Source: Marinifilaceae bacterium
GTDB lineage: Bacteria > Bacteroidota > Bacteroidia > Bacteroidales > Marinifilaceae
DNA: 64,000 bases
Assembly: GCA_016936255.1 (NCBI GenBank)
Contig: JAFGYE010000052.1
Coordinates: forward strand, 62,001 to 126,000
Direction of reading: 5' to 3'
In this document: piece after piece, positions 1 through 64,000 of the stretch
Numbering within the stretch: the first letter of the stretch is position 1
Layout of the letters: every line of letters begins with the position of its first letter
The notes under the pieces: model-generated
What the model was told of the DNA's origin: nothing
The model's input: the letters and a program-made list of their open reading frames with translations, nothing else
Database searches by the model: none
Translations under genes and position numbers: made by a program

Positions 1-255
1 GGAGTGCCAATCAATGCATCCTTGGATGGTATGGATGCCCTTTTAAGTATTGCACAAATGCCTCCGGGAATTCCTGTTGCGACGGTTGGTATTAATGGTG
101 CAATGAATGCAGGTATTCTTGCGGGACAAATGCTTGCTATTGGCGATAGCGAATTACAAAAGAAGGTTATCGCATTTAAAGAAAGTCTTAAAGAAAAAAT
201 CGTAAAAGCGAACGAAGAATTATCTTCTATCAAATACGAATTCAAGACCAACTAG
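1..255 (+). CDS. purE: N5-carboxyaminoimidazole ribonucleotide mutase, 3' part
   Basis: Open reading frame running in from the left edge (frame 1) to a TAG at 253-255; the first ~half of the gene is outside the window. The visible 84 residues match the C-terminal half of PurE: the small-residue-rich stretch [13 protein letters not shown] followed by an A-rich helix ([12 protein letters not shown]), ending in the charged helix typical of the family. PurE converts N5-CAIR to CAIR in de novo purine synthesis, in the cytoplasm. It is followed at once by a strong terminator, so it is the last gene of its transcript. The ATG inside the frame at position 58 or elsewhere is not a start. Fits the purine theme with purH at 33 kb. 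Confidence 0.88.
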
Positions 256-280
256 AAAACAAAATAAAAAATTTCAAAAC

Positions 281-316
281 AAAACCACAACACATAATTA
301 TGTGTTGTGGTTTTTT
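281..316 (+). terminator. Intrinsic terminator after purE
   Basis: Perfect 34-base palindrome (281-314): a 17-bp stem AAAACCACAACACATAA with its exact complement, ending in a run of six T. It lies 25 bp past the purE stop codon. The A-run on the left arm would also let it work on the opposite strand. Confidence 0.9.
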
Positions 317-548
317 ATTACATTTAATACTGATTTAATTTTGTTTAGCGTTAAAGCAATTCAATTTATATTAACACACAAACAATTAACTATTTTCAGA
401 TAATACGGAACAATTAGAATTTTCAACAATAATACTATTTCATAGTTGTTATGGCATAAACACATTATAATCCTCTTAAAAACCGATAGCCATCATAAGA
501 AGAAAAATGTTTGTTTATTCATTCTATGATTTAGACAATACTATCTAA

Positions 549-1361
549 ATGAAAAAAACACATCTGCTTTTTCTTCTTTTACTGCCAATTCATTTATTCG
601 CATCGAATGAAAATCATTTAGCTGGTGCCCGCTCGCATGCAATGGGAAATTCCAGTGTTGCATTATTGGATATTTGGTCCGGTTTTCACAATCAGGCAAT
701 ATTAGCTAAATTGAATAAAAAATCCTTTGGTGCCTACTACGAAAACCGATTTGAAACAAAAGAATTAAGCACAAAAGCTTTTCATTTTAACTATCCCACA
801 AAGCTTGGCACTTTCAGTATGACCTATAAGCAGTTTGGCTTTAATCTTTATAAAGAATCAAAAATTGGCATCGCATATTCACGTTCTTTAGGAAAACACT
901 TTTGGGCAGGTCTGCAATTTGACCAAATCCGAAAAGAATTAAATGAATCCTACGGATCACAAAGTAAATACACATTTGAAGCAGGAATTCTTGCAGAAAT
1001 ACTCCCTGATATTCACTTAGGCTTTCATATTTTCAACCCAAGTCAAACAAATTTTACGACTGTTGACTATGAAGATGAAATTCCCTGTATTGCCAGGTTT
1101 GGTTTTTCCTGGAAGCTATCCGATCAAACCGTTATTACTTCTGAAATTGAAAAGGATTTGGATTCTGAAATGAGAACCAAATTCGGCATTGAATACGGAA
1201 TAACAGAAATGATATCCTTACGGGCCGGCGTTTACAATCATCCGAATTCGATCAGCATGGGAATGGGATTTTCTTTTAAAATTATAAAAGCCAATATTTC
1301 ATTTTCCCGACATCCGGTATTGGGTTGCTCTCCTTCGGCTGATATCAACATATCCTTTTAG
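549..1361 (+). CDS. PorV/PorQ-like outer-membrane beta-barrel protein
   Basis: 270 residues with an N-terminal signal peptide (Lys-Lys, then Leu-rich core, cleavage near LFAS-NE). After it comes the block GARSHAMGNSSVALLD...GFHNQA, the N-terminal signature of the FadL-like PorV/PorQ family of Bacteroidota, in which an AxGGA/AMGNxSVA segment leads into a barrel. The rest alternates aromatic and polar residues as beta strands and ends in a Phe (NISF), a usual barrel terminus. PorV and PorQ act in type IX secretion, but this one is shorter and could be a general family member without that role. Its stop lies 9 bp before the start of the HhH-barrel gene, so the two are probably co-transcribed. 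Confidence 0.68.
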   Translation: MKKTHLLFLLLLPIHLFASNENHLAGARSHAMGNSSVALLDIWSGFHNQAILAKLNKKSFGAYYENRFETKELSTKAFHFNYPTKLGTFSMTYKQFGFNLYKESKIGIAYSRSLGKHFWAGLQFDQIRKELNESYGSQSKYTFEAGILAEILPDIHLGFHIFNPSQTNFTTVDYEDEIPCIARFGFSWKLSDQTVITSEIEKDLDSEMRTKFGIEYGITEMISLRAGVYNHPNSISMGMGFSFKIIKANISFSRHPVLGCSPSADINISF

Positions 1362-1370
1362 TTTCTGCAT

Positions 1371-3410
1371 ATGATTTTCTCAAAAAAAACAATAACACTC
1401 TTTTGTTTACTGTGTTCTGCGCTGATCGCCAGATCACAGAATACAGTATCACAGAATGATTTAATTGAAAATTTAATTGAAGCAATTGCAGAACAAAGCG
1501 AAGAAGAATTAGACTACTCAAATCTGCTTGACGAATTAAACATCCTTTTAATTGATCCAATAAATCTAAATAGTGCGAATGAAAGTGATCTGAACAAACT
1601 CCTTATTCTCAACAAAAATCAAATCAACAATTTCATTAAGTACCGAAAAAGTACAGGACAAATATTTAGTCTTTATGAATTACAGCTGATTCCAGGATTT
1701 TCATCTGAAATGATTCGAAACATTGCCCCTTTTGTTAGCCTAAAACAGACATCACAAGACACACTAAACACCCGAAAGAAAGCAAAGCATATTCTGCTTC
1801 TAAAATCAGAAAGAACAATTGAGGAAGAAAAAGGATACACTACTGAAAATGCAAATTCAAGATACATTGGAAACCCATGGAAATACTACACACGCTACCA
1901 ATATACATCTCCTGAAAATAAAATTTCTTTTGGATTCACCTCGGAAAAAGACAAAGGGGAACCATTTTTTGAAGGAGAAAATAAGAATGGCTTCGACTTT
2001 TACTCTGCTTACATTCAATACAATTCCGAAGGAATTGTGAGGCAAGTAAATCTGGGTGATTATCAGGTTAAATTTGGACAAGGACTGAGCCTTTGGTCTG
2101 GATTGGGCAGTGGAAAATCCTCCTTAACAACTCATAATGCGTTTAAATCTCAAGGAATAAAAAGCTACAAATCTACCGATGAAAATCAATTCCATCGAGG
2201 AATATCGATACTGCTGGAACCTATTAAAAATGTGAAGCTTGCACTATTTGCTTCTTACAAAAAGAAGGACGGCAGTCTTGATTCAGATTCAACGAAATCA
2301 TTCATATCCAGCATCATCAACACCGGATTCCATCGAAACCATACCGAATTTAGCAAGAAGCACAATCTGGAAGAAATGGTGCTGGGATCCTATCTATCAA
2401 CCAACTTGAATAAAATCGAGATGGGAATATCATTCCTGCAATCTAAATACTCGCCGGAAATAAGAGGAACAGATGCCATTTATAATTATTACGGTTTTAA
2501 GAGCAATGACAACCGTAATATCAGTTTTTACTACGAAACTCAATTTCGATCGATACACTTATACGGAGAAATTGCACAAAGTAAATCAGGGGGCAGAGCA
2601 CTTTTGCAAGGAGCAAATATACAGGCTCACCCACAGCTAAACTTTGAGCTGATCTATCGAAAATACGATCCTGATTATCACGCAGTATTTTCAAATGCCT
2701 TTGCAGAACAAAATAAAACTCAAAACGAAGAAGGTTTTTACATGGGAGTTGAATTTCATCCGTATCCAAAATGGACTATAAAGGCTTATTACGATCAATT
2801 TAAATTCCCCTGGCTAAGATATTCAGCCAACTCGCCCAGCGAAGGCCATGAATATTTCTCACAACTCGAATTCACACCAAACAATTCAGTTTCGGTTTAT
2901 TTTAGATACAAACAAGAAAGTAAACCCGAAAACAACAATTCAAGCATTATTAAAAGTCTTGTAAATCAGAAGAAAAATCAGTACCGTCTGCATTTATCTG
3001 CAAAAATGAATGAGAATTGGGAAATAAGAAACCGAATTGAAATTGCGAATTACCAAAAAGAAAAAGTAAGTGAAAGTGGTTATCTGCTATATCAGGATTT
3101 AATCTATCACTTTTCCAACAAACCTATTTCCCTGAATCTTCGTTACGCTTTATTCAACACAGAATCCTTTAATTCGGGAATTTACGCGTACGAAAATGAT
3201 ATTCTTTATGCCTACTCTGTTCCTGCCTATTACTTAAAAGGAACACGCTTTTATTTCAACTTTAACTGGGAATTGAATCAAAATTTTAAAGTATATGTGA
3301 AATATGCGCAAACTAAATATTCAAACCGATCAAGTATTGGTTCTGCAAACTCGGAAATAATTGGTGACACTAAATCAGAAATCAAATTATTACTCAAATG
3401 CCGCTTTTAA
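1371..3410 (+). CDS. Outer-membrane barrel protein with N-terminal helix-hairpin-helix domain
   Basis: 679 residues. A signal peptide (residues 1-22, ending IARSQ) is followed by an acidic linker, a ComEA-type helix-hairpin-helix region (about residues 65-124; NLNSANESDLNKL then YELQLIPGF), and a ~540-residue C-terminal part rich in alternating aromatic/polar strands that ends in Phe (LKCRF), as expected for an outer-membrane beta-barrel. HhH domains of this type bind DNA in ComEA; here the domain would sit in the periplasm next to the barrel. The function is not known to me. It follows the PorV/PorQ-like gene by 9 bp and is followed by a thioesterase gene 62 bp on. A role in DNA or nucleic-acid handling is only an inference from the HhH motif. 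Confidence 0.7.
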   Translation: MIFSKKTITLFCLLCSALIARSQNTVSQNDLIENLIEAIAEQSEEELDYSNLLDELNILLIDPINLNSANESDLNKLLILNKNQINNFIKYRKSTGQIFSLYELQLIPGFSSEMIRNIAPFVSLKQTSQDTLNTRKKAKHILLLKSERTIEEEKGYTTENANSRYIGNPWKYYTRYQYTSPENKISFGFTSEKDKGEPFFEGENKNGFDFYSAYIQYNSEGIVRQVNLGDYQVKFGQGLSLWSGLGSGKSSLTTHNAFKSQGIKSYKSTDENQFHRGISILLEPIKNVKLALFASYKKKDGSLDSDSTKSFISSIINTGFHRNHTEFSKKHNLEEMVLGSYLSTNLNKIEMGISFLQSKYSPEIRGTDAIYNYYGFKSNDNRNISFYYETQFRSIHLYGEIAQSKSGGRALLQGANIQAHPQLNFELIYRKYDPDYHAVFSNAFAEQNKTQNEEGFYMGVEFHPYPKWTIKAYYDQFKFPWLRYSANSPSEGHEYFSQLEFTPNNSVSVYFRYKQESKPENNNSSIIKSLVNQKKNQYRLHLSAKMNENWEIRNRIEIANYQKEKVSESGYLLYQDLIYHFSNKPISLNLRYALFNTESFNSGIYAYENDILYAYSVPAYYLKGTRFYFNFNWELNQNFKVYVKYAQTKYSNRSSIGSANSEIIGDTKSEIKLLLKCRF

Positions 3411-3472
3411 GGATTACAATAATTTCAAAATCAAAAATCCTTTCTTACATTCGAATCCGAAAATCAAAAATC

Positions 3473-3946
3473 ATGAAAAAAATAATCAATCCTTATATCG
3501 AAACAGAAAATGGAAACTGCTTTGGCTGCTCTCCAAAAAACAAACAAGGCCTGCAAATGGAATTCTTAGAAGATGGTGATTTCATTATCTCGAAGTGGGA
3601 TCCAAAAGCTCATTTATCTGGATTCAAAAACATATTGCACGGAGGAATTCAAACTGCCATTCTCGATGAAATTGCTTGCTGGGTAATATTTGTAAAATGC
3701 CAAACCAGTGGAGTAACCACAGCCTTAAATGCAAAATTCAGAAACGCTGCTTTTACAGATAAAGGATTGCTGACAGTACGGGCTCAATTGATTTCTCAAG
3801 AAAAGAAATTTGCGAACATTCATGCTGAAATATTGGATGAAAATGGAAAAGTTTGCTCTGAAGCCGACGTACAGTATATGATATTTCCTGCTGAGATGGC
3901 TCGTAAAAAATTCGGATACCCAGGAATAGAATCATTTTACGAATAG
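3473..3946 (+). CDS. PaaI-family hotdog thioesterase
   Basis: 157 residues from the ATG at 3473; an upstream in-frame ATG at 3398 would overlap the previous gene and add a basic, non-family extension, so the inner start is chosen. The segment CFGC near the N-terminus and the HGG...LDE block (residues 56-66) are the acyl-CoA thioesterase signature of PaaI-like hotdog proteins, with the Asp/Glu as the likely catalytic acid. It would hydrolyse an acyl- or aryl-CoA ester in the cytoplasm; the substrate cannot be told. Two bases separate its stop from the stop of the convergent RluA-family gene. Confidence 0.75.
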   Translation: MKKIINPYIETENGNCFGCSPKNKQGLQMEFLEDGDFIISKWDPKAHLSGFKNILHGGIQTAILDEIACWVIFVKCQTSGVTTALNAKFRNAAFTDKGLLTVRAQLISQEKKFANIHAEILDENGKVCSEADVQYMIFPAEMARKKFGYPGIESFYE

Positions 3947-3948
3947 AA

Positions 3949-4854
3949 TTATACAACATTAAGATCTTCTTTGCATCTCTTCCATCTTTTTTCTTCCATC
4001 TCCATAAACCGCCCGAATTTATAAGGTGGATCAATTGAAATATTCATAATCTCGTTGGTAAACGGATGATGAAAATGAAGCCCTGTTGCGCACAGGAACA
4101 ACCCTTTCCTGCGCAAAATATCACCTTCACTTCCATATAATTTATCGCCCAAAATTGGAGTTCCCATTCCTGCCATGTGAATTCTCAACTGATGAGTTCT
4201 TCCTGTTTTTGGAAACAAATGAACCATATTTAAGGACTGGTTACGAATCGACTTATTTCTTTTAATTACCTGAAACGAACTAATCGAATCCTTACCATCA
4301 ACAGGCATATCAACTTTTCCTTTATCAGGCAAACTGCCTATAACCACAGCTGTATATTGTTTGCTGATAGTTCTATTTTCGAATTGCGCTCCTAAGCCAC
4401 CAATTGCCTGAGATGTTTTTGCTATTAACAAGAGACCACAAGTTGGTTTATCAAGACGGTGAACAGGACGGAAAACGGGTAATGCATCCATACATGATGA
4501 CAATTTCAGATTAAAAGGCAATGCATTTTGAATGGATCGATATAGATTCCCGCTTACCGAAACTCCAGCAGGTTTATTAATCACAGCAATATGTTCATCT
4601 TCATAAATAACCTCGAGCTCCAATTCAAATACCTTTGCAGGAGGCAATTCCAAATCGCACAGGTCTATTCGCTGGCCTGATTCTACCCAAAACCCAGTTT
4701 TTGCAACAACACCATCCACCAGAACCATCCCCTTCTTTATCGCCTTTTTCATCCCTTGATGAGATGAAATTGAAACAAAAACAGAAGGAGCATAATCCTG
4801 CAAACGAATATCGCCTATACTCTCAGGAACAACATGCGTTTCGATTACTTTCAC
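3949..4854 (-). CDS. RluA-family 23S rRNA/tRNA pseudouridine synthase
   Basis: 301 residues from a GTG start. An N-terminal S4-like RNA-binding part (about residues 18-75, with KKGMVLVDGVV) is followed by the RluA catalytic domain with the diagnostic HRLDKPTCGLLL, whose Asp135 is the catalytic residue, and later the TGRTHQLRIHM block. The enzyme isomerises specific uridines in rRNA or tRNA to pseudouridine; which site (RluA, RluC or RluD type) cannot be decided from the sequence. It converges with the thioesterase gene with only 2 bp between stop codons. Confidence 0.88.
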   Translation of the reverse strand: MKVIETHVVPESIGDIRLQDYAPSVFVSISSHQGMKKAIKKGMVLVDGVVAKTGFWVESGQRIDLCDLELPPAKVFELELEVIYEDEHIAVINKPAGVSVSGNLYRSIQNALPFNLKLSSCMDALPVFRPVHRLDKPTCGLLLIAKTSQAIGGLGAQFENRTISKQYTAVVIGSLPDKGKVDMPVDGKDSISSFQVIKRNKSIRNQSLNMVHLFPKTGRTHQLRIHMAGMGTPILGDKLYGSEGDILRRKGLFLCATGLHFHHPFTNEIMNISIDPPYKFGRFMEMEEKRWKRCKEDLNVV

Positions 4855-5100
4855 AATAATTTAGTTTAAGTTTCTATACCTGAAAGATAAAACAAAATCA
4901 GGACAGTATTTGCCTTAGATCAACACTCAATAAAAAATTGTCACTATTCTGTAACATACAGTTCAAACACTTGATTTACTATAACTTCAGCATGTAATTT
5001 TAATTTTTAACAAATTAAAACAATAATATTATTTCCTCCTGCAAACCTTTGTTTCTGACAAAAGTCAGTATTTCAATGGGAAGACAAAAAAGTTTTTAAT

Positions 5101-5129
5101 TTTGAAATTTAAAAATTTTACTACTTTTG
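5101..5129 (+). promoter_or_regulatory. Bacteroidota-type promoter upstream of ybaK
   Basis: TTTG at 5101-5104, 17 bp spacer, then TACTTTTG at 5122-5129, matching the -33/-7 consensus (TTTG, TAnnTTTG). Transcription would start near 5135, leaving an ~80-nt leader before the ATG at 5216. The remaining 4855-5100 stretch, between this promoter and the divergent RluA gene, shows no gene. Confidence 0.65.
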
Positions 5130-5215
5130 CGCCTTATTATAAAGGCATCATCTGGGAAACTGGTAGTTTCCAGTAAAAAAGCAATTGTTTTTTTAACTGG
5201 CCAAAAAACAAAAGG

Positions 5216-5704
5216 ATGAAGAAGACAAATGCTGCCCGCATTTTAGATCGGGCAAAAATTGAATACGAAATTATCGATTACGATGTGGATCCAATAGAAT
5301 TGGGAGCCGAACGTGTAGCCGAAAAAACAGGTCAGCATATTCAATTTATCTTCAAAACACTTGTCCTTACCGGAGATAAAACAGGAACAACTATTGCTTG
5401 TATTCCCGGAGCCTCCGAACTAAATCTTAAAGCATTCGCAACTCTTAGCGGCAATAAAAAATGTGCAATGGTTCCCATGAAAAACATTCAGGAACTTACA
5501 GGCTATATTCGGGGTGGCTGTTCTCCGCTGGGAATGAAAAAAGATTACCCGATTTTTATGGATCTTAGTGCTCTTAAGCTTGATTATATTTTAATTAGTG
5601 CCGGCATCAGAGGCAAACAACTAAAGCTAAATCCACATGATTTATTAAAAATATCAGGTGCCGCAACCGGAGCAATATCTACCTTAAAATCCCAAACTAC
5701 ATGA
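5216..5704 (+). CDS. ybaK: Cys-tRNA(Pro)/Cys-tRNA(Cys) deacylase, YbaK family
   Basis: 162 residues, full length for YbaK/EbsC. Family features are FKTLVLTGDK, the nucleotide/tRNA-binding Lys region, and the C-terminal GYIRGGCSPLGMKK motif characteristic of YbaK. The protein trans-edits mischarged Cys-tRNA(Pro) in the cytoplasm. The stop codon overlaps the ATG of the HAD gene in ATGA (5701-5704), so the two are translationally coupled. Expressed from the promoter at 5101-5129. Confidence 0.88.
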   Translation: MKKTNAARILDRAKIEYEIIDYDVDPIELGAERVAEKTGQHIQFIFKTLVLTGDKTGTTIACIPGASELNLKAFATLSGNKKCAMVPMKNIQELTGYIRGGCSPLGMKKDYPIFMDLSALKLDYILISAGIRGKQLKLNPHDLLKISGAATGAISTLKSQTT

Positions 5705-6339
5705 TAAAAAGCAAAGCGATTATTTGGGATTACAACGGAACACTTTTGGATGATCTGTCGATAGGACTTAAAAGTATCAACCAAATGCTGATAAAGAGAA
5801 AACTTCCCGTATTAAGTCAGGAAAGTTATAGAGATGTTTTTACTTTTCCGGTAAAAAAATATTACGAATCTGTTGGATTCGATTTTGAAAAAGAAGATTG
5901 GGATTGTACAGCAAAAGAATTTATATCCAATTACAAATCCTTATTGCCCGAATCAAGTATCTTTCCTGAAGCCATTCAACTTCTTTCCCATTTTTCGTCT
6001 TTGGGTAAAAAACAATTTATCCTGTCGGCAATGGAACAAAACATGCTGAATGCTTCGGTTGCAAATGAAAATATCAGCAATTTTTTCTCCGAAATTTCAG
6101 GCATTGATAATATTTACGCCAGTTCGAAAATTAAGAACGGAATAAAAATGATCGAAAATCACCAGCTAAGTGCAAAGGATGTCTGCCTATTAGGTGACAC
6201 GACGCACGACTACGAGGTAGCTCAGGAATTAGGCTGTAATTGTATATTAATTGCCGCAGGACATCAATCTATTACAAAATTAAAACAGACAGGTTGCCCC
6301 ATTGTGGTCAATCATCTTAACGATATTATAAAGAATTAA
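5701..6339 (+). CDS. HAD-superfamily hydrolase (phosphoglycolate phosphatase-like)
   Basis: 212 residues. Motif I reads WDYNGTLLDD, with nucleophile Asp10 but Asn12 at the position normally held by the second Asp (general acid/base). Motif II LSAME, a Lys region (SSKIKNG), and motif IV GDTTHD are present, and the helical cap of subclass I lies between motifs I and II. D-x-N-G-T variants occur in a recognised subset of HAD proteins, so it may still be active; the substrate is unknown. Its ATG overlaps the ybaK stop by 4 bp. Confidence 0.78.
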   Translation: MIKSKAIIWDYNGTLLDDLSIGLKSINQMLIKRKLPVLSQESYRDVFTFPVKKYYESVGFDFEKEDWDCTAKEFISNYKSLLPESSIFPEAIQLLSHFSSLGKKQFILSAMEQNMLNASVANENISNFFSEISGIDNIYASSKIKNGIKMIENHQLSAKDVCLLGDTTHDYEVAQELGCNCILIAAGHQSITKLKQTGCPIVVNHLNDIIKN

Positions 6340-6389
6340 ACAACCATTTTTAGTAACTACTATTTTTAAAACTAAACAATCATTTTAAG

Positions 6390-7043
6390 ATGAAAAAATT
6401 ACTTGTAATCTTTGCTATTCTGGCTTCCTTCGCAGTTAATGCGCAAAACTTTCAGTTGCACCGCGATTTAGACCGTAATCAATTCACCTCTACTTTCGAA
6501 ATGTTTAAAATGGACAAATGGGGTAACACTTTTACTTTCGTAGATTTTGATTACGATGCAGAAAATGGAATCAACCAAGGTTATTTTGAGATTGCCCGTG
6601 TTTTTAAGACAGAAAAAATGCCTTTCGGTATTCACATTGAATACAATGGTGGTGTTGGAAATGCAGAAACTCCAATTGGAGATTTTGGGTACACAATTAA
6701 CAACGCATGGATTTTAGGTTTAAACTATGCAAAAGGTGGTGCAAAATCTGGATTCTCAACTTATGCAGGTTACAAAGCAATTAAAAATGCTGACGAGGCT
6801 AACTTCCAAATCACTGGAACCTGGTATGTAAACTTCTTAGAAGGTAAAATGACTTTCTCAGGATTTGCAGATCTTTGGACTGAAAACGGTTTATCTGATG
6901 ACACTGTATTCTTAACTGAGCCTCAGATTTGGTACAACGTTTCTAAAAACTTATCTCTTGGTAGTGAAATTGAAATCTCTAACAATTTTGCCGGTGACGA
7001 TTTTAAAGTTCGTCCTACTTTAGCTGTAAAATGGAATTTCTAA
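6390..7043 (+). CDS. DUF5020 protein, Tsx-like outer-membrane channel candidate
   Basis: 217 residues with a clear signal peptide (KKLLVIFAILASFAVNA-QN). The mature part begins FQLHRDLDRNQFTSTFEMFK and goes on as short amphipathic beta strands ending in WNF, a typical barrel end. This pattern fits the DUF5020 family of Bacteroidota, which resembles the nucleoside-specific Tsx channel. The gene precedes the NCS2 purine permease by 27 bp, so the pair could move purines first across the outer and then the inner membrane. The channel function is inference from fold and context. Confidence 0.72.
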   Translation: MKKLLVIFAILASFAVNAQNFQLHRDLDRNQFTSTFEMFKMDKWGNTFTFVDFDYDAENGINQGYFEIARVFKTEKMPFGIHIEYNGGVGNAETPIGDFGYTINNAWILGLNYAKGGAKSGFSTYAGYKAIKNADEANFQITGTWYVNFLEGKMTFSGFADLWTENGLSDDTVFLTEPQIWYNVSKNLSLGSEIEISNNFAGDDFKVRPTLAVKWNF

Positions 7044-7070
7044 TTCAAACCGAATTAAAAACAAACAATC

Positions 7071-8393
7071 ATGTTAGATAAGTTTTTTAATATCACAGGG
7101 CAAGGTTCAAACATGAAGACAGAGATTGTCGCAGGTTTAACCACATTTGCTACAATGGCCTATATTTTGGCTGTAAATCCATACTTTCTCTCCGTTGCAG
7201 GAATGGATTATGGTGCTGTAATGACTGCAACTGCATTATCTGCAGTAATTGCTACATTAGTTATGGCTTTGGTTGCTAAACTTCCTTTTGCTTTGGCTCC
7301 GGGAATGGGACTAAATGCATTTTTCGCGTTCACTGTTTGCGGTGTAATGGGATGTAGTTGGCAATTGGCACTTACAGCTGTATTTGCTGAAGGTATCATT
7401 TTCCTTTTGCTTACTTTCTTTAATGTGCGCGAAGCCATTATCAATTCAATCCCAACCAACATCAAACACGCCATTTCGGTAGGTATTGGTTTGTTTATTG
7501 CTTTTATCGGATTAGCGCATAAAGATGTTGCAATTATTGTGCAGGGACAAGGAGTTCCTGTTCATTTAGGAAATCTTCATTCTGCAGGGGCATTGCTTTG
7601 TATTTTAGGTATCATTGTTATTGGCCTGCTTTTGGTTCGCAATGTTAAAGGTTCAATTTTAATTGGTCTTCTGGCTGTAACTGCAGTTGGATTGATTCCA
7701 GGAATAGACGTTACAAGTCTTCCTAAAGATGGTGGTATTGTAAGTCTTCCTCCATCATTAGAGCCTATCTTTTTCAAATTTGTAGGATTTGAAGAGGTGC
7801 TTTCATGGAAATTTGTTTCTATCCTATTCGTTTTCCTTTTTGTAGATATGTTCGACACTGTCGGAACTCTTGTAGGTGTATCTTCAAAAGCAAATCTTTT
7901 GGATGAAGAAGGAAGAGTACCCCGCGTTAAACAAGCTCTTTTTGCCGATGCTATTGGTACTACTGTAGGTGCAGTATTGGGCACATCAACTGTAACAACT
8001 TACGTTGAAAGTGCTGCCGGTGTAGCTGAAGGTGGAAAAACAGGTATGACCTCATTGGTTGTGGCATTCATGTTCTTCCTGGCCTTATTCTTCACACCAC
8101 TTTTCACAATGATTCCTGCGGCTGCCAGTTCATCAGTTCTTGTAATCATCGGTATTTTCATGATGAGTCCAATCACAAAAATCAACTTTGATGATTACTC
8201 AGAATTCATTCCGGCTTTCCTTACCATGATTATGATGCCTCTTGCATACAGTATCGCAGAAGGTATTGCATTCGGTATGCTTTCCTATGTAATCTTAAAA
8301 GTACTAACAGGCCGTTACAAGGAACTAAACATTGCAATGATTTGTATTGCCTTTTTATTTGTACTGAAATACATTTATAATATTGGTGAGTAA
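7071..8393 (+). CDS. NCS2/AzgA-type purine permease
   Basis: 440 residues, highly hydrophobic with about 12-14 membrane segments. The N-terminus (GLTTFATMAYILAVNP) and the LPFALAPGMGLNAFFAF block are hallmarks of the AzgA subgroup of NCS2 permeases, which import adenine, guanine or hypoxanthine with protons; the DTVGTLVGVSSKA and GTSTVTTYVESAAGVAEGGKTG blocks line the substrate site. Located in the inner membrane. Sits directly after the Tsx-like DUF5020 gene and ends at a good terminator, so the two form a short operon. Confidence 0.9.
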   Translation: MLDKFFNITGQGSNMKTEIVAGLTTFATMAYILAVNPYFLSVAGMDYGAVMTATALSAVIATLVMALVAKLPFALAPGMGLNAFFAFTVCGVMGCSWQLALTAVFAEGIIFLLLTFFNVREAIINSIPTNIKHAISVGIGLFIAFIGLAHKDVAIIVQGQGVPVHLGNLHSAGALLCILGIIVIGLLLVRNVKGSILIGLLAVTAVGLIPGIDVTSLPKDGGIVSLPPSLEPIFFKFVGFEEVLSWKFVSILFVFLFVDMFDTVGTLVGVSSKANLLDEEGRVPRVKQALFADAIGTTVGAVLGTSTVTTYVESAAGVAEGGKTGMTSLVVAFMFFLALFFTPLFTMIPAAASSSVLVIIGIFMMSPITKINFDDYSEFIPAFLTMIMMPLAYSIAEGIAFGMLSYVILKVLTGRYKELNIAMICIAFLFVLKYIYNIGE

Positions 8394-8412
8394 TCGCAGT
8401 TTCTCATATTCT

Positions 8413-8446
8413 AAAACCCTTTTCACTCTTATGTGGAAAGGGTTTT
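8413..8446 (+). terminator. Intrinsic terminator after the purine permease
   Basis: AAAACCCTTTTCAC and GTGGAAAGGGTTTT form a 14-bp stem (one G-T pair) with a 6-nt loop, followed by T-rich DNA. It begins 20 bp after the stop codon at 8393. Confidence 0.85.
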
Positions 8447-9234
8447 TCTTTTGCCAAAATTCCGGATCGAATCAAACCAGTTTCAGCAACAGCAAAATTC
8501 TATTACATCCTCTTGTCAACCATTCCCCCACCGTAATAATGCAAGTTTTTTTTTTGATTTCGAGAACAAACACCTACCCCCCTCTAAATTATGGTCGTTA
8601 AAGGTATTAGCCAGCCGTTTACTTTGAAAAAGATCCTTCACTACCAATCGAAATGATTTTTTAGTTGAAAAATCACCTTGAATGACCGATCAGAGCAAAA
8701 TCGACCTTGAAAAATGACTTTGCACAACAGTTCATTCGAATTTTCAGTTGGTAAATTAACCGCACTATCAGTAGAGGCGATTTTTTAATTGAAAAATCGT
8801 CTTGCATAACAAGCAATGTTAAAAGTCATCTTGAAAAACGGCTTTGCTCATCAATCAAGTTGATTTTTTAAGGCCAAAAAGGACTTTGCACAACGTGCAT
8901 ACACATTTACCAAAACTCAAACTCTCAATATTTCTTGTTTACTCTCATTTTGAGATTCCCGATATTGGAACAGAGGATTTTTGTGCATATTCTCAAACCC
9001 ATCAAAGAGCTCAATCAATTCTCAAAACCATGTAAAAAATTTACAATTCAATCAGTCTAAATGTCTAATTCAACAAACTCTACCTCAAAGTGAATTCATC
9101 ACACGGGCACAACAAACATCATCTGCTTACACCATAAATTTTATCATTCAAGCAAACAATAGTACTGTTAGTCAAAACAACTTTATTCTTTCCTCGTAAA
9201 AAACAACATGTTACATCCAAATTAAGCTGAAGAT
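8447..9234. other. Gene-free stretch containing the 41-bp repeat
   Basis: About 790 bp with no credible gene. Short open frames here lack family features, ribosome sites or codon bias. Apart from the tandem repeat at 8614-8902, I see a C-run near 8576-8582 and a poly-T near 8546, but no convincing promoter for the lipoprotein gene that follows. Confidence 0.6.
8614..8902. repeat. Degenerate ~41-bp tandem repeat, about seven units, each with a hairpin core
   Basis: Units begin near 8614, 8655, 8697, 8738, 8779, 8821 and 8862, a spacing of 41-42 bp throughout. The rough unit is GATTTTTTAGTTGAAAAATC, then a short stretch around CTTTGCACAAC, then ~10 variable bases. In units 2 and 5 the start is an inverted repeat (GATTTTT, 6-nt loop, AAAAATC); in others only TTGAAAAA and CTT(T)GC are kept. 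The period is not a multiple of three and stop codons occur, so it is not protein-coding. It lies between the purine-permease terminator and a lipoprotein gene. Purpose unknown; it may be a protein-binding array or an ageing tandem duplication. Confidence 0.7.
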
Positions 9235-10107
9235 ATGAGGACTAAAATATTCTTAGGTTGGGCATTTCTTATTATATCAGGAATAATTTCCTGTTCCACA
9301 TCGGAAGAAGATATGAATATGGAGATTCAAATTACCAATTCTGTGAATATTGAAGAAAATGCAATGGTGAACTGCATTTTAGAAGACCTTCTTTGCGAGG
9401 TGGAAAAAAATGTGATTGCAACTGACTCTGGTACAAAGACAAAAGACAACACCAAAAGAGATTCAATTCCAGTTATTAAAGTAAGCGGTGACGATGAACT
9501 TCAAACATCCACAAAAACAATAAGTATCAACTATGGATCAAGTAATCATACCGATCATCTGGGAAGATTAAAGCGTGGACAAATACACAATGAAATTTCA
9601 GGGAGATACATGACGAATCAAACTCTTCAATCTATTCATTTTGAAGAATTTTGTATTAATGATCTAAACATAGAAAATCGTATTGAAATTACATCGAATG
9701 GATTCAACGAATTTGATCAGCTAAGCTTTACTATTTCGTACGACAATATTGTTTTCACCTCTTCAAACGGATTACAATACAGTATTTCAGGTACAAAAAC
9801 CAAAGAATGGATTGACGGATACAGCACCCCGGAAAACCCATGGGATGATCAATTTCTGGTTTCCGGTGAATGCCATGGAATCAATTCTGAAAACAGAGAA
9901 TATCATTCAAAGATATCAACACCATTGTTAATAAGTCGCTCGTGCGAATTCATTTTATCCGGCGAAACTGAATTTCAAGTAGAAAATGAATCGGTATTTT
10001 ATAGTTTTGGAGATAGGATGTGCGATAATAAGGGATACTACATCCGAAATGGCAAGACAAATAATTTTGAATTTGGCAGATATTCTTTTAGAAAAATAAC
10101 CCAATAA
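9235..10107 (+). CDS. Lipoprotein of a Bacteroidota-specific surface/periplasmic family
   Basis: 290 residues. Signal peptide with lipobox IISC, the lipidated Cys being residue 20. The mature part holds the blocks TISINYGSSN...GRLKRGQIHNEISGRY, then KTKEWIDGY, then SCEFILSGETEF and GDRMCDNKGYY near the end. The same block order (DYGT..., GxxRxGxI..., C-x-x-I-x-G, GDxxCDxKA) is seen in the lipoprotein at 51093-51944, so they are distant paralogues. Function unknown. It faces the uraA-type permease tail to tail with a terminator between. Confidence 0.72.
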   Translation: MRTKIFLGWAFLIISGIISCSTSEEDMNMEIQITNSVNIEENAMVNCILEDLLCEVEKNVIATDSGTKTKDNTKRDSIPVIKVSGDDELQTSTKTISINYGSSNHTDHLGRLKRGQIHNEISGRYMTNQTLQSIHFEEFCINDLNIENRIEITSNGFNEFDQLSFTISYDNIVFTSSNGLQYSISGTKTKEWIDGYSTPENPWDDQFLVSGECHGINSENREYHSKISTPLLISRSCEFILSGETEFQVENESVFYSFGDRMCDNKGYYIRNGKTNNFEFGRYSFRKITQ

Positions 10108-10149
10108 ATTTCTTGATGCATAAATGGTAATTTAGTTAGTATTAGACAA

Positions 10150-10174
10150 GAAAAGCCCCAAATTGAGGCTTTTC
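10150..10174. terminator. Terminator hairpin between convergent genes
   Basis: GAAAAGCC and GGCTTTTC form an 8-bp stem with a 9-nt loop, with A-rich DNA on the left and T-rich DNA on the right. It lies between the lipoprotein gene (ends 10107) and the minus-strand permease (ends 10204) and could serve both. Confidence 0.7.
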
Positions 10175-10203
10175 ATTTATATCTACATGCAAGAGATTCT
10201 TCT

Positions 10204-11436
10204 TTATTTTTCCTTGCTTCCTTTAATCGGCTTTGAAGTATCTGGTAAAATCAAATTCAAGATAACTCCCACCAAAGAAGCAAGACCAATTCCTGCCAAA
10301 GAGAAGGTTCCATATGAAATTTGTGCTCCACCAATTCCTACGGTTAGCACAATAGAAATAATCACCTGATTTCTGGTTTTTGAGAAATCTGTCTTGGCAT
10401 CAATTAATGTTTTGATTCCAATACTGGCAATCATACCGAACAACAGCAGCATAATTCCACCCAAAACGGCTTGTGGAATTGTTTTAAGAAATGCACTTAC
10501 TTTTCCGATAAGGGAAAATACTACTGCCGTAATTGCAGCAATTCTCAATACTCGCGGATCTGTAACTTTAGTTAATGCTATTGCTCCGGTTACCTCAGAA
10601 TAAGTTGTATTTGGTGGTCCTCCAAAAAATCCAGCGAAAGCTGTTGCGATACCGTCTCCAAGAAGTGTTCTGTGCAGACCAGGATCTTTAACAAATTTCT
10701 TGTCAGCCACTCCTCCAATGGCATACATATCTCCTACGTGTTCTATAATTGGGGCAAAAGCAACAGGAAGCATATACAATACAGCACCCCAGTTTAATTC
10801 CGGACGAACAAAATCCGGCAAGGCCAACCATGCCGCATCATTAATTGGCGTAAAATCAACTTTTCCTAATACTACTGAAAGGATATAACCTACAATAATT
10901 CCCACAAAAATAGGAATCAACTTAATCATTCCTTTACTATAAACAACGATAACAACTGCCGTTAATAAAGCTGCAGAGGAAATGATCCAATTTGTTTTCG
11001 CCATATTTACAGCTACCGGGGCTAGCGAAAGACCAATGATCATAATCACAGGACCAACAACAATAGAAGGGAAAATTTTCTCGATAATACGTAATCCCCA
11101 TACTTTAATTATAGCAGAGACAACTCCATATACCAAACCAACAGCAACCAGTCCCGAAAGAGCTCCCGGCAGGCCGTATAATTCTGTGGCGGCTACAATT
11201 GGGGCAATAAATGCAAAACTACTGCCTAAAAAAACAGGAACCTTACCTTTTGTGATTAAATGAAAAATCAAGGTTCCGATTCCTGCTGTAAATAATGCAA
11301 CTGATGGGTCAATACCGACTAACAAAGGGACGAGGACTGTTGCTCCAAAGGCAACAAATAAGAACTGAATCCCGATAATAATTCTTTTCGCGGGACTATC
11401 AAAGTTCGGCGCGCTGGTTTCTTGAGATAGGATCAT
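10204..11436 (-). CDS. uraA: UraA/UapA-type nucleobase:cation symporter (uracil/xanthine permease)
   Basis: 410 residues, about 14 hydrophobic segments. Family marks are the N-terminal IIIGIQFLFVAFGATVLVPLL, GSSFAFIAP, EHVGDMYAIGG (the conserved Glu of transmembrane segment 8 in E-H-x-G-D) and FGGPPNTTYSEVTGAIALTKV. These place it in the uracil branch of NCS2 symporters, importing uracil (or possibly xanthine) with protons. Inner membrane. Single gene with its own promoter at 11468-11498 on the minus strand. Distinct from the AzgA-type permease at 7 kb. Confidence 0.88.
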   Translation of the reverse strand: MILSQETSAPNFDSPAKRIIIGIQFLFVAFGATVLVPLLVGIDPSVALFTAGIGTLIFHLITKGKVPVFLGSSFAFIAPIVAATELYGLPGALSGLVAVGLVYGVVSAIIKVWGLRIIEKIFPSIVVGPVIMIIGLSLAPVAVNMAKTNWIISSAALLTAVVIVVYSKGMIKLIPIFVGIIVGYILSVVLGKVDFTPINDAAWLALPDFVRPELNWGAVLYMLPVAFAPIIEHVGDMYAIGGVADKKFVKDPGLHRTLLGDGIATAFAGFFGGPPNTTYSEVTGAIALTKVTDPRVLRIAAITAVVFSLIGKVSAFLKTIPQAVLGGIMLLLFGMIASIGIKTLIDAKTDFSKTRNQVIISIVLTVGIGGAQISYGTFSLAGIGLASLVGVILNLILPDTSKPIKGSKEK

Positions 11437-11467
11437 AAAATAGGTTTATATTTTTTACAAATTGGCG

Positions 11468-11498
11468 CAAATATAGCAAGGATGCCTCGAAGAACAAA
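11468..11498 (-). promoter_or_regulatory. Bacteroidota-type promoter of the uraA-type gene
   Basis: Reading the minus strand: TTTG (11498-11495), 19-bp spacer, TATATTTG (11475-11468). Near-perfect match to the -33/-7 consensus. Start of transcription would be about 25 bp upstream of the ATG. Confidence 0.75.
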
Positions 11499-11684
11499 TT
11501 CGAATAGTTCTTTTTAAAGAAGCTCACTTTATTATGGTCAAGCACAATACACAATAAAATCAAGTGCCTCAAACACTCAAGCTATCTTAAATTTACATTC
11601 AAAAAAAAGGAAATTAATCACTGACCACGAACAGACTTCGGCTTATTCCCGATAAATCTAATTTCAAAGGAAATCTGAAATTAT

Positions 11685-13394
11685 TTAGAACTTGATATCA
11701 CGAACCATTAATTGAGTTTCAACTTTTCCCATGTACTCATTCTCCTGAAGTGAATAACAGACATCAAATGGAACACCACTCGAAATTTTAGGATACAAAT
11801 TGCCCATTGAAAAGGCAATGCCTGCTTTTACATCTCCTTCGCGGATATCATCAACAACCGAAAGTTTAAGATGTTCCTTATTTCTTCCTACCGGACGACT
11901 GTAACCGTAATCAAGAACTTGTTCGCTCACAAAAACCGGGGTCATGTTTTTTGGCCCGAAAGGCTCAAACTGCTTAATAATCCGAAAAAATTTAGGGGTA
12001 ATATCAGATAATTTTATATTTGCATCAATCTTAACCTGAGGAACCAACATATCTTCTGAAATGTTATTTACCACATAATCTTCGAAACGTTTTTGGAACT
12101 CTCCAACATTCTCGATTTTCATAGTTAAACCTGCCGCATACTTGTGACCACCAAAGTTTTCCAGTAAATCACTACATTCCGAAATTGCATTGTACAAATC
12201 AAAACCATCAACCGAACGAGCACTGCCGGTTGCAAAACCATTTGACTCTGTAAGAATTACTGTTGGTTTATAATAATTCTCAATCATTCGAGAAGCAACA
12301 ATACCAATCACTCCTTTGTGCCAGTTACGATCAAAAAGAACAGTGCTTTTTTTAGCAAGCAACGCGCTGCTTTTTGCAACTCTTTCTAACGCTTCATCCG
12401 TAATACTATGATCCAATTCTTTGCGATCTTCGTTCATCACATCAATTGTATCTCCTATTAATATGGCCGACTCCTCAGTATCGGCAATCAGCAATTGAAC
12501 TGCCCGGTTGCCCGATTGAATTCTTCCGGCAGCATTAATTCTTGGGCCGACTTTAAAAACAATATCGTTTACTGTCAAATCTTTGTCAACTCCGGCTAAA
12601 TTCAATATTGTTTTCAAACCTAATCTCGGAGAATTATTCAGTTGTATTAATCCAAAATAGGTCAGCACTCTGTTCTCGCCGGTAATTGGGACAATATCCG
12701 AAGCGATACTAACAGCCAATAAATCCAGTAATGGCATTAACTCCTCAAACGGCCATGCCATTTTTTGAGCCAATCCCTGCATTAACTTAAAGCCAACTCC
12801 GCAACCAGATAAAGCATCACAAGGATAATCGCAGTCCAATCTTTTAGGATCGAGAACTGCAATCGCCTCAGGCAAAATATCACCTGGAGTATGATGATCA
12901 CAAACGATAAAATCAATGCCTTTTTCTTTCGCGTATGCAATTTTACCAACAGCCTTTATTCCACAGTCCAGTGCAATTATTAAACTGAAATTATTATCCG
13001 CCGCATAATCAATCCCTGCTGTCGAAACGCCGTAACCTTCCGAGTAACGATCAGGAATGTAATAATCTATAAAATCGAAGTGTTTTTTAAGATAGGTATA
13101 AACAAGAGAAACAGATGTAGTTCCATCAACGTCATAATCGCCATATACCATAACTCTTTCTTGTTTCAGAATCGCTGTCTCGATCCTTTCAACAGCTTTA
13201 TCCATATCTTTCATTAGGAAAGGATCGTGCAGATCATCAAGGCTGGGACGAAAAAATTTCTTTGCCATATCGAATGTAGTAATCCCACGTTGCACCAGCA
13301 AGTCAGCGACTAAACGATCAACACCAAGTGATTCCATTAGTGATGTTACCGTTTCTTCATTTCCCGGCTCATTGATTACCCATCTCTTTTCCAT
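11685..13394 (-). CDS. recJ: Single-stranded-DNA-specific 5'-3' exonuclease RecJ
   Basis: 569 residues, a normal length. DHH-phosphoesterase motifs are in order: motif I VYGDYDVDGTTS, an ALDCG block, the name-giving DHHTPGD, then the DHHA1 motif GGHKYAAG and a C-terminal OB-fold part. These residues bind two divalent metal ions. RecJ degrades 5'-tailed single-stranded DNA in RecF-pathway and mismatch repair. It follows lipB by 23 bp, so it is the last gene of a lipA-lipB-recJ transcript. Confidence 0.93.
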   Translation of the reverse strand: MEKRWVINEPGNEETVTSLMESLGVDRLVADLLVQRGITTFDMAKKFFRPSLDDLHDPFLMKDMDKAVERIETAILKQERVMVYGDYDVDGTTSVSLVYTYLKKHFDFIDYYIPDRYSEGYGVSTAGIDYAADNNFSLIIALDCGIKAVGKIAYAKEKGIDFIVCDHHTPGDILPEAIAVLDPKRLDCDYPCDALSGCGVGFKLMQGLAQKMAWPFEELMPLLDLLAVSIASDIVPITGENRVLTYFGLIQLNNSPRLGLKTILNLAGVDKDLTVNDIVFKVGPRINAAGRIQSGNRAVQLLIADTEESAILIGDTIDVMNEDRKELDHSITDEALERVAKSSALLAKKSTVLFDRNWHKGVIGIVASRMIENYYKPTVILTESNGFATGSARSVDGFDLYNAISECSDLLENFGGHKYAAGLTMKIENVGEFQKRFEDYVVNNISEDMLVPQVKIDANIKLSDITPKFFRIIKQFEPFGPKNMTPVFVSEQVLDYGYSRPVGRNKEHLKLSVVDDIREGDVKAGIAFSMGNLYPKISSGVPFDVCYSLQENEYMGKVETQLMVRDIKF

Positions 13395-13417
13395 ACTCTA
13401 GAATTTGGCTAGCTAAA

Positions 13418-14122
13418 TTAGTCAATTTCAAGCGTCATAGCAAACAGTTTACTGATATGCTTCTTCAAATTATGTTTTACTTCTTCAATATCAAGCTCTT
13501 TGCCCAATTCTTTTTTTAAGGATGTTACTCCTTTATCAACAAATCCACACGGATTGATGTACTCAAAATATTTAAGATCGGTATTTACATTAAAAGCAAA
13601 ACCATGCATACTTACCCATCTGCTAATTCGTACACCAATAGCACAAATCTTACGAACAGTAGGTTTTCCAACATCCAGCCAAACTCCTGTCGCGCCTTCT
13701 AACCGCGTTCCAAGAATTCCGTAATCGGCAATACAGTTAATAACAGCTTGCTCCAGAGTTTCGATGTACAATTTGATTCCCATGTCGTAGGTTTCCAAAT
13801 TTAAAATCGGATAACCAACAATCTGTCCCGGCCCGTGATAGGTAATATCTCCCCCGCGGTTAATTTTATGAAAAGTTGCCTCTTTTGCCTGAAGCTGCAA
13901 TAAATCAAGAAGCATATTTTGTTCTTTCCCGCTTTTTCCAAGCGTATAAACGTGTGGATGTTCGCAAAACAACAAATAATTATTTGATAATTTTTTCTGA
14001 TCAGCTGGAAGATCGGCATTAGCCAGCTTGGATGTCAGAACTTCATTAAACAAATTTTCCTGATAATCCCATGCTTCTTTATAATCAATCGATCCAAGAT
14101 CGCGAAATACAGTCTTAGTCAT
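13418..14122 (-). CDS. lipB: Octanoyl-[ACP]:protein N-octanoyltransferase
   Basis: 234 residues. The LipB motif RGGDITYHGPGQIVGYPIL is present, with the catalytic Lys in RKICAIGVR and the catalytic Cys in INPCGF. The enzyme moves octanoate from acyl carrier protein to the lipoyl domains of 2-oxoacid dehydrogenases and the glycine cleavage H protein. Its start overlaps the end of lipA by 8 bp, the usual coupling of the two steps of lipoate synthesis. Confidence 0.94.
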   Translation of the reverse strand: MTKTVFRDLGSIDYKEAWDYQENLFNEVLTSKLANADLPADQKKLSNNYLLFCEHPHVYTLGKSGKEQNMLLDLLQLQAKEATFHKINRGGDITYHGPGQIVGYPILNLETYDMGIKLYIETLEQAVINCIADYGILGTRLEGATGVWLDVGKPTVRKICAIGVRISRWVSMHGFAFNVNTDLKYFEYINPCGFVDKGVTSLKKELGKELDIEEVKHNLKKHISKLFAMTLEID

Positions 14123-14993
14123 CTTTCAAACTCTGTTTTAAGTTTAACGCATTAACATGACGTTCTGCATGATAAGAAGAACGCACAAGAGGTGTACTTT
14201 CAACAAATGCAAAACCTTTTTCCAGACCAACAATCTCATATTTTTTGAATACCTCCGGAGTAATGTACTCCTGAACTTCCAAATGATTTTTTGTTGGCTG
14301 CAAATACTGACCAATAGTCATAACTCGAACTCCTACCTCAAGCAAGTCATCCATCACCTGGTAAATCTCTTCTTCTTTCTCGCCTAACCCCAGCATTATT
14401 CCTGATTTTGCAACAATACCTGCATCAGAAATTTGCTTTAACACCTTCAAACTAAGATCGTATTTGGCTTTGCTTCGAACTTCACGGGTTAATCTTCGAA
14501 CGGTTTCCAAATTATGAGAAATCACCTCCGGATTCATATCAATCACTCTTTGAATGTCCTCCTCTTTTCCATTAAAATCGGGAATTAAAACCTCAAGTGT
14601 AGTTTCAGGTGTTGTTTCTTTGATGCATTTGATGGTTTCAGCCCAAATTCCTGATCCACCATCTTCCAAATCATCACGATCTACAGAAGTAATCACCGCA
14701 TGCTTAAGACTCATCAACTTAATTGAACGAGCTAATCTTTTGGGTTCTTTCCAATCAGCCTCAAGTGGCTTACCTGTTGGAACATTACAAAATTTGCAGG
14801 CACGTGTACAAATATTCCCTAAAATCATAAAGGTAGCCGTCCCATTTCCCCAACATTCTCCAACATTCGGACATTTTCCGCTCGAGCAAATAGTATGTAA
14901 TCCGTTCTCCTTTACTATTCCATTCACATATGCATAATCGTCACCCTTTGGCAACTGTATTTTCAACCAATCTGGTTTTCTTCTTGTCTTCAT
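14115..14993 (-). CDS. lipA: Lipoyl synthase (radical SAM)
   Basis: 292 residues. Two iron-sulfur cluster sites are visible: the auxiliary cluster Cys36, Cys41, Cys47 (C-x4-C-x5-C) and the radical SAM cluster Cys62, Cys66, Cys69 (C-x3-C-x2-C, in CTRACKFC). The conserved terminal RSSYHAE segment supplies the Ser ligand of the auxiliary cluster. LipA inserts two sulfurs into the octanoyl group attached by LipB. First gene of the lipA-lipB-recJ operon; the upstream leader has a possible long-range stem. Confidence 0.96.
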   Translation of the reverse strand: MKTRRKPDWLKIQLPKGDDYAYVNGIVKENGLHTICSSGKCPNVGECWGNGTATFMILGNICTRACKFCNVPTGKPLEADWKEPKRLARSIKLMSLKHAVITSVDRDDLEDGGSGIWAETIKCIKETTPETTLEVLIPDFNGKEEDIQRVIDMNPEVISHNLETVRRLTREVRSKAKYDLSLKVLKQISDAGIVAKSGIMLGLGEKEEEIYQVMDDLLEVGVRVMTIGQYLQPTKNHLEVQEYITPEVFKKYEIVGLEKGFAFVESTPLVRSSYHAERHVNALNLKQSLKDD

Positions 14994-15154
14994 TTAACTA
15001 CTGCTTAATTTTTCCTGATGATTCAAAACTCTTTAGGATTTTTTTATCAATGATTCACAACCGATCAAAACACCATCAGGAATCAATTGATATTCAACAA
15101 CAAACACTGCAATAAAATTTGATTTGCAAATAAAAATAAATTCATGCAAAGGTA
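14994..15154 (-). promoter_or_regulatory. lipA upstream region: -7 box and possible structured leader
   Basis: On the minus strand TACCTTTG (15154-15147) matches the -7 box; no clear -33 box is seen. The ~145-nt leader would contain TTCCTGATG (15082-15074) and its exact complement (15020-15012), which could close a 71-nt stem-loop shortly before the ATG at 14993. The rest of 15155-15477 shows no gene. Confidence 0.4.
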
Positions 15155-15477
15155 TTCGAAACATTTTAACTTTTCATGAAATACCTTATATTTTTGCCTC
15201 TTTCGTGAATGTTTTGTTATCCTTATTCAATCTAAATACTATTAATTTTATGCAATATTACCAATTATATTTGGCTTTGCAATAACATTTGAAACGACAC
15301 ATTTTTCGATTAAGAAATGGTATAATTCACTAAGAATAGAAAATAAGCTCCGTTTAAAAATCTTTTGCAAACTCCCTAATCTGGCAGACACAATCAATTC
15401 TCATCTTTTTATCAGCGCAATTGGCATTAAATCGGATAAGTAAAGCTATTGAAATTAATTATTTGGACAGATTATAT

Positions 15478-15485
15478 TATCTTTG
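15478..15485 (+). promoter_or_regulatory. -7 box of the lysS promoter
   Basis: TATCTTTG at 15478-15485, 28 bp before the ATG at 15514, fits the Bacteroidota -7 consensus. The best TTTG upstream (15462-15465) is too close (12-bp spacer), so the -33 element is weak or absent. Confidence 0.5.
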
Positions 15486-15513
15486 CACCCGAATAAACTT
15501 TATTGAGATTAAG

Positions 15514-17235
15514 ATGAATGCGTTAGAACTTAGTGAACAAGAAATCATTAGAAGGAATTCCCTTAAAGAATTGCAGTCTATGGGTATCAACCCATTTCCT
15601 GCAGCACAATATCATGTAAACAGCTTTTCTTCAGATATTCTGAAAGATTTCGATCCTGAAAAGAAAAACCTGCAGGAGGTTTGTATCGCAGGTAGAATCA
15701 TGAGTCGAAGAATTATGGGTAAAGCTTCCTTTCTTGAACTTCAGGATTCGAAGGGAAGAATACAGGTTTACATTACAAGAGATGATATTTGCCCTGGCGA
15801 GGATAAAACTCTATACAACACTGTATTTAAAAAGCTGACTGATATTGGTGATTTTATTGGAATTAAAGGTTACGTATTTGTTACTCAGGTAGGCGAAACT
15901 TCGGTTCATGCAACTGAAATGACAATTCTTTCAAAATCTATTCGTCCGCTTCCTATTGTGAAGGAAAAAGATGGAAAAATATATGACGCTTTCAGCGATC
16001 CTGAAATGCGTTACCGTCAGCGTTATGTTGATTTGGTAGTAAATCCGGCAGTTAAGGATGTTTTCTTGAAAAGAACAAAAATTATCAACTCGATGAGGGA
16101 ACTTTTCAACAGCAAAGATTACTTAGAAGTGGAAACTCCAATCTTACAGGCTATTCCAGGTGGTGCTTCTGCCCGTCCGTTTGAAACACATCACAATGCA
16201 TTGGATATTCCTTTGTATATGCGCATTGCCAACGAACTATATTTGAAAAGATTAATAGTTGGTGGATTTGATGGCGTTTATGAGTTTGCGAAAGATTTTC
16301 GTAACGAGGGAATGGACCGTACTCACAATCCGGAATTTACAGTAATGGAAATCTATGTTGCTTATAAAGATTACAACTGGATGATGGACTTTACTGAAGA
16401 AATGATCGAGAAAGTTGCAATGGATCTTCACGGAAAAACCAAATTGATGGTTGGCGATAAGGAGATTGATTTCAAGCGTCCTTTCAAGCGTATCTCGATG
16501 CTTGATTCTATTCTTGAGTTTACAGGAATTGATATCAATGGAATGGATGAAGTACAACTTCGTGAGGTTTGTAAAAAACTGAATATCGAAGCAGATGAAA
16601 CCATGGGGAAAGGAAAATTAATCGATGAAATTTTTGGTGAAAAATGTGAAGGAAATTACATTCAGCCAACTTTCATTACCGATTATCCTGTTGAAATGTC
16701 TCCTCTTTGCAAAAAGCACAGAAACAATCCGGAATTAACCGAGCGTTTCGAGCTAATGGTGAATGGAAAGGAGCTTTGCAATGCCTATTCTGAATTAAAT
16801 GATCCTATTGATCAGTTGGAGCGTTTTCAGGATCAGAATAAATTAAGTGAAAAAGGTGATGATGAAGCCATGTTTATTGATATGGACTTTGTTCGTGCTC
16901 TTGAATATGGCATGCCTCCTACATCAGGAATGGGAATTGGTATTGATCGATTAACCATGTTGATGACCAACTCACAATCTATTCAGGATGTATTGTTCTT
17001 TCCTCAAATGAGACCTGAAAAGAAAGTTGCTGTTGACAGTGATGATAAATTTGTTGCTTTGGGAATTGCTCCTGAATGGATGCCGGTAATTCGAAAAGCA
17101 GGATTCCAAACTGTAAGAGCTTTAAAGGAAGAAAAATCAACAAAACTTCACCAGGATATTTGTGGGTGGAATAAAAAACTCAAAATGGGATTAAAAAACC
17201 CAAGCCAGGAAGAAGTAGCAGAGTGGTTGTCTTAA
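15514..17235 (+). CDS. lysS: Lysyl-tRNA synthetase, class II
   Basis: 573 residues from the ATG at 15514; an upstream in-frame TTG at 15421 lies before the likely promoter and is rejected. An N-terminal OB-fold anticodon-binding domain (about residues 50-160) is followed by the class II catalytic core with motif 2 ([14 protein letters not shown]) and motif 3 ([11 protein letters not shown]). A C-terminal extension of about 65 residues (from FVALGIAP) beyond motif 3 looks like a helix-hairpin-helix tail found in Bacteroidota LysRS. Cytoplasmic; charges tRNA-Lys. Confidence 0.95.
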
Positions 17236-17256
17236 TCCTCTCCTAAAAATATTTTC

Positions 17257-17297
17257 ATATCGGAGGTCGGGAATTTCTCCCTTCTTCCGATATTTAG
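17257..17297 (+). terminator. Terminator-like hairpin after lysS
   Basis: ATATCGGA (17257-17264) pairs with TCCGATAT (17286-17293), with a further GGGA/TCCC pairing inside. The T-run is short (TTT), so termination may be partial before gpsA. Confidence 0.5.
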
Positions 17298-17361
17298 TAA
17301 ATTAGAGATCTGACAGTTACAGAAATAATTCTCTAACAACCCCAGACTTATCAATAAATTC

Positions 17362-18357
17362 ATGAACAAATCGTCAAAAATTGCCATAATTGGAGGTGGT
17401 AGCTGGGCTACAGCTATTGCAAAAATCCTTATGGAAAATATATCTGAGATCAACTGGTACATGCGTAATCCTGATACAATTGCCCAGTTCAAAGAATTAG
17501 GTCATAACCCACGCTACATTACCAGTGCCGAATTTGACATCGACAAAATCAATTTTTCTCATAATATTGATGAAATCGTAACAAATTCAGACATTATTAT
17601 TTTTGCAATACCATCCGCATTCTTAAAAAACGCACTTAAAAATCTTACGGTAAGCCTTGAAGATAAATTTGTTGTATCAGCAATTAAAGGTATTGTTCCC
17701 GATGAAAACATGATTATTGGTGAATTCTTTAATGAAAAATACAATGTGCCAATTGATAACATCGGAGTGATTTCAGGACCATGCCATGCGGAAGAAGTTG
17801 CATTGGAACGATTATCATACTTAACTATTGCCTCTCAGAATACTAAGAAAGCAAGAATTTTGGCTTTAAAAATGGAATGTGCCTATATCAAAACAACCAT
17901 TTCGGATGATATTTACGGAACTGAATATTCTGCTGTTCTAAAAAATGTTATTGCCATTGCTTCCGGTATTTGCCACGGACTTCGTTACGGTGATAATTTT
18001 CAAGCCGTGTTGATCTCAAACGCAATTCAAGAAATTAAACGTTTTGTAGATACGGTTCATCCCATCACAAGAGATATTAAAAGCTCAGCTTATTTAGGCG
18101 ATTTATTGGTTACCTGTTATTCTCAGTTTAGTAGAAACAGAACTTTTGGAACCATGATTGGGAAAGGATATTCTGTGAAATTTGCTCAGCTGGAGATGCA
18201 CATGATTGCCGAAGGATATTATGCCGTTAGTTGCATCAAGGAAATTAATGATAAATACAAGGTTCACATGCCAATCACCATGGCTGTATATAATATTTTG
18301 TACGAAAAAATATCTCCAGCTATGGAAATCAAATTATTAACAGAAGATTTACGTTAA
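17362..18357 (+). CDS. gpsA: NAD(P)+-dependent glycerol-3-phosphate dehydrogenase
   Basis: 331 residues. N-terminal Rossmann motif IIGGGSWATAIAK, the SAIKGI segment, the GPCHAEEVA block and the catalytic-Lys region LKNVIAIASGI all match GpsA. It reduces dihydroxyacetone phosphate to sn-glycerol-3-phosphate for phospholipid synthesis. One deviation is the Cys in GPCHAEE, where many bacterial GpsA have GPSFAxE; the Bacteroidota version commonly has GPCHAEE. Followed 226 bp on by pgi. Confidence 0.93.
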   Translation: MNKSSKIAIIGGGSWATAIAKILMENISEINWYMRNPDTIAQFKELGHNPRYITSAEFDIDKINFSHNIDEIVTNSDIIIFAIPSAFLKNALKNLTVSLEDKFVVSAIKGIVPDENMIIGEFFNEKYNVPIDNIGVISGPCHAEEVALERLSYLTIASQNTKKARILALKMECAYIKTTISDDIYGTEYSAVLKNVIAIASGICHGLRYGDNFQAVLISNAIQEIKRFVDTVHPITRDIKSSAYLGDLLVTCYSQFSRNRTFGTMIGKGYSVKFAQLEMHMIAEGYYAVSCIKEINDKYKVHMPITMAVYNILYEKISPAMEIKLLTEDLR

Positions 18358-18468
18358 AAATATATTTGTATTGTAAATTTGTCTTTTAATGAACTTTTCA
18401 TTTTACAAAAGGAAAAATACATATTGCATGAATGCAGAATAAAAGAGATCGAAAAAGCATTCATCAAT

Positions 18469-18476
18469 TATATTTG
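18469..18476 (+). promoter_or_regulatory. Candidate -7 box upstream of pgi
   Basis: TATATTTG, about 110 bp before the pgi ATG, in an AT-rich gap. No TTTG at the right distance upstream, so support is limited. Confidence 0.35.
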
Positions 18477-18583
18477 TTTGAAATACATTTAATTAATTAT
18501 ACACATTAAACCCATTTCTGTCTTTCGCTCTGAGGGGGTATCGGTTCTGACAGATCTGGATTTTACAACTTAATTTGAAAATA

Positions 18584-19924
18584 ATGGAACACATCAAGTT
18601 GAGCTTTGAAAAATCTTTAAACTTCCTAAGTAAGGATGAGATTTTCAAATTTAAAGAAGAGAGTCAAAAACATTTAACTGCTCTTCGGGAAGGAACCGGT
18701 AAGGGAAATGATTTTGTTGGTTGGGTAGATTTACCTTCTCATATTACTGAAGAAGAGCTAAATGATATCGAAGCAACCGCTTTGTCTTTGAAAGATAAAG
18801 TAGAAGTACTTGTGGTTATTGGTATCGGAGGATCGTATCTGGGTGCAAAAGCTGTTAACGACGCTTTGGCTCATAGTTTCGATCAACTGAATATCGATAA
18901 TGAAAACCCACTTGTATTGTATGCCGGACAAAACATCAGCGAGGATTATCTGTTCGAGTTAATGGATATTTTAAAAGACCTTGAATTTGGTATTTGTGTA
19001 ATCTCTAAATCGGGAACAACTACCGAACCTGCTATTGCCTTTCGTCTGTTAAAAGAACTATTGGAAGAAAATGTAGGCAAAGAAGAAGCTCGTGAAAGAA
19101 TTATTGCTATTACAGATGCATCAAAAGGGGCTCTTAGAACCCTTGCAGTTCAGGAAGGCTACAAAACATTTGTAATTCCTGATGATGTTGGTGGTAGATT
19201 CTCAGTTTTAACTCCTGTAGGACTGCTTCCTATTGCGGTTGCTGGTCACGACATCAAAGAATTGGTAAAAGGGGCTAAATCGATGCAGGAATATTCAACA
19301 ACAACTGTTTTCGAAGAAAATCCTGCATTACTATACGCTGCGGCCAGAAATGCTCTTTATGCAAAAGGCAAGGGAATTGAAATTTTAGCCAATTACAATC
19401 CTAAATTGCACAATGTTGCCGAATGGTGGAAGCAGCTTTACGGTGAAAGCGAAGGAAAAGAAAACAAAGGTATTTTCCCGGCCAGTGTTGATTTCACGAG
19501 TGATTTACATTCAATGGGACAATACATTCAGGAAGGACAACGTAACATTTTCGAAACTGTAATTTCAATTGCGAAACCCAACCATACCGTAATTATTCCT
19601 GAAGACAAAGACAATCTTGACGGTTTGAACTTTTTGGCTGGAAGACGCATTGATGCGGTAAATAAAATGGCCGAATTAGGAACCCAATTGGCTCATGTTG
19701 ATGGTGGTGTTCCAAATCTAAGAATTGAAATGCCTCAGCTGAATGAATTCTATTTGGGTGAATTGCTTTATTTCTTTGAAATTGCCTGCGGTGTTAGCGG
19801 TTACATTTTAGATGTAAACCCATTTGACCAGCCAGGTGTTGAAGCATACAAAAGCAACATGTTTGCTTTGCTTGAAAAACCCGGTTTCGAAGAAGAAACA
19901 AAAAAAATAAAAGAGAAGTTGTAA
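18584..19924 (+). CDS. pgi: Glucose-6-phosphate isomerase
   Basis: 446 residues from the ATG at 18584; the in-frame TTG 9 bp upstream is less likely. The short (~445-450 residue) form is that of Firmicutes and Bacteroidota. SIS-domain motifs [22 protein letters not shown] and [15 protein letters not shown] are all present, with the conserved Glu in YGESEGK and the C-terminal catalytic Lys region QPGVEAYK. It interconverts glucose-6-phosphate and fructose-6-phosphate in glycolysis. Ends at a strong terminator. Confidence 0.95.
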
Positions 19925-19946
19925 TTTCAATACAATACCAAGTAAA

Positions 19947-19974
19947 AGATCAGCTTTAAAGCTGGTCTTTTTTT
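19947..19974 (+). terminator. Intrinsic terminator after pgi
   Basis: AGATCAGCTTT pairs with AAAGCTGGTCT (one G-T pair), followed by a run of T to 19974. The hairpin overlaps the 3' end of the convergent small membrane-protein gene. Confidence 0.88.
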
Positions 19975-20261
19975 ATGCCTTTTAGCAGAAGCTCTTTTTC
20001 CGGCCGTTTTTTCGCACTGAATCGAATTCGTATTTTTTTCCCGGTAAACTGTCCTAAAAAGAAGGCACTCACCATAATTGGATAGGTGTACAGCTGAAAG
20101 CCCAAACCGAACAAATGCCGGAACAGGATTACAAATGGAATGGGTGCATGAATGCATACAAACCACATGATTGAGAATTTTTTATACCCTTGCCTGATGA
20201 AACCAAAAGGAATATTTAAGCCAAATGTTGAAAGAGCAGCTAATAGCAAATGAATTTCCAT
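19956..20261 (-). CDS. Small membrane protein, unknown function
   Basis: 101 residues from the ATG at 20261 (a GTG two codons upstream is also possible). Three hydrophobic segments (HLLLAALSTFGLNIPFG, IMWFVCIHAPIPFVILF, YPIMVSAFFLGQF) and a basic C-terminal tail with many Lys suggest an inner-membrane protein with its tail in the cytoplasm. No known family recognised. Its 3' end runs through the pgi terminator. Probably co-transcribed with the coiled-coil gene behind it (39-bp gap). Confidence 0.55.
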   Translation of the reverse strand: MEIHLLLAALSTFGLNIPFGFIRQGYKKFSIMWFVCIHAPIPFVILFRHLFGLGFQLYTYPIMVSAFFLGQFTGKKIRIRFSAKKRPEKELLLKGIKKDQL

Positions 20262-20300
20262 ATGCACGAATATATTAAGAATATCTGAATTCTTTTACTT

Positions 20301-21026
20301 TTAGTCATTTTCAACATGCTCTTGTTTTGAAGAATCCCCCAATACTGCTTCCGGTTTTCTGATGTGCTTTAACAAGTTGCAGAACTTATATTCGCCGGCT
20401 TTGTCCTGATCCAGGCGCATCACCAATTTTCCGATATCGGCAATTTCCAGAATATAATTCCATAACATCTGATATTGGGTATGATTCTGAATTACCAATT
20501 GTTTTCTCCGGCTTAGCATTTCTGTTTTCAGCAAATTCATTTCAGCCATTTTTTTCGTTAATTCCTGAAGTTCCTCCCCCAATTCTATTTTGTATCCTTT
20601 TATTTGAAGAGCCGGCAAATTGACCAAGATATTTTGTTCCACCTCTTTTATTCTCATTAAACTCCCCTCTACATTTTTCCTTTTTAAGTCTTGTTTTGCT
20701 TCCCTTATTCCAAAATCACCGGCATGTACATTTAACTGTCCCGATGCACGCCGAACGTAGGCATCAATCCGATCCAGAATATACATGATCTCCCCCATAA
20801 CATGATAACGTACACTGGTTAGTTTCGATTTTTCGGCGCTTATTGTTTGTGCAGGAGTAAGATTCTGCGTTCTCAAAATCTGAGTCTGCACATTAGCCCT
20901 GTAAGCATCGTTAAACTCCGAAGAGAAAGAAGCAAAATATTGCCGGTCACGATTCATCAATTGCAGAAGAAGATCTGCCACAACCGGAAGCTCTTCCAAA
21001 CGAAACTTATTATACATTTTCCCCAT
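20301..21026 (-). CDS. Conserved Bacteroidota protein, predicted helical, unknown function
   Basis: 241 residues, no signal peptide and no membrane segments. It starts NKFRLEELPVVADLLLQL and is mostly long amphipathic helices rich in Glu, Lys and Gln (coiled-coil-like around residues 105-185). I have a loose memory of similar ~220-residue hypothetical proteins in Bacteroidota, with the same YNxFRLEELPVV opening, but know no function. An internal ATG three codons in is an alternative start. Confidence 0.6.
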   Translation of the reverse strand: MGKMYNKFRLEELPVVADLLLQLMNRDRQYFASFSSEFNDAYRANVQTQILRTQNLTPAQTISAEKSKLTSVRYHVMGEIMYILDRIDAYVRRASGQLNVHAGDFGIREAKQDLKRKNVEGSLMRIKEVEQNILVNLPALQIKGYKIELGEELQELTKKMAEMNLLKTEMLSRRKQLVIQNHTQYQMLWNYILEIADIGKLVMRLDQDKAGEYKFCNLLKHIRKPEAVLGDSSKQEHVEND

Positions 21027-21509
21027 GTTGGTATTGATTTTATTTCCTATTTAAACATTCACAGTTCTTTTGTTTATTTTTTTAATTGCCATCTCTGTTA
21101 TTTGCTTTCCCCGGAACAACTTTCTCTCTCATATCTAATAATTTATCCTTACAATTTACTAATATTAATAACATAATTCTTGCAATTTTATTCATAAGTT
21201 ATAATTTCTATTTCAAATCTCATATTATTCTTTTCTTATTCATTAGAATCTTATTCATATCGAATACTTCTTTCCTTCAATTTGCAGCATTTGCTAAACC
21301 AGATCTTCAATTATTGGATCTCTGTCCTAAATTAATTTGTTCTGTTTCAGAATACCGGCACTTTCTTTTACAAATAATGAAAAGCCCGGTCACTACATAC
21401 CAAACATGCATTCATCTTAGTAATCAGAGTGAAATAATATATGATTTATGACCTGTTCCGGATTGCCGAAATTCGATACATTTGTATACGGATAAAATAT
21501 TTTAAGACA
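21027..21509. other. AT-rich spacer without recognisable genes
   Basis: About 480 bp between divergent genes. The top strand is pyrimidine-rich near 21060-21140. A -7-like TACATTTG is at 21477-21484, 26 bp before the transporter ATG, with no good -33 box. No RNA gene or repeat was seen. Confidence 0.5.
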
Positions 21510-22412
21510 ATGGTGCTAAGTAGTAAATTTAAGGGAAGTGGATTGGCTTTATTGGCCACTATCAGTTTTTCAAACATATATATTTTTAGCAAACTGGCGA
21601 TGAAAGATGTTAACCTGTCCTCGTTTGGGGTGCTGTGGTTTGCCTTTGCCCTGCTATACAATTACCTGTACTACTATTTTTTTACAGACAGAAAAAAACT
21701 AAGCTCCTTACCTACAAAATCGAAATTCATTTTATTCCTAATCGGATGCTCCGAAGTCATATCAATGTGTGCTTTCTTTCTCTCGATAAAACTGACCGAA
21801 AATCCCGCAGTAGTTTCATTTCTTGCAAATACCAGTCCCATATTTGTAATTTTCATCGGATTTATTTTTTTGAAAATTAGATATAATTTACTGGCTGTAA
21901 TCGGTATTGCTGTTACTCTTGGTGGCGTTGTTCTAATTAATTACAACAACACTGTTTCTGATTTGGGGAGTTTTGTTACGCCAGCAAGCCTTGCCGCGCT
22001 TATTTTTGCACTATTCTATGGAATAAGTCTGGTGCTTGCCCGATCGGAAATTAACACAATTCCCTCTACGATGATTACGGTATGCCGCTCGCTGTTTTTA
22101 TTTCTGGGATTTGGATTGTATAATCTCTTTATTTTTGAAGTACCACACTACACGGCCGACTCCCTGCTTTACATCAGTATCGGATCCATTTTTGGACCAT
22201 TTTTAGGTGTAACCCTTACCTTTGCCTCCTTAAAATTTGTCGACGCGTCAATAACCACCTTAATTTGTACATCAAGAAGTTTCTTTATTGTTTTAGGAGC
22301 TTTTATTTTTATGAATATTTTGCCTGATAACAATCAGTTACTGGGTGGCATTTGTATCATTTTAGGGATCGTACTCATCACCATTGGAGACATCCGAACA
22401 AAATCGTATTAA
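21510..22412 (+). CDS. EamA/DMT-family transporter
   Basis: 300 residues from the ATG at 21510; an upstream in-frame start at 21441 would lie before the -7 box. Ten hydrophobic segments in two five-segment halves, with FLANTSPIFVIFIGFIFLK in half one and the related TTLICTSRSFFIVLGAFIF in half two, as in EamA drug/metabolite transporters. Inner membrane; likely exporter or importer of small metabolites, substrate unknown. Its last 4 bp overlap the end of the convergent histidine-kinase gene. Confidence 0.82.
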   Translation: MVLSSKFKGSGLALLATISFSNIYIFSKLAMKDVNLSSFGVLWFAFALLYNYLYYYFFTDRKKLSSLPTKSKFILFLIGCSEVISMCAFFLSIKLTENPAVVSFLANTSPIFVIFIGFIFLKIRYNLLAVIGIAVTLGGVVLINYNNTVSDLGSFVTPASLAALIFALFYGISLVLARSEINTIPSTMITVCRSLFLFLGFGLYNLFIFEVPHYTADSLLYISIGSIFGPFLGVTLTFASLKFVDASITTLICTSRSFFIVLGAFIFMNILPDNNQLLGGICIILGIVLITIGDIRTKSY

Positions 22413-24910
22413 TTCAGAACTCTTTTTACTTCGGTTAAAAAATCATTTTTAGTAATTGGCATTGTGATATAGCCATGACATCCTGCATCAACATAACGTT
22501 CTTTCTCCCCTTTTACAGCATAAGCCGTCTGAGCGATTACTTTTATATCCTGACTCCTGTTTTTTATTAAAGCCAGGCAATCTATTGTTGATTTACTCTG
22601 AATGTTCATATCCAGAATAAGTAAATCCGGCACTGTTTTATTCAACATGTCTATCATGATATTCTCATTTGAAGCATGAGAAACAGTAACGTCTTCATCC
22701 TCAAATAATTTTTGCAGGTAAAGAAATGAATTGTAATCCTCCTCTGCAATTAATACCGATTTTTTACTTAGTGACTCCTTGCGTGTTACAATTTGCACAT
22801 CCTCAACACCAATCGTTTCGTTTTTAGAATATGGTAGTGTAAAATAAAAAGTACTTCCTTTCCCGACTTCCGATTCAAACCAAATTTCACCCCCCAGAAG
22901 CTCAATAAGTCCTCTTGATATGCTTAAACCTAATCCTGTTCCATCAGTAAAATGTTCTTCATCTCCTTGTCTGAAACGCTCAAAAATGATATCATGCCTA
23001 TTTTTAGGTATTCCGCAGCCTTCATCTTTCACATATACTTCAATTACTGTATGTGCCAAATATTCCCTAAAACTATATCCAACTTCCACCTTACCCACTT
23101 CTGAAAATTTGATTGCATTATTAAGCAAATTATCCAGAATTTGATGAAACCGATTAGCATCTGTGAAAACAGATAGTCTTTCATACTCTTCAGGTAAATT
23201 CAAAACCAACTCGATATTGGGCTTACTTTCCAACAACACTCCCCTTTTAACCACCTCTATACTGCTTACAAATAATTCGTGCAAATTGGTTTCCACTTTA
23301 TGCACCGCCACCTGATCCAATTCCAATTTGGAAATATCAACAATATCATCAATAAGCTGCAGGAGTCTATTCCCTGAATTTTGAATGATATTTATGTACT
23401 GAGATTTTTCAACATCATCCAATTCTGAATCAACAAGCAATTCAGAAAACCCCATAATTGCATTCATGGGAGTACGTATCTCGTGACTCATATTGGCGAG
23501 AAAAATTGATTTCAACTTATCACTTTCCTCAGCCTTTTCTTTCGCCTTCAATAGTTCTCTTTCAGCTAACTTTATATCTGTAATATCTCTTGAAACACCA
23601 AGAACTCCCAGTAAATTTCCCTCAACATCATACATTGGAGTTTTAATCGTCTCAGTTAGAATTCTATTTCCAGTACTGGCAGAAACGGCCCAATTGGTAA
23701 AACGAACACTCTTTTTGCTATTTAAAACCTCCAAATCTTTTTCCAAATAAAAATCAGCGATCTCCCGCGGATAAAAATCATAGTCTGATTTGCCAATAAG
23801 AGCATCTTTCTTTAAACCATTAAATTTTTCGAAGTTTCGGTTACAAGACAGATAAACTCCATTGAGATCCTTTAACCAAATCATTTCAGGCACAGTTTCT
23901 ATCAGTATTTTTAGATGAGCTCTTTCATTTTCAACCAACGCCATGGTATTTTTACGCAAAGAAATATCGCGGACCATGGCCCAAAATCCCTTGGGTTTGC
24001 CTGTTTCGTCCTTCAACAAATAGATACGCAGTTCAACAGGAATCAAACTTCCATCTTTTCTTATACACTCCTTTTCATATACTCTGGAACTTCCGGATAC
24101 GAGAACCTCTTCTTCCATTATTTTCTGATCAAATTCAAGCCATTTTAAGGGGGTTAAATCATGACAATTCATATGCAGCAACTCGTCAGAGGAGTAACCA
24201 AGCATTTCCCGGTATGCTGTGTTAAATTCGATCACATTTGCATCCATATCCAAAACAACAAATGCATCGTTCATACTTTCGTACAAACGCGAATATTTTT
24301 CCTCTGTTCTACTTAATGCGATTTCATTAGCCCTGTTTTGCAACTGTCTGTTCATGAATAACCCCAACAACATATTTCCAAATGGATAAATCGTTAACAA
24401 AGGCCAGAAAATTTGCAGCAGAGTTGGCATGACTTTTTCTGAAGGCAAAAATACAGAGCAACTGATCATCGCCAAATGAACGGCAACTCCTAAAAGTAAA
24501 TATTTCAACCAATAAGATTTTACGCCTATTTTAGTCCATATCTGTTTCCATAAAACACCTATTAAACCAGAACTGATTATTACCGCAATTCCCATAAACA
24601 TTCCTTCTCCGCCTAAAATAAAACGATAAGTACCCGCAATTAGAATTGCAATAATAGTAGGAATTGCACCAAAAAATAACCCGGAAATAGAAAGGATAAC
24701 TGAACGTGTATCAAAAACGACTCCAAGCGCCATTTCCCACGAAGAAAGCATAAGAACAACACATATAGCGCCTACAATTCCTCCTGCCAATAATTGCTCC
24801 CATATGGACTTAACACCAGTTCTTCTCACCCACAAATAATCATACAACATACTAAACGAAAGCAATATTGCAGTATTCTGTATCAAACTTAAAAACATGG
24901 AATTATTCAT
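22409..24910 (-). CDS. Hybrid sensor histidine kinase: 5TM-LYT, two PAS, HisKA, HATPase, receiver
   Basis: 833 residues from the ATG at 24910; a TTG 24 bp upstream is possible. The N-terminal ~190 residues carry six hydrophobic stretches and the FDTRSVILSISGLFFGAIPT block of LytS-type 5TM sensors. Two PAS domains follow, then HisKA with SHEIRTP (phosphorylated His476), HATPase motifs (DEGCGIP, GTGLGLSIS) and a C-terminal receiver. In the receiver, Asp767 (LILDMNI) and Thr795 are kept, and an acidic pair EED is present, but Met817 stands where receivers have the invariant Lys (YITMPI instead of Y-x-x-KP). Input signal unknown; LytS-type sensors respond to cell-wall or metabolite cues. No partner regulator lies adjacent. 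Confidence 0.87.
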   Translation of the reverse strand: MNNSMFLSLIQNTAILLSFSMLYDYLWVRRTGVKSIWEQLLAGGIVGAICVVLMLSSWEMALGVVFDTRSVILSISGLFFGAIPTIIAILIAGTYRFILGGEGMFMGIAVIISSGLIGVLWKQIWTKIGVKSYWLKYLLLGVAVHLAMISCSVFLPSEKVMPTLLQIFWPLLTIYPFGNMLLGLFMNRQLQNRANEIALSRTEEKYSRLYESMNDAFVVLDMDANVIEFNTAYREMLGYSSDELLHMNCHDLTPLKWLEFDQKIMEEEVLVSGSSRVYEKECIRKDGSLIPVELRIYLLKDETGKPKGFWAMVRDISLRKNTMALVENERAHLKILIETVPEMIWLKDLNGVYLSCNRNFEKFNGLKKDALIGKSDYDFYPREIADFYLEKDLEVLNSKKSVRFTNWAVSASTGNRILTETIKTPMYDVEGNLLGVLGVSRDITDIKLAERELLKAKEKAEESDKLKSIFLANMSHEIRTPMNAIMGFSELLVDSELDDVEKSQYINIIQNSGNRLLQLIDDIVDISKLELDQVAVHKVETNLHELFVSSIEVVKRGVLLESKPNIELVLNLPEEYERLSVFTDANRFHQILDNLLNNAIKFSEVGKVEVGYSFREYLAHTVIEVYVKDEGCGIPKNRHDIIFERFRQGDEEHFTDGTGLGLSISRGLIELLGGEIWFESEVGKGSTFYFTLPYSKNETIGVEDVQIVTRKESLSKKSVLIAEEDYNSFLYLQKLFEDEDVTVSHASNENIMIDMLNKTVPDLLILDMNIQSKSTIDCLALIKNRSQDIKVIAQTAYAVKGEKERYVDAGCHGYITMPITKNDFLTEVKRVLN

Positions 24911-25068
24911 AAATAAAGTAGTAGTAATTTCCAATTACAATAATAGTCAACATAAGAGTGCTTATCTCTTATTTATAAACAATGTATACATCATTTCATA
25001 AATAAAGTTGTATTTTCCTACATCTTTTAGAACAATAAAACTCAATATTGTTGATCGATACGAAACAA

Positions 25069-25095
25069 AAAAGAGCAGACAAAACCTGCTCTTTT
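25069..25095 (-). terminator. Intrinsic terminator after the cDPG synthase gene
   Basis: On the minus strand AAAAGAGCAG and CTGCTCTTTT form a 10-bp stem with a 7-nt loop, followed by T-rich DNA. It lies 28 bp beyond the stop at 25123. Confidence 0.82.
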
Positions 25096-25122
25096 ACAAA
25101 AAAAATAAAATCAATTCTCTAT

Positions 25123-26475
25123 TTAAGCCATTTCCTTATTCAGATGAAACTTCTCAGTAAATTGATTTATTACATGAGATAATTTTGGACACCCAATTTC
25201 TTCTAAATCATAATAAACCCGGGTAGTTGGTTTTTTAATATTGATAATTCTATTTAAATCTATTGGTGTTCCAATAATAACAGAATCGCAATCACTGCTA
25301 TTAATAGTTGTTTCCAAGTCTTTAAGTTGTTGGTCTGAGTAACCCATAGCGGGTAAAATATTGCCAATATTTGGATAAATTTCGTAGGTTTCTTTCAACT
25401 TACCTACAAGATAGGGTCGGGCATCAATTTCTTCGGCGGCGCCAAATTTGCGGGCCGCAATTGTACCTGCACCAATCTTCATTTCACCATGAGTTAAAGT
25501 TGGTCCATCTTCTACTATTAAAACACGTTTACCGCGAATCAATTCAGGATGATCAACGGAGATTGGTGAAGCACCATCAATTACAATTGCGTTTGGATTT
25601 GCCAATGCAATATTTTCCCGGACTGTTTGAATTCCTTCCGGAGCTGCTGAATCCATTTTATTAATAACAACAACATCAGCCAACCGGAGATTAACTTCTC
25701 CCGGATAGTAATTCATTTCAGCTCCCGGACGATGAGGATCTGCCACTGTAATTGTTAAATCTGGTTTGTAAAAAGAGAAACCATTATTACCACCATCCCA
25801 TAAAATAACATCACATCCATCCGGATCTTCCTCAGCAGCACGAACTATCGCCTCATAATCAACACCGGCGTAAATTATATTCCCACGAGTAACATGTGGT
25901 TCATATTCCTCCATTTCCTCAACAGTACAATTGTGTTTTTTCAAGTCTTCTAGAGTTGCAAAACGCTGTACTTTTTGAGCAACCAAATCCCCATAAGGCA
26001 TTGGATGACGTATTGCAATCACCTTTAATCCTTTATCCATTAATTCTTCAATAACCTTTCTCGATGTTTGTGATTTACCACAACCAGTTCTTGTTGCTAC
26101 GACCGCAATAGTAGGCTTATGGCTTTTTATCATAGTATCACCAGGTCCTAACAGTTTAAAGTTAGAACCGGCAGCATTAACAATCGCACTAACATTCATT
26201 ACTTTTTTATACGGAACATCCGAATAAGAAAAAACACAATCATCTACACAATGTTCTTTAATCAATTTAACCAAATCCTCTTCTGCATAAATTGGAATTC
26301 CCGTAGGATATAATGATCCGGCCAATTCTGCAGGATATTTTCTCCCATCAATATCAGGAATCTGAGCTGCAGTAAATGCAACTACATTGTACTCTGAGTT
26401 GTCTCTAAAGTAAGTGTTGAAATTGTGAAAATCACGACCTGCAGCACCAATAATAATGACATTCTTTTTAGCCAT
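25123..26475 (-). CDS. Cyclic 2,3-diphosphoglycerate synthase-like NTPase
   Basis: 450 residues. An N-terminal Rossmann-like domain (KKNVIIIGAAGRDFHNFN) is followed by a P-loop at about residues 128-136 (TRTGCGKSQTS), then WDGGNNGFSFYKPDLTITVADPHRPG and VVINKMDSA, the latter like the NKxD guanine-binding motif. This matches the cyclic-2,3-diphosphoglycerate synthetase family first described in methanogens, where it forms cDPG from 2,3-diphosphoglycerate with ATP. Bacterial members are annotated by similarity and their function is unproven. It stands alone between a terminator and a 300-bp spacer; no 2-phosphoglycerate kinase lies in view. Confidence 0.78.
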   Translation of the reverse strand: MAKKNVIIIGAAGRDFHNFNTYFRDNSEYNVVAFTAAQIPDIDGRKYPAELAGSLYPTGIPIYAEEDLVKLIKEHCVDDCVFSYSDVPYKKVMNVSAIVNAAGSNFKLLGPGDTMIKSHKPTIAVVATRTGCGKSQTSRKVIEELMDKGLKVIAIRHPMPYGDLVAQKVQRFATLEDLKKHNCTVEEMEEYEPHVTRGNIIYAGVDYEAIVRAAEEDPDGCDVILWDGGNNGFSFYKPDLTITVADPHRPGAEMNYYPGEVNLRLADVVVINKMDSAAPEGIQTVRENIALANPNAIVIDGASPISVDHPELIRGKRVLIVEDGPTLTHGEMKIGAGTIAARKFGAAEEIDARPYLVGKLKETYEIYPNIGNILPAMGYSDQQLKDLETTINSSDCDSVIIGTPIDLNRIINIKKPTTRVYYDLEEIGCPKLSHVINQFTEKFHLNKEMA

Positions 26476-26775
26476 AACTTCTGTTTCTTAAGTTAAAATT
26501 AGTATTAGGTATGAACACTTAAAATTAAAACTTTAAAGGAGTTTTTCTAATTTTAACAACTTTAAGTTGTACATTCTGAGCCTGTTGCTTAACACGAACA
26601 AAAAAATTGACTTTGTCGCGAAACTGTTATAACTTATTTAGTTTTTCCTTTGTTTGAAAAATATTTAAACTTACATTGATCAATACCAAGCCACCTATCC
26701 AGGCAAAAAGAAAATGCGAAATTGAATCGAAATTATCATTTATTGCTTATTTTCGGGAAACAAGACTGATGAAAC
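26476..26775. promoter_or_regulatory. 300-bp divergent spacer with a 15-bp inverted repeat
   Basis: Between the cDPG synthase-like gene (minus) and acpH (plus). A perfect inverted repeat ACAACTT-T-AAGTTGT lies at 26556-26570, 81 bp upstream of the synthase ATG, suggestive of an operator. No strong -33/-7 pair was found on either strand. Confidence 0.35.
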
Positions 26776-27414
26776 ATGAATTTTTTAGCACATCAATACC
26801 TTTCGGGTGATTCGGAAAAAGTAAAGATTGGGAACTTTATTGGTGATTACATTAAGGGCAATAAATATAAGGATTATCATCCCGAAGTTCAAAAAGGCAT
26901 TCTCCTGCATCGAAATATTGATCACTTCACTGATCGCCATTCAATGGTTTTGCAAAGCTCAAACAGACTTAAAACTGGATATAGCAGATATTCAGGAGTT
27001 GTTGTCGATATGATATACGACCATTTTTTAGCTAAAAAATGGAATCAATATCATACACAGCCTATTTCTAAATTTGTTAATAAAACACATGAAATATTGG
27101 TAAAAAATTATTTGATTCTGCCTCAAAAAGTAAAACTGTTTCTCCCTTTTTTGATTCAAAGCCGACGATTGGAAAGTTACTCTACAACAGAAGGCTTACA
27201 ATCAGCCTTAAAAATCATGTCGCGCAGAACCAGTTTGCCAGATCAAACGGACTATGCAATTAAAACACTTCTCGATCAATACGATGAAATTGAATCTGAA
27301 TTTGACTGCTTCATGAGCGATCTTATTAGCTATGTCCGTGATGAACATCAAATTACCGCAGCAACTCCATACGATTGGCATCTAAACGAAGAAATACGAA
27401 CAACAAAATTGTAA
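26776..27414 (+). CDS. acpH: Acyl carrier protein phosphodiesterase-like (DUF479)
   Basis: 212 residues. The start MNFLAHQYLSGD, then GNFIGDYIKG, LHRNIDHFTDRH and VVVDMIYDHFLAKKW, are the conserved metal-binding blocks of the AcpH/DUF479 family (HD-like fold, His and Asp ligands). In E. coli the enzyme removes the phosphopantetheine arm from ACP. The last 62 bp overlap the 3' end of rodA on the other strand. Confidence 0.83.
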   Translation: MNFLAHQYLSGDSEKVKIGNFIGDYIKGNKYKDYHPEVQKGILLHRNIDHFTDRHSMVLQSSNRLKTGYSRYSGVVVDMIYDHFLAKKWNQYHTQPISKFVNKTHEILVKNYLILPQKVKLFLPFLIQSRRLESYSTTEGLQSALKIMSRRTSLPDQTDYAIKTLLDQYDEIESEFDCFMSDLISYVRDEHQITAATPYDWHLNEEIRTTKL

Positions 27415-28777
27415 AGGCCCACAAGGAAGATCCACCATAACTAAAGAATGGCAAAGGAATTCCTATAACCGGGGCAAGGCCAATTGTCATGCCAACATTT
27501 ATTGCCATATGAAAAAACAATATACAAGCTACTCCATAGCCATATATCCTACTAAAAGGAGATCGCTGCCTTTCAGCCAAAAACAACAAACGAATTATTA
27601 ATAGTAATAGAAGTGATAAAACTGCAGTAGAACCAACAAATCCCCATTCTTCGCCTACGGTACAGAAAATAAAATCGGTACTTTGTTCAGGAACAAATTT
27701 GAATTTCGTTTGTGTTCCATTCAAAAATCCTTTTCCTGCAAATCCTCCGGATCCAATTGCAATTTTTGATTGAGCCACATTATATCCCGCACCGGAAGGA
27801 TCTGACTCAATTCCTAATAAGTCGTTTATACGTTCTTGCTGATGAGATTCTAAAACATTTTCAAACAAATAACTCACCGAAAATGTAAAAAACAAGCTGC
27901 CAACAGCAATCAGCAAAACCCAAATAACATTCTTAAGCCGTTCTTTATAAATGTAAAATAAGAAGGGTATAATATTTAAACTTATTGATATTATTAATAT
28001 CATATAGGCGGAAACATTCAATTGAAAGGCCTTAATTACCCCCCAAACCAAACCAAAAGCAATAAGTATCGCTGACAGGCCAATTAATATTTGCTTGAAC
28101 CGAAGCCCCATAAATTTCAGTCCTACAAAAGAAAATCCTAAAATAATTAAAAGCACATACAACTCGGGCAAAAGAAGAGTTATTATAAACAGCACTGCCG
28201 ATAAAAATCCTACAAATAGAACAATTCCTGAAAGTCCTTCCCTATACAACACCAATACGAAAACGATATATACCAAAGCCGATCCGGCATCCCGTTGCAA
28301 TATTATTAAAACAGCCGGGGTAAATAAAATTACTCCTGCTATTACCAAGGACTTAAAATTATGTATCTTAAAATTAAACTGGCTTATGTATCGGGATATA
28401 GCCAAACAAGTTGCAAATTTAGCAAACTCTGCAGGTTGTAAACGTATTCCTCCAATCTCAAACCATGATCTGGCACCGTTAACCTCCCTTCCAAATATCA
28501 GTACGGCAACAAGTAAGAAAATCATGACCAGATAGGTGGGATAAGCGAATGCTGAGAAAAATTTACCTTCAATTATCAGAATAACCATCGCGAGAAAGAA
28601 TGCAGCTCCTATCCACATTAATTGTTTTCCATATCTCTGACTAATATCAAAAATACTTTGATGTTCCTCGTTGTATACTGCCGCGTAAATATTTATCCAT
28701 CCAAGAAAAACAAGCAGAACATATAAAAAAATTGTCCACCAATCCAGATTCTTTATTAAACTTACCTTTCTTGTCAT
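27353..28777 (-). CDS. rodA: Peptidoglycan glycosyltransferase RodA (SEDS family)
   Basis: 474 residues with about 12 membrane segments. SEDS blocks seen: GREVNGARSWFEIGGIRLQPAEFAK (residues around 95-120, split over the membrane), QRDAGSALV, the FVPEQSTDFIF block and the C-terminal PLPFFSYGGSSLWAF. RodA polymerises glycan strands in the elongasome with PBP2. It is the last gene of the purH-mreB-mreC-mreD-mrdA-rodA group, 14 bp after mrdA, and overlaps acpH by 62 bp at its 3' end. Confidence 0.94.
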   Translation of the reverse strand: MTRKVSLIKNLDWWTIFLYVLLVFLGWINIYAAVYNEEHQSIFDISQRYGKQLMWIGAAFFLAMVILIIEGKFFSAFAYPTYLVMIFLLVAVLIFGREVNGARSWFEIGGIRLQPAEFAKFATCLAISRYISQFNFKIHNFKSLVIAGVILFTPAVLIILQRDAGSALVYIVFVLVLYREGLSGIVLFVGFLSAVLFIITLLLPELYVLLIILGFSFVGLKFMGLRFKQILIGLSAILIAFGLVWGVIKAFQLNVSAYMILIISISLNIIPFLFYIYKERLKNVIWVLLIAVGSLFFTFSVSYLFENVLESHQQERINDLLGIESDPSGAGYNVAQSKIAIGSGGFAGKGFLNGTQTKFKFVPEQSTDFIFCTVGEEWGFVGSTAVLSLLLLLIIRLLFLAERQRSPFSRIYGYGVACILFFHMAINVGMTIGLAPVIGIPLPFFSYGGSSLWAFTILLFVFLRLDANRMELLR

Positions 28778-28791
28778 CCCAACTTTATTAT

Positions 28792-30648
28792 TTATTCAAT
28801 AACTCCTCTACCGGGAGCCGCCACCTGATTAATTAAATCAGCCTCAAGCATCCTCTTTTCTATCCATTTTTTATTTTCCGAAATCTCCCCTTTTAGATAT
28901 TTCTCAATCATTAAACCTGAAATTGGTGCTGCATACCTACTTCCCCACACTCCATTTTCAACATAAACAACAATAGCAATCTTAGGATCTTCTCTAGGTG
29001 CAAATGCCACAAAAACAGAATGATCTGCTTCATCCGAATTCTGAACTGTTCCCGTTTTACCGCACACACGAATATCTTTAATCGCCGCCAGTGTTCCGGT
29101 ACTTCCCTCTCCTCCAGCAACCACCATTTCCATACCATCAATCACAGCTGTAAAATTGGAAGAGTCTACACTGGTATAATGTCTTTCCAAATACTCTTTT
29201 TCCAGAACCCCATTCTCTCCAACAGCCTTTACAATATGAGGAATATAATAGTAACCTCTATTGGCAATTGCAGCTACCATATTTGCCATTTGTATTGGTG
29301 TAATCTCCAATTCACCTTGACCAATAGCAATGGAGATTGCATTTAAAGCCCTCCAATTCTTACGATACTTACGCTGATACTCTTCATTTGTAGGAATAGA
29401 ACCTGTTTTTTCATTTGGCAAATCAATGCCAAGCTTATTGCCAAAACCAAAAGAAGTGACATGTTTTCTCCATGCAGTATACCCATCCTGAACAGAACCA
29501 AACTTAGGACTTTCCAAAACATAACGAAATACATTTGCAAAATAAGCATTGCAGGATTGCTGAATAGCACGACGCAAATCCAAAGGAGATGAATGAGCAT
29601 GACATCCCATTGTAAAATTGCCAACATGATAACCGCTGTGACATTCAAATTTTGTAGATGGACTAATTACTCCTTCCTGAAGAGCCACCAATCCATTTAC
29701 CAATTTAAAAATTGATCCCGGTGGATACAGCGCCTGCATTGTTCGGTCAAATAAAGGCTTTAATGAATCGTTTTGAACCATCATCTGATAATTCTTATTC
29801 ATTGCACGCCCAACAAACATTTCCGGATCATATCCCGGACTGGATACTTTTGCTAAAATTTGACCCGTTTGAGGCTCAATCGCAACAATTCCTCCTTTTT
29901 TATTTTGCATCAGCAACTCTCCGTATTGCTGCAAATCGATATCTAAACTTGTGTACAAATTCTTACCCGAGACAGCTTTTTTATCAAATTTCCCATCCCG
30001 AAATGATCCTTTTATTCTATTGAAAACATCAACCCAATAAATCTTAACTCCCTTTTCTCCTCGAAGTTCTTTTTCATAGGTCCGTTCTATTCCACTTTTC
30101 CCTATATAATCTCCTTGTTTAAAATACGGATCACTCTTGATTTCCTGATTGGTTACTTCTCTAAGATATCCTAATGCATGAGCGGCGCTTTTTAATGGAT
30201 ATTTTCGCAATGTTCTGGTCTGAACAAAGAAACCAGGGAATTTATACAATTTCTCCTGCAAAACAGCATATCTTTCAGACGACAGCTGTTTTAAAAAAAT
30301 AGATGCCTTTCGATAAGAATAATGCTTTGCCTTAGCAATCCCTTGTATTAATTCCAATTTTTCAATTCCTAGCAGCTGACAAAAATCGGTGGTATCAAAA
30401 ACATCCAATTGTCTCGGTATTAACATCAGGTCGTAAGCGGCCTGATTGTATACCAATAATTTTCCGTTTCTATCATAAATCAATCCCCTTGCCGGATATT
30501 GTGTTACCTGTCTTTGAGAGTTATTCTCAGCAGATAATTTATAGGTGTCATCAATTATTTGAAGGTTAAACAAACGGATAATGAAAATTAGAACAACCAG
30601 AATGAATATTCCGCCAATAATATATTTTCGGTTTGAGAAATTATTCAT
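28792..30648 (-). CDS. mrdA: Penicillin-binding protein 2 (elongasome transpeptidase)
   Basis: 618 residues. One N-terminal membrane anchor (IIGGIFILVVLIFIIRLF), a pedestal with RGLIYDRNGKLL, and a transpeptidase domain with the three active-site motifs: S-x-x-K (SIFK, Ser near residue 312), S-x-N (SCN) and K-T-G-T (KTGTVQN). It cross-links peptidoglycan made by RodA in the periplasm. Placed 18 bp after mreD and 14 bp before rodA. Confidence 0.95.
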   Translation of the reverse strand: MNNFSNRKYIIGGIFILVVLIFIIRLFNLQIIDDTYKLSAENNSQRQVTQYPARGLIYDRNGKLLVYNQAAYDLMLIPRQLDVFDTTDFCQLLGIEKLELIQGIAKAKHYSYRKASIFLKQLSSERYAVLQEKLYKFPGFFVQTRTLRKYPLKSAAHALGYLREVTNQEIKSDPYFKQGDYIGKSGIERTYEKELRGEKGVKIYWVDVFNRIKGSFRDGKFDKKAVSGKNLYTSLDIDLQQYGELLMQNKKGGIVAIEPQTGQILAKVSSPGYDPEMFVGRAMNKNYQMMVQNDSLKPLFDRTMQALYPPGSIFKLVNGLVALQEGVISPSTKFECHSGYHVGNFTMGCHAHSSPLDLRRAIQQSCNAYFANVFRYVLESPKFGSVQDGYTAWRKHVTSFGFGNKLGIDLPNEKTGSIPTNEEYQRKYRKNWRALNAISIAIGQGELEITPIQMANMVAAIANRGYYYIPHIVKAVGENGVLEKEYLERHYTSVDSSNFTAVIDGMEMVVAGGEGSTGTLAAIKDIRVCGKTGTVQNSDEADHSVFVAFAPREDPKIAIVVYVENGVWGSRYAAPISGLMIEKYLKGEISENKKWIEKRMLEADLINQVAAPGRGVIE

Positions 30649-30666
30649 TTTATAGTATTAATTGAT

Positions 30667-31170
30667 CTATTTTTTAAACAGCAGGAATTGAGATGTAATG
30701 AGTAAGCTTAAAGTAAAGAATGTACTAAGAATGATTCTGGTAATGGTTTCATTTAGATTGGAAAATGAAAATACTTCTATAAAAAACAAAAAACTATGAT
30801 GCGCTATAACCAATATCAAGCAATACTTAAAAAACCATCCAAATCCGTAATGATGAACGGACGGCGTCGTTCCTTGTTCATAACCGTCTCTTACAGACAA
30901 ATAATTTAATATATATGGACGTAAGTATGCCATAAACACACTAGCGGATGCATGCATCCCAACAGTATTGGAAAAAATATCTACACTCAGTCCCAAAAAA
31001 AATGACAAAACCAACAAAAGCCAGTTTGGGGTCTCGAATGGAAGCAATAATATGAATAAGATATACACATAAGGATTTAAAAAACCACTTATTTGAATGT
31101 TATTTAAGATGGCAACCTGAATAAATACAAGAACCACAAATCTTATGATATTTTTTACGATTCGATTCAT
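30667..31170 (-). CDS. mreD: Rod shape-determining protein MreD
   Basis: 167 residues with about five membrane segments, the usual size. The block LLVLSFFLGLSVDIFSNTVGMHASASVFMAYLRP (split here as FFLGLSVDIFSN and GMHASASVFMAYLRP) is the MreD signature. The ATG overlaps the mreC stop by 4 bp (ATGA), so it is translationally coupled to mreC. It joins MreC in the inner membrane to position the elongasome. Confidence 0.88.
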   Translation of the reverse strand: MNRIVKNIIRFVVLVFIQVAILNNIQISGFLNPYVYILFILLLPFETPNWLLLVLSFFLGLSVDIFSNTVGMHASASVFMAYLRPYILNYLSVRDGYEQGTTPSVHHYGFGWFFKYCLILVIAHHSFLFFIEVFSFSNLNETITRIILSTFFTLSLLITSQFLLFKK

Positions 31171-31994
31171 TCAATCACCTCCTTCTCAAGTTCTAAACGT
31201 TCATTTTTCATCAAATCACCAATAACTTTCACGTACGACAGACTTTTAAAATCATTGGCAAAGGCAACTATCAATTCATGAAAATTACCTCCTGAACTTG
31301 GCAAGATTTCCTGTACCGTGCCCAACAGTATTCCTTCTGGAAAAATTGATGAATAACCACTGGTTACAATTGTGTCTCCTATCTGAATAGACACATGTAT
31401 TGGAACTTCGTACAAACGGGCTGTTTTATAATCTTTTCCGTCCCAGGTAAGAGACCCAAAATAATTGTTCTTCTTAATTTTGGCCGAAATACTAATTCTA
31501 CTATTTAATAAGGAAATTACCGTTGAAAAATTATTTGAAACACTTTTTACTACCCCAACAACACCATGATCTGTAACTACAGCCATCTCTGGCTGAATAC
31601 CATTTAGCTTGCCTTTATTCAAAGTAATATAATTCAATTGCTTATTCACAGAATTATTAATGACTTTGGCAGTTCGGTAAAGGTATTGCTGTTGATATAA
31701 AGAATCATTATAAAGAACCGACGAATCGACTGACATCTTGTATGATTCTGCCAGGATATTTTTCAACCGGGTATTTTCTTTATTTAATTCTTCGTTTAAT
31801 TTGTCCAAAGCCAAATAATCGGTCGTAGATGAAACCTTCTCATAAAGACTTCCAGTAAGAGCATTACTAGAATTCAGGAATTCTGTCTTTTGATAGTTAT
31901 TGTAGCTAACCAGCAATAACATGCAAAAAATTTCAATTACAACAAAAATGATCGTAAAATGAAATCTTACGATAAAATGTAATAAATTCTTCAT
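31167..31994 (-). CDS. mreC: Rod shape-determining protein MreC
   Basis: 275 residues. One N-terminal membrane segment (IIFVVIEIFCMLLLV), a coiled coil (about residues 55-85) and a periplasmic double beta-barrel with the conserved LNKGKLNGIQPEMAV, GVVGVV and GDTIVTSGYSSIFPEGI blocks. MreC links MreB/RodA to PBP2 in the periplasm. It lies 45 bp after mreB, with a terminator-like hairpin between the two. Confidence 0.93.
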   Translation of the reverse strand: MKNLLHFIVRFHFTIIFVVIEIFCMLLLVSYNNYQKTEFLNSSNALTGSLYEKVSSTTDYLALDKLNEELNKENTRLKNILAESYKMSVDSSVLYNDSLYQQQYLYRTAKVINNSVNKQLNYITLNKGKLNGIQPEMAVVTDHGVVGVVKSVSNNFSTVISLLNSRISISAKIKKNNYFGSLTWDGKDYKTARLYEVPIHVSIQIGDTIVTSGYSSIFPEGILLGTVQEILPSSGGNFHELIVAFANDFKSLSYVKVIGDLMKNERLELEKEVIE

Positions 31995-32020
31995 TCAAAA
32001 AATCAAATCCCTGTTAAACT

Positions 32021-32059
32021 AAAAAAATTTCGTTCCTGATTATCTCATCAGGAACGAAA
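32021..32059 (-). terminator. Terminator-like hairpin spanning the mreB stop codon
   Basis: On the minus strand TTTCGTTCCTGA (32059-32048) pairs with TCAGGAACGAAA (32039-32028), a perfect 12-bp stem with an 8-nt loop, followed by seven T. The left arm includes the last mreB codons and the loop includes the TAA stop. It could cap the mreB transcript or partly stop transcription into mreC. Confidence 0.75.
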
Positions 32060-33062
32060 ACTTATCTACATTTTTTAATGCAATTCCAGTACCACGTGCA
32101 ACAGCCCTTAATGGATCTTCCGCAATGTGAAATGGAATATTTATTTTATCTGTCAATCGCTTATCCAATCCACGAAGCAACGCTCCACCACCAGCAAGGT
32201 AAATTCCTCTATTTACAATATCGGCGTATAATTCCGGAGGTGTTTGCTCCAATGCACTTAAAATTGCAATTTCAATTTTCGAGATTGATTTCTCCAAACA
32301 ATGCGCAATTTCCTGATAAGATACAGGCACTTCAATAGGAAGTGCTGTCATCTGATTTGGTCCTTGTACTCTGAAATCATTTGGTGGCTCTTCCAACTCA
32401 GATAGTGCAGATCCAACCTGAATTTTTATTTCTTCAGCAGTTCTTTCACCAATTTTTATATTGTGCTGATGACGCATATACTCCTGTATATCAGAAGTTA
32501 AATCATCACCTGCAATACGAATTGATTTATTGGTTACAATTCCACCTAAAGAAATTACTGCAATTTCAGTCGTTCCTCCACCTATATCTACTACCATATT
32601 TCCTTCAGGTGCTTCAACATCAATACCGATTCCAATAGCCGCAGCCATAGGCTCATAAATCATGTATACATCACGTCCTCCGGCATGCTCAGAAGAATCG
32701 CGAACTGCTCTCATTTCAACTTCGGTACTTCCCGAAGGAATACAAATCACCATGCGTAATGATGGTGGAAACAGACGAGGTTTTTTGTTGATCATCTTGA
32801 TCATCCCACGAATCATTTGCTCTGCAGCATTAAAGTCGGCAATTACGCCATCTCTAAGCGGACGAATCGTTTTTAAATTTCCGTGAGTTTTGCCCTGCAT
32901 CTGGCGGGCCTTTTCGCCAATCGCAACCATTTTTTCGGTGCGACGATCAATAGCTACAATTGATGGTTCGTCAACCACAATCTTATCATTACAGATAATA
33001 ATTGTATTTGCTGTCCCCAAGTCAATCGCAATCTCCTGAGTTAAAAATGAAAAAAATCCCAT
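32040..33062 (-). CDS. mreB: Rod shape-determining actin MreB
   Basis: 340 residues. Actin-fold motifs: IAIDLGTANTII (phosphate 1), VVDIGGGTTEIAVISLGG (phosphate 2) and YLAGGGALLRGL (adenosine), all standard for MreB. It forms membrane-bound filaments that guide cell-wall elongation. The gene follows purH by 29 bp, an arrangement repeatedly seen in Bacteroidota. The stop codon sits inside a terminator-like hairpin. Confidence 0.97.
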   Translation of the reverse strand: MGFFSFLTQEIAIDLGTANTIIICNDKIVVDEPSIVAIDRRTEKMVAIGEKARQMQGKTHGNLKTIRPLRDGVIADFNAAEQMIRGMIKMINKKPRLFPPSLRMVICIPSGSTEVEMRAVRDSSEHAGGRDVYMIYEPMAAAIGIGIDVEAPEGNMVVDIGGGTTEIAVISLGGIVTNKSIRIAGDDLTSDIQEYMRHQHNIKIGERTAEEIKIQVGSALSELEEPPNDFRVQGPNQMTALPIEVPVSYQEIAHCLEKSISKIEIAILSALEQTPPELYADIVNRGIYLAGGGALLRGLDKRLTDKINIPFHIAEDPLRAVARGTGIALKNVDKFSFLMR

Positions 33063-33091
33063 ATGGTAGTATAAATCTCTATTATCTTATT

Positions 33092-34624
33092 TTAATGCTT
33101 AAAATGTCTCATTCCTGTAAATACCATAGCAATTCCAAATTTATTAGCCGCCTCAATAGAATCCTTATCTCTTATTGAACCTCCAGGTTGAATAATAGCA
33201 GTAATTCCTGCTGCATGAGCTGCTTCTACACAATCTGAGAATGGGAAAAATGCATCAGAAGCTAAAACACTTCCTGCAATCCGATCCGCCCCCTGACGAA
33301 TGGCATTCTCCAAGGCCCAGATACGACTTACCTGTCCCGGACCAACACCACATGTAGTTTTATTTTTTGCTATGGCAATTCCATTTGATTTTGCATGTTT
33401 CACTGTTTTCCATGCAAACATCAAATCCTCCATTTCACTTTCTGATGGTTCCCTTTCGGTAACCACTTCTAATTTTTCGCCGATTAATTCCTTATCCATT
33501 TCCTGAATTAAGAAACCTCCCAAAACAGTTTTTCCTTTAAATGAGGAATAATCTGATTTCAATATTTCTGGCAATTCCAATAATCTTAAATTCTTCTTCG
33601 CTGTTAATATCTCTAAAGCTTCTTTACTAAAAGACGGAGCAACAATTACTTCCAGAAAAATTCCACTCATAATTTCAGCCGTTGCTTTATCAATTTCACG
33701 ATTTGATGCTACTATTCCACCAAAAATTGAAACCGGATCAGCATCATAAGCTTTCTGAAAAGCTTCTGAAATTGTTTTGGCACTGCCAATTCCACATGGA
33801 TTAGCATGCTTAGCAGCAACAATTGTAGGCTCTTCAAACTCTTTTAAGGTTTCCAAAGCTCCATCTGTATCACCAATATTGTTGTAAGATAGTTCTTTAC
33901 CATGGATTTTCTTAGCGGCAGTTAAAGTTCCTTCAGTTTCCTGAATTTGACTGTAAAAAGTTGCATTCTGATGAGGGTTCTCTCCGTAACGGAGATCTTG
34001 CTTCTTTTCGTATGTAATCGTTAATGTTTTAGGAGATGTAATTTTCAGCCTTTTATTAAAATACCCTGAAATTAATGCATCGTAATGAGCAGTATGCTCA
34101 AATACTTTAGTTGCTAAATATTCTTTTGTGTCTAAACTAGTGTCTTCGCCTGATTTTAATTCTTCAATTACTTTCGAATAATCTTCGGGATCGGTAATAA
34201 CAGTAACAAATTTGTAATTCTTTGCTGCCGCTCTCAACATTGTCGGACCACCTATATCAATATTTTCAATAATTTCCTCGTGACCAGCCTCAGGATTTAA
34301 AATTGTTTCTTTGAATGGATACAAATTACAAACGACGATATCAATAGGCTCAATTCCTAACTCATTCATTTGAGCGATGTGGGTTTCGTTATCCCGAATT
34401 GCTAAAATTCCACCTTCAACATTTGGATGCAAGGTTTTTACACGCCCATCAAAACATTCTGGAAATTTAGTAAGATCTGAAATATCCATTACAGGAATTC
34501 CTTCAGCCTTAAATTTAGCAGAAGTTCCACCTGTAGATATGATTTCCCATCCTAAACCTGTTAATTCTCTAGCAAATTCAACAACATTTGTTTTATCAAA
34601 CACACTGATCAGCGCTCTCTTCAT
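33092..34624 (-). CDS. purH: Bifunctional AICAR formyltransferase / IMP cyclohydrolase
   Basis: 510 residues from the ATG at 34624; a longer frame reaches 34669 but its first 15 residues lack family similarity. The N-terminal MGS-like IMP cyclohydrolase domain ([32 protein letters not shown], then CNLYPF) is followed by the formyltransferase domain with AAKHANPCG (catalytic Lys and His). The enzyme does the last two steps of IMP synthesis. First gene of the cell-shape operon, so purine synthesis and shape genes share a transcript. Confidence 0.95.
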
Positions 34625-34753
34625 AATTCTCTTAATTTGGGTAATTTTATAAAATGGCGTAAATTTCATTTTCTCTCGAAAAATAAAACCGGCTCAATCA
34701 AGGCTATAAATCCTTTAATAACAGACACTTATCCAGCCTCAAAAAACCTCATG

Positions 34754-34761
34754 CAAAGTTA
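34754..34761 (-). promoter_or_regulatory. -7 box of the purH-mreB promoter
   Basis: TAACTTTG on the minus strand, about 130 bp upstream of the purH ATG, fits the Bacteroidota -7 consensus. A T-rich stretch with one G (34771-34781) lies at the -33 distance but is not a clean TTTG. Confidence 0.5.
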
Positions 34762-34908
34762 AGAAAAACCTAAAAAAAAACACCGTCTAAAAAAGATTTT
34801 TATTGAACTTTTTCATTGAATCATAATATCAGGCAACTTTTAATACAAGAAACTGTTTTTTATGCTTGAACTTTCCATTCAAAATAAAATTACTCCCAAA
34901 AATCTGAA

Positions 34909-36270
34909 CTAAACAAAGCTTAAAAAATAAGCTCCAATTGATAAGTAAATAAAAAGACCCACAATATCATTCAAAGTAGTCACAAAGGGACCCGTTGCCA
35001 AAGCAGGATCAATTTTCATTTTATGCAGAGTTAATGGAATTAAGGTGCCAAATATTGACGCAAAAACAATAACTGAGAACAATGCAACCGACACACTTAT
35101 TGTTAGACTAAAAGAATGCCCAACCATAAATAAGTTAACAAGGAAAACCAAACCCGAACAAATTATACCATTTACAAAGGCTCCCATCAGCTCTCTTAGT
35201 AACCGACTAATTGTACTTTCAAAACCCAATGAATTATTTGCCAACCCCTGTACAATAATCGCCGCCGATTGAACACCTACATTTCCTCCCATTGCCGTAA
35301 TCAGCGGAATAAAAAATGCCATCGCAGTATAATTCCCCAAATCACCTTCGTGCCTTGATATTACAAAAGCACTTATAAGTCCGCCCATTAAACCAATTAA
35401 CAACCATGGAAGGCGCGCTCTTGTTTGAATCCAAACCGAGTCACTTGACTCCACATCTTCAGTAAGACCAGATGCCATTTGGTAATCTTTCTCGGCCTCA
35501 TCACGAATCACATCTACAACATCATCAATTGTAATGCGTCCCATTAATCGTCCGATACTATCGATAACCGGTATTGCCACAAGGTCATACTTCTCCATAA
35601 TCCGGGCCACTTCCTCATCCGGCTCATCGGTATGCACCGACATAACATCCGGCTGATAAATATTACTGATTTTTGCCGATGTCGGACTCAAAATCATAAT
35701 TTTTAAGGAAAGAGTTCCCTTTAAGATGCCATCATCATCAACAACATATACATAGTAAATCTCATCAATATCCTCAGCTTGGCGACTTAATTCTCTCAGA
35801 CAGGTTAGAACAGTCCAATTCTCATTTACCATCACCAACTCTTTCGCCATCAATCCACCTGCAGTATCTTCATCGTAATGAAGTAAATCCACAATATCGC
35901 CGGCCTGTTCAATATCTCCTATATGGGAAAGAATCTCCTCTTGTTGTTCTTCAGACATCCCGCCAATCACATCGGCAGCATCATCAGAATCCATTCTGTG
36001 AATAAACTGCTTTGCAATAACTTCAATAGGGAGAACCTTTAAAAACCGATCTCTATCATCCTCTTCTAATTCAGCTAAAACATCTGCAGCAGTATCAATA
36101 TCGAGAAGTAAATACAAAAACTTAGCTTCCTCTGTATTGAGTTCATCATATATTTCGGCAATATCAGCAGGATGCAATCCATCCATCATACCAATTGCCC
36201 CGGCCTCATCCTTCTCTTCGATAATTCTTTTTAACTGATCGATGTATTCGCGAGTCAATTCAAATTGCAT
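34909..36270 (-). CDS. mgtE: Magnesium transporter MgtE
   Basis: 453 residues. N-terminal superhelical MgtE domain (LHPADIAEIYDEL), two CBS domains (about residues 140-260; VARIMEKYDLVAIPV, GRITIDDVVDVIRDEAEKDYQ in two parts) and a C-terminal five-helix membrane domain with the pore blocks FFIPLITAMGGNVGVQS and LNDIVGLFIYL. It imports Mg2+ and closes when Mg2+ fills the CBS/N domains. Follows rsmA by 23 bp in the same direction. Confidence 0.94.
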   Translation of the reverse strand: MQFELTREYIDQLKRIIEEKDEAGAIGMMDGLHPADIAEIYDELNTEEAKFLYLLLDIDTAADVLAELEEDDRDRFLKVLPIEVIAKQFIHRMDSDDAADVIGGMSEEQQEEILSHIGDIEQAGDIVDLLHYDEDTAGGLMAKELVMVNENWTVLTCLRELSRQAEDIDEIYYVYVVDDDGILKGTLSLKIMILSPTSAKISNIYQPDVMSVHTDEPDEEVARIMEKYDLVAIPVIDSIGRLMGRITIDDVVDVIRDEAEKDYQMASGLTEDVESSDSVWIQTRARLPWLLIGLMGGLISAFVISRHEGDLGNYTAMAFFIPLITAMGGNVGVQSAAIIVQGLANNSLGFESTISRLLRELMGAFVNGIICSGLVFLVNLFMVGHSFSLTISVSVALFSVIVFASIFGTLIPLTLHKMKIDPALATGPFVTTLNDIVGLFIYLSIGAYFLSFV

Positions 36271-36293
36271 ATCAATGTATTTTAGGTGTGATT

Positions 36294-37091
36294 TTATTCT
36301 CTTAATTCCGCATTTATCAATTCTTCAATTTTATTGGTTAAGTAAACAAACTGATCTACTGACAATTGCTCTGGCCTTTGAGCCATAAGTTCATCATCAA
36401 GCTTATCATCACCCAATACTGATTTTAAAGAATTCCGCAAGGTTTTCCGGCGCTGATTGAATCCGGATTTAACGACTCGGAAGAATAGTTTTTCATCACA
36501 AGCCAATCTGTCGGTAGTATTCCTTTCCATACGAATTACCGCAGATTTAACTTTTGGAGGTGGGTCGAATACCGTTTCGCTAACAGTAAACAAATATTCT
36601 ATATTGTAAAAAGCCTGCATAAGCACACTTAAGATACCGTATGTTTTATTTCCAGGAACAGCAGCCATTCTTTCGGCAACTTCTTTCTGAATCATCCCTA
36701 CAACCTCAGGGATCTGATCTCTGTGATCCAACACTTTAAAGAATATTTGAGAGGAAATATTGTAAGGAAAGTTCCCTATTACAGAAAAAGGCTCCGAAAA
36801 TAATTTCGACAAATCATATTTCAAAAAATCCTCTCCAATTATTCGTCCGGATAATTCCGGAAAATTTTCATTCAAATAAGCTACCGATTCTCTATCTATC
36901 TCAACAACATGGGTTTCAAATCTCTCTTCCTTAAGTAAATATTGCGTTAAAACTCCCATACCCGGACCAACCTCAAGTACCTTCGAGACACCATCAGCCT
37001 TCATACTTGCCACTATTTTTTTTGCAATATTCAAATCTTTTAAAAAATGCTGACCTAAACTTTTTTTTGCCCTAACGTATCCCATATCCAT
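36294..37091 (-). CDS. rsmA: 16S rRNA dimethyladenosine transferase
   Basis: 265 residues. [10 protein letters not shown] near the start, the SAM-binding [12 protein letters not shown], and motif [12 protein letters not shown] (usually NLPYN) mark RsmA/KsgA. It dimethylates two adjacent adenines near the 3' end of 16S rRNA (A1518 and A1519 in E. coli numbering). A second ATG two codons in is possible. Probably co-transcribed with mgtE. Confidence 0.95.
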
Positions 37092-37175
37092 CCAATTAAT
37101 CCCTTTTATTTCAGTATCTCAAATTAACAAAAATTAAAAACAGCTGCTTTTCAAAGGAGATTTCAAACATTTACT

Positions 37176-37183
37176 TATTTTTG
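37176..37183 (+). promoter_or_regulatory. Candidate -7 box before the MprF-flippase-like gene
   Basis: TATTTTTG, about 120 bp upstream of the TTG start at 37302. No clean -33 box. Confidence 0.35.
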
Positions 37184-37301
37184 TAGCTTATTTATCGCCC
37201 GGCAAATTTAGGACTTAATAATAGAAACACAGCTTATACTTGCTTAAAATTTAACCTCAGTTGGTTTTTTCTATAAAATACTAACTCTAAAATTATCAAT
37301 T

Positions 37302-38321
37302 TTGAAGAAAAATCTCATACATATCATAAAATTTCTAATCTTCTTTTCAATTAGTTGTTTCTTATTTTGGTACGTTTACCGAGGTCAAAATACTTCAGAG
37401 CTAATTTTCACTTTAAAAAATGAAGTCAACTATTACTGGATTCTTCTTTCTCTGTTTTTTGGACTGCTAAGTCACATCAGCAGAACAATCCGCTGGAATA
37501 TGCTCATTGAATCCCTGGGAAAAAAACCAAGAACGATCAATACTTTTCTTGCGGTTATGGTTGGTTATTTTGCAAATCTTGCACTACCAAGAATGGGCGA
37601 AATTTCAAGATGCGGCTTAATTAGCAAATATGAAAATATTTCTTTTTCCAAATTAATTGGCACTGTAGTTCTTGAAAGAGTACTGGATATAATCATGCTG
37701 ATTATATTTCTACTAATCGCATTATCAACACAATTTTCGGTTATTTCTCATTTCTTCTCAAACAATCCTGAAGTCAGCAGCAAACTCTCGAATGTATTTG
37801 CATCTTCAAACACAATATATGTAGTCGCTGCCGTATCAATTACCATCTGGATTTTAAGAAAAAAATTTAAAAATACAATTGTCTTTAAGAAAATTGATCA
37901 AACCCTTTCCAATTTTATGGCAGGCTTTCGTGCCATTAAGAAACTGGATAACAAATGGTCTTTTGTCTTTCACACTGTCTTTATTTGGATCATGTATTAT
38001 TTGATGACGTATATCTGCTTCTTTAGTTTCGGATTCACATCAAATCTTCCTGCTATTGCCGGACTAACCGTTTTTGTAATGGGCAGTTTTGGAATGGTTG
38101 CTCCTGTTCAGGGTGGAATTGGTGCCTGGCATTTTATGGTGATCGGAACTCTTCTGGTTTACCTTCCTGAAGTTACCAACATCGAAACCATGTCGAAAAG
38201 CTTTGCTCTTGTTGTGCACGGTGCACAAACAGCAATGATTATCATATTGGGTGCAGCTTCAGTAATTGCTCTGCCTATTGCAAACCGAAAGCAAGTAAAA
38301 TTAATAAAGTCTGAAATTTGA
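37302..38321 (+). CDS. Lysylphosphatidylglycerol-synthase-like membrane protein (flippase domain only)
   Basis: 339 residues from a TTG start, about eight membrane segments. The region NTFLAVMVGYFANLALPRMGE with RCGLISKYENISFSKLIGTVVLER, and later FGMVAPVQGGIGAWHFM, match the MprF/AglD-type membrane domain (UPF0104), which in MprF flips aminoacyl-lipids. The synthase half found in MprF is missing from this protein. One base separates its stop from the next gene's ATG, so the two are tightly coupled. Confidence 0.82.
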   Translation: MKKNLIHIIKFLIFFSISCFLFWYVYRGQNTSELIFTLKNEVNYYWILLSLFFGLLSHISRTIRWNMLIESLGKKPRTINTFLAVMVGYFANLALPRMGEISRCGLISKYENISFSKLIGTVVLERVLDIIMLIIFLLIALSTQFSVISHFFSNNPEVSSKLSNVFASSNTIYVVAAVSITIWILRKKFKNTIVFKKIDQTLSNFMAGFRAIKKLDNKWSFVFHTVFIWIMYYLMTYICFFSFGFTSNLPAIAGLTVFVMGSFGMVAPVQGGIGAWHFMVIGTLLVYLPEVTNIETMSKSFALVVHGAQTAMIIILGAASVIALPIANRKQVKLIKSEI

Positions 38322-38322
38322 G

Positions 38323-39504
38323 ATGAGAATCGATTTTACCATTATTGAAGTTAACGATCTTCATTCAAAAAGAGAATTTATTGAACTTCCGGTACGACTT
38401 TATCAGAAAATGAAAAACTGGATTCGGCCTCTGGATTCGGACATCGAGAAAGTTTTTGATCCGAAACAGAACAAAATGTTTGCTCACGGAGAGTGTATCC
38501 GCTGGATTCTTCAAGATCAAAACAAACAAACCATAGGCAGGGTTGCTGCATTTATAGACCACAAAGTAAAAAATCTAACCGAGCAACCGACTGGAGGCAT
38601 GGGCTTTTTTGAATGCATCAATAACAAAAAAGCAGCCTTTACTCTATTTGACACCTGCAAAAACTGGCTAAAAGACAGACAAATCGAAGCCATGGACGGA
38701 CCAATTAATTTTGGAGAAAGACATCAATGGTGGGGACTTCATGTTGACGGAGATCACAAACCTGTTTATTGTATGCCGTACCATTTTAAATACTATCAGG
38801 ATTTTTTTGATTCTTATGGATTCCAGATCTACTTTAAACAATATACCTACCGAACGAAGTTTGCGCTAGAAAGCTTAAGTGAAATCATAAAGTGGAAAGC
38901 ACAAAGACTTTTAAACAATTGTGAATATCAGGTAATCCATTTCAACAGGAAAAACTCAGACAAACTAATAAAGGATTTTGTATACATTTACAACGAAGCT
39001 TGGGTGAAAGAAATACCAGGCATCGAAGGCATTTCAGAACAACAAACGCAAGACCTGTTCAATACATTAAAACCAATCATGCATAAAAAGCTGATGTGGT
39101 TTGCCTATTACAAAGAAGAACCCATTGGCTTTTTCATAATGGTTCCTGACTTAAATGAACTTCTGCAGCATATAAATGGTAAAATGAACCTTTATGCAAA
39201 GCTTCGTTTCATCTACTACAAACACCTGCAAAAAAACAAAAATGCTTTGGGCTTAATATTTGGAGTGGTTCCTGAGTTTCAGAAGCGTGGCATCGAAGCT
39301 GCAATGATTTACGAATTCTCCAGATCAGGTTTTGACCCTAACTTTCCATTTTCAAATTTGGAAATGAATTGGATCGGCGATTTCAATCCAAGAATGAGTC
39401 ATTTAATGGAGCACATTGGTGCAAAAATCTACAAAACTCATCATACCTACAGAAAATTATTCGATGAAACAAAAGAATTTAAACGTTCTTTAATTATAAA
39501 ATAA
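38323..39504 (+). CDS. GNAT-fold acyltransferase-like protein
   Basis: 393 residues, soluble. A C-terminal half with LGLIFGVVPEFQKRGIEAAMIYEF resembles the acetyl-CoA-binding loop of GNAT enzymes (V-x-P-x-x-x-x-x-G), and the N-terminal half (WIRPLDSDIEKVFDPKQN, then GPINFGERHQWWGL) recurs in Bacteroidota proteins annotated only as hypothetical or GNAT-like. The true substrate is unknown. It follows the MprF-flippase-like gene by 1 bp. Terminator at 39505-39532 ends the pair. Confidence 0.65.
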   Translation: MRIDFTIIEVNDLHSKREFIELPVRLYQKMKNWIRPLDSDIEKVFDPKQNKMFAHGECIRWILQDQNKQTIGRVAAFIDHKVKNLTEQPTGGMGFFECINNKKAAFTLFDTCKNWLKDRQIEAMDGPINFGERHQWWGLHVDGDHKPVYCMPYHFKYYQDFFDSYGFQIYFKQYTYRTKFALESLSEIIKWKAQRLLNNCEYQVIHFNRKNSDKLIKDFVYIYNEAWVKEIPGIEGISEQQTQDLFNTLKPIMHKKLMWFAYYKEEPIGFFIMVPDLNELLQHINGKMNLYAKLRFIYYKHLQKNKNALGLIFGVVPEFQKRGIEAAMIYEFSRSGFDPNFPFSNLEMNWIGDFNPRMSHLMEHIGAKIYKTHHTYRKLFDETKEFKRSLIIK

Positions 39505-39532
39505 AAAGGCGGCTCGAATCCGGACCGCCTTT
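39505..39532 (+). terminator. Intrinsic terminator after the GNAT-like gene
   Basis: AAAGGCGG and CCGCCTTT (8-bp stem, plus TCG/CGG pairing inside) at 39505-39532, starting right after the stop codon, followed by a T-rich stretch a few bases later. Between the convergent GNAT-like and recQ genes; may act both ways. Confidence 0.75.
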
Positions 39533-39553
39533 GCTGTATTTTTTCCTGATAAT

Positions 39554-41731
39554 TTACAATCCATTTTCGGAATGATACAATATCCGCATTAAACGAATAT
39601 CATCTTCCGAAAAATCTTCCTCTCCCAACTCTTCAAGAGCCACTTCGATACTGTCAGTCTCGGCTTCATCAAAATACTCCAAAATTTCCTCCTGACGATC
39701 CTCATCAATGGTCTCATCTACGTAATAATTCAGACTCAGTTTTGTTCCTGAATATACAATAGCCTCCATCTCTCTAAGCAGCTCAGAAAATGCCATTCCC
39801 TTGGCTTCTGCAATATCTTCCAAATCCATTTTTCGATCTACACTCTGAATAATATAAACCTTAAATTTAGATTTATCAACAACAGAGCGAACAACCATAT
39901 CCTGAGGTCTTTCAATATTATTCTCCTCAACATGCTTTCCTATCAAGCCAACAAACTCCTTCCCAAATCGTTTTGCCTTTCCAGCACCTACTCCTTGTAT
40001 ATGAGATAATTCCTCAATATTTACCGGATAATGGATAGCCATTTCTTCAAGAGATGGATCCTGAAAAACCACATATGGAGGCACCTCTTTTTTCTTAGCA
40101 ACCTGTCTTCTTAGATCTTTCAACATTGATAACAGGGCAGTATCAACAGTTGCCGTACTAACCGCTTTTGTTGCTTCCAAATCAACACCTTCAAAATCAT
40201 GATCATCAGTAAGCATAAAAGGCACCGGATTTTTCAGGAATTTACGCCCTTCGGATTTAAGTTTAATCACGCCATACTGCTCAATATCCTTTTCAATCAA
40301 GGAATGAACCAATGCTCTTCGAAAAACCATATTCCAAAAATGCTGATCCCGATCCTTACCGCAACCGAACATTTCCAATTCATCATGTTTATACGATTTA
40401 ATCGATGAATTCATTTCACCGGTAAGAATATTGACCAAATGATCGATTTTAAAGCGCTCCTTAACCAGCTTAACCAGTTTCAATGCTTTAATAACAAATT
40501 CTTCTCCCTGAAATTCTTTCTTTGGATGCAAACAGTTATCGCAACTGCCGCAATTAGCATCGATATGATTCTCGCCAAAATAATGAAGTAAAATTGTTCG
40601 GCGACAAATAGCCGATTCTGCAAACGAAACTGTTTCCAACAAAAGCTGTCTGCCTATTTCCTGTTCTGCGACAGGCTTTCCCTGCATAAACTTCTCAAGC
40701 TTTTGAATATCCTTGTAGCTGTAAAAAGTCAGACACCGTCCTTCTCCGCCATCCCGGCCAGCTCTTCCTGTTTCCTGATAATAACCTTCTAAACTCTTTG
40801 GTATATCGTAATGAATTACAAACCTCACATCCGGCTTATCGATGCCCATTCCAAAAGCAATTGTTGCAACCACAACATCCACATCCTCCATCAGAAATTT
40901 ATCCTGATTCCCTGAACGTGTTGACGAATCCATTCCTGCATGATAAGGAACAGCTTTAATTCCATTAACCTGAAGAGTTTCGGCCAATTCCTCAACCTTT
41001 TTTCGGCTCAAACAATATATAATTCCTGATTTTCCTGTATTTGCCCGAATAAACTTAATGATCTCTTTGGTCGCATTTACTTTTGGAAGAACTTCATAAT
41101 ATAAATTAGGCCGGTTGAATGATGATTTAAAAACCAAAGCATCCAGCATCCCCAAATTCTTTTGAATATCATGCTGTACTTTAGGTGTTGCCGTTGCAGT
41201 AAGTGCAATGATCGGAGCTGAACCAATTTCATTAACGATTGAACGAATCTTCCTGTATTCAGGCCTGAAATCGTGTCCCCACTCAGAAATACAATGAGCC
41301 TCATCCACAGCGTAAAAAGAAATTTTCACCTGCTTAAGAAACTCAATATTACTTTCCTTTGTTAACGATTCCGGAGCTACATATAAAAGTTTAGTTCTAC
41401 CTTCCAGAACATCCTCTTTTACTTTTAAGGTCGCTGATTTGGAGAGAGATGAATTCAAAAAATGAGCTACGCCATCATCTTCACCAAAATTTCTCATTGC
41501 ATCAACCTGATTTTTCATCAGTGCGATCAATGGGGATATAACAATTGCTGTCCCCTCCAACATCAATGAAGGCAATTGATAACACAATGACTTTCCCCCA
41601 CCTGTGGGCATCAACACAAATGTGTCATTACCACTTAAGATATTTTGAATTACTGGTTCTTGATTTCCCTTAAAATTCTCGAATCCAAAATACTTCTTTA
41701 AATTAGTTGATAATTCAAAGTTCTTTCCCAT
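39554..41731 (-). CDS. recQ: ATP-dependent DNA helicase RecQ
   Basis: 725 residues from the ATG at 41731, which has a good AGGA ribosome site just upstream; a TTG 27 bp earlier is rejected. Helicase motif I (GGGKSLCYQLP), motif II DEAH (VDEAHCISEWGHDFR), motif VI (QETGRAGRDG), the zinc-binding Cys set (CRRTILLHYF ... CGSCDNC), RQC winged helix, and an HRDC domain (~residues 530-605). The C-terminal tail after HRDC is long and acidic. It unwinds DNA 3'-5' in recombination repair. Confidence 0.95.
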   Translation of the reverse strand: MGKNFELSTNLKKYFGFENFKGNQEPVIQNILSGNDTFVLMPTGGGKSLCYQLPSLMLEGTAIVISPLIALMKNQVDAMRNFGEDDGVAHFLNSSLSKSATLKVKEDVLEGRTKLLYVAPESLTKESNIEFLKQVKISFYAVDEAHCISEWGHDFRPEYRKIRSIVNEIGSAPIIALTATATPKVQHDIQKNLGMLDALVFKSSFNRPNLYYEVLPKVNATKEIIKFIRANTGKSGIIYCLSRKKVEELAETLQVNGIKAVPYHAGMDSSTRSGNQDKFLMEDVDVVVATIAFGMGIDKPDVRFVIHYDIPKSLEGYYQETGRAGRDGGEGRCLTFYSYKDIQKLEKFMQGKPVAEQEIGRQLLLETVSFAESAICRRTILLHYFGENHIDANCGSCDNCLHPKKEFQGEEFVIKALKLVKLVKERFKIDHLVNILTGEMNSSIKSYKHDELEMFGCGKDRDQHFWNMVFRRALVHSLIEKDIEQYGVIKLKSEGRKFLKNPVPFMLTDDHDFEGVDLEATKAVSTATVDTALLSMLKDLRRQVAKKKEVPPYVVFQDPSLEEMAIHYPVNIEELSHIQGVGAGKAKRFGKEFVGLIGKHVEENNIERPQDMVVRSVVDKSKFKVYIIQSVDRKMDLEDIAEAKGMAFSELLREMEAIVYSGTKLSLNYYVDETIDEDRQEEILEYFDEAETDSIEVALEELGEEDFSEDDIRLMRILYHSENGL

Positions 41732-41963
41732 ACTTCCTATTGATATGCTTTTTCCCAAAAATATATGCGGTCGGCTAAATTAACATTTTACTTAGCAACC
41801 TAAAATTTTTAAATGGTAATTTTCACATCACCATTCATTCCCGTATTACAAATTTCGATACTTTTGTATTTTAAATTTAGATAAACACTTGTACAATTCA
41901 AAACGAAATCTGCAATTAACAGATTTTAACTGATTATTAAAGTTTCATTTATCTGAGTTTAAT

Positions 41964-41971
41964 TAGCTTTG
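41964..41971 (+). promoter_or_regulatory. -7 box of the kdsD promoter
   Basis: TAGCTTTG, 25 bp upstream of the TTG start at 41996, followed by CACAC. Matches the -7 consensus; the -33 region is only T-rich. Confidence 0.5.
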
Positions 41972-41995
41972 CACACAATATAAAAACCAGAAGAT

Positions 41996-42964
41996 TTGAA
42001 ACCTACATACGATATTAAGCAAATTGCAATAAAAACGATTGCAGAAGAAGAAAAAACCATTGGTCAGTTAAAAGAGTATATTGACGAAGATTTTGTTAAT
42101 GCTGTTGAGTTGATCTTAAAAAGTAAAGGTCGGGTTGTAATTACCGGAATTGGCAAAAGTGCCAACATTGCTAATAAAATTGTGGCAACCCTTAATTCGA
42201 CAGGTACCCCAGCCTTATTCATGCATGCTGCCGATGCTATTCATGGGGACTTGGGAATGATTCTTCCTGATGACATTATTATATGTATTTCAAAAAGTGG
42301 AAGCACTCCGGAAATCAAAGTTTTAGTGCCACTCATCAAAAACATGGGAAATACGTTAATTGGAATGGTATCCGGACTGGATTCTTTTCTTGCAAAAGAA
42401 TCGGACTATGTTTTAAAAGCCGTTGTCGAAAAAGAAGCCGATCCAAACAATTTAGCTCCAACAAATTCGACGACTGCTCAACTTGTTATTGGAGATGCTC
42501 TGGCAGTTTCCTTATTGGAGTGCAGACAATTTACAAGTCAGGATTTTGCCAAATATCACCCGGGAGGAGCTCTGGGGAAAAAATTATATTTACGGGTTAG
42601 TGATCTTTACAAAATTGATCTGGCTCCTAAAGTATCCGAAGAAGAAAGCATTCGTCCGATTATCCTTGAAATTTCATCAAAAAGAATGGGAGCTACTGCC
42701 GTTGTTAATAAAGAGAATAGACTGGTTGGAATAATTACTGATGGTGACCTTCGTAGAATGCTTGAACAAAATGAAGATGTAAGCAAATTAACTGCCCGAA
42801 ATATTATGTCTCCAAAACCGAAGACTATTGATCCTGATTCACTTGCCATTAACGCTTTTCAACTAATGGAAGACAACAACATCACTCAGCTTGCAGTTGT
42901 TAAAAATGGAAAATATGTAGGTATGGTTCATCTGCATGACATCTTAAAAGAAGGAATTGTATAA
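41996..42964 (+). CDS. kdsD: D-arabinose-5-phosphate isomerase
   Basis: 322 residues from a TTG start. A SIS domain (GRVVITGIGKSANIANKI, SKSGSTPEIK, TNSTTAQLVIGDALAVSLL, YHPGGALGKKL) is followed by two CBS domains, the KdsD/KpsF layout. The protein makes D-arabinose-5-phosphate, the first step of Kdo synthesis for lipopolysaccharide. It precedes tatC by 29 bp and lies near lptB, so this is an envelope-gene neighbourhood. Confidence 0.92.
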   Translation: MKPTYDIKQIAIKTIAEEEKTIGQLKEYIDEDFVNAVELILKSKGRVVITGIGKSANIANKIVATLNSTGTPALFMHAADAIHGDLGMILPDDIIICISKSGSTPEIKVLVPLIKNMGNTLIGMVSGLDSFLAKESDYVLKAVVEKEADPNNLAPTNSTTAQLVIGDALAVSLLECRQFTSQDFAKYHPGGALGKKLYLRVSDLYKIDLAPKVSEEESIRPIILEISSKRMGATAVVNKENRLVGIITDGDLRRMLEQNEDVSKLTARNIMSPKPKTIDPDSLAINAFQLMEDNNITQLAVVKNGKYVGMVHLHDILKEGIV

Positions 42965-42993
42965 CTTGTCGCAATTAGTAAATCAACACACAC

Positions 42994-43818
42994 ATGTCAG
43001 ATAAAGAAGCAACAAAAGAAGAAAACCAAATGAGTTTTCTTGAACACTTGGAAGAACTAAGATGGCACTTAATGCGATCGGTAATTGCCGTTATGGTTTT
43101 TGCAATAGTTGCTTTTATCTTTTATGATTTTATATTTAACGTATTGATTCTTGCGCCCAAGAACCCTGAATTCTTTACAAACAGAATGTTTTTCAAATTA
43201 TCTGAATACACAGGAGTTGAGTCTCTGAAAATTAACATCCATCCGTTTCAGGTTATAAATATTAACATGGCCGGGCAATTTGCAACACATATAAGTGTTT
43301 CTTTAGTGATCGGAATAATTGCCAGCTTCCCATATATATTTTACGAATTCTGGAGCTTTTTAAAGCCCGCTTTATACGATAATGAGAAGAAACATGCAAG
43401 AGGATCTATTTTTTACACCTCATTTTTATTTGCGCTTGGAGTTCTTTTCGGCTACTACCTAATAACCCCACTATCAGTTCATTTCTTAGGATCTTACAGT
43501 GTAAGCGATCAGGTTTTGAATCAAATAAACCTAACATCCTACATTTCATCTATCACTTCAATTGTTTTGGCAAGTGGAGTAATATTTGAGTTACCCGTTC
43601 TTATTTTCTTTTTAAGTAAAATAGGTTTGGTATCCCCTGAATTTTTAAAAAAATACAGAAAACACTCTGTGGTTTTAATTTTAATTCTTTCTGCAGTAAT
43701 CACTCCTCCGGATATCTTTAGTCAGATACTGGTTTGTTTACCACTGATGCTGCTTTACGAAATAGGTATTAAAATCTCGAAGCGGGTTCAAAAAAACCAA
43801 CAAGCTAATTTGGGTTAA
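42994..43818 (+). CDS. tatC: Twin-arginine translocase subunit TatC
   Basis: 274 residues, six membrane segments. The N-terminal SFLEHLEELRWHLMRS and the FYEFWSFLKPALYDNEKKH block, with the Glu and Phe that contact Tat signals, are diagnostic. It recognises twin-arginine signal peptides for export of folded proteins. No tatA/B gene is in the window. Start is an ATG 29 bp after kdsD. Confidence 0.95.
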   Translation: MSDKEATKEENQMSFLEHLEELRWHLMRSVIAVMVFAIVAFIFYDFIFNVLILAPKNPEFFTNRMFFKLSEYTGVESLKINIHPFQVININMAGQFATHISVSLVIGIIASFPYIFYEFWSFLKPALYDNEKKHARGSIFYTSFLFALGVLFGYYLITPLSVHFLGSYSVSDQVLNQINLTSYISSITSIVLASGVIFELPVLIFFLSKIGLVSPEFLKKYRKHSVVLILILSAVITPPDIFSQILVCLPLMLLYEIGIKISKRVQKNQQANLG

Positions 43819-43899
43819 ACAATTACACAGTTTATTTGTATTTTCACATAATTAAAGTCTGGATTCCTATTAAATCCGGGCTATCACTATTGTATATTT

Positions 43900-46416
43900 A
43901 TGAATCAGATAATAAAAAAAGGATTTCTACTCCTAACCATTCTTATTTTTTCAGGCTTAGCTTACAACGGTTTTGCACAAACCACCAAAATAAGAGGTCG
44001 TATAATTGATTCGGAAACAAAAGAACCACTTCCGTTTGTAAATATTGCTTTTAAGGGCACTACCATTGGTACCACTTCGGATTTTGACGGACAGTATTTT
44101 CTGGAAACAAGAACACCATCAGATTTATTGCACATCTCTTTTGTAGGTTATAAAGAGCAGGTGTTTGAAATTCAAAAAGCCAGTTTTCAAACCATTAACG
44201 TAGAATTAAAATCAGAAGCATTCGACTTAGCGGAAATTATTGTTACTCCCGGAGAGAATCCTGCACATGTGCTTCTCCGGAAAATTATCGCAAAAAAAGA
44301 AGCCAATAATCCTTCCAGGTTTGATTCGTATCAATACGAATCCTATACCAAAATGGAAATGGACCTGAACAATATCAAAGATAGTTTTAAGAATAAAAAA
44401 ATCATGCGGCAATTCCAATTTGTCTTTGATTATATCGACACCTCTGTAATAACAGGAAAACCATACTTACCTGTATTTATTACCGAATCTCTTTCCGATT
44501 ATCATTTTCAGAAAAAGCCGAAAATAGAAAGGGAAGTTATTAAAGCTTCCCAAATGTCGGGCATAAATGACAACGCAAGTTTAGCTCAGTTTACCGGAAA
44601 ACTTCATCAAAACATAAACATTTACGACAACTTTATTGATCTTTTCAATATGGGTTTTGTAAGTCCGATTGCAGATGGCGGACTTCGCTATTACAAATAT
44701 TACTTAACCGACAGCGCATTTAGGGAAGGCAGCTGGTGCTATCACATGTCATTTAAGCCTAAAAGAAAGCAGGAACCGACTTTTATAGGAGATTTTTGGG
44801 TGGCCGACACCACCTTTGCCATACAAAACATGCAAATGCGCATAGCAAAAGATGTGAACCTTAACTGGGTTAAAGATTTGGTTAGCAACAATGAATTTCA
44901 GAAGTTAAACGACAGCACCTGGTTCTTAAAAAAGCAAAATCTTTTTGTTGACTTTATGATAACAGAGAAAGATTCAACCAAACAAATGGGCTTTTTTGGA
45001 AGAAAATCAATTTCCTACAAAAACATAAAGCTAAATCAACCATTAAAAGAGGAAATAATTAAGCTCGACAATAATGTTATTGTTGAAGAGACTGCCTTAA
45101 AACAACCCAAAGAGTATTGGGACAATGCCCGTCCATACCAATTATCAGAAAGAGAATCCGGCATTTACGCCATGGTTGATTCCATTCAAAACGTACCATT
45201 GTACAGAAATATAATTGATGTAATTCAAACATTTGTTACAGGCTATTACGTAAAGGGAAAATTCGAATACGGCCCCTACTATAAACTTTACAGCTTTAAT
45301 GAAATTGAAGGAAACAGATTTATGTTTGGAGGAAGAACTTCAAATGATTTTAGTACTAAAATAATGTACAACGGTCATTTAGCTTACGGAGACAAAGACA
45401 ATAAATTTAAATATGGGTTGGGCTTTCTATACATGATCAATAAGCTCCCAAGAGAAACTTTCGGAGCACAATACAAACATGATATTCAACAATTAGGAAA
45501 AAGTCCAAATGCATTTACCGAAGGGAATATTCTATCCTCTCTTTTAAAACGAAACCCAAACAATAAACTCACAATGGTAAATCAATTGGAAGCTCATTAT
45601 GAGAAAGAGTGGTTTCAGGGATTTTCGAACACTTTGAAGTTCAGATACAGAGACATCAACCCAACAAAATTCGTCCCGTTTAATGCCCCGGATGTAAGTG
45701 GTGAGACACCTGTTTCTGGAATTACATCTTCGGAAATTGAGCTAAGAACCAGATTTACCAGAAATGAAAGAATAATAATGGGTGAATTCGAAAGAGTTCA
45801 TCTGGGTGGGCCATTTCCTATATTCAATCTTTATCTTACCATGGGCATGAAAGATGTTTTGGGTGCCGATCACAATTATCAAAAAATTGATTTAAGCATC
45901 GAACACACCATAGAACTACCTCCCTTGGGAAATCTTTACTATTTAGTTACTGCAGGGAAATTATTCGGAAAAGTTCCGTACCCTCTCCTTCATCTGCATG
46001 AAGGGAACGAAACCTACGCTTTTGATCCGTATGCATTTAACATGATGAACTATTACGAGTTTTCAAGCGATCAATACGTTAGCTTATTTGTTGAACATCA
46101 CTTTAACGGACTCATTTTAAATAGAATACCATTATTTAGGAAATTAAAATGGAGAACTGTAGTGTCGGGAAAAGGACTAATTGGAAGTTTAAGTGACAAA
46201 AACAATGGCTCATTAACCAATACTGAAGCTAAAATGATTTTTCCCAATGGTCTTTCGGATGTAAGCAAACCTTACTTTGAAGCAAGTGTAGGAATTGAAA
46301 ACATATTTAAATTTATCCGAATTGATGCCATGTGGCGGTTAAATCATTTGGAAGACAATCCATATCAGGATTTTGAAAATTTTGGTATCCGGGCAATGTT
46401 CCAATTCACTTTTTAA
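43900..46416 (+). CDS. DUF5686 outer-membrane protein with carboxypeptidase-like regulatory domain
   Basis: 838 residues. Signal peptide (cleavage near YNGFAQ-TT), then a carboxypeptidase-D-like regulatory beta-sandwich (residues ~28-110; RGRIIDSETKEPLPFVNI, DGQYFL, ISFVGY) as in SusC-type proteins, then the DUF5686 region and a C-terminal barrel ending FQFTF. Family members are found in Bacteroidota outer membranes, function unknown. Not a TonB-dependent receptor: no plug domain is visible. It stands 82 bp after tatC. Confidence 0.82.
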   Translation: MNQIIKKGFLLLTILIFSGLAYNGFAQTTKIRGRIIDSETKEPLPFVNIAFKGTTIGTTSDFDGQYFLETRTPSDLLHISFVGYKEQVFEIQKASFQTINVELKSEAFDLAEIIVTPGENPAHVLLRKIIAKKEANNPSRFDSYQYESYTKMEMDLNNIKDSFKNKKIMRQFQFVFDYIDTSVITGKPYLPVFITESLSDYHFQKKPKIEREVIKASQMSGINDNASLAQFTGKLHQNINIYDNFIDLFNMGFVSPIADGGLRYYKYYLTDSAFREGSWCYHMSFKPKRKQEPTFIGDFWVADTTFAIQNMQMRIAKDVNLNWVKDLVSNNEFQKLNDSTWFLKKQNLFVDFMITEKDSTKQMGFFGRKSISYKNIKLNQPLKEEIIKLDNNVIVEETALKQPKEYWDNARPYQLSERESGIYAMVDSIQNVPLYRNIIDVIQTFVTGYYVKGKFEYGPYYKLYSFNEIEGNRFMFGGRTSNDFSTKIMYNGHLAYGDKDNKFKYGLGFLYMINKLPRETFGAQYKHDIQQLGKSPNAFTEGNILSSLLKRNPNNKLTMVNQLEAHYEKEWFQGFSNTLKFRYRDINPTKFVPFNAPDVSGETPVSGITSSEIELRTRFTRNERIIMGEFERVHLGGPFPIFNLYLTMGMKDVLGADHNYQKIDLSIEHTIELPPLGNLYYLVTAGKLFGKVPYPLLHLHEGNETYAFDPYAFNMMNYYEFSSDQYVSLFVEHHFNGLILNRIPLFRKLKWRTVVSGKGLIGSLSDKNNGSLTNTEAKMIFPNGLSDVSKPYFEASVGIENIFKFIRIDAMWRLNHLEDNPYQDFENFGIRAMFQFTF

Positions 46417-46482
46417 TAATTCAGAGGAAATTAGTGACCGGCTTTGAACTTACTTCAAAGTTTAATTCTCACAGATCTTTTC

Positions 46483-46490
46483 TATATTTG
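46483..46490 (+). promoter_or_regulatory. -7 box of the lptB promoter
   Basis: TATATTTG, 34 bp upstream of the lptB ATG at 46524, followed by CAAC. An imperfect -33 (AGTTTAA, 46459-46465) is at about the right distance. Confidence 0.55.
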
Positions 46491-46523
46491 CAACATTCCG
46501 ATCCTTAAATATATTGAATAACG

Positions 46524-47258
46524 ATGATTTTAAGAGCTGAAAATTTAATAAAAAGATACAAAACCAGAACCGTTGTTAAAGGTGTTTCTGTTGAAGTTAA
46601 ACAAGGTGAAATTGTTGGCTTACTTGGACCTAATGGTGCTGGAAAAACCACTTCATTTTACATGATTGTTGGGTTAATTCAGCCAAACGGTGGAAGAATC
46701 TTTTTAGACGACCGCGAAATTACAAATGAACCTGTTTATAAAAGAGCGCAATTAGGTGTTGGATATTTAGCTCAGGAAGCCTCTGTGTTTCGAAAGCTAA
46801 GTGTGGAGGACAATATCAGAGCTGTACTTGAAATGTCTGATTTCTCAAAAGAATACCAGAAAGAACGATTGGAAGAAATGCTGAACGAGTTTAGCCTGCA
46901 GAAAATCAGAAAAAGTCTTGGAATTCAACTATCGGGTGGCGAAAGAAGAAGAACAGAAATTGCAAGAGCTTTATCAATTAAGCCGAAATTTATCCTTCTA
47001 GATGAACCGTTTGCAGGAGTTGACCCAATCGCAGTTGAAGATATCCAAGACATTGTCCGCCATTTAAAAGATAAAAATATTGGAATTTTAATTACCGATC
47101 ACAACGTACAAGAAACTCTTTCCATTACCGAAAGAGCCTATCTTTTGTTCGAAGGTAATATCCTTAAATCAGGAACTGCTGAAGAACTTGCTGCAGATGA
47201 AGATGTGAGAAGAGTTTATTTAGGTAAGAATTTTGAACTTCGGAAAGCTATAAAATAG
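46524..47258 (+). CDS. lptB: Lipopolysaccharide export ABC transporter ATPase LptB
   Basis: 244 residues. Walker A GPNGAGKT (residues 35-42), ABC signature LSGGERRR (136-143) and Walker B ILLDEP (157-162). The exact text [15 protein letters not shown] is typical of LptB. It powers LptFG in lifting lipopolysaccharide from the inner membrane. LptF/G/C/A are not in the window; kdsD, an LPS precursor gene, is 4 kb upstream. Confidence 0.95.
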
Positions 47259-47352
47259 CTCATTGTCAAGAGAATTGAATTGATTCAATAATTCAAAAAA
47301 AATCAGACTAAATATTTTACTCAAAAAAATTTCATTTTTTTTCGAACAGGTA

Positions 47353-47383
47353 TTGCAAATTATAAAAAACAGCTCTATATTTG
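47353..47383 (+). promoter_or_regulatory. Promoter of tRNA-Leu
   Basis: TTG (47353-47355), 20-bp spacer, TATATTTG (47376-47383), then the tRNA 16 bp later. Close to the Bacteroidota consensus. Confidence 0.72.
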
Positions 47384-47398
47384 CACCGCAATTAACCC

Positions 47399-47480
47399 GC
47401 GGATGTGGCGTAATTGGTAGCCGCGCTAGACTTAGGATCTAGTGCCGAGAGGCGTGGGGGTTCGAGTCCCTTCATCCGCA
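47399..47480 (+). tRNA. tRNA-Leu (anticodon UAG)
   Basis: 82 bases. Acceptor arms GCGGATG (47399-47405) and CATCCGC (47473-47479) pair fully. The anticodon stem CTAGA/TCTAG encloses the loop CTTAGGA with anticodon TAG (47433-47435), reading CUA. The long variable arm is that of a class II leucine tRNA. T-arm GGTTCGAGTCC. The genome does not encode the 3' CCA (followed by CAAC), so a CCA-adding enzyme is required. Confidence 0.95.
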
Positions 47481-47498
47481 CAACAAAATAATAACCTT

Positions 47499-47552
47499 AA
47501 ACCGCCCGTACTTCCGATACTGATATGTGTCGATCGTGAGGCGGTTTTTTTT
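47499..47552 (+). terminator. Terminator after tRNA-Leu
   Basis: AAACCGCC (47499-47506) pairs with GGCGGTTT (47540-47547), with a large 33-nt loop able to fold further, followed by eight T. Ends the tRNA transcript before tig. Confidence 0.8.
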
Positions 47553-47586
47553 CAATTAAAGAGGTTTTATCTATAATAGCTAAAAA

Positions 47587-48936
47587 ATGAACATTACAAA
47601 AACCAATATTGATGATTTAAATGCTGTAATCAAATTACAGATTGTTCAAGAAGATTACGAAACCCGAGTAAACAATGTGTTGAAAGACTATCGTAAAAAA
47701 GCAAATATCAATGGTTTCCGTGCAGGTAAAGTACCTATGGGTGTGATTAAAAAAATGTACGGAACTCCTGTTTTAGCTGATGAAATTAACAAAATTCTTA
47801 GCGAGGAGCTAATGAAGTATATTCGTGAAAATGATTTAAATATCATGGGCGAACCTCTTCCAAATGAAACTGAACAAAAGGAAATCAACTGGGAAAAAGA
47901 CACTAAATTCGAATTCTCTTTTGATATTGCTTTAACTCCTGAATATACACTTAACCTAAGCAAGAAAGATAAAATCGACTTCTTCAAAATTATTGTTGAC
48001 GAGAAAATGATTCAGAGCGGTGTTGATATGCACTCCCGTCGTTTCGGATCAAACAATGCTGCTGAAGTTGTTGAAGAAAAAGAACTTTTGAAAGGTAACT
48101 ACGCTCAGGTTGATGCTGACGGAAAACTAATTGAAGAAGGAATTGTAAGCGAAAATGTTGCCATGTCTTTAGAATACATGAAAGACGAAGACGCTAAAAA
48201 GAAATTTATTGGAGCTAAAAAAGATGATGTAGTAGTTTTCAATCCAGCCAAAGCTTTTGAAAACAAATCAGACATTGCTTCTATGCTAAATATTTCGAAA
48301 GAAGAAGCTGAAACATTAGATTCTGATTTTCAATTTACAATTACCGAAATCACCAAATTTGTTAATGCTGAATTGAATCAGGAATTATTCGATAAAGTAT
48401 TTGGTGAAGGAACTGTATCTTCAGAAGAGGAATTCAAGAATAAAATCAAAGAAGATATCGAAAAGCAATTGGTTAACGACAGCGACTACAAATTCCTGAT
48501 CGATGCCAAAGCCAAATTAGTAAAAAAAGCAAAAATTGAACTCCCTGAAGCATTCTTGAAGCGTTGGATTGTTTCTACAAACAAGGATATGACCGCAGAG
48601 CAGGTTGATACTGATTTTGCAAATTATGCTGACGAATTCAAATGGCAATTGATCAAAAACAGATTGATTCAGGAGAATGATCTGAAAGTTAGCCAGGAAG
48701 AAGTTATGGAATTTGCTAAAAAACAAGCATTAATGCAATTCCAACAATACGGAATGATGGATGTGCCTGAAGAGTACCTTAACAACTACGCTCAGCAAAT
48801 GATGCAAAATCAAGACGAGCAAAGAAAAATTTATGAGCGCAAAGCTGATGATAAAGTTGTTGAATACATCAAAGGAACCGTTAAACTGGAAGAAAAAGAG
48901 ATTTCTACCGAGGATTTCAACAAATTGTTTGAATAA
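47587..48936 (+). CDS. tig: Trigger factor
   Basis: 449 residues. The N-terminal ribosome-binding domain has the GFRAGKVPMGVI signature (GFRxGxxP) near residues 38-49, then a degenerate FKBP-like middle part and a long helical C-terminal chaperone domain. The FKBP part is poorly conserved, as is usual in Bacteroidota. It binds nascent chains at the ribosome exit. Followed by clpP and clpX in the usual tig-clpP-clpX order, but separated by a terminator hairpin. Confidence 0.93.
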   Translation: MNITKTNIDDLNAVIKLQIVQEDYETRVNNVLKDYRKKANINGFRAGKVPMGVIKKMYGTPVLADEINKILSEELMKYIRENDLNIMGEPLPNETEQKEINWEKDTKFEFSFDIALTPEYTLNLSKKDKIDFFKIIVDEKMIQSGVDMHSRRFGSNNAAEVVEEKELLKGNYAQVDADGKLIEEGIVSENVAMSLEYMKDEDAKKKFIGAKKDDVVVFNPAKAFENKSDIASMLNISKEEAETLDSDFQFTITEITKFVNAELNQELFDKVFGEGTVSSEEEFKNKIKEDIEKQLVNDSDYKFLIDAKAKLVKKAKIELPEAFLKRWIVSTNKDMTAEQVDTDFANYADEFKWQLIKNRLIQENDLKVSQEEVMEFAKKQALMQFQQYGMMDVPEEYLNNYAQQMMQNQDEQRKIYERKADDKVVEYIKGTVKLEEKEISTEDFNKLFE

Positions 48937-48960
48937 GTCGAAACGCCTTAATAATACATT

Positions 48961-48991
48961 AAACCACGCTTTAAAAAAGCGTGGTTTTCTT
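48961..48991 (+). terminator. Intrinsic terminator between tig and clpP
   Basis: AAACCACGCTT pairs with AAGCGTGGTTT with a short A-rich loop, followed by TTCTTTTT. Good stem and T-tract. Confidence 0.85.
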
Positions 48992-49085
48992 TTTGGCTTT
49001 TAAAATACAGATTTTGTTAAGCCATTCTTTTCAAATGGTGAAAATTTAACTAATTTAGGTCTACGAAATATAAAATCACTTCGCT

Positions 49086-49760
49086 ATGGTACCAAAAGAT
49101 GAATTCAATAAATTTGCTACAAAGCACATGGGCATAAGCAGCCTAAAATTAGATAGATACACATCAATCCACAACAGCTACATCTCTCCTACTATTATTG
49201 AGGAAAGACAATTAAACGTTGCATCAATGGATGTGTTTTCCCGTCTTATGATGGATCGGATTATCTTCCTTGGCATTCCAATTGATGATTATGTAGCCAA
49301 TATCATTATGGCACAATTGCTGTTTTTAGAATCTACAGATCCGTCGAAAGATATCCAGATCTATTTCAACACTCCTGGAGGTTCAGTTCATGCCGGCTTA
49401 GGAATTTACGATACAATGCAATACATCAAATGCGATGTTGCTACCATTTGTACCGGAATGGCGGCTTCGATGGGAGCTGTATTATTAACTGCAGGAACAA
49501 AAGGTAAACGTTCAGCATTAAAACACTCACGTGTAATGATTCACCAACCAATGGGTGGTGCTCAAGGGCAAGCTTCGGATATCGAAATTACTGCACGCGA
49601 AATTTTAAAATTGAAAAAAGAACTTTATACTATTATTGCTGATCATTCTGGAAATACTTACGAAAAAGTTGAGAAAAACTCCGATCGTGATTATTGGATG
49701 ACAGCCGCGGAAGCAAAGGAGTACGGAATGATTGATGAAGTGCTTATCCGTGAGCAATAA
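49086..49760 (+). CDS. clpP: ATP-dependent Clp protease proteolytic subunit
   Basis: 224 residues. Catalytic triad Ser128 (in GMAASMG), His153 (in MIHQPMG) and Asp202 (in DRDYWM), with the [11 protein letters not shown] oxyanion region. The first ~30 residues would be cut off as a propeptide-like leader. ClpP forms a 14-subunit chamber that works with ClpX (next gene). The 87-bp gap to clpX contains a hairpin with an embedded promoter element. Confidence 0.95.
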
Positions 49761-49786
49761 GCTAACTAAATAGAAATCAGAATAAC

Positions 49787-49828
49787 AAAATGCAGAGTTA
49801 AGATTAAAATTCTTAACTTTGCATTTTT
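49787..49828 (+). terminator. Hairpin in the clpP-clpX gap with an internal -7 box
   Basis: AAAATGCA-G-AGTTAAGA (49787-49803) pairs with TCTTAACT-T-TGCATTTT (49811-49827), a 17-bp stem with one G-T pair and a 7-nt loop, followed by T. The right arm also holds TAACTTTG (49814-49821), a match to the -7 consensus, 26 bp before clpX. No good -33 box precedes it. The element may both stop clpP transcripts and start clpX ones. Confidence 0.7.
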
Positions 49829-49847
49829 AGTATAACAAATAAGAAAC

Positions 49848-51062
49848 ATGGATAAATGCTCGTTTTGTGGGAGAGAAAAGAAAGATACTAATCTTCTAAT
49901 TGCCGGAATTAGCGGTCATATTTGCGATAGCTGTATCGAACAAGCCTATGCTATTGTACAGGAAGAATTGAAGAATCGTACTGACATCAACCTAAAAGAG
50001 ATTCAATTACTTAAGCCGACAGAAATTAAGGCATTTCTTGACCAATATGTAATTGGACAAGATGATGCAAAAAAATATCTTGCGGTTGCGGTATATAATC
50101 ATTACAAGAGATTACTTCAGGAAAAAGATGATGAAGATATTGAGATTGAAAAATCGAATATTATTCTTGTTGGAGAAACTGGAACAGGTAAAACCTTATT
50201 GGCTAGAACAATTGCCAAAATGCTTCATGTTCCCTTTACTATTGTGGATGCTACTGTACTAACCGAAGCTGGTTATGTTGGTGAGGATATTGAATCGATC
50301 TTAACAAGACTTCTTCAGGCATCTGATTATGATGTTGTTGCAGCAGAAAAAGGAATTGTATTTATTGATGAAATAGATAAAATTGCCAGAAAAAGCGATA
50401 ATCCTTCCATTACCAGAGATGTTTCGGGTGAAGGTGTTCAGCAAGGCTTACTTAAACTGCTGGAAGGATCGATTGTGAATGTTCCGCCACAAGGAGGAAG
50501 AAAACATCCAGATCAAAAAATGATACCCGTAAATACAAAAAACATCCTATTTATTTGTGGTGGTGCATTTGATGGCATTCAAAGAAAAATTGCGCAGCGA
50601 TTAAATACTCAGATTGTTGGATTCAATGCCAACAAAGAAAAGGAACAGATTGATCAGAATAATTTACTGCAATATATTGCTCCTCAAGATTTGAAATCTT
50701 TTGGTTTGATTCCTGAGATTATTGGTCGTTTACCTGTTCTTACATACTTAGAACCGTTGGACAGAAAAGCATTACGCAACATTCTTACTGAACCAAAAAA
50801 TGCAATCATAAAACAATACACTAAACTATTTAAAATCGACGATATTGAATTAGTATTTGAAGACGATGCATTGGAATATATTGTAGATAAAGCCCTGGAA
50901 TTTAAACTCGGAGCCCGTGGATTAAGATCAATTTGCGAAGCTATCATGATTGATGCCATGTTTGAATTGCCAACAAGCGATCAGAATAAAATTGACATTG
51001 ACAGAAAATACGCAAGTGAAAAACTTGAAAAAATAAACCTCAAGCGTTTAAAAGTCGCATAG
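49848..51062 (+). CDS. clpX: ATP-dependent Clp protease ATP-binding subunit ClpX
   Basis: 404 residues. N-terminal zinc-binding domain with Cys4, Cys7, Cys26 and Cys29, then an AAA+ core: Walker A GETGTGKT (near residue 107), Walker [11 protein letters not shown], the pore loop GYVGED and sensor regions, and the ClpP-docking IGF-like loop ([13 protein letters not shown], where IVGF stands for the usual IGF). It unfolds substrates for ClpP. Ends at a bidirectional terminator. Confidence 0.96.
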
Positions 51063-51090
51063 AAAAAGCCGGATAATATCCGGCTTTTTT
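51063..51090. terminator. Bidirectional terminator after clpX
   Basis: AAAAAGCCGGATA and TATCCGGCTTTTT form a 13-bp stem immediately after the clpX stop and 3 bp before the stop of the convergent lipoprotein gene. A-run and T-run flank it on either side, so it can serve both genes. Confidence 0.88.
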
Positions 51091-51092
51091 CT

Positions 51093-51944
51093 TTATAGTG
51101 TTATTGTAATATTTGCTCCGAATGCACTTACAGTTGCCTTGGCATCACAATCTGAATCAGGATCTCCGCCTCCAAAATTTACAATTCCATCACCAACATC
51201 GCTTAATGATAAATCGGCCTTCCCGCCTATAATGTTCTTGCACGAATAAGCGTAGACTAAATCACTGTTGCTTTCCAATGCAAACGAAACTCCATCAGGA
51301 GTTTCCCCCAATAGATTCGTTGTAAATTTAAAAACATCATCAATATAGGCAGACTCACCTTCCTCGCTCTTTAAAAAAGTGTAAACATTACTTATACTAG
51401 ATACTGAGACCGTATAAACCATTTCTTCGGTTCCGCTAATTAAAAATTCAGCATTCTCCATAGTCATGGAAAAATCATCACCAGCGGTTTCACCGGTAAT
51501 CTGAAATTCAATTGTTCCAGTTATGGAATATCCGTAAGATGAGAAATCTTTTAATCGAATATCAAATGATTCCAATTTTTCATCTTTTGGATCTACAATT
51601 ACTTTCCCTTTAAAAGCGGCACCATTCGACAAACATGTTGATGTTCCATAATCCAGTACAATTGAATCAAGCACAAAAGTCTCTGCATTTCGATGAACTG
51701 AAACCTTCAAGCATTTAGCCACATTTGTTACGATCGAATCTCCTTTAAATTCTAATTTATGCATCGCGATGCCATTCACATCCATCGCTAAATCGTTAAA
51801 TATATTTTCTATTTGCAGAGTAAGCTCAGCAGGAACAGAGAATACATCCAGAATAATATCTTCAGGATCAGATCCCGTTGAACATGAATTTACTGTAAAT
51901 AATATGCTGACAGATATTATAAAACCTGAAATTAAACGCCTCAT
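51093..51944 (-). CDS. Lipoprotein, paralogue of the 9235-10107 lipoprotein
   Basis: 283 residues. Signal peptide with lipobox VNSC (Cys21), then an acidic stretch. It shares with the 9235-10107 protein the blocks DSIVLDYGTSTC (matching ISINYGSSN), the GTIEFQITG stretch, SCKNIIGGKADL, and the terminal GDxxSDCDAKATV (matching GDRMCDNKGYY). Such C-x-x-I-x-G and CDxKA ends are common in Bacteroidota lipoproteins of unknown role. Lies 8 bp after folA, so it is probably the last gene of the GATE-thyA-folA transcript. Confidence 0.72.
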   Translation of the reverse strand: MRRLISGFIISVSILFTVNSCSTGSDPEDIILDVFSVPAELTLQIENIFNDLAMDVNGIAMHKLEFKGDSIVTNVAKCLKVSVHRNAETFVLDSIVLDYGTSTCLSNGAAFKGKVIVDPKDEKLESFDIRLKDFSSYGYSITGTIEFQITGETAGDDFSMTMENAEFLISGTEEMVYTVSVSSISNVYTFLKSEEGESAYIDDVFKFTTNLLGETPDGVSFALESNSDLVYAYSCKNIIGGKADLSLSDVGDGIVNFGGGDPDSDCDAKATVSAFGANITITL

Positions 51945-51952
51945 ATTTATTC

Positions 51953-52438
51953 TTATTTTCTTATATAATCGATAAATGAATAAGGAACTTCATTTTTTTC
52001 ATCCGGCAGACAATCCTCTCTGCTGACTGATTTCCATTCTTTTAAATCCAGAACCGGAAAAAAAGTATCTCCTTCAAAATCCTTATGAACTTTTGTGTAA
52101 TATATCTTATTGGCCTTAACCAAGGCTTCTTTATAAATAGTTCCTCCGCCAATAATAAAAACTTCCTCCTGATCCGAAAATCTCTCAAGAGCTTTCTCTA
52201 AGGAATTAACCACAATGCACCCTTCTGCCACATAATCCCCCTGACGGGTTATAATTACAGAAGTTCGATTTGGCAATGGTTTCCCTATTGATTCAAACGT
52301 TTTTCTCCCCATAATAATGGTATGCCCTGTTGTTAAAGCTTTAAACCTTTTTAAATCGGCAGACAGCTTCCATATTAACTGATTATCTTTTCCGATTACC
52401 TGATTTCGGGAAACGGCAACAATAATGGATACATTCAT
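51953..52438 (-). CDS. folA: Dihydrofolate reductase
   Basis: 161 residues. N-terminal SIIVAVSRNQVIGKDNQLIW with the active-site region, the LKRFKALTTGHTIIMGRKTFESIGKPLPNR core and the VFIIGGGTIYKEAL block are all DHFR. It regenerates tetrahydrofolate consumed by ThyA, whose gene lies 11 bp upstream. Confidence 0.95.
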   Translation of the reverse strand: MNVSIIVAVSRNQVIGKDNQLIWKLSADLKRFKALTTGHTIIMGRKTFESIGKPLPNRTSVIITRQGDYVAEGCIVVNSLEKALERFSDQEEVFIIGGGTIYKEALVKANKIYYTKVHKDFEGDTFFPVLDLKEWKSVSREDCLPDEKNEVPYSFIDYIRK

Positions 52439-52449
52439 AATGTTTAGCT

Positions 52450-53244
52450 TTAGATGGAAATTGCTCCTTTAATATGAGGATGTGGATCGTAGTTTTCCAA
52501 ACTAAAATCCTCAAATTTAAAATCGAATATACTTTTAACTTCAGGATTAATTTTTAATACCGGAAGTTCTTTCGGCTCTCTTGTCAATTGTAATTTTACC
52601 TGATCCATATGATTCATGTAAATATGAGCATCTCCTAAAGTATGCACAAATTCGCCAGGTTCCAAATCGCACACCTGAGCCATCATCATCGTTAAAATAG
52701 CATAGGAAGCAATATTAAACGGAACGCCCAAAAATATATCTGCACTGCGCTGATACAACTGACAGGAAAGTTTACCATTGGCTACATAAAACTGAAAAAG
52801 TGCGTGACATGGAGGCAAAGCCATATTTTCAATATCTGCTGGATTCCATGCACTTACAATTAACCTTCTTGAATCGGGATTATTTTTAATATCATGCACC
52901 ACTTGCGTGATCTGATCTATTGATTCTCCATTGCTTTTTGGCCATGATCTCCACTGGTATCCGTAAACATGTCCTAAATCACCATTTTCATCAGCCCATT
53001 CGTTCCAAATTCTAACGCCATTGTCCTGAAGATATTTCACATTGGTATCTCCATCTAAAAACCAAAGCAATTCGTGAATTATTGATTTTAAATGAAGCTT
53101 CTTCGTAGTTAACAGAGGAAATCCTTTGGATAAATCGAAGCGCATTTGATGACCAAAAACACTTACGGTTCCGGTTCCGGTTCGATCTTCCTTCTTATTC
53201 CCTTCTTCGAGAACTCTTTCTAATAAGTGAAGATATTGTTGCAT
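52450..53244 (-). CDS. thyA: Thymidylate synthase
   Basis: 264 residues, the same length as E. coli ThyA. The catalytic Cys146 lies in [11 protein letters not shown], and the RTGTG phosphate loop (residues 21-25), [10 protein letters not shown] and [11 protein letters not shown] blocks are present. It methylates dUMP to dTMP using methylene-tetrahydrofolate. Stands between a GATE-domain membrane protein (16 bp upstream) and folA (11 bp downstream). Confidence 0.96.
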
Positions 53245-53260
53245 AACTAATTGTCAAAAT

Positions 53261-54238
53261 TTAATTTTTAAAGATAAAACTATTTAAGGACTTCCTTATA
53301 AATAGTTCGAAACGATATAACCACACCACAATAATTCCTAAAAAAACACGAGGAATAATCAACCAGCCCAGAGGCACACCAATAGCTGCAAATAATAGCG
53401 GGTCTTCTAATTGTGAATGGGATACAGCGATGTGATGATTTAATAAATCAGCTTCTGATTTTGTCATTTGTCCCTTTTCAACTTGTTCTATCATGATGGC
53501 TGAACCATATGCCAAACCCAAAGTATTAGCAACTATCCATGAAAAGGATGTGGAATCGGGCAGTCCCATTATTGACTGAAAAGGAGCCAACATTCGCGAC
53601 AGCCATTTTATAATCCCAAAAACTTCCATAATTCGCTGTAAGATCATCAACAAGGTAATCAGAATTATCACTTTTAAACTTAAGACCCCCGAAGACCAAA
53701 GCCAGGCTGTAAACATTGAATTAAACGCTTCTTGCTGTACAAGAACGCCAGCCTGAGCATGAAATGAATCTGCCGGCAAAGCCCAATTTAAAAACAGCCC
53801 AAGCACAAAACTTCCTGTCAATCTTAGAATTATCATTCGAAACATCGACGATCCTGTTTTTTTTAAAACCGCGGTCTCAATTATAAAACCGTGAGCCACC
53901 AAACACATTGCGGCTAATATTGTAACCACCCGCCCCTCCAGCTCCAAACTGGTAATTACAGCAATCGCAGTATAAATATTCGTAAAAATACTGGTTAGCA
54001 AAACAAATGCCGATTCTCCCGGCAAGCCCATGTACTCAAATGCAGGCTCCAAATAACCCGAAACCAAAGCCAATAGTCCCGTGTAGTTGAGTAATAACAC
54101 ACCAAAAGAAACTGGTATCATAATACTCAAAAGCCATTTAGATGTGGAATAGGCTTTGGGAATAGATTCCCAAACAGCAGCAATAACTTTAGCTTTTGAT
54201 GACTGATTTTTAGTTTGAACTGAACTTTCCTGAAACAT
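53261..54238 (-). CDS. Nucleoside-recognition (GATE) domain membrane protein
   Basis: 325 residues, about 8-9 membrane segments in two halves. The segments GLPGESAFVLLTSIFTNIYTAIAV (split over the gate), PDSTSFSWIVANTLGLAYGSAIMIE and HHIAVSHSQLEDPLLF match the nucleoside-recognition/GATE domain of SpmA/SpmB- and NupX-related proteins. Placement 16 bp before thyA hints at transport of a nucleoside or related molecule, but this is inference. Confidence 0.78.
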   Translation of the reverse strand: MFQESSVQTKNQSSKAKVIAAVWESIPKAYSTSKWLLSIMIPVSFGVLLLNYTGLLALVSGYLEPAFEYMGLPGESAFVLLTSIFTNIYTAIAVITSLELEGRVVTILAAMCLVAHGFIIETAVLKKTGSSMFRMIILRLTGSFVLGLFLNWALPADSFHAQAGVLVQQEAFNSMFTAWLWSSGVLSLKVIILITLLMILQRIMEVFGIIKWLSRMLAPFQSIMGLPDSTSFSWIVANTLGLAYGSAIMIEQVEKGQMTKSEADLLNHHIAVSHSQLEDPLLFAAIGVPLGWLIIPRVFLGIIVVWLYRFELFIRKSLNSFIFKN

Positions 54239-54566
54239 TTACATTCAACTTGAGTGAAGTACAAAAATACTTTTTTCAATCAATTTATAGGTCTTCCTCC
54301 ACATATACATTTACCAAATTAGTTCGCTAAAAAAAAAACGCTCTATATAGAATGTTTTCATATCACTTGTAATTGTCATAAAAAGACAATGTCGATGTTT
54401 TAAGAATCTATTTTTTTAGTTAGTTTTGACACTTCTGATTTTCAAAAGAGTAAAGATTTCAATCTTTATTAATAAATCCTCGAACGAATTTCAAATTGAA
54501 ACTACGAAAACAACCAATAACTAGTAAGACATTGCAAATACTAATCTATTTTTTAAAAACATCGTT
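54239..54566. other. Divergent spacer with weak promoter-like elements
   Basis: About 330 bp, AT-rich, no gene. TATTTTTG reads on the minus strand at 54269-54262, a -7 match for the GATE-thyA-folA transcript about 25 bp from its ATG. TTTTGAC at 54423-54429 may be part of a -33 box on the plus strand, without a clean -7. Confidence 0.4.
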
Positions 54567-55823
54567 ATGGGCATAAAAAATCGTCTGATAGTAATGAACT
54601 TCCTGCAATTTTTTGTTTGGGGAGCCTGGTTGATAACAATAGCAAATTATTGGTTTGGAACAAAACATTGGTCACCAACAGAGTTTGGTGCTGTTTTCTC
54701 AACGATGGGAATTTCCTCCTTATTTATGCCAACACTAACTGGCATTATTGCTGATCGCTGGATTAATGCAGAAAAGTTATACGGTATTCTTCATTTATTT
54801 GGGGGGATTGCGCTAGCCACATTACCGTTCGTTGACGATCCAACTGTATTTATTTCGGTTGTTTTAGTGGCGATGATTTGTTATATGCCAACCATCGCTT
54901 TAATGAATTCTATTTCTTATACGATACTGAAAAATAACAACTACGATGTAATCAAGGTTTTTCCTCCTATTCGAGTTTGGGGAACTATAGGTTTCATTGT
55001 AGCTATGTGGGTAACCAATTTAAGCGGATTTAAAGCTACGCATCATCAATTCTACATTGCTGCATTCGCCGCGGTAGTTTTAGCAGTATATTCGTTCACA
55101 ATGCCACAATGCAAACCTCAAAACCAAGGTGCAAGTGGCGCTTCTCTAACGGAAACATTAGGATTAAATGCCTTTAAGTTATTTAAGAATTCCAAAATGG
55201 CTATGTTCTTTATCTTCTCAATGTTTTTGGGAGCCGCTTTGCAATTAACCAACATGTACGGGGATCGATTTCTTTCGGAATTTGTAGAGATACCGCAATA
55301 TGCCGATTCTTTTGTAGTTCGCTACTCCACAATCATCATGTCTATTTCTCAAATATCAGAAACGCTGTTTATTCTTGCTATTCCATTCTTCTTAAAGAGA
55401 TTTGGAATTAAGCAAGTTATGCTAATCTCAATGGGGGCTTGGGTTCTGCGCTTTGCATTATTTGCCTATGGCGACCCAGAGGGTGGACTTTGGATGATTA
55501 TTCTTTCGTGTATTGTTTACGGTATGGCATTCGATTTCTTCAATATTTCTGGTTCTTTATTTGTAGAAACACAATGTGATGCAAGTACACGAGCCAGTGC
55601 TCAAGGTCTATTCATGATGATGACCAATGGATTTGGAGCTATTCTAGGTTCTTGGTTAAGTGGTCTTATTATTAGTGTATTTTTTACTGATGACCAAGGT
55701 GGTTTTATGTGGATGAATATTTGGAATTCATTTGCGATCTATTCATTAGTGATAACAATATTCTTTGCAATTCTATTTAAACACAAGCACGATCCAAAAC
55801 AACTTGCCGGATTTAACCACTAA
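54567..55823 (+). CDS. NupG/XapB-family nucleoside permease (MFS)
   Basis: 418 residues, 12 membrane segments. N-terminal RLIVMNFLQFFVWGAWLITIANYW, then IRVWGTIGFIVAMW and the C-terminal ASAQGLFMMMTNGFGAILGS, are typical of nucleoside:H+ symporters. Imports nucleosides; exact range unknown. Lies back to back with the GATE-domain gene. Ends at a strong terminator. Confidence 0.85.
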   Translation: MGIKNRLIVMNFLQFFVWGAWLITIANYWFGTKHWSPTEFGAVFSTMGISSLFMPTLTGIIADRWINAEKLYGILHLFGGIALATLPFVDDPTVFISVVLVAMICYMPTIALMNSISYTILKNNNYDVIKVFPPIRVWGTIGFIVAMWVTNLSGFKATHHQFYIAAFAAVVLAVYSFTMPQCKPQNQGASGASLTETLGLNAFKLFKNSKMAMFFIFSMFLGAALQLTNMYGDRFLSEFVEIPQYADSFVVRYSTIIMSISQISETLFILAIPFFLKRFGIKQVMLISMGAWVLRFALFAYGDPEGGLWMIILSCIVYGMAFDFFNISGSLFVETQCDASTRASAQGLFMMMTNGFGAILGSWLSGLIISVFFTDDQGGFMWMNIWNSFAIYSLVITIFFAILFKHKHDPKQLAGFNH

Positions 55824-55840
55824 ACAAGTTTACATCAACA

Positions 55841-55870
55841 AAAATGGCAAGTTTTCACTTGCCATTTTTT
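55841..55870 (+). terminator. Intrinsic terminator after the nucleoside permease
   Basis: AAAATGGCAAGT pairs with ACTTGCCATTTT, a 12-bp stem with a 4-nt loop, then TT. A-run on the left allows use by the convergent gene too. Confidence 0.87.
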
Positions 55871-55898
55871 ATGATTAAATAATACTTTGCATTTTCTC

Positions 55899-56507
55899 CT
55901 AAACTGATTCTCCCCGACGATCAATTTCATCACGAATCAGTGATGCACGTTCGTAGTCCTCATCACGAACAGCATCTTCAAGCATCCCTCTAAGCTGTGA
56001 TAAAGAATATTCGGTAAATTGACTCCTCCTCTTCTCCGGCTTAGGAACCTCGGGGTCTGTTTGTCCGGCAATCATCGATTCTTCAGCTTCTCCCTCAATA
56101 CTTAAGACGATTCCTGCTTTCTCAATTATTTCTTCTGTTGTGAATATTGGACATTTAAAACGCAGAGCGATGGCAACAGCATCTGATGTGCGGGAATCTA
56201 TCCGAATACGACTTAACCCTTTTTCGCAAATCAACTCTGAGTAAAAAATTCCCTCTTCCAGCCGATAAATATTTACCTCAACAACATTCACTGCAAAGGC
56301 CTCGGCAAAACTCTTAAAAAGATCATGAGTTAAGGGCCGTGGAGGCTCCAATTCCTCCAATTGTATAGCAATTGACTGAGCCTCAACACCACCTATAATT
56401 ATAGGAATCCTTCGGTCTCCATCTTCTTCAGACAATACAAGTGCGTAGGCTCCCGTTTGAGTCTGACTATACGACAATCCTAAAACGTTAAGTTTTATCT
56501 TCCCCAT
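55899..56507 (-). CDS. Bifunctional nuclease family protein with UvrB/UvrC motif
   Basis: 202 residues from the ATG at 56507, chosen for its strong AGGAG ribosome site; an upstream TTG at 56534 lacks one. The N-terminal ~135 residues are the BFN/DUF151 domain (LVLSEEDGDRRIPIIIGGVEAQSIAIQ, in parts). The C-terminus (LRGMLEDAVRDEDYERASLIRDEI, in parts; residues ~165-200) is a UVR motif, as in UvrB and ClpC. DUF151 was shown to be a nuclease in plants, but a nuclease role in bacteria is not established. Confidence 0.86.
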   Translation of the reverse strand: MGKIKLNVLGLSYSQTQTGAYALVLSEEDGDRRIPIIIGGVEAQSIAIQLEELEPPRPLTHDLFKSFAEAFAVNVVEVNIYRLEEGIFYSELICEKGLSRIRIDSRTSDAVAIALRFKCPIFTTEEIIEKAGIVLSIEGEAEESMIAGQTDPEVPKPEKRRSQFTEYSLSQLRGMLEDAVRDEDYERASLIRDEIDRRGESV

Positions 56508-56538
56508 AAAAACTCCTCTTTTTTCACCAATCAATTAA

Positions 56539-56546
56539 CAAATATA
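56539..56546 (-). promoter_or_regulatory. -7 box for the bifunctional nuclease gene
   Basis: TATATTTG on the minus strand, 31 bp before the ATG at 56507; no clear -33 box. Confidence 0.5.
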
Positions 56547-56866
56547 AGAATTGTTTTTAATTGACTATTAACAATAAACCGAGGTTATTTCTCAAATTTA
56601 CCCCCACTTACTGATTTACTTCTATTTACAGAATCAATTTGTCTGCAAACTATTAAATAAGCATCCGAAAATTCATTTTTACCAATCGTAAAAATATCAT
56701 ATATTGATTTTCTAAATCTTATCTATGAAGATACATATTATAGCCAAGGAAATCCAAAACTAGCCATGGAAACTTATCGACTTGAATTTTTTTTTGTGAA
56801 ATCAATCCAAATAACATTCAAATCGAAAAAAAAAGAGTCAAAACAATTCATTTACAAGAGTAAAAC

Positions 56867-56897
56867 TTTGTTTATCAATTATTCTTTTTTATTTTTG
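56867..56897 (+). promoter_or_regulatory. Promoter of rplU-rpmA
   Basis: TTTG (56867-56870), 19-bp spacer, TATTTTTG (56890-56897): full match to the Bacteroidota consensus. Transcription should begin near 56903. The stretch 56547-56866 before it shows no gene. Confidence 0.8.
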
Positions 56898-56902
56898 CAA
56901 TC

Positions 56903-56991
56903 CGAAATAAAATTCTTTGGGGGTTCACCAAGAGGTAAATTTAATGTTTAAAATGACCCACCCTCAGGAACAAACCGTAAAATTAGAAATA
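56903..56991 (+). promoter_or_regulatory. Leader of the rplU-rpmA transcript
   Basis: About 90 nt between the inferred transcription start and the rplU ATG. It contains GGGGGTTC (56919-56926) and GACCCACCC (56955-56963), which could pair. Ribosomal-protein leaders are often autoregulatory, but here this is only a suggestion. Confidence 0.35.
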
Positions 56992-57303
56992 ATGTACGTA
57001 ATTGTAGAAATCGCTGGTCAGCAATTTAAAGTTGAAAAAGACCAAAAGATTTTTGTTCACAGACTATCTGCTGAAGAAGGTGGACAAGTAGAGTTCCCTA
57101 AAGTACTTTTAGTGGATAACGATGGTGAGATAGTAGTTGGTGCTCCAACAGTTGAAGGAGCTAAAGTAACTGCTAAAGTTTTATCTCACATGAGAGGTGA
57201 CAAGGTAAAAGTATTCAAAAAGAAAAGAAGAAAAGGATACAGAAAACTGAACGGACACCGTCAGGACCTTTCACAAATTCAAATTGAAGAAATTGTTGCT
57301 TAA
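56992..57303 (+). CDS. rplU: 50S ribosomal protein L21
   Basis: 103 residues from the ATG at 56992 ([17 protein letters not shown]); an in-frame ATG at 56917 sits in the leader and is rejected because L21 begins with MYAIVE. The C-terminus has [15 protein letters not shown], the RNA-binding tail. Followed by rpmA 19 bp later, the standard L21-L27 pair. Confidence 0.96.
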
Positions 57304-57322
57304 TCCTTAAAAATATAACAAA

Positions 57323-57583
57323 ATGGCACATAAAAAAGGAGCCGGTAGTTCTAGAAACGGTAGAGAATCGGAAAGTAAGCGATTAGGAGTTAAGATTTTT
57401 GGTGGGCAATTGGCTAAAGCTGGAAGCATTCTTATTCGTCAAAGAGGAACAAAACACAACCCAGGTGAAAATGTAGGTATTGGCAGAGATCATACTCTTT
57501 TTGCTCTTATTCCTGGAACAGTGGTTTTTAAAAAGAAAAGAGATAATAAATCTTACGTTTCTGTTGAACCTTTAGCTGAATAG
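57323..57583 (+). CDS. rpmA: 50S ribosomal protein L27
   Basis: 86 residues. [23 protein letters not shown] at the start and [23 protein letters not shown] (here ILIRQRGTK) are highly conserved. There is no N-terminal extension such as the Firmicutes cleaved leader. Part of the large subunit near the peptidyl-transferase centre. Confidence 0.97.
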
Positions 57584-57605
57584 ATTATTTAGCTTTAAAA
57601 TATTT

Positions 57606-57647
57606 AAATCTCCTGCTTTATTTCGTATAAAGACAGGAGATTTTTTT
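57606..57647 (+). terminator. Intrinsic terminator after rpmA
   Basis: AAATCTCCTG and CAGGAGATTT form the outer stem; inside, CTTTAT and ATAAAG pair around TTCG. Followed by a T-run. Confidence 0.9.
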
Positions 57648-57696
57648 ATTTTTATAGCCTGAAAGTTATAGATATAATCATTTACAAAAGATACTG

Positions 57697-58971
57697 ATGC
57701 TAAGCCTCAAATACCTACAGGAAAACAAAGACGAAGCCATTAAGGCTTTGAAAATAAAGAATTTCGACGCAACAGAAATCATCGGAAAAATCATCATTCT
57801 TGACGAAAAAAGAAAAGAAAGCCAAGTAAAATTAGATGCCACACTGGCGGAAATGAACGGTTTATCGAAAGAAATCGGAATGCTTTTTAAGAGTGGAAAA
57901 GCTGACGAGGCAAATGCTGCAAAAGAAAAAACTGGCGAATTGAAGGATTCGATTGCTGAATTGACTGTGATTCAGAACAGTACAGTTCAGGAATTAAATG
58001 ATTTGTTGCTTCAAATTCCGAATACACCTCATTCATCGGTTCCTGCCGGTAAAGGTGAAAACGAAAATGTAATTGAAAAAACATGTGGAATTATCCCAAA
58101 CCTGCACTCCGAAGCAATTCCTCACTGGGAATTAGCTAAGAAATACAATATTATTGATTTCGAACTTGGGAATAAAATCACCGGAGCTGGTTTCCCTTTA
58201 TACAGAGGCAAAGGTGCAATTCTTCAAAGGGCATTAATCAATTTCTTTTTGGATGAAAACCGCAAAGCCGGCTACGAAGAAGTTATCCCCCCATTGGTTG
58301 TTAACGAAGCTTCCGGATACGGAACCGGCCAACTGCCAGACAAAGAAGGACAAATGTATCATGTAACCGAGGATAACCTGTATTTAATACCTACTGCTGA
58401 AGTACCGGTAACAAACATTTACCGCGATGTTATTTTGAAAGAAGAAGATTTCCCGGTAAAAAATACAGCTTACTCTGCTTGTTTCAGAAGAGAAGCCGGA
58501 TCGTACGGAAAAGATGTAAGAGGTTTGAATCGCCTGCACCAATTCGATAAAGTGGAAATTGTACAATTGCAGCATCCAGAAAAATCATACGAAGCTCTTG
58601 AGGGAATGGTAGCTCACGTGGAAGGAATTATCAAAAAATTGGAACTTCCTTACCGCCTGCTTCGCTTGTGTGGTGGTGATACGAGTTTTACTGCCGCTCT
58701 GACTTTCGATTTTGAAGTGTTTTCTGCAGCCCAAGACAAATGGCTGGAAGTAAGTTCTGTTTCAAATTTTGAAGCTTACCAATCGAATCGTTTGAAATTA
58801 CGCTACAAAGGTAAGGATATGAAAAAACCTGAACTGGCGCATACTTTAAACGGAAGTGCACTGGCATTGCCTAGAATTGTTGCCGCTTTGCTCGAAAATA
58901 ACCAAACAACTGAAGGAATCAGAATTCCAAAAGCATTGGTTCCTTACACAGGTTTTGAACTTATCGACTAA
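57697..58971 (+). CDS. serS: Seryl-tRNA synthetase
   Basis: 424 residues. N-terminal coiled-coil arm (about residues 30-100, with alternating Lys/Glu), then the class II core with motif 2 (FRREAGSYGKDVRGLNRLHQFDKVE, in parts) and motif 3 (LNGSALALPRIVAALLE). Charges tRNA-Ser. Single gene between two terminators. Confidence 0.96.
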   Translation: MLSLKYLQENKDEAIKALKIKNFDATEIIGKIIILDEKRKESQVKLDATLAEMNGLSKEIGMLFKSGKADEANAAKEKTGELKDSIAELTVIQNSTVQELNDLLLQIPNTPHSSVPAGKGENENVIEKTCGIIPNLHSEAIPHWELAKKYNIIDFELGNKITGAGFPLYRGKGAILQRALINFFLDENRKAGYEEVIPPLVVNEASGYGTGQLPDKEGQMYHVTEDNLYLIPTAEVPVTNIYRDVILKEEDFPVKNTAYSACFRREAGSYGKDVRGLNRLHQFDKVEIVQLQHPEKSYEALEGMVAHVEGIIKKLELPYRLLRLCGGDTSFTAALTFDFEVFSAAQDKWLEVSSVSNFEAYQSNRLKLRYKGKDMKKPELAHTLNGSALALPRIVAALLENNQTTEGIRIPKALVPYTGFELID

Positions 58972-58993
58972 AAGATATTTGCTTAATTTTATT

Positions 58994-59022
58994 GCCCGGT
59001 TCGAAACAACCGGGCTTTTTTT
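58994..59022 (+). terminator. Intrinsic terminator after serS
   Basis: GCCCGGTT and AACCGGGC, an 8-bp GC-rich stem with a 6-nt loop, followed by seven T. Confidence 0.9.
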
Positions 59023-59060
59023 ATATTTTTGAGTAGAGTATCATTTTTAAACAACTGGTT

Positions 59061-60878
59061 TTGAAAAAATTCATAGTAAGCATTCTCATCCTCATCTCAT
59101 TTTTAGGATCAGAATCCGCCTATTCACAAAAGAATATCCAAACAGAGAGTCAACTGGCTTTCAATTACTTTCGTGATAAAGAATACAGACCGGCATCATC
59201 CCTATTCTATAATCTTCATAAGATTACGCGATCTAGAACCTATTTCAACTACTATATTGATTGCTTAATTCAACTTGAGGATTATCAGGAAGCTGAGAAA
59301 TCGATAAAAAAGGAAATTAAAAAAAATCCAGATGACCAAAGCTTTTTAATAGACTTGGGATTCGTTTACAAAACATCAGGAGAAAGTGATCAGAGTCTGG
59401 CTCAATACAATAAAGTTTTAGAAAAATTGATTCCTGTCAGCAGTGAAATTACAAGTATTGCTAACGCTTTTGTAAGAAAACGTGAATATGAATTCGCCAT
59501 TAAGACTTATGAAATTGGTAGAAGACTGCTCAATCAGGAGCATCTCTTTCACATGGAACTGGCCACTATTTTTCTATCTCAGAGAGATTTTGAAAAAATG
59601 GTTTCAGAATATCTTCTGGCACTTTCAGTTGATCCAACACAAATAAAAACGGTACAAAACCATTTGCAGTCCGCACTTCTTCAGGATATCAATTCAAGTT
59701 TAGATCCCATTCTGAAAAATCAATTATTGCAAAAAATTCAAACTGAGACTAAAAATCTAAGCTTTAAGGAATTACTGCAATGGTATTTTATGCAGAAAAA
59801 ACAGTTTCAAGCTGCCTTCACGCAAGCAAGATCGATAGATTTAATCGGAAAAGAGGATGGATACCGCTTGCTCTCTTTAGCAACAGCCGCGAGAACAAAT
59901 AATGATTTCGAAACCGCTCTGAAATGTTATCAACAAGTTGCTGATAAAGGATCTGCATCGCCCAATTATTTAAATGCCCGCATGGGAGATTTAGAGACAC
60001 GGTATATTATACTTCAAAAACAGAATCCGGCTTCTAAACCGGCATGGCTGGAACTTTCGGAGCAATATCAAAAACTATTTTCCGAAGAAAAAAATGTGTC
60101 GTTAACCAGCACTTCACTCATCCAATACGCTCACATCAATTCCTTTTATCTGAACAATTCAGCAAAATCAATTGAACTTCTGGAAAAAGCATTGGAAAGT
60201 TCAGGCTTAAATTCCCAACAAAAATCGGAATTAAAACTTGAACTGGCAGACGTTAAGTTGTTTGAAGACGAAAAATGGGATGCCATTTTGTTGTATGCTC
60301 AAATAGAAAAATCAAACAAAAACAATGCTATCGGCTTCGAGGCCAAATATAAAAAAGCAAAAGTTTCTTACTTCATGGGTGAGTTGAAATGGGCCAAAGC
60401 TCAGTTGGATGCTCTAAAAGGAAGTACATCAAAACTCATAGCCAACGACGCAATTTATCTTTCTCAATTGATTAGTGACAATACAACTTTAGATACCAGT
60501 TATACCGCAATGAAAACTTTTGCTGAAGCTGAATTTCTAATGTTCCAAAAAAAAGATTCTCTGGCTATTCTTAAATTAAATGAACTACTCAAAAATCATC
60601 CAGGACATTCACTAACTGATGAAGTTTATTTTTTGAAATATGAAATTTTCATCAAAGCAAATAAAACAGAACAGGCACTTTTGGCCTTGTCCAAAATTAT
60701 AGAAGAACATCCATACGAAACTCTTGCGCCAAAGGCATTGTTCACACAAGGAGAACTGCTTCAGAAGTTAAACGAAACAGAAAAAGCCATGGAGAATTAC
60801 AAAAGTCTTGTTACTGAATATTCTGATAGTATATACTCTGTTGAAGCCCGAAAAAAATTAAATGAATTAAGAAAATAA
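59061..60878 (+). CDS. Secreted tetratricopeptide-repeat protein
   Basis: 605 residues from a TTG start. Signal peptide (KKFIVSILILISFLGSESAYSQ), then multiple TPR-like helical pairs, e.g. LAQYNKVLEKLIP, ALKCYQQVADKGSASPNYLNARMG (in parts) and, near the end, LALSKIIEEHPYETLAPKALFTQGELLQKLNETEKAMENYKSLV (in parts). TPRs bind partner proteins; the partner is unknown. Periplasmic or membrane-associated. Followed by DUF4286 38 bp later. Confidence 0.8.
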   Translation: MKKFIVSILILISFLGSESAYSQKNIQTESQLAFNYFRDKEYRPASSLFYNLHKITRSRTYFNYYIDCLIQLEDYQEAEKSIKKEIKKNPDDQSFLIDLGFVYKTSGESDQSLAQYNKVLEKLIPVSSEITSIANAFVRKREYEFAIKTYEIGRRLLNQEHLFHMELATIFLSQRDFEKMVSEYLLALSVDPTQIKTVQNHLQSALLQDINSSLDPILKNQLLQKIQTETKNLSFKELLQWYFMQKKQFQAAFTQARSIDLIGKEDGYRLLSLATAARTNNDFETALKCYQQVADKGSASPNYLNARMGDLETRYIILQKQNPASKPAWLELSEQYQKLFSEEKNVSLTSTSLIQYAHINSFYLNNSAKSIELLEKALESSGLNSQQKSELKLELADVKLFEDEKWDAILLYAQIEKSNKNNAIGFEAKYKKAKVSYFMGELKWAKAQLDALKGSTSKLIANDAIYLSQLISDNTTLDTSYTAMKTFAEAEFLMFQKKDSLAILKLNELLKNHPGHSLTDEVYFLKYEIFIKANKTEQALLALSKIIEEHPYETLAPKALFTQGELLQKLNETEKAMENYKSLVTEYSDSIYSVEARKKLNELRK

Positions 60879-60916
60879 AATTTCGATACCTTTGCCAAAA
60901 TCACAAACTGAAAACA

Positions 60917-61219
60917 ATGATTATTTACAATACCAGCTATTTGATCGAAAATTCCATGGAAAAAGAGTTTTGTGAATGGATGAAAACAAAATTTATCCCT
61001 TTACTCAAGGAAACCGGAACTTTTTCTGCCGATTATTTTTGCAAAGTAATGGTTGTAACTGAAGACGAAGGTTTGACCTATTCCCTTCAACTTCTGTTCA
61101 AAAACAAAGAACTATTCACAAAATATCACTGTAATTTCGAGCCGGGAGCAAAAGCCGTTTTCGAAGCAAAATACAGAAGCCAGGTGATGAGTTTTTCATC
61201 CTTGCTGGAAGAAGCTTAA
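60917..61219 (+). CDS. DUF4286 family protein
   Basis: 100 residues, cytoplasmic, with the DUF4286 pattern: IIYNTSYLIENSMEKEFCEWMK near the start and SLQLLFKNKELFTKY in the middle. The family is small and largely limited to Bacteroidota; fold resembles antibiotic-biosynthesis monooxygenase-like ferredoxin folds, but function is unknown. Confidence 0.75.
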   Translation: MIIYNTSYLIENSMEKEFCEWMKTKFIPLLKETGTFSADYFCKVMVVTEDEGLTYSLQLLFKNKELFTKYHCNFEPGAKAVFEAKYRSQVMSFSSLLEEA

Positions 61220-61230
61220 TTTCCAAAACT

Positions 61231-62124
61231 TTGGATACTCAAAAAAAAGCATACATTTTTGCCCTGTCGGCAATCCTTTGCTGGTCAACAGTGGCCACAG
61301 CATTTAAAATTGCATTGCACGGAATGGATTTTCTTCATCTTCTGTTAATCTCTTCAGGGGTTGCCATGCTTTTTTTTGGTTGTTTACTTTTATATTCATC
61401 TCAATTACAAAAAGTTTTTTCAAGAAGTAAAAGGGATTATATTCGATCAGCAGGACTGGGTTTTTTAAATCCTTTTCTATACTATCTGGTGCTTTTAAAA
61501 GCATACTCGATACTGCCTGCTCAATTTGCACTAAGTCTGAACTATATCTGGCCAATTACTTTGGTACTGCTTTCTATCCCTTTATTAAAGCAAAAAATTG
61601 GATGGAAGAGTATCTCATGTATAGTGGTGAGTTTTTCGGGTGTTTTGGTAATCGCCAACAAAGGCTCTTTTACATCCATTCAAACCCCGGATACTTATGG
61701 TGTACTATTGGCTCTGTCCAGTTCTTTATTTTGGTCTCTGTTTTGGTTATTTAATGTTCGGGATCACAGAGAAGAAAAAGAGAAACTATTTCTGAATTTT
61801 ATTTTTGGATTTATTTATATTCTAATCTCTATCCTCCTATTTTCGAACTTTCGGATGCCTGGTGTAAAAAGTATTTTAGCCGCAGTATATATTGGGTTAG
61901 TAGAATGCGGAATCGCTTATGTATTCTGGTTAAAAGCATTAAAAATTACAAGTTCAACAGACAAAATAAGCAACCTGGTTTTTTTGAGTCCGTTTGTTTC
62001 CTTGCTGTTTGTACATCTTATTATCGGAGAATCTATCTATCTTAGTACTCTTGCAGGCCTTGCACTTATCATTTTGGGTATCGTTCTGCAGAAATTTATT
62101 CGAAAATCCAATTCAATTGAGTAA
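61231..62124 (+). CDS. EamA/DMT-family transporter
   Basis: 297 residues from a TTG start, ten hydrophobic segments in two related halves (LSAILCWSTVATAFKIAL; VLLALSSSLFWSLFWLF). Same superfamily as the transporter at 21.5 kb but clearly different in sequence. Substrate unknown. The last 8 bp overlap the start of ruvC. Confidence 0.83.
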   Translation: MDTQKKAYIFALSAILCWSTVATAFKIALHGMDFLHLLLISSGVAMLFFGCLLLYSSQLQKVFSRSKRDYIRSAGLGFLNPFLYYLVLLKAYSILPAQFALSLNYIWPITLVLLSIPLLKQKIGWKSISCIVVSFSGVLVIANKGSFTSIQTPDTYGVLLALSSSLFWSLFWLFNVRDHREEKEKLFLNFIFGFIYILISILLFSNFRMPGVKSILAAVYIGLVECGIAYVFWLKALKITSSTDKISNLVFLSPFVSLLFVHLIIGESIYLSTLAGLALIILGIVLQKFIRKSNSIE

Positions 62125-62668
62125 CGACAGAATAATTATGGGAATCGATCCTGGTACCAATTTAATGGGCTACGGACTAATAAGAATTGTTGACAAAAAG
62201 CCACAAATCTTGGTTTCAGGTGTCTTAGATCTCAAAAAAATTACCGATCCCTACATTAAGCTTCAGAAGATTTTCCAACGCACTCTGCAGGTAATAGATG
62301 AATACAAACCCGATGAATTAGCTATTGAATCTCAGTTTTTTGGAAAAAACATTCAATCAATGCTTAAATTGGGCCGGGCTCAAGGTGTTGCAATATCAGC
62401 GGCATTGCATCGCAACATACCCATTTTTGAATACGCTCCAAAAAAAATTAAACTTGCAATTACCGGAACCGGACTGGCCTCGAAAGAACAATTAGCAACC
62501 GTTCTTCAGCGTTTTTTTAATCTGAAGGAATTCCCTCAAAATATGGATGAAACAGATGCCATTGCAATCGCAATGTGCCATTTTTTTCAGGGTAATGCCA
62601 TTACATCTGCAGGCAAACCAAAATCATGGGCTGATTTTGTCAAAAAGAATCCAGATAGGGTCAAATAA
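62117..62668 (+). CDS. ruvC: Holliday junction endonuclease RuvC
   Basis: 183 residues from a TTG at 62117; the ATG at 62138 would cut off the SNDRII leading to the first catalytic strand. The acidic quartet is present: Asp11 (GIDPGT), Glu71 (AIESQFF), Asp144 and Asp147 (MDETDAIAIA). It cuts Holliday junctions made by RuvAB. Overlaps the DMT transporter by 8 bp. Confidence 0.93.
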   Translation: MSNDRIIMGIDPGTNLMGYGLIRIVDKKPQILVSGVLDLKKITDPYIKLQKIFQRTLQVIDEYKPDELAIESQFFGKNIQSMLKLGRAQGVAISAALHRNIPIFEYAPKKIKLAITGTGLASKEQLATVLQRFFNLKEFPQNMDETDAIAIAMCHFFQGNAITSAGKPKSWADFVKKNPDRVK

Positions 62669-62684
62669 TTTTAAATTATATCGT

Positions 62685-62710
62685 AAAAAAAAGCCACTTA
62701 AAAAGTGGCT
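62685..62710 (-). terminator. Terminator of the HIT gene (minus strand)
   Basis: AGCCACTT and AAGTGGCT form an 8-bp stem with a 3-nt loop; on the minus strand it is followed by eight T. Rightward there is no T-run, so it serves the greA-HIT side. Confidence 0.8.
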
Positions 62711-62735
62711 GATATCTATATGCGAATAATTGATT

Positions 62736-63131
62736 CTATTCAAAATTCTCCCGGATTTTAGTGGCAATTTCAGCCAATTTATCCGATGCAATTTCCAATT
62801 TTGGATTCGCAAAATTTAAATCTCCAACATTATTTAAGGGCACCAGATGAATGTGAGTATGCGGAACCTCAATGCCAATAACAGCAATTCCGATTCTTTT
62901 GCACTCAATGGTCTTCTCAACGGCCTTCGCTACGCGTTTGGCAAAAAGATTTAATCCAGCTAAAACATCATCGTCTAAATCAAAAATATAGTCAACCTCC
63001 TGCTTTGGAATCACCAAAGTATGACCCAATGCCAAAGGACTGATATCCAAAAAAGCAAAAAAATTCTCATCTTCAGCTATTTTATGGCAAGGAATTTCGC
63101 CATTTACTATTTTTGTGAAAATTGAAGCCAT
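62736..63131 (-). CDS. HIT-family nucleotide hydrolase
   Basis: 131 residues. The histidine triad is His91-x-His93-x-His95 (HTHIHLVPL), with IFTKIVNGEIPCHKIAED and DISPLALGHTLVIPK in the N-terminal part. HIT proteins hydrolyse AMP-amide or AMP-lysine bonds. Lies 33 bp after greA in the same direction. Confidence 0.93.
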   Translation of the reverse strand: MASIFTKIVNGEIPCHKIAEDENFFAFLDISPLALGHTLVIPKQEVDYIFDLDDDVLAGLNLFAKRVAKAVEKTIECKRIGIAVIGIEVPHTHIHLVPLNNVGDLNFANPKLEIASDKLAEIATKIRENFE

Positions 63132-63164
63132 ATCCGTGTGTTTCTGATTTTGTACCCGCTTTAA

Positions 63165-63638
63165 TTATAACGAAATATCAATAATTTCAAATGGAATTAA
63201 ACCATTTGGAACCTGAATTTCAACAACATCACCAATAACCTTACCTATTAAACCTTTGGCAATTGGTGTATTGATTGATAGTTTCCCTTTCTTAAAATCA
63301 GCCTCGGTTTCCGACACTAAAGTATAAGCCATTACAGTACCATTTTTTTGATTCTTAATGGTAACCTTCGTCATCATCTGCACCTTCGAGGTATCAATTT
63401 TAGTCTCATCAATTACCCGGCTATTTGCCAGAATACCTCTTAACTGCGAAATTTTGGCTTCCAATAAACCTTGAGCTTCTTTTGCAGCATCGTACTCGGC
63501 ATTTTCCGACAAGTCTCCTTTGTCGATGGCTTCACCAATTTGTTTGGAAATATTAGGACGTTCAATCGTCTCAAGATGTTCCACTTCTGCTCTTAGTTTT
63601 TTTAGTCCTTCGGCTGTTACATATGAATAACCAGACAT
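63165..63638 (-). CDS. greA: Transcript cleavage factor GreA
   Basis: 157 residues. N-terminal coiled coil ending DKGDLSENAEYDAAKE (the acidic tip that reaches into RNA polymerase) and a C-terminal FKBP-like domain with GLIGKVIGDVVEIQVPNG. A very strong ribosome site (GGAGGG) precedes the ATG. Rescues stalled RNA polymerase. Confidence 0.96.
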   Translation of the reverse strand: MSGYSYVTAEGLKKLRAEVEHLETIERPNISKQIGEAIDKGDLSENAEYDAAKEAQGLLEAKISQLRGILANSRVIDETKIDTSKVQMMTKVTIKNQKNGTVMAYTLVSETEADFKKGKLSINTPIAKGLIGKVIGDVVEIQVPNGLIPFEIIDISL

Positions 63639-63736
63639 AATTCCCTCCTATTTAAATTCTTATAATTCTAATCTATTTGATCGACAACGATCTAAAAAAC
63701 AAAAAGAATTTCGATTTTTCGAAACTCTTCTGGATG

Positions 63737-63744
63737 CAAATATA
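63737..63744 (-). promoter_or_regulatory. -7 box of the greA promoter
   Basis: TATATTTG on the minus strand, about 100 bp upstream of the greA ATG; -33 not clear. Confidence 0.5.
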
Positions 63745-63817
63745 CAAATTTAGTATAAATGAACCCTTACCTGCATTAAATAACAGGAATCAATAAAAGT
63801 ATACTTTATTTTTTGCT

Positions 63818-64000
63818 TTAGGTGTACCTTCTATCTAAAATCTCTTTGTAAATAATGGCCTGGCGCCAATCGATTTCTTCTTCCTGATCTTCTTCCAACT
63901 CATTCTCATCCTTACTATCACTATAGATTGATTTTAAATCAGCAAAAACAGGTTTCTTTTTCTCTTCACGAACCTCTTCCTTCAATTTTTGCAATCTTGT
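63818..64000 (-). CDS. 3' end of an unrecognised gene
   Basis: Open frame entering from the right edge and ending in TAA at 63820-63818. The visible 60 residues are highly charged, with acidic runs (EEDQEEE) and the ending IDWRQAIIYKEILDRRY. I recall a similar DWRKAIIYSEIL-type ending in Bacteroidota hypothetical proteins, but cannot name it. Same direction as greA, with about 180 bp between its stop and the greA start. Confidence 0.6.
   Translation of the reverse strand, partial: TRLQKLKEEVREEKKKPVFADLKSIYSDSKDENELEEDQEEEIDWRQAIIYKEILDRRYT

Follow-up and report, generated by a model that had tools for sequence, protein, structure and literature searches.

The window analysed here, a 64-kb stretch of DNA from a Labilibaculum-like genome, carries on its minus strand a gene whose product resembles cyclic 2,3-diphosphoglycerate synthetase (cDPGS), and the question it raises is what such a protein does in this host. 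The open reading frame is intact from ATG to TAA and comprises 450 codons. With the P-loop and the NKMD motif preserved and with relatives that are nearly all near full length, it is a real gene, as the sequence-only reading had proposed. The gene and the candidate signals around it are listed below.

25123-26475, minus strand: 450-residue P-loop enzyme, likely an ArcE-type arginine synthetase (intact reading frame, family alignment and AlphaFold model)
25069-25095, minus strand: intrinsic-terminator-like hairpin 3' of the gene, with 12 pairs, two perfect 10-base arms and a T-rich tail
26583-26594, no strand assigned: palindrome-like block TGTTGCTTAACA upstream of the gene, exact in 10 of 14 aligned same-family upstream regions (by reading)

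The gene is solitary at its locus, in agreement with the earlier statement that it stands alone: the downstream neighbour on the same strand (22409-24934) is a histidine kinase by reading of the ORF, and the ORF on its upstream side (26776-27414) points the other way. The hairpin with its perfect arms agrees with the claim that the gene has its own terminator, but a terminator scan returned 2 sites against 1.1 in shuffles, a count that by itself is no better than chance. Likewise, promoter-like sites showed no excess over chance (7 found, 8.5 expected). The conserved block TGTTGCTTAACA is a possible operator. A perfect palindrome, ACAACTT-T-AAGTTGT, also lies upstream (26556-26570) and is not exactly conserved among aligned relatives.

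The encoded protein belongs to a family that is large and highly conserved in Bacteroidota and haloarchaea. The gene is held by 31 of 59 relatives and by 55 of 296 genomes in a sample of the phylum, its own genome included in both cases. In a genome collection, a relative is encoded by at least 584 pattern-matched stretches, out of 592 listed. Identity to the members in the two genome samples ranges from 53 to 97%, nearly always over almost the full length; one is a 140-residue fragment. All seven other same-genus genomes searched hold the gene at 92-97% identity, and Labilibaculum euxinus (97%) is the nearest named relative among the matches listed. Mean column identity is 69% for 31 members picked at no more than about 80% identity, and 99 columns are invariant across 143 distinct family sequences. 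Three haloarchaeal plasmids carry a member at 47-52% identity; one of these copies, back to back with arcC, is annotated as 'cyclic 2,3-diphosphoglycerate synthase'. The protein is therefore no isolated oddity but one of many conserved relatives, whose genes frequently lie close to those for arginine and carbamoyl-phosphate enzymes.

Sampling of the bacterial members was confined to Bacteroidota, and a genome titled Delongbacteria (G354) drew the Bacteroidota sample again. This metagenome-assembled genome (L062/G354, Candidatus Delongbacteria) shares the phylum sample of the window genome and its title looks wrong; Neomarinimicrobiota is a similar kind of title on other close matches. Single-sequence and profile searches of viral contigs returned no relatives, and a phage collection gave one match, on an unannotated and unverified faecal scaffold of 20 kb that may be chromosomal. 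The copy on a Salinigranum marinum plasmid (L171) is split in three pieces and adjoins an IS1595-family transposase gene.

Gene neighbourhood and co-occurrence

Gene neighbourhoods were read at 80 Bacteroidales-type loci, at 45 loci of other Bacteroidota classes and on four plasmid or phage records. Two other-class loci in which ORF calling missed the target (L143 and L149) were dropped, leaving 43, and L001-L020 and L101-L129 were excluded as too short. The neighbour set comprised ArcC, OTC, ATCase/PyrB, PyrI, CarA and CarB within 5 kb. Such a carbamoyl-phosphate gene was found at 25 of the 43 other-class loci, at 23 of the 80 Bacteroidales-type loci and on three of the four plasmid or phage records, all three being haloarchaeal plasmids; by rough arithmetic, about 1-2% of loci would be expected to have one at random. 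Gene and neighbour lie on the same strand at all 48 linked bacterial loci, and the start of ArcC overlaps the end of the gene by 4 bases at 14 of the 43 other-class loci. No such neighbour was seen at 57 of the 80 Bacteroidales-type loci (32 truncated on one side) and at 18 of the 43 other-class loci (4 truncated). In the window genome, an ArcC-OTC pair lies on another contig (L174) and the gene itself is unlinked, as at most Bacteroidales loci.

The arrangements differ between lineages and include glmS - gene - arcC - OTC; gene - OTC - arcC - ATCase; OTC - arcC - ATCase - ornithine aminotransferase - gene; gene - pyrB - pyrI; gene - carA - carB; and gene - arcC, with a divergent arcC in haloarchaea. 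NCBIfam confirmed one or two representatives each of ArcC, OTC, ATCase, PyrI, CarA, CarB and ornithine aminotransferase. At 15 loci (L131, L134, L136, L140, L153-L159 and L161-L164) the gene is immediately preceded by a glmS-like gene, so named by reading of its sequence. One genome (G067) lacks the gene, retains glmS-arcC and carries an ArcA-like gene.

Co-occurrence was scored with arcC called at E < 1e-40 and with ArcA-like genes taken as TIGR01078 matches at E < 1e-30, none of which reaches the curated cut-off. The 296-genome sample contains the gene in 55 genomes, arcC in 45 and both in 43, and the gene is present in 12 of the 251 genomes without ArcC (P = 3e-38, in a calculation that ignores kinship). 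Among the 59 relatives the corresponding numbers are 31, 42 and 29; inside the order arcC is thus often found without the gene, as 13 of 42 arcC genomes lack it.

The gene fills an ArcA gap among ArcC genomes but is not exclusive with ArcA. It is present in 34 of the 35 genomes of the phylum sample that have ArcC without an ArcA-like gene, and also in 9 of the 10 that have both, the window genome among these. Within the order, five of six ArcC genomes without an ArcA-like gene hold the gene, and 12 of the 13 ArcC genomes without the gene carry an ArcA-like one. Since 86 of the 96 genomes with ArcA-like genes (out of 296) are without arcC, the ArcA-like genes may in some genomes encode something other than arginine deiminase.

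The window genome carries CarAB in addition to its ArcA-like gene, which scores below the curated cut-off. Of 32 genomes searched for CarB, 27 have a match above the cut-off, and in G133, G317 and G059 the protein comes in two halves. In two genomes, G345 (L186) and G238 (L182), neither CarB (among the 32 searched) nor CarA (among nine searched) was detected; both are given as 99% complete and hold the gene, arcC and an ATCase-like gene beside arcC. Carbamoyl phosphate in these two may derive from arginine. In five further genomes (G080, G170, G177, G193 and G300) the CarB matches stop near model position 930 of 1052, the C-terminal part being seemingly absent or diverged; these five hold the gene without ArcC.

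Fold, motifs and distance from cDPGS

No Pfam model and no NCBIfam model (June 2026) reaches its cut-off for the window protein. An AlphaFold model built from 29 sequences has a mean pLDDT of 90.4; the N-terminal domain modelled alone, without an alignment, was poor (pLDDT 55). The model indicates a two-domain fold common to the window protein and cDPGS of M. fervidus (8ORK/8ORU). Residues 1-445 match chain residues 2-455 of 8oru with a Z score of 22.2 and 16% identity, and the rmsd of 13.1 arises because the two domains are differently set. The Foldseek match to cDPGS has an E value of 1.2e-16 and a TM score of only 0.45. The N-terminal part of the model matches the Rossmann domains of a sugar-nucleotide dehydrogenase (3nkl, Z 13.0) and of Rex (3wg9, Z 12.4).

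The model also resembles SIMIBI P-loop enzymes. LpxK, the tetraacyldisaccharide 4'-kinase, likewise has a large P-loop domain at its C-terminus and matches across 282 residues with Z 19.4 and 11% identity, but this match is limited to model residues 89-441 and the LpxK substrate is a lipid. HypB (Z 17.3), UreG (Z 15.9) and dethiobiotin synthetase (3fmi, Z 12.3) are further structural matches. These proteins, like CTP synthase and MeaB, share the P-loop domain and differ in their substrates and extra domains, and the structural matches are partial. CTP synthases enter the Foldseek ranking at position 14 (E 8.4e-4); in their chemistry a carbonyl oxygen is phosphorylated and ammonia then displaces the phosphate.

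Four motifs were followed across the family.

26425-26448, minus strand: GAAGRDFH motif of the Rossmann-like N-terminal domain (residues 10-17), all 8 residues invariant over 143 distinct sequences
26062-26097, minus strand: Walker A motif or P-loop (residues 127-138, ATRTGCGKSQTS), aligned to 8ork/8oru, with T130 and G131 in place of cDPGS K145 and R146
25780-25800, minus strand: WDGGNN(D) motif (residues 226-232), with Gly at 232 in the window copy
25651-25662, minus strand: NKMD nucleobase-type motif (residues 272-275), with N in 142, K in 143 and D in 133 of 143 sequences

Sequence comparison places cDPGS at a distance. In phmmer searches the window protein matched cDPGS with E values of 5.7e-4 and 0.013, and the family profile matched three solved cDPGS sequences with E values of 2.8e-10 to 1.8e-6, the next match being HypB (0.0027). 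According to PMC10690619, the cDPGS P-loop includes K145, R146, K149 and T150, of which K145 and R146 bind 2,3-DPG. In our alignments these four residues correspond to T130, G131, K134 and S135 of the window protein, whose P-loop reads ATRTGCGKS at residues 127-135. The P-loop lysine of cDPGS is hence retained (K134), whereas both 2,3-DPG contacts are replaced, T130 and G131 being found in 31 of 31 aligned members and in all 143 distinct sequences. The ADP contact E305 of the M. fervidus enzyme aligns by manual count with D275 of NKMD, and cDPGS has TMCE at this site. The residue mapping covers the P-loop and E305, with E45, D208, E404 and K406 lying outside the span of the alignments.

The cDPGS label is valid as remote homology only. 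Membership of the cDPGS family fails because T130 and G131 stand in place of K145 and R146 throughout, and this loss of substrate-binding residues overturns the assignment made in the sequence-only reading. A lack of 2-phosphoglycerate kinase supports the exclusion: NF003259 found no match in the window genome (0 of 1) and matched in 5 of 14 control genomes, one of them above the cut-off. The accompanying suggestion of a different product or use is likely to be right.

At position 232 the family has D in 140 and E in two of the 143 distinct sequences; Gly occurs in the window protein alone (codon GGT, 25780-25782), and congeners at 97% identity do not have it. This Gly232 could be a sequencing error or could mark a tuned or a damaged enzyme. 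The NKxD position reads NKEN in the haloarchaeal sequence of the alignment and AKCD in that from a phage record.

A probable arginine synthetase and competing readings

The best-supported reading, based on fold, motifs, gene neighbourhood and co-occurrence, is that of an ArcE-type arginine synthetase. We consider this likely, and infer family identity with ArcE from description and context rather than from sequence. According to PMC13260591, arginine synthetase was first described in Thermococcus (Michimori et al. 2024, as cited there), and ArcE of Thermococcus kodakarensis (TK2200) interconverts arginine, ADP and Pi with citrulline, NH3 and ATP, followed by OTC and ArcC. The same source describes ArcE as standing in for ArcA, complementing it among ArcC organisms, and ArcE with OTC as providing carbamoyl phosphate for pyrimidines in T. 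kodakarensis. PMC12815258 gives the name arcE to an arginine/ornithine antiporter of Nanosynbacter, which clashes with its use for arginine synthetase.

The neighbours OTC, ArcC, ATCase and ornithine aminotransferase, together with the filling of the ArcA gap, fit the ArcE pathway. Like ArcE, the family replaces ArcA beside OTC and ArcC, is found in archaea and bacteria, and would also feed pyrimidines. It goes with ArcC as ArcE does, being present in 43 of 45 ArcC genomes, but ArcC accompanies it in 43 of 55 gene-bearing genomes; in the order sample the latter figure is 29 of 31.

In the mechanism that we propose for Labilibaculum, the P-loop of the C-terminal domain would bind the nucleotide. 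The amino-acid substrate would probably sit between the two domains, the N-terminal one being Rossmann-like. By analogy with CTP synthase, the forward reaction would phosphorylate the ureido oxygen of citrulline, and free ammonia would displace the phosphate to give arginine. The likely cellular direction is the reverse, in which arginine would yield citrulline and NH3 while ADP (or GDP) and Pi form ATP (or GTP). OTC would then convert citrulline to ornithine and carbamoyl phosphate, the latter serving carbamate kinase, with a further ATP, or aspartate carbamoyltransferase for pyrimidines, and ornithine would pass to ornithine aminotransferase.

Several observations count against the arginine synthetase reading. 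Twelve of the 55 gene-bearing genomes are without ArcC, gene and ArcA-like gene occur together in 9 of 10 genomes with ArcC and ArcA, and 57 of 80 and 18 of 43 loci are unlinked, the type to which the window's own locus belongs. Unlike in the ArcE setting, CarAB and an ArcA-like gene are also encoded in the window genome, whose copy is without the acidic residue 232. The family could match TK1039, a separate T. kodakarensis gene labelled cDPG synthetase, instead of TK2200. Should an ArcE model exist in NCBIfam, the lack of any match there would also speak against this reading. Our literature search found no paper stating the family of TK2200, and none on COG2403 or tying cDPG synthase or a predicted GTPase to carbamate kinase.

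A further difference concerns the nucleotide. NKxD would rather predict guanine, whereas ArcE makes ATP according to PMC13260591. The motif, with D in 133 of 143 sequences and absent from M. fervidus cDPGS, suits guanine better than adenine and so suggests that the bacterial branch might be a GDP-dependent arginine deiminase/ligase storing energy as GTP, a variant that we regard as tentative and on balance unlikely.

Among explanations outside arginine synthesis, the strongest is another enzyme or a chaperone at the carbamoyl-phosphate node. It would produce, protect or channel the carbamoyl phosphate that OTC, ATCase and carbamate kinase use, perhaps through nucleotide-driven activation of carbamate or bicarbonate. 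Dethiobiotin synthetase, which activates a carbamate, is among the structural matches, the recurring neighbours (CarAB and PyrBI operons included) share carbamoyl phosphate, and G345 and G238 have gene and ArcC with no CarA or CarB detected. An ArcE-type enzyme, however, covers the same neighbours as well as ornithine aminotransferase and the replacement of ArcA without a new activity, and ArcE with OTC is itself reported as a pyrimidine carbamoyl-phosphate source in PMC13260591, which makes the alternative rather improbable.

NKxD, the guanine motif and a trait of G3E GTPases, is present here as NKMD and brings in a metallochaperone of the CobW/HypB/UreG kind, as do the structural matches to HypB and UreG. 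The Pfam cobW model also matches 30 of 31 members weakly, with E values no higher than 0.1 and the best at 3.6e-7. The cobW score of the window protein (16.3 bits) lies under the Pfam gathering score of 20.7, and G3E membership was rejected on this ground. The recurring neighbours are arginine and carbamoyl-phosphate enzymes, and the full-length structural match is cDPGS with LpxK the next longest, both phosphotransferases; we hold a G3E-type function to be very improbable. Least credible is a true cDPGS making a compatible solute in a mesophile, for which the database label of a relative, the common fold (Z 22.2) and the profile match (E 2.8e-10) speak, against the substitution of K145 and R146 in every sequence, a genome without a 2-phosphoglycerate kinase match (other sources of 2,3-DPG being possible) and recurring neighbour clusters whose named genes include none for 2,3-DPG supply.

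The arginine synthetase reading bears on how the family is named and used. At least one family protein is catalogued as cDPG synthase, a name suggestive of a thermophile solute. This name misleads, and the function is more likely arginine synthetase biology already known from archaea and so not wholly new. If the protein is an arginine synthetase, many Bacteroidota would gain an extra nucleoside triphosphate per arginine, the missing first step would be supplied in ArcC-OTC clusters without arginine deiminase, and G345 and G238, where no carbamoyl-phosphate synthetase was detected, would have a plausible source of carbamoyl phosphate.
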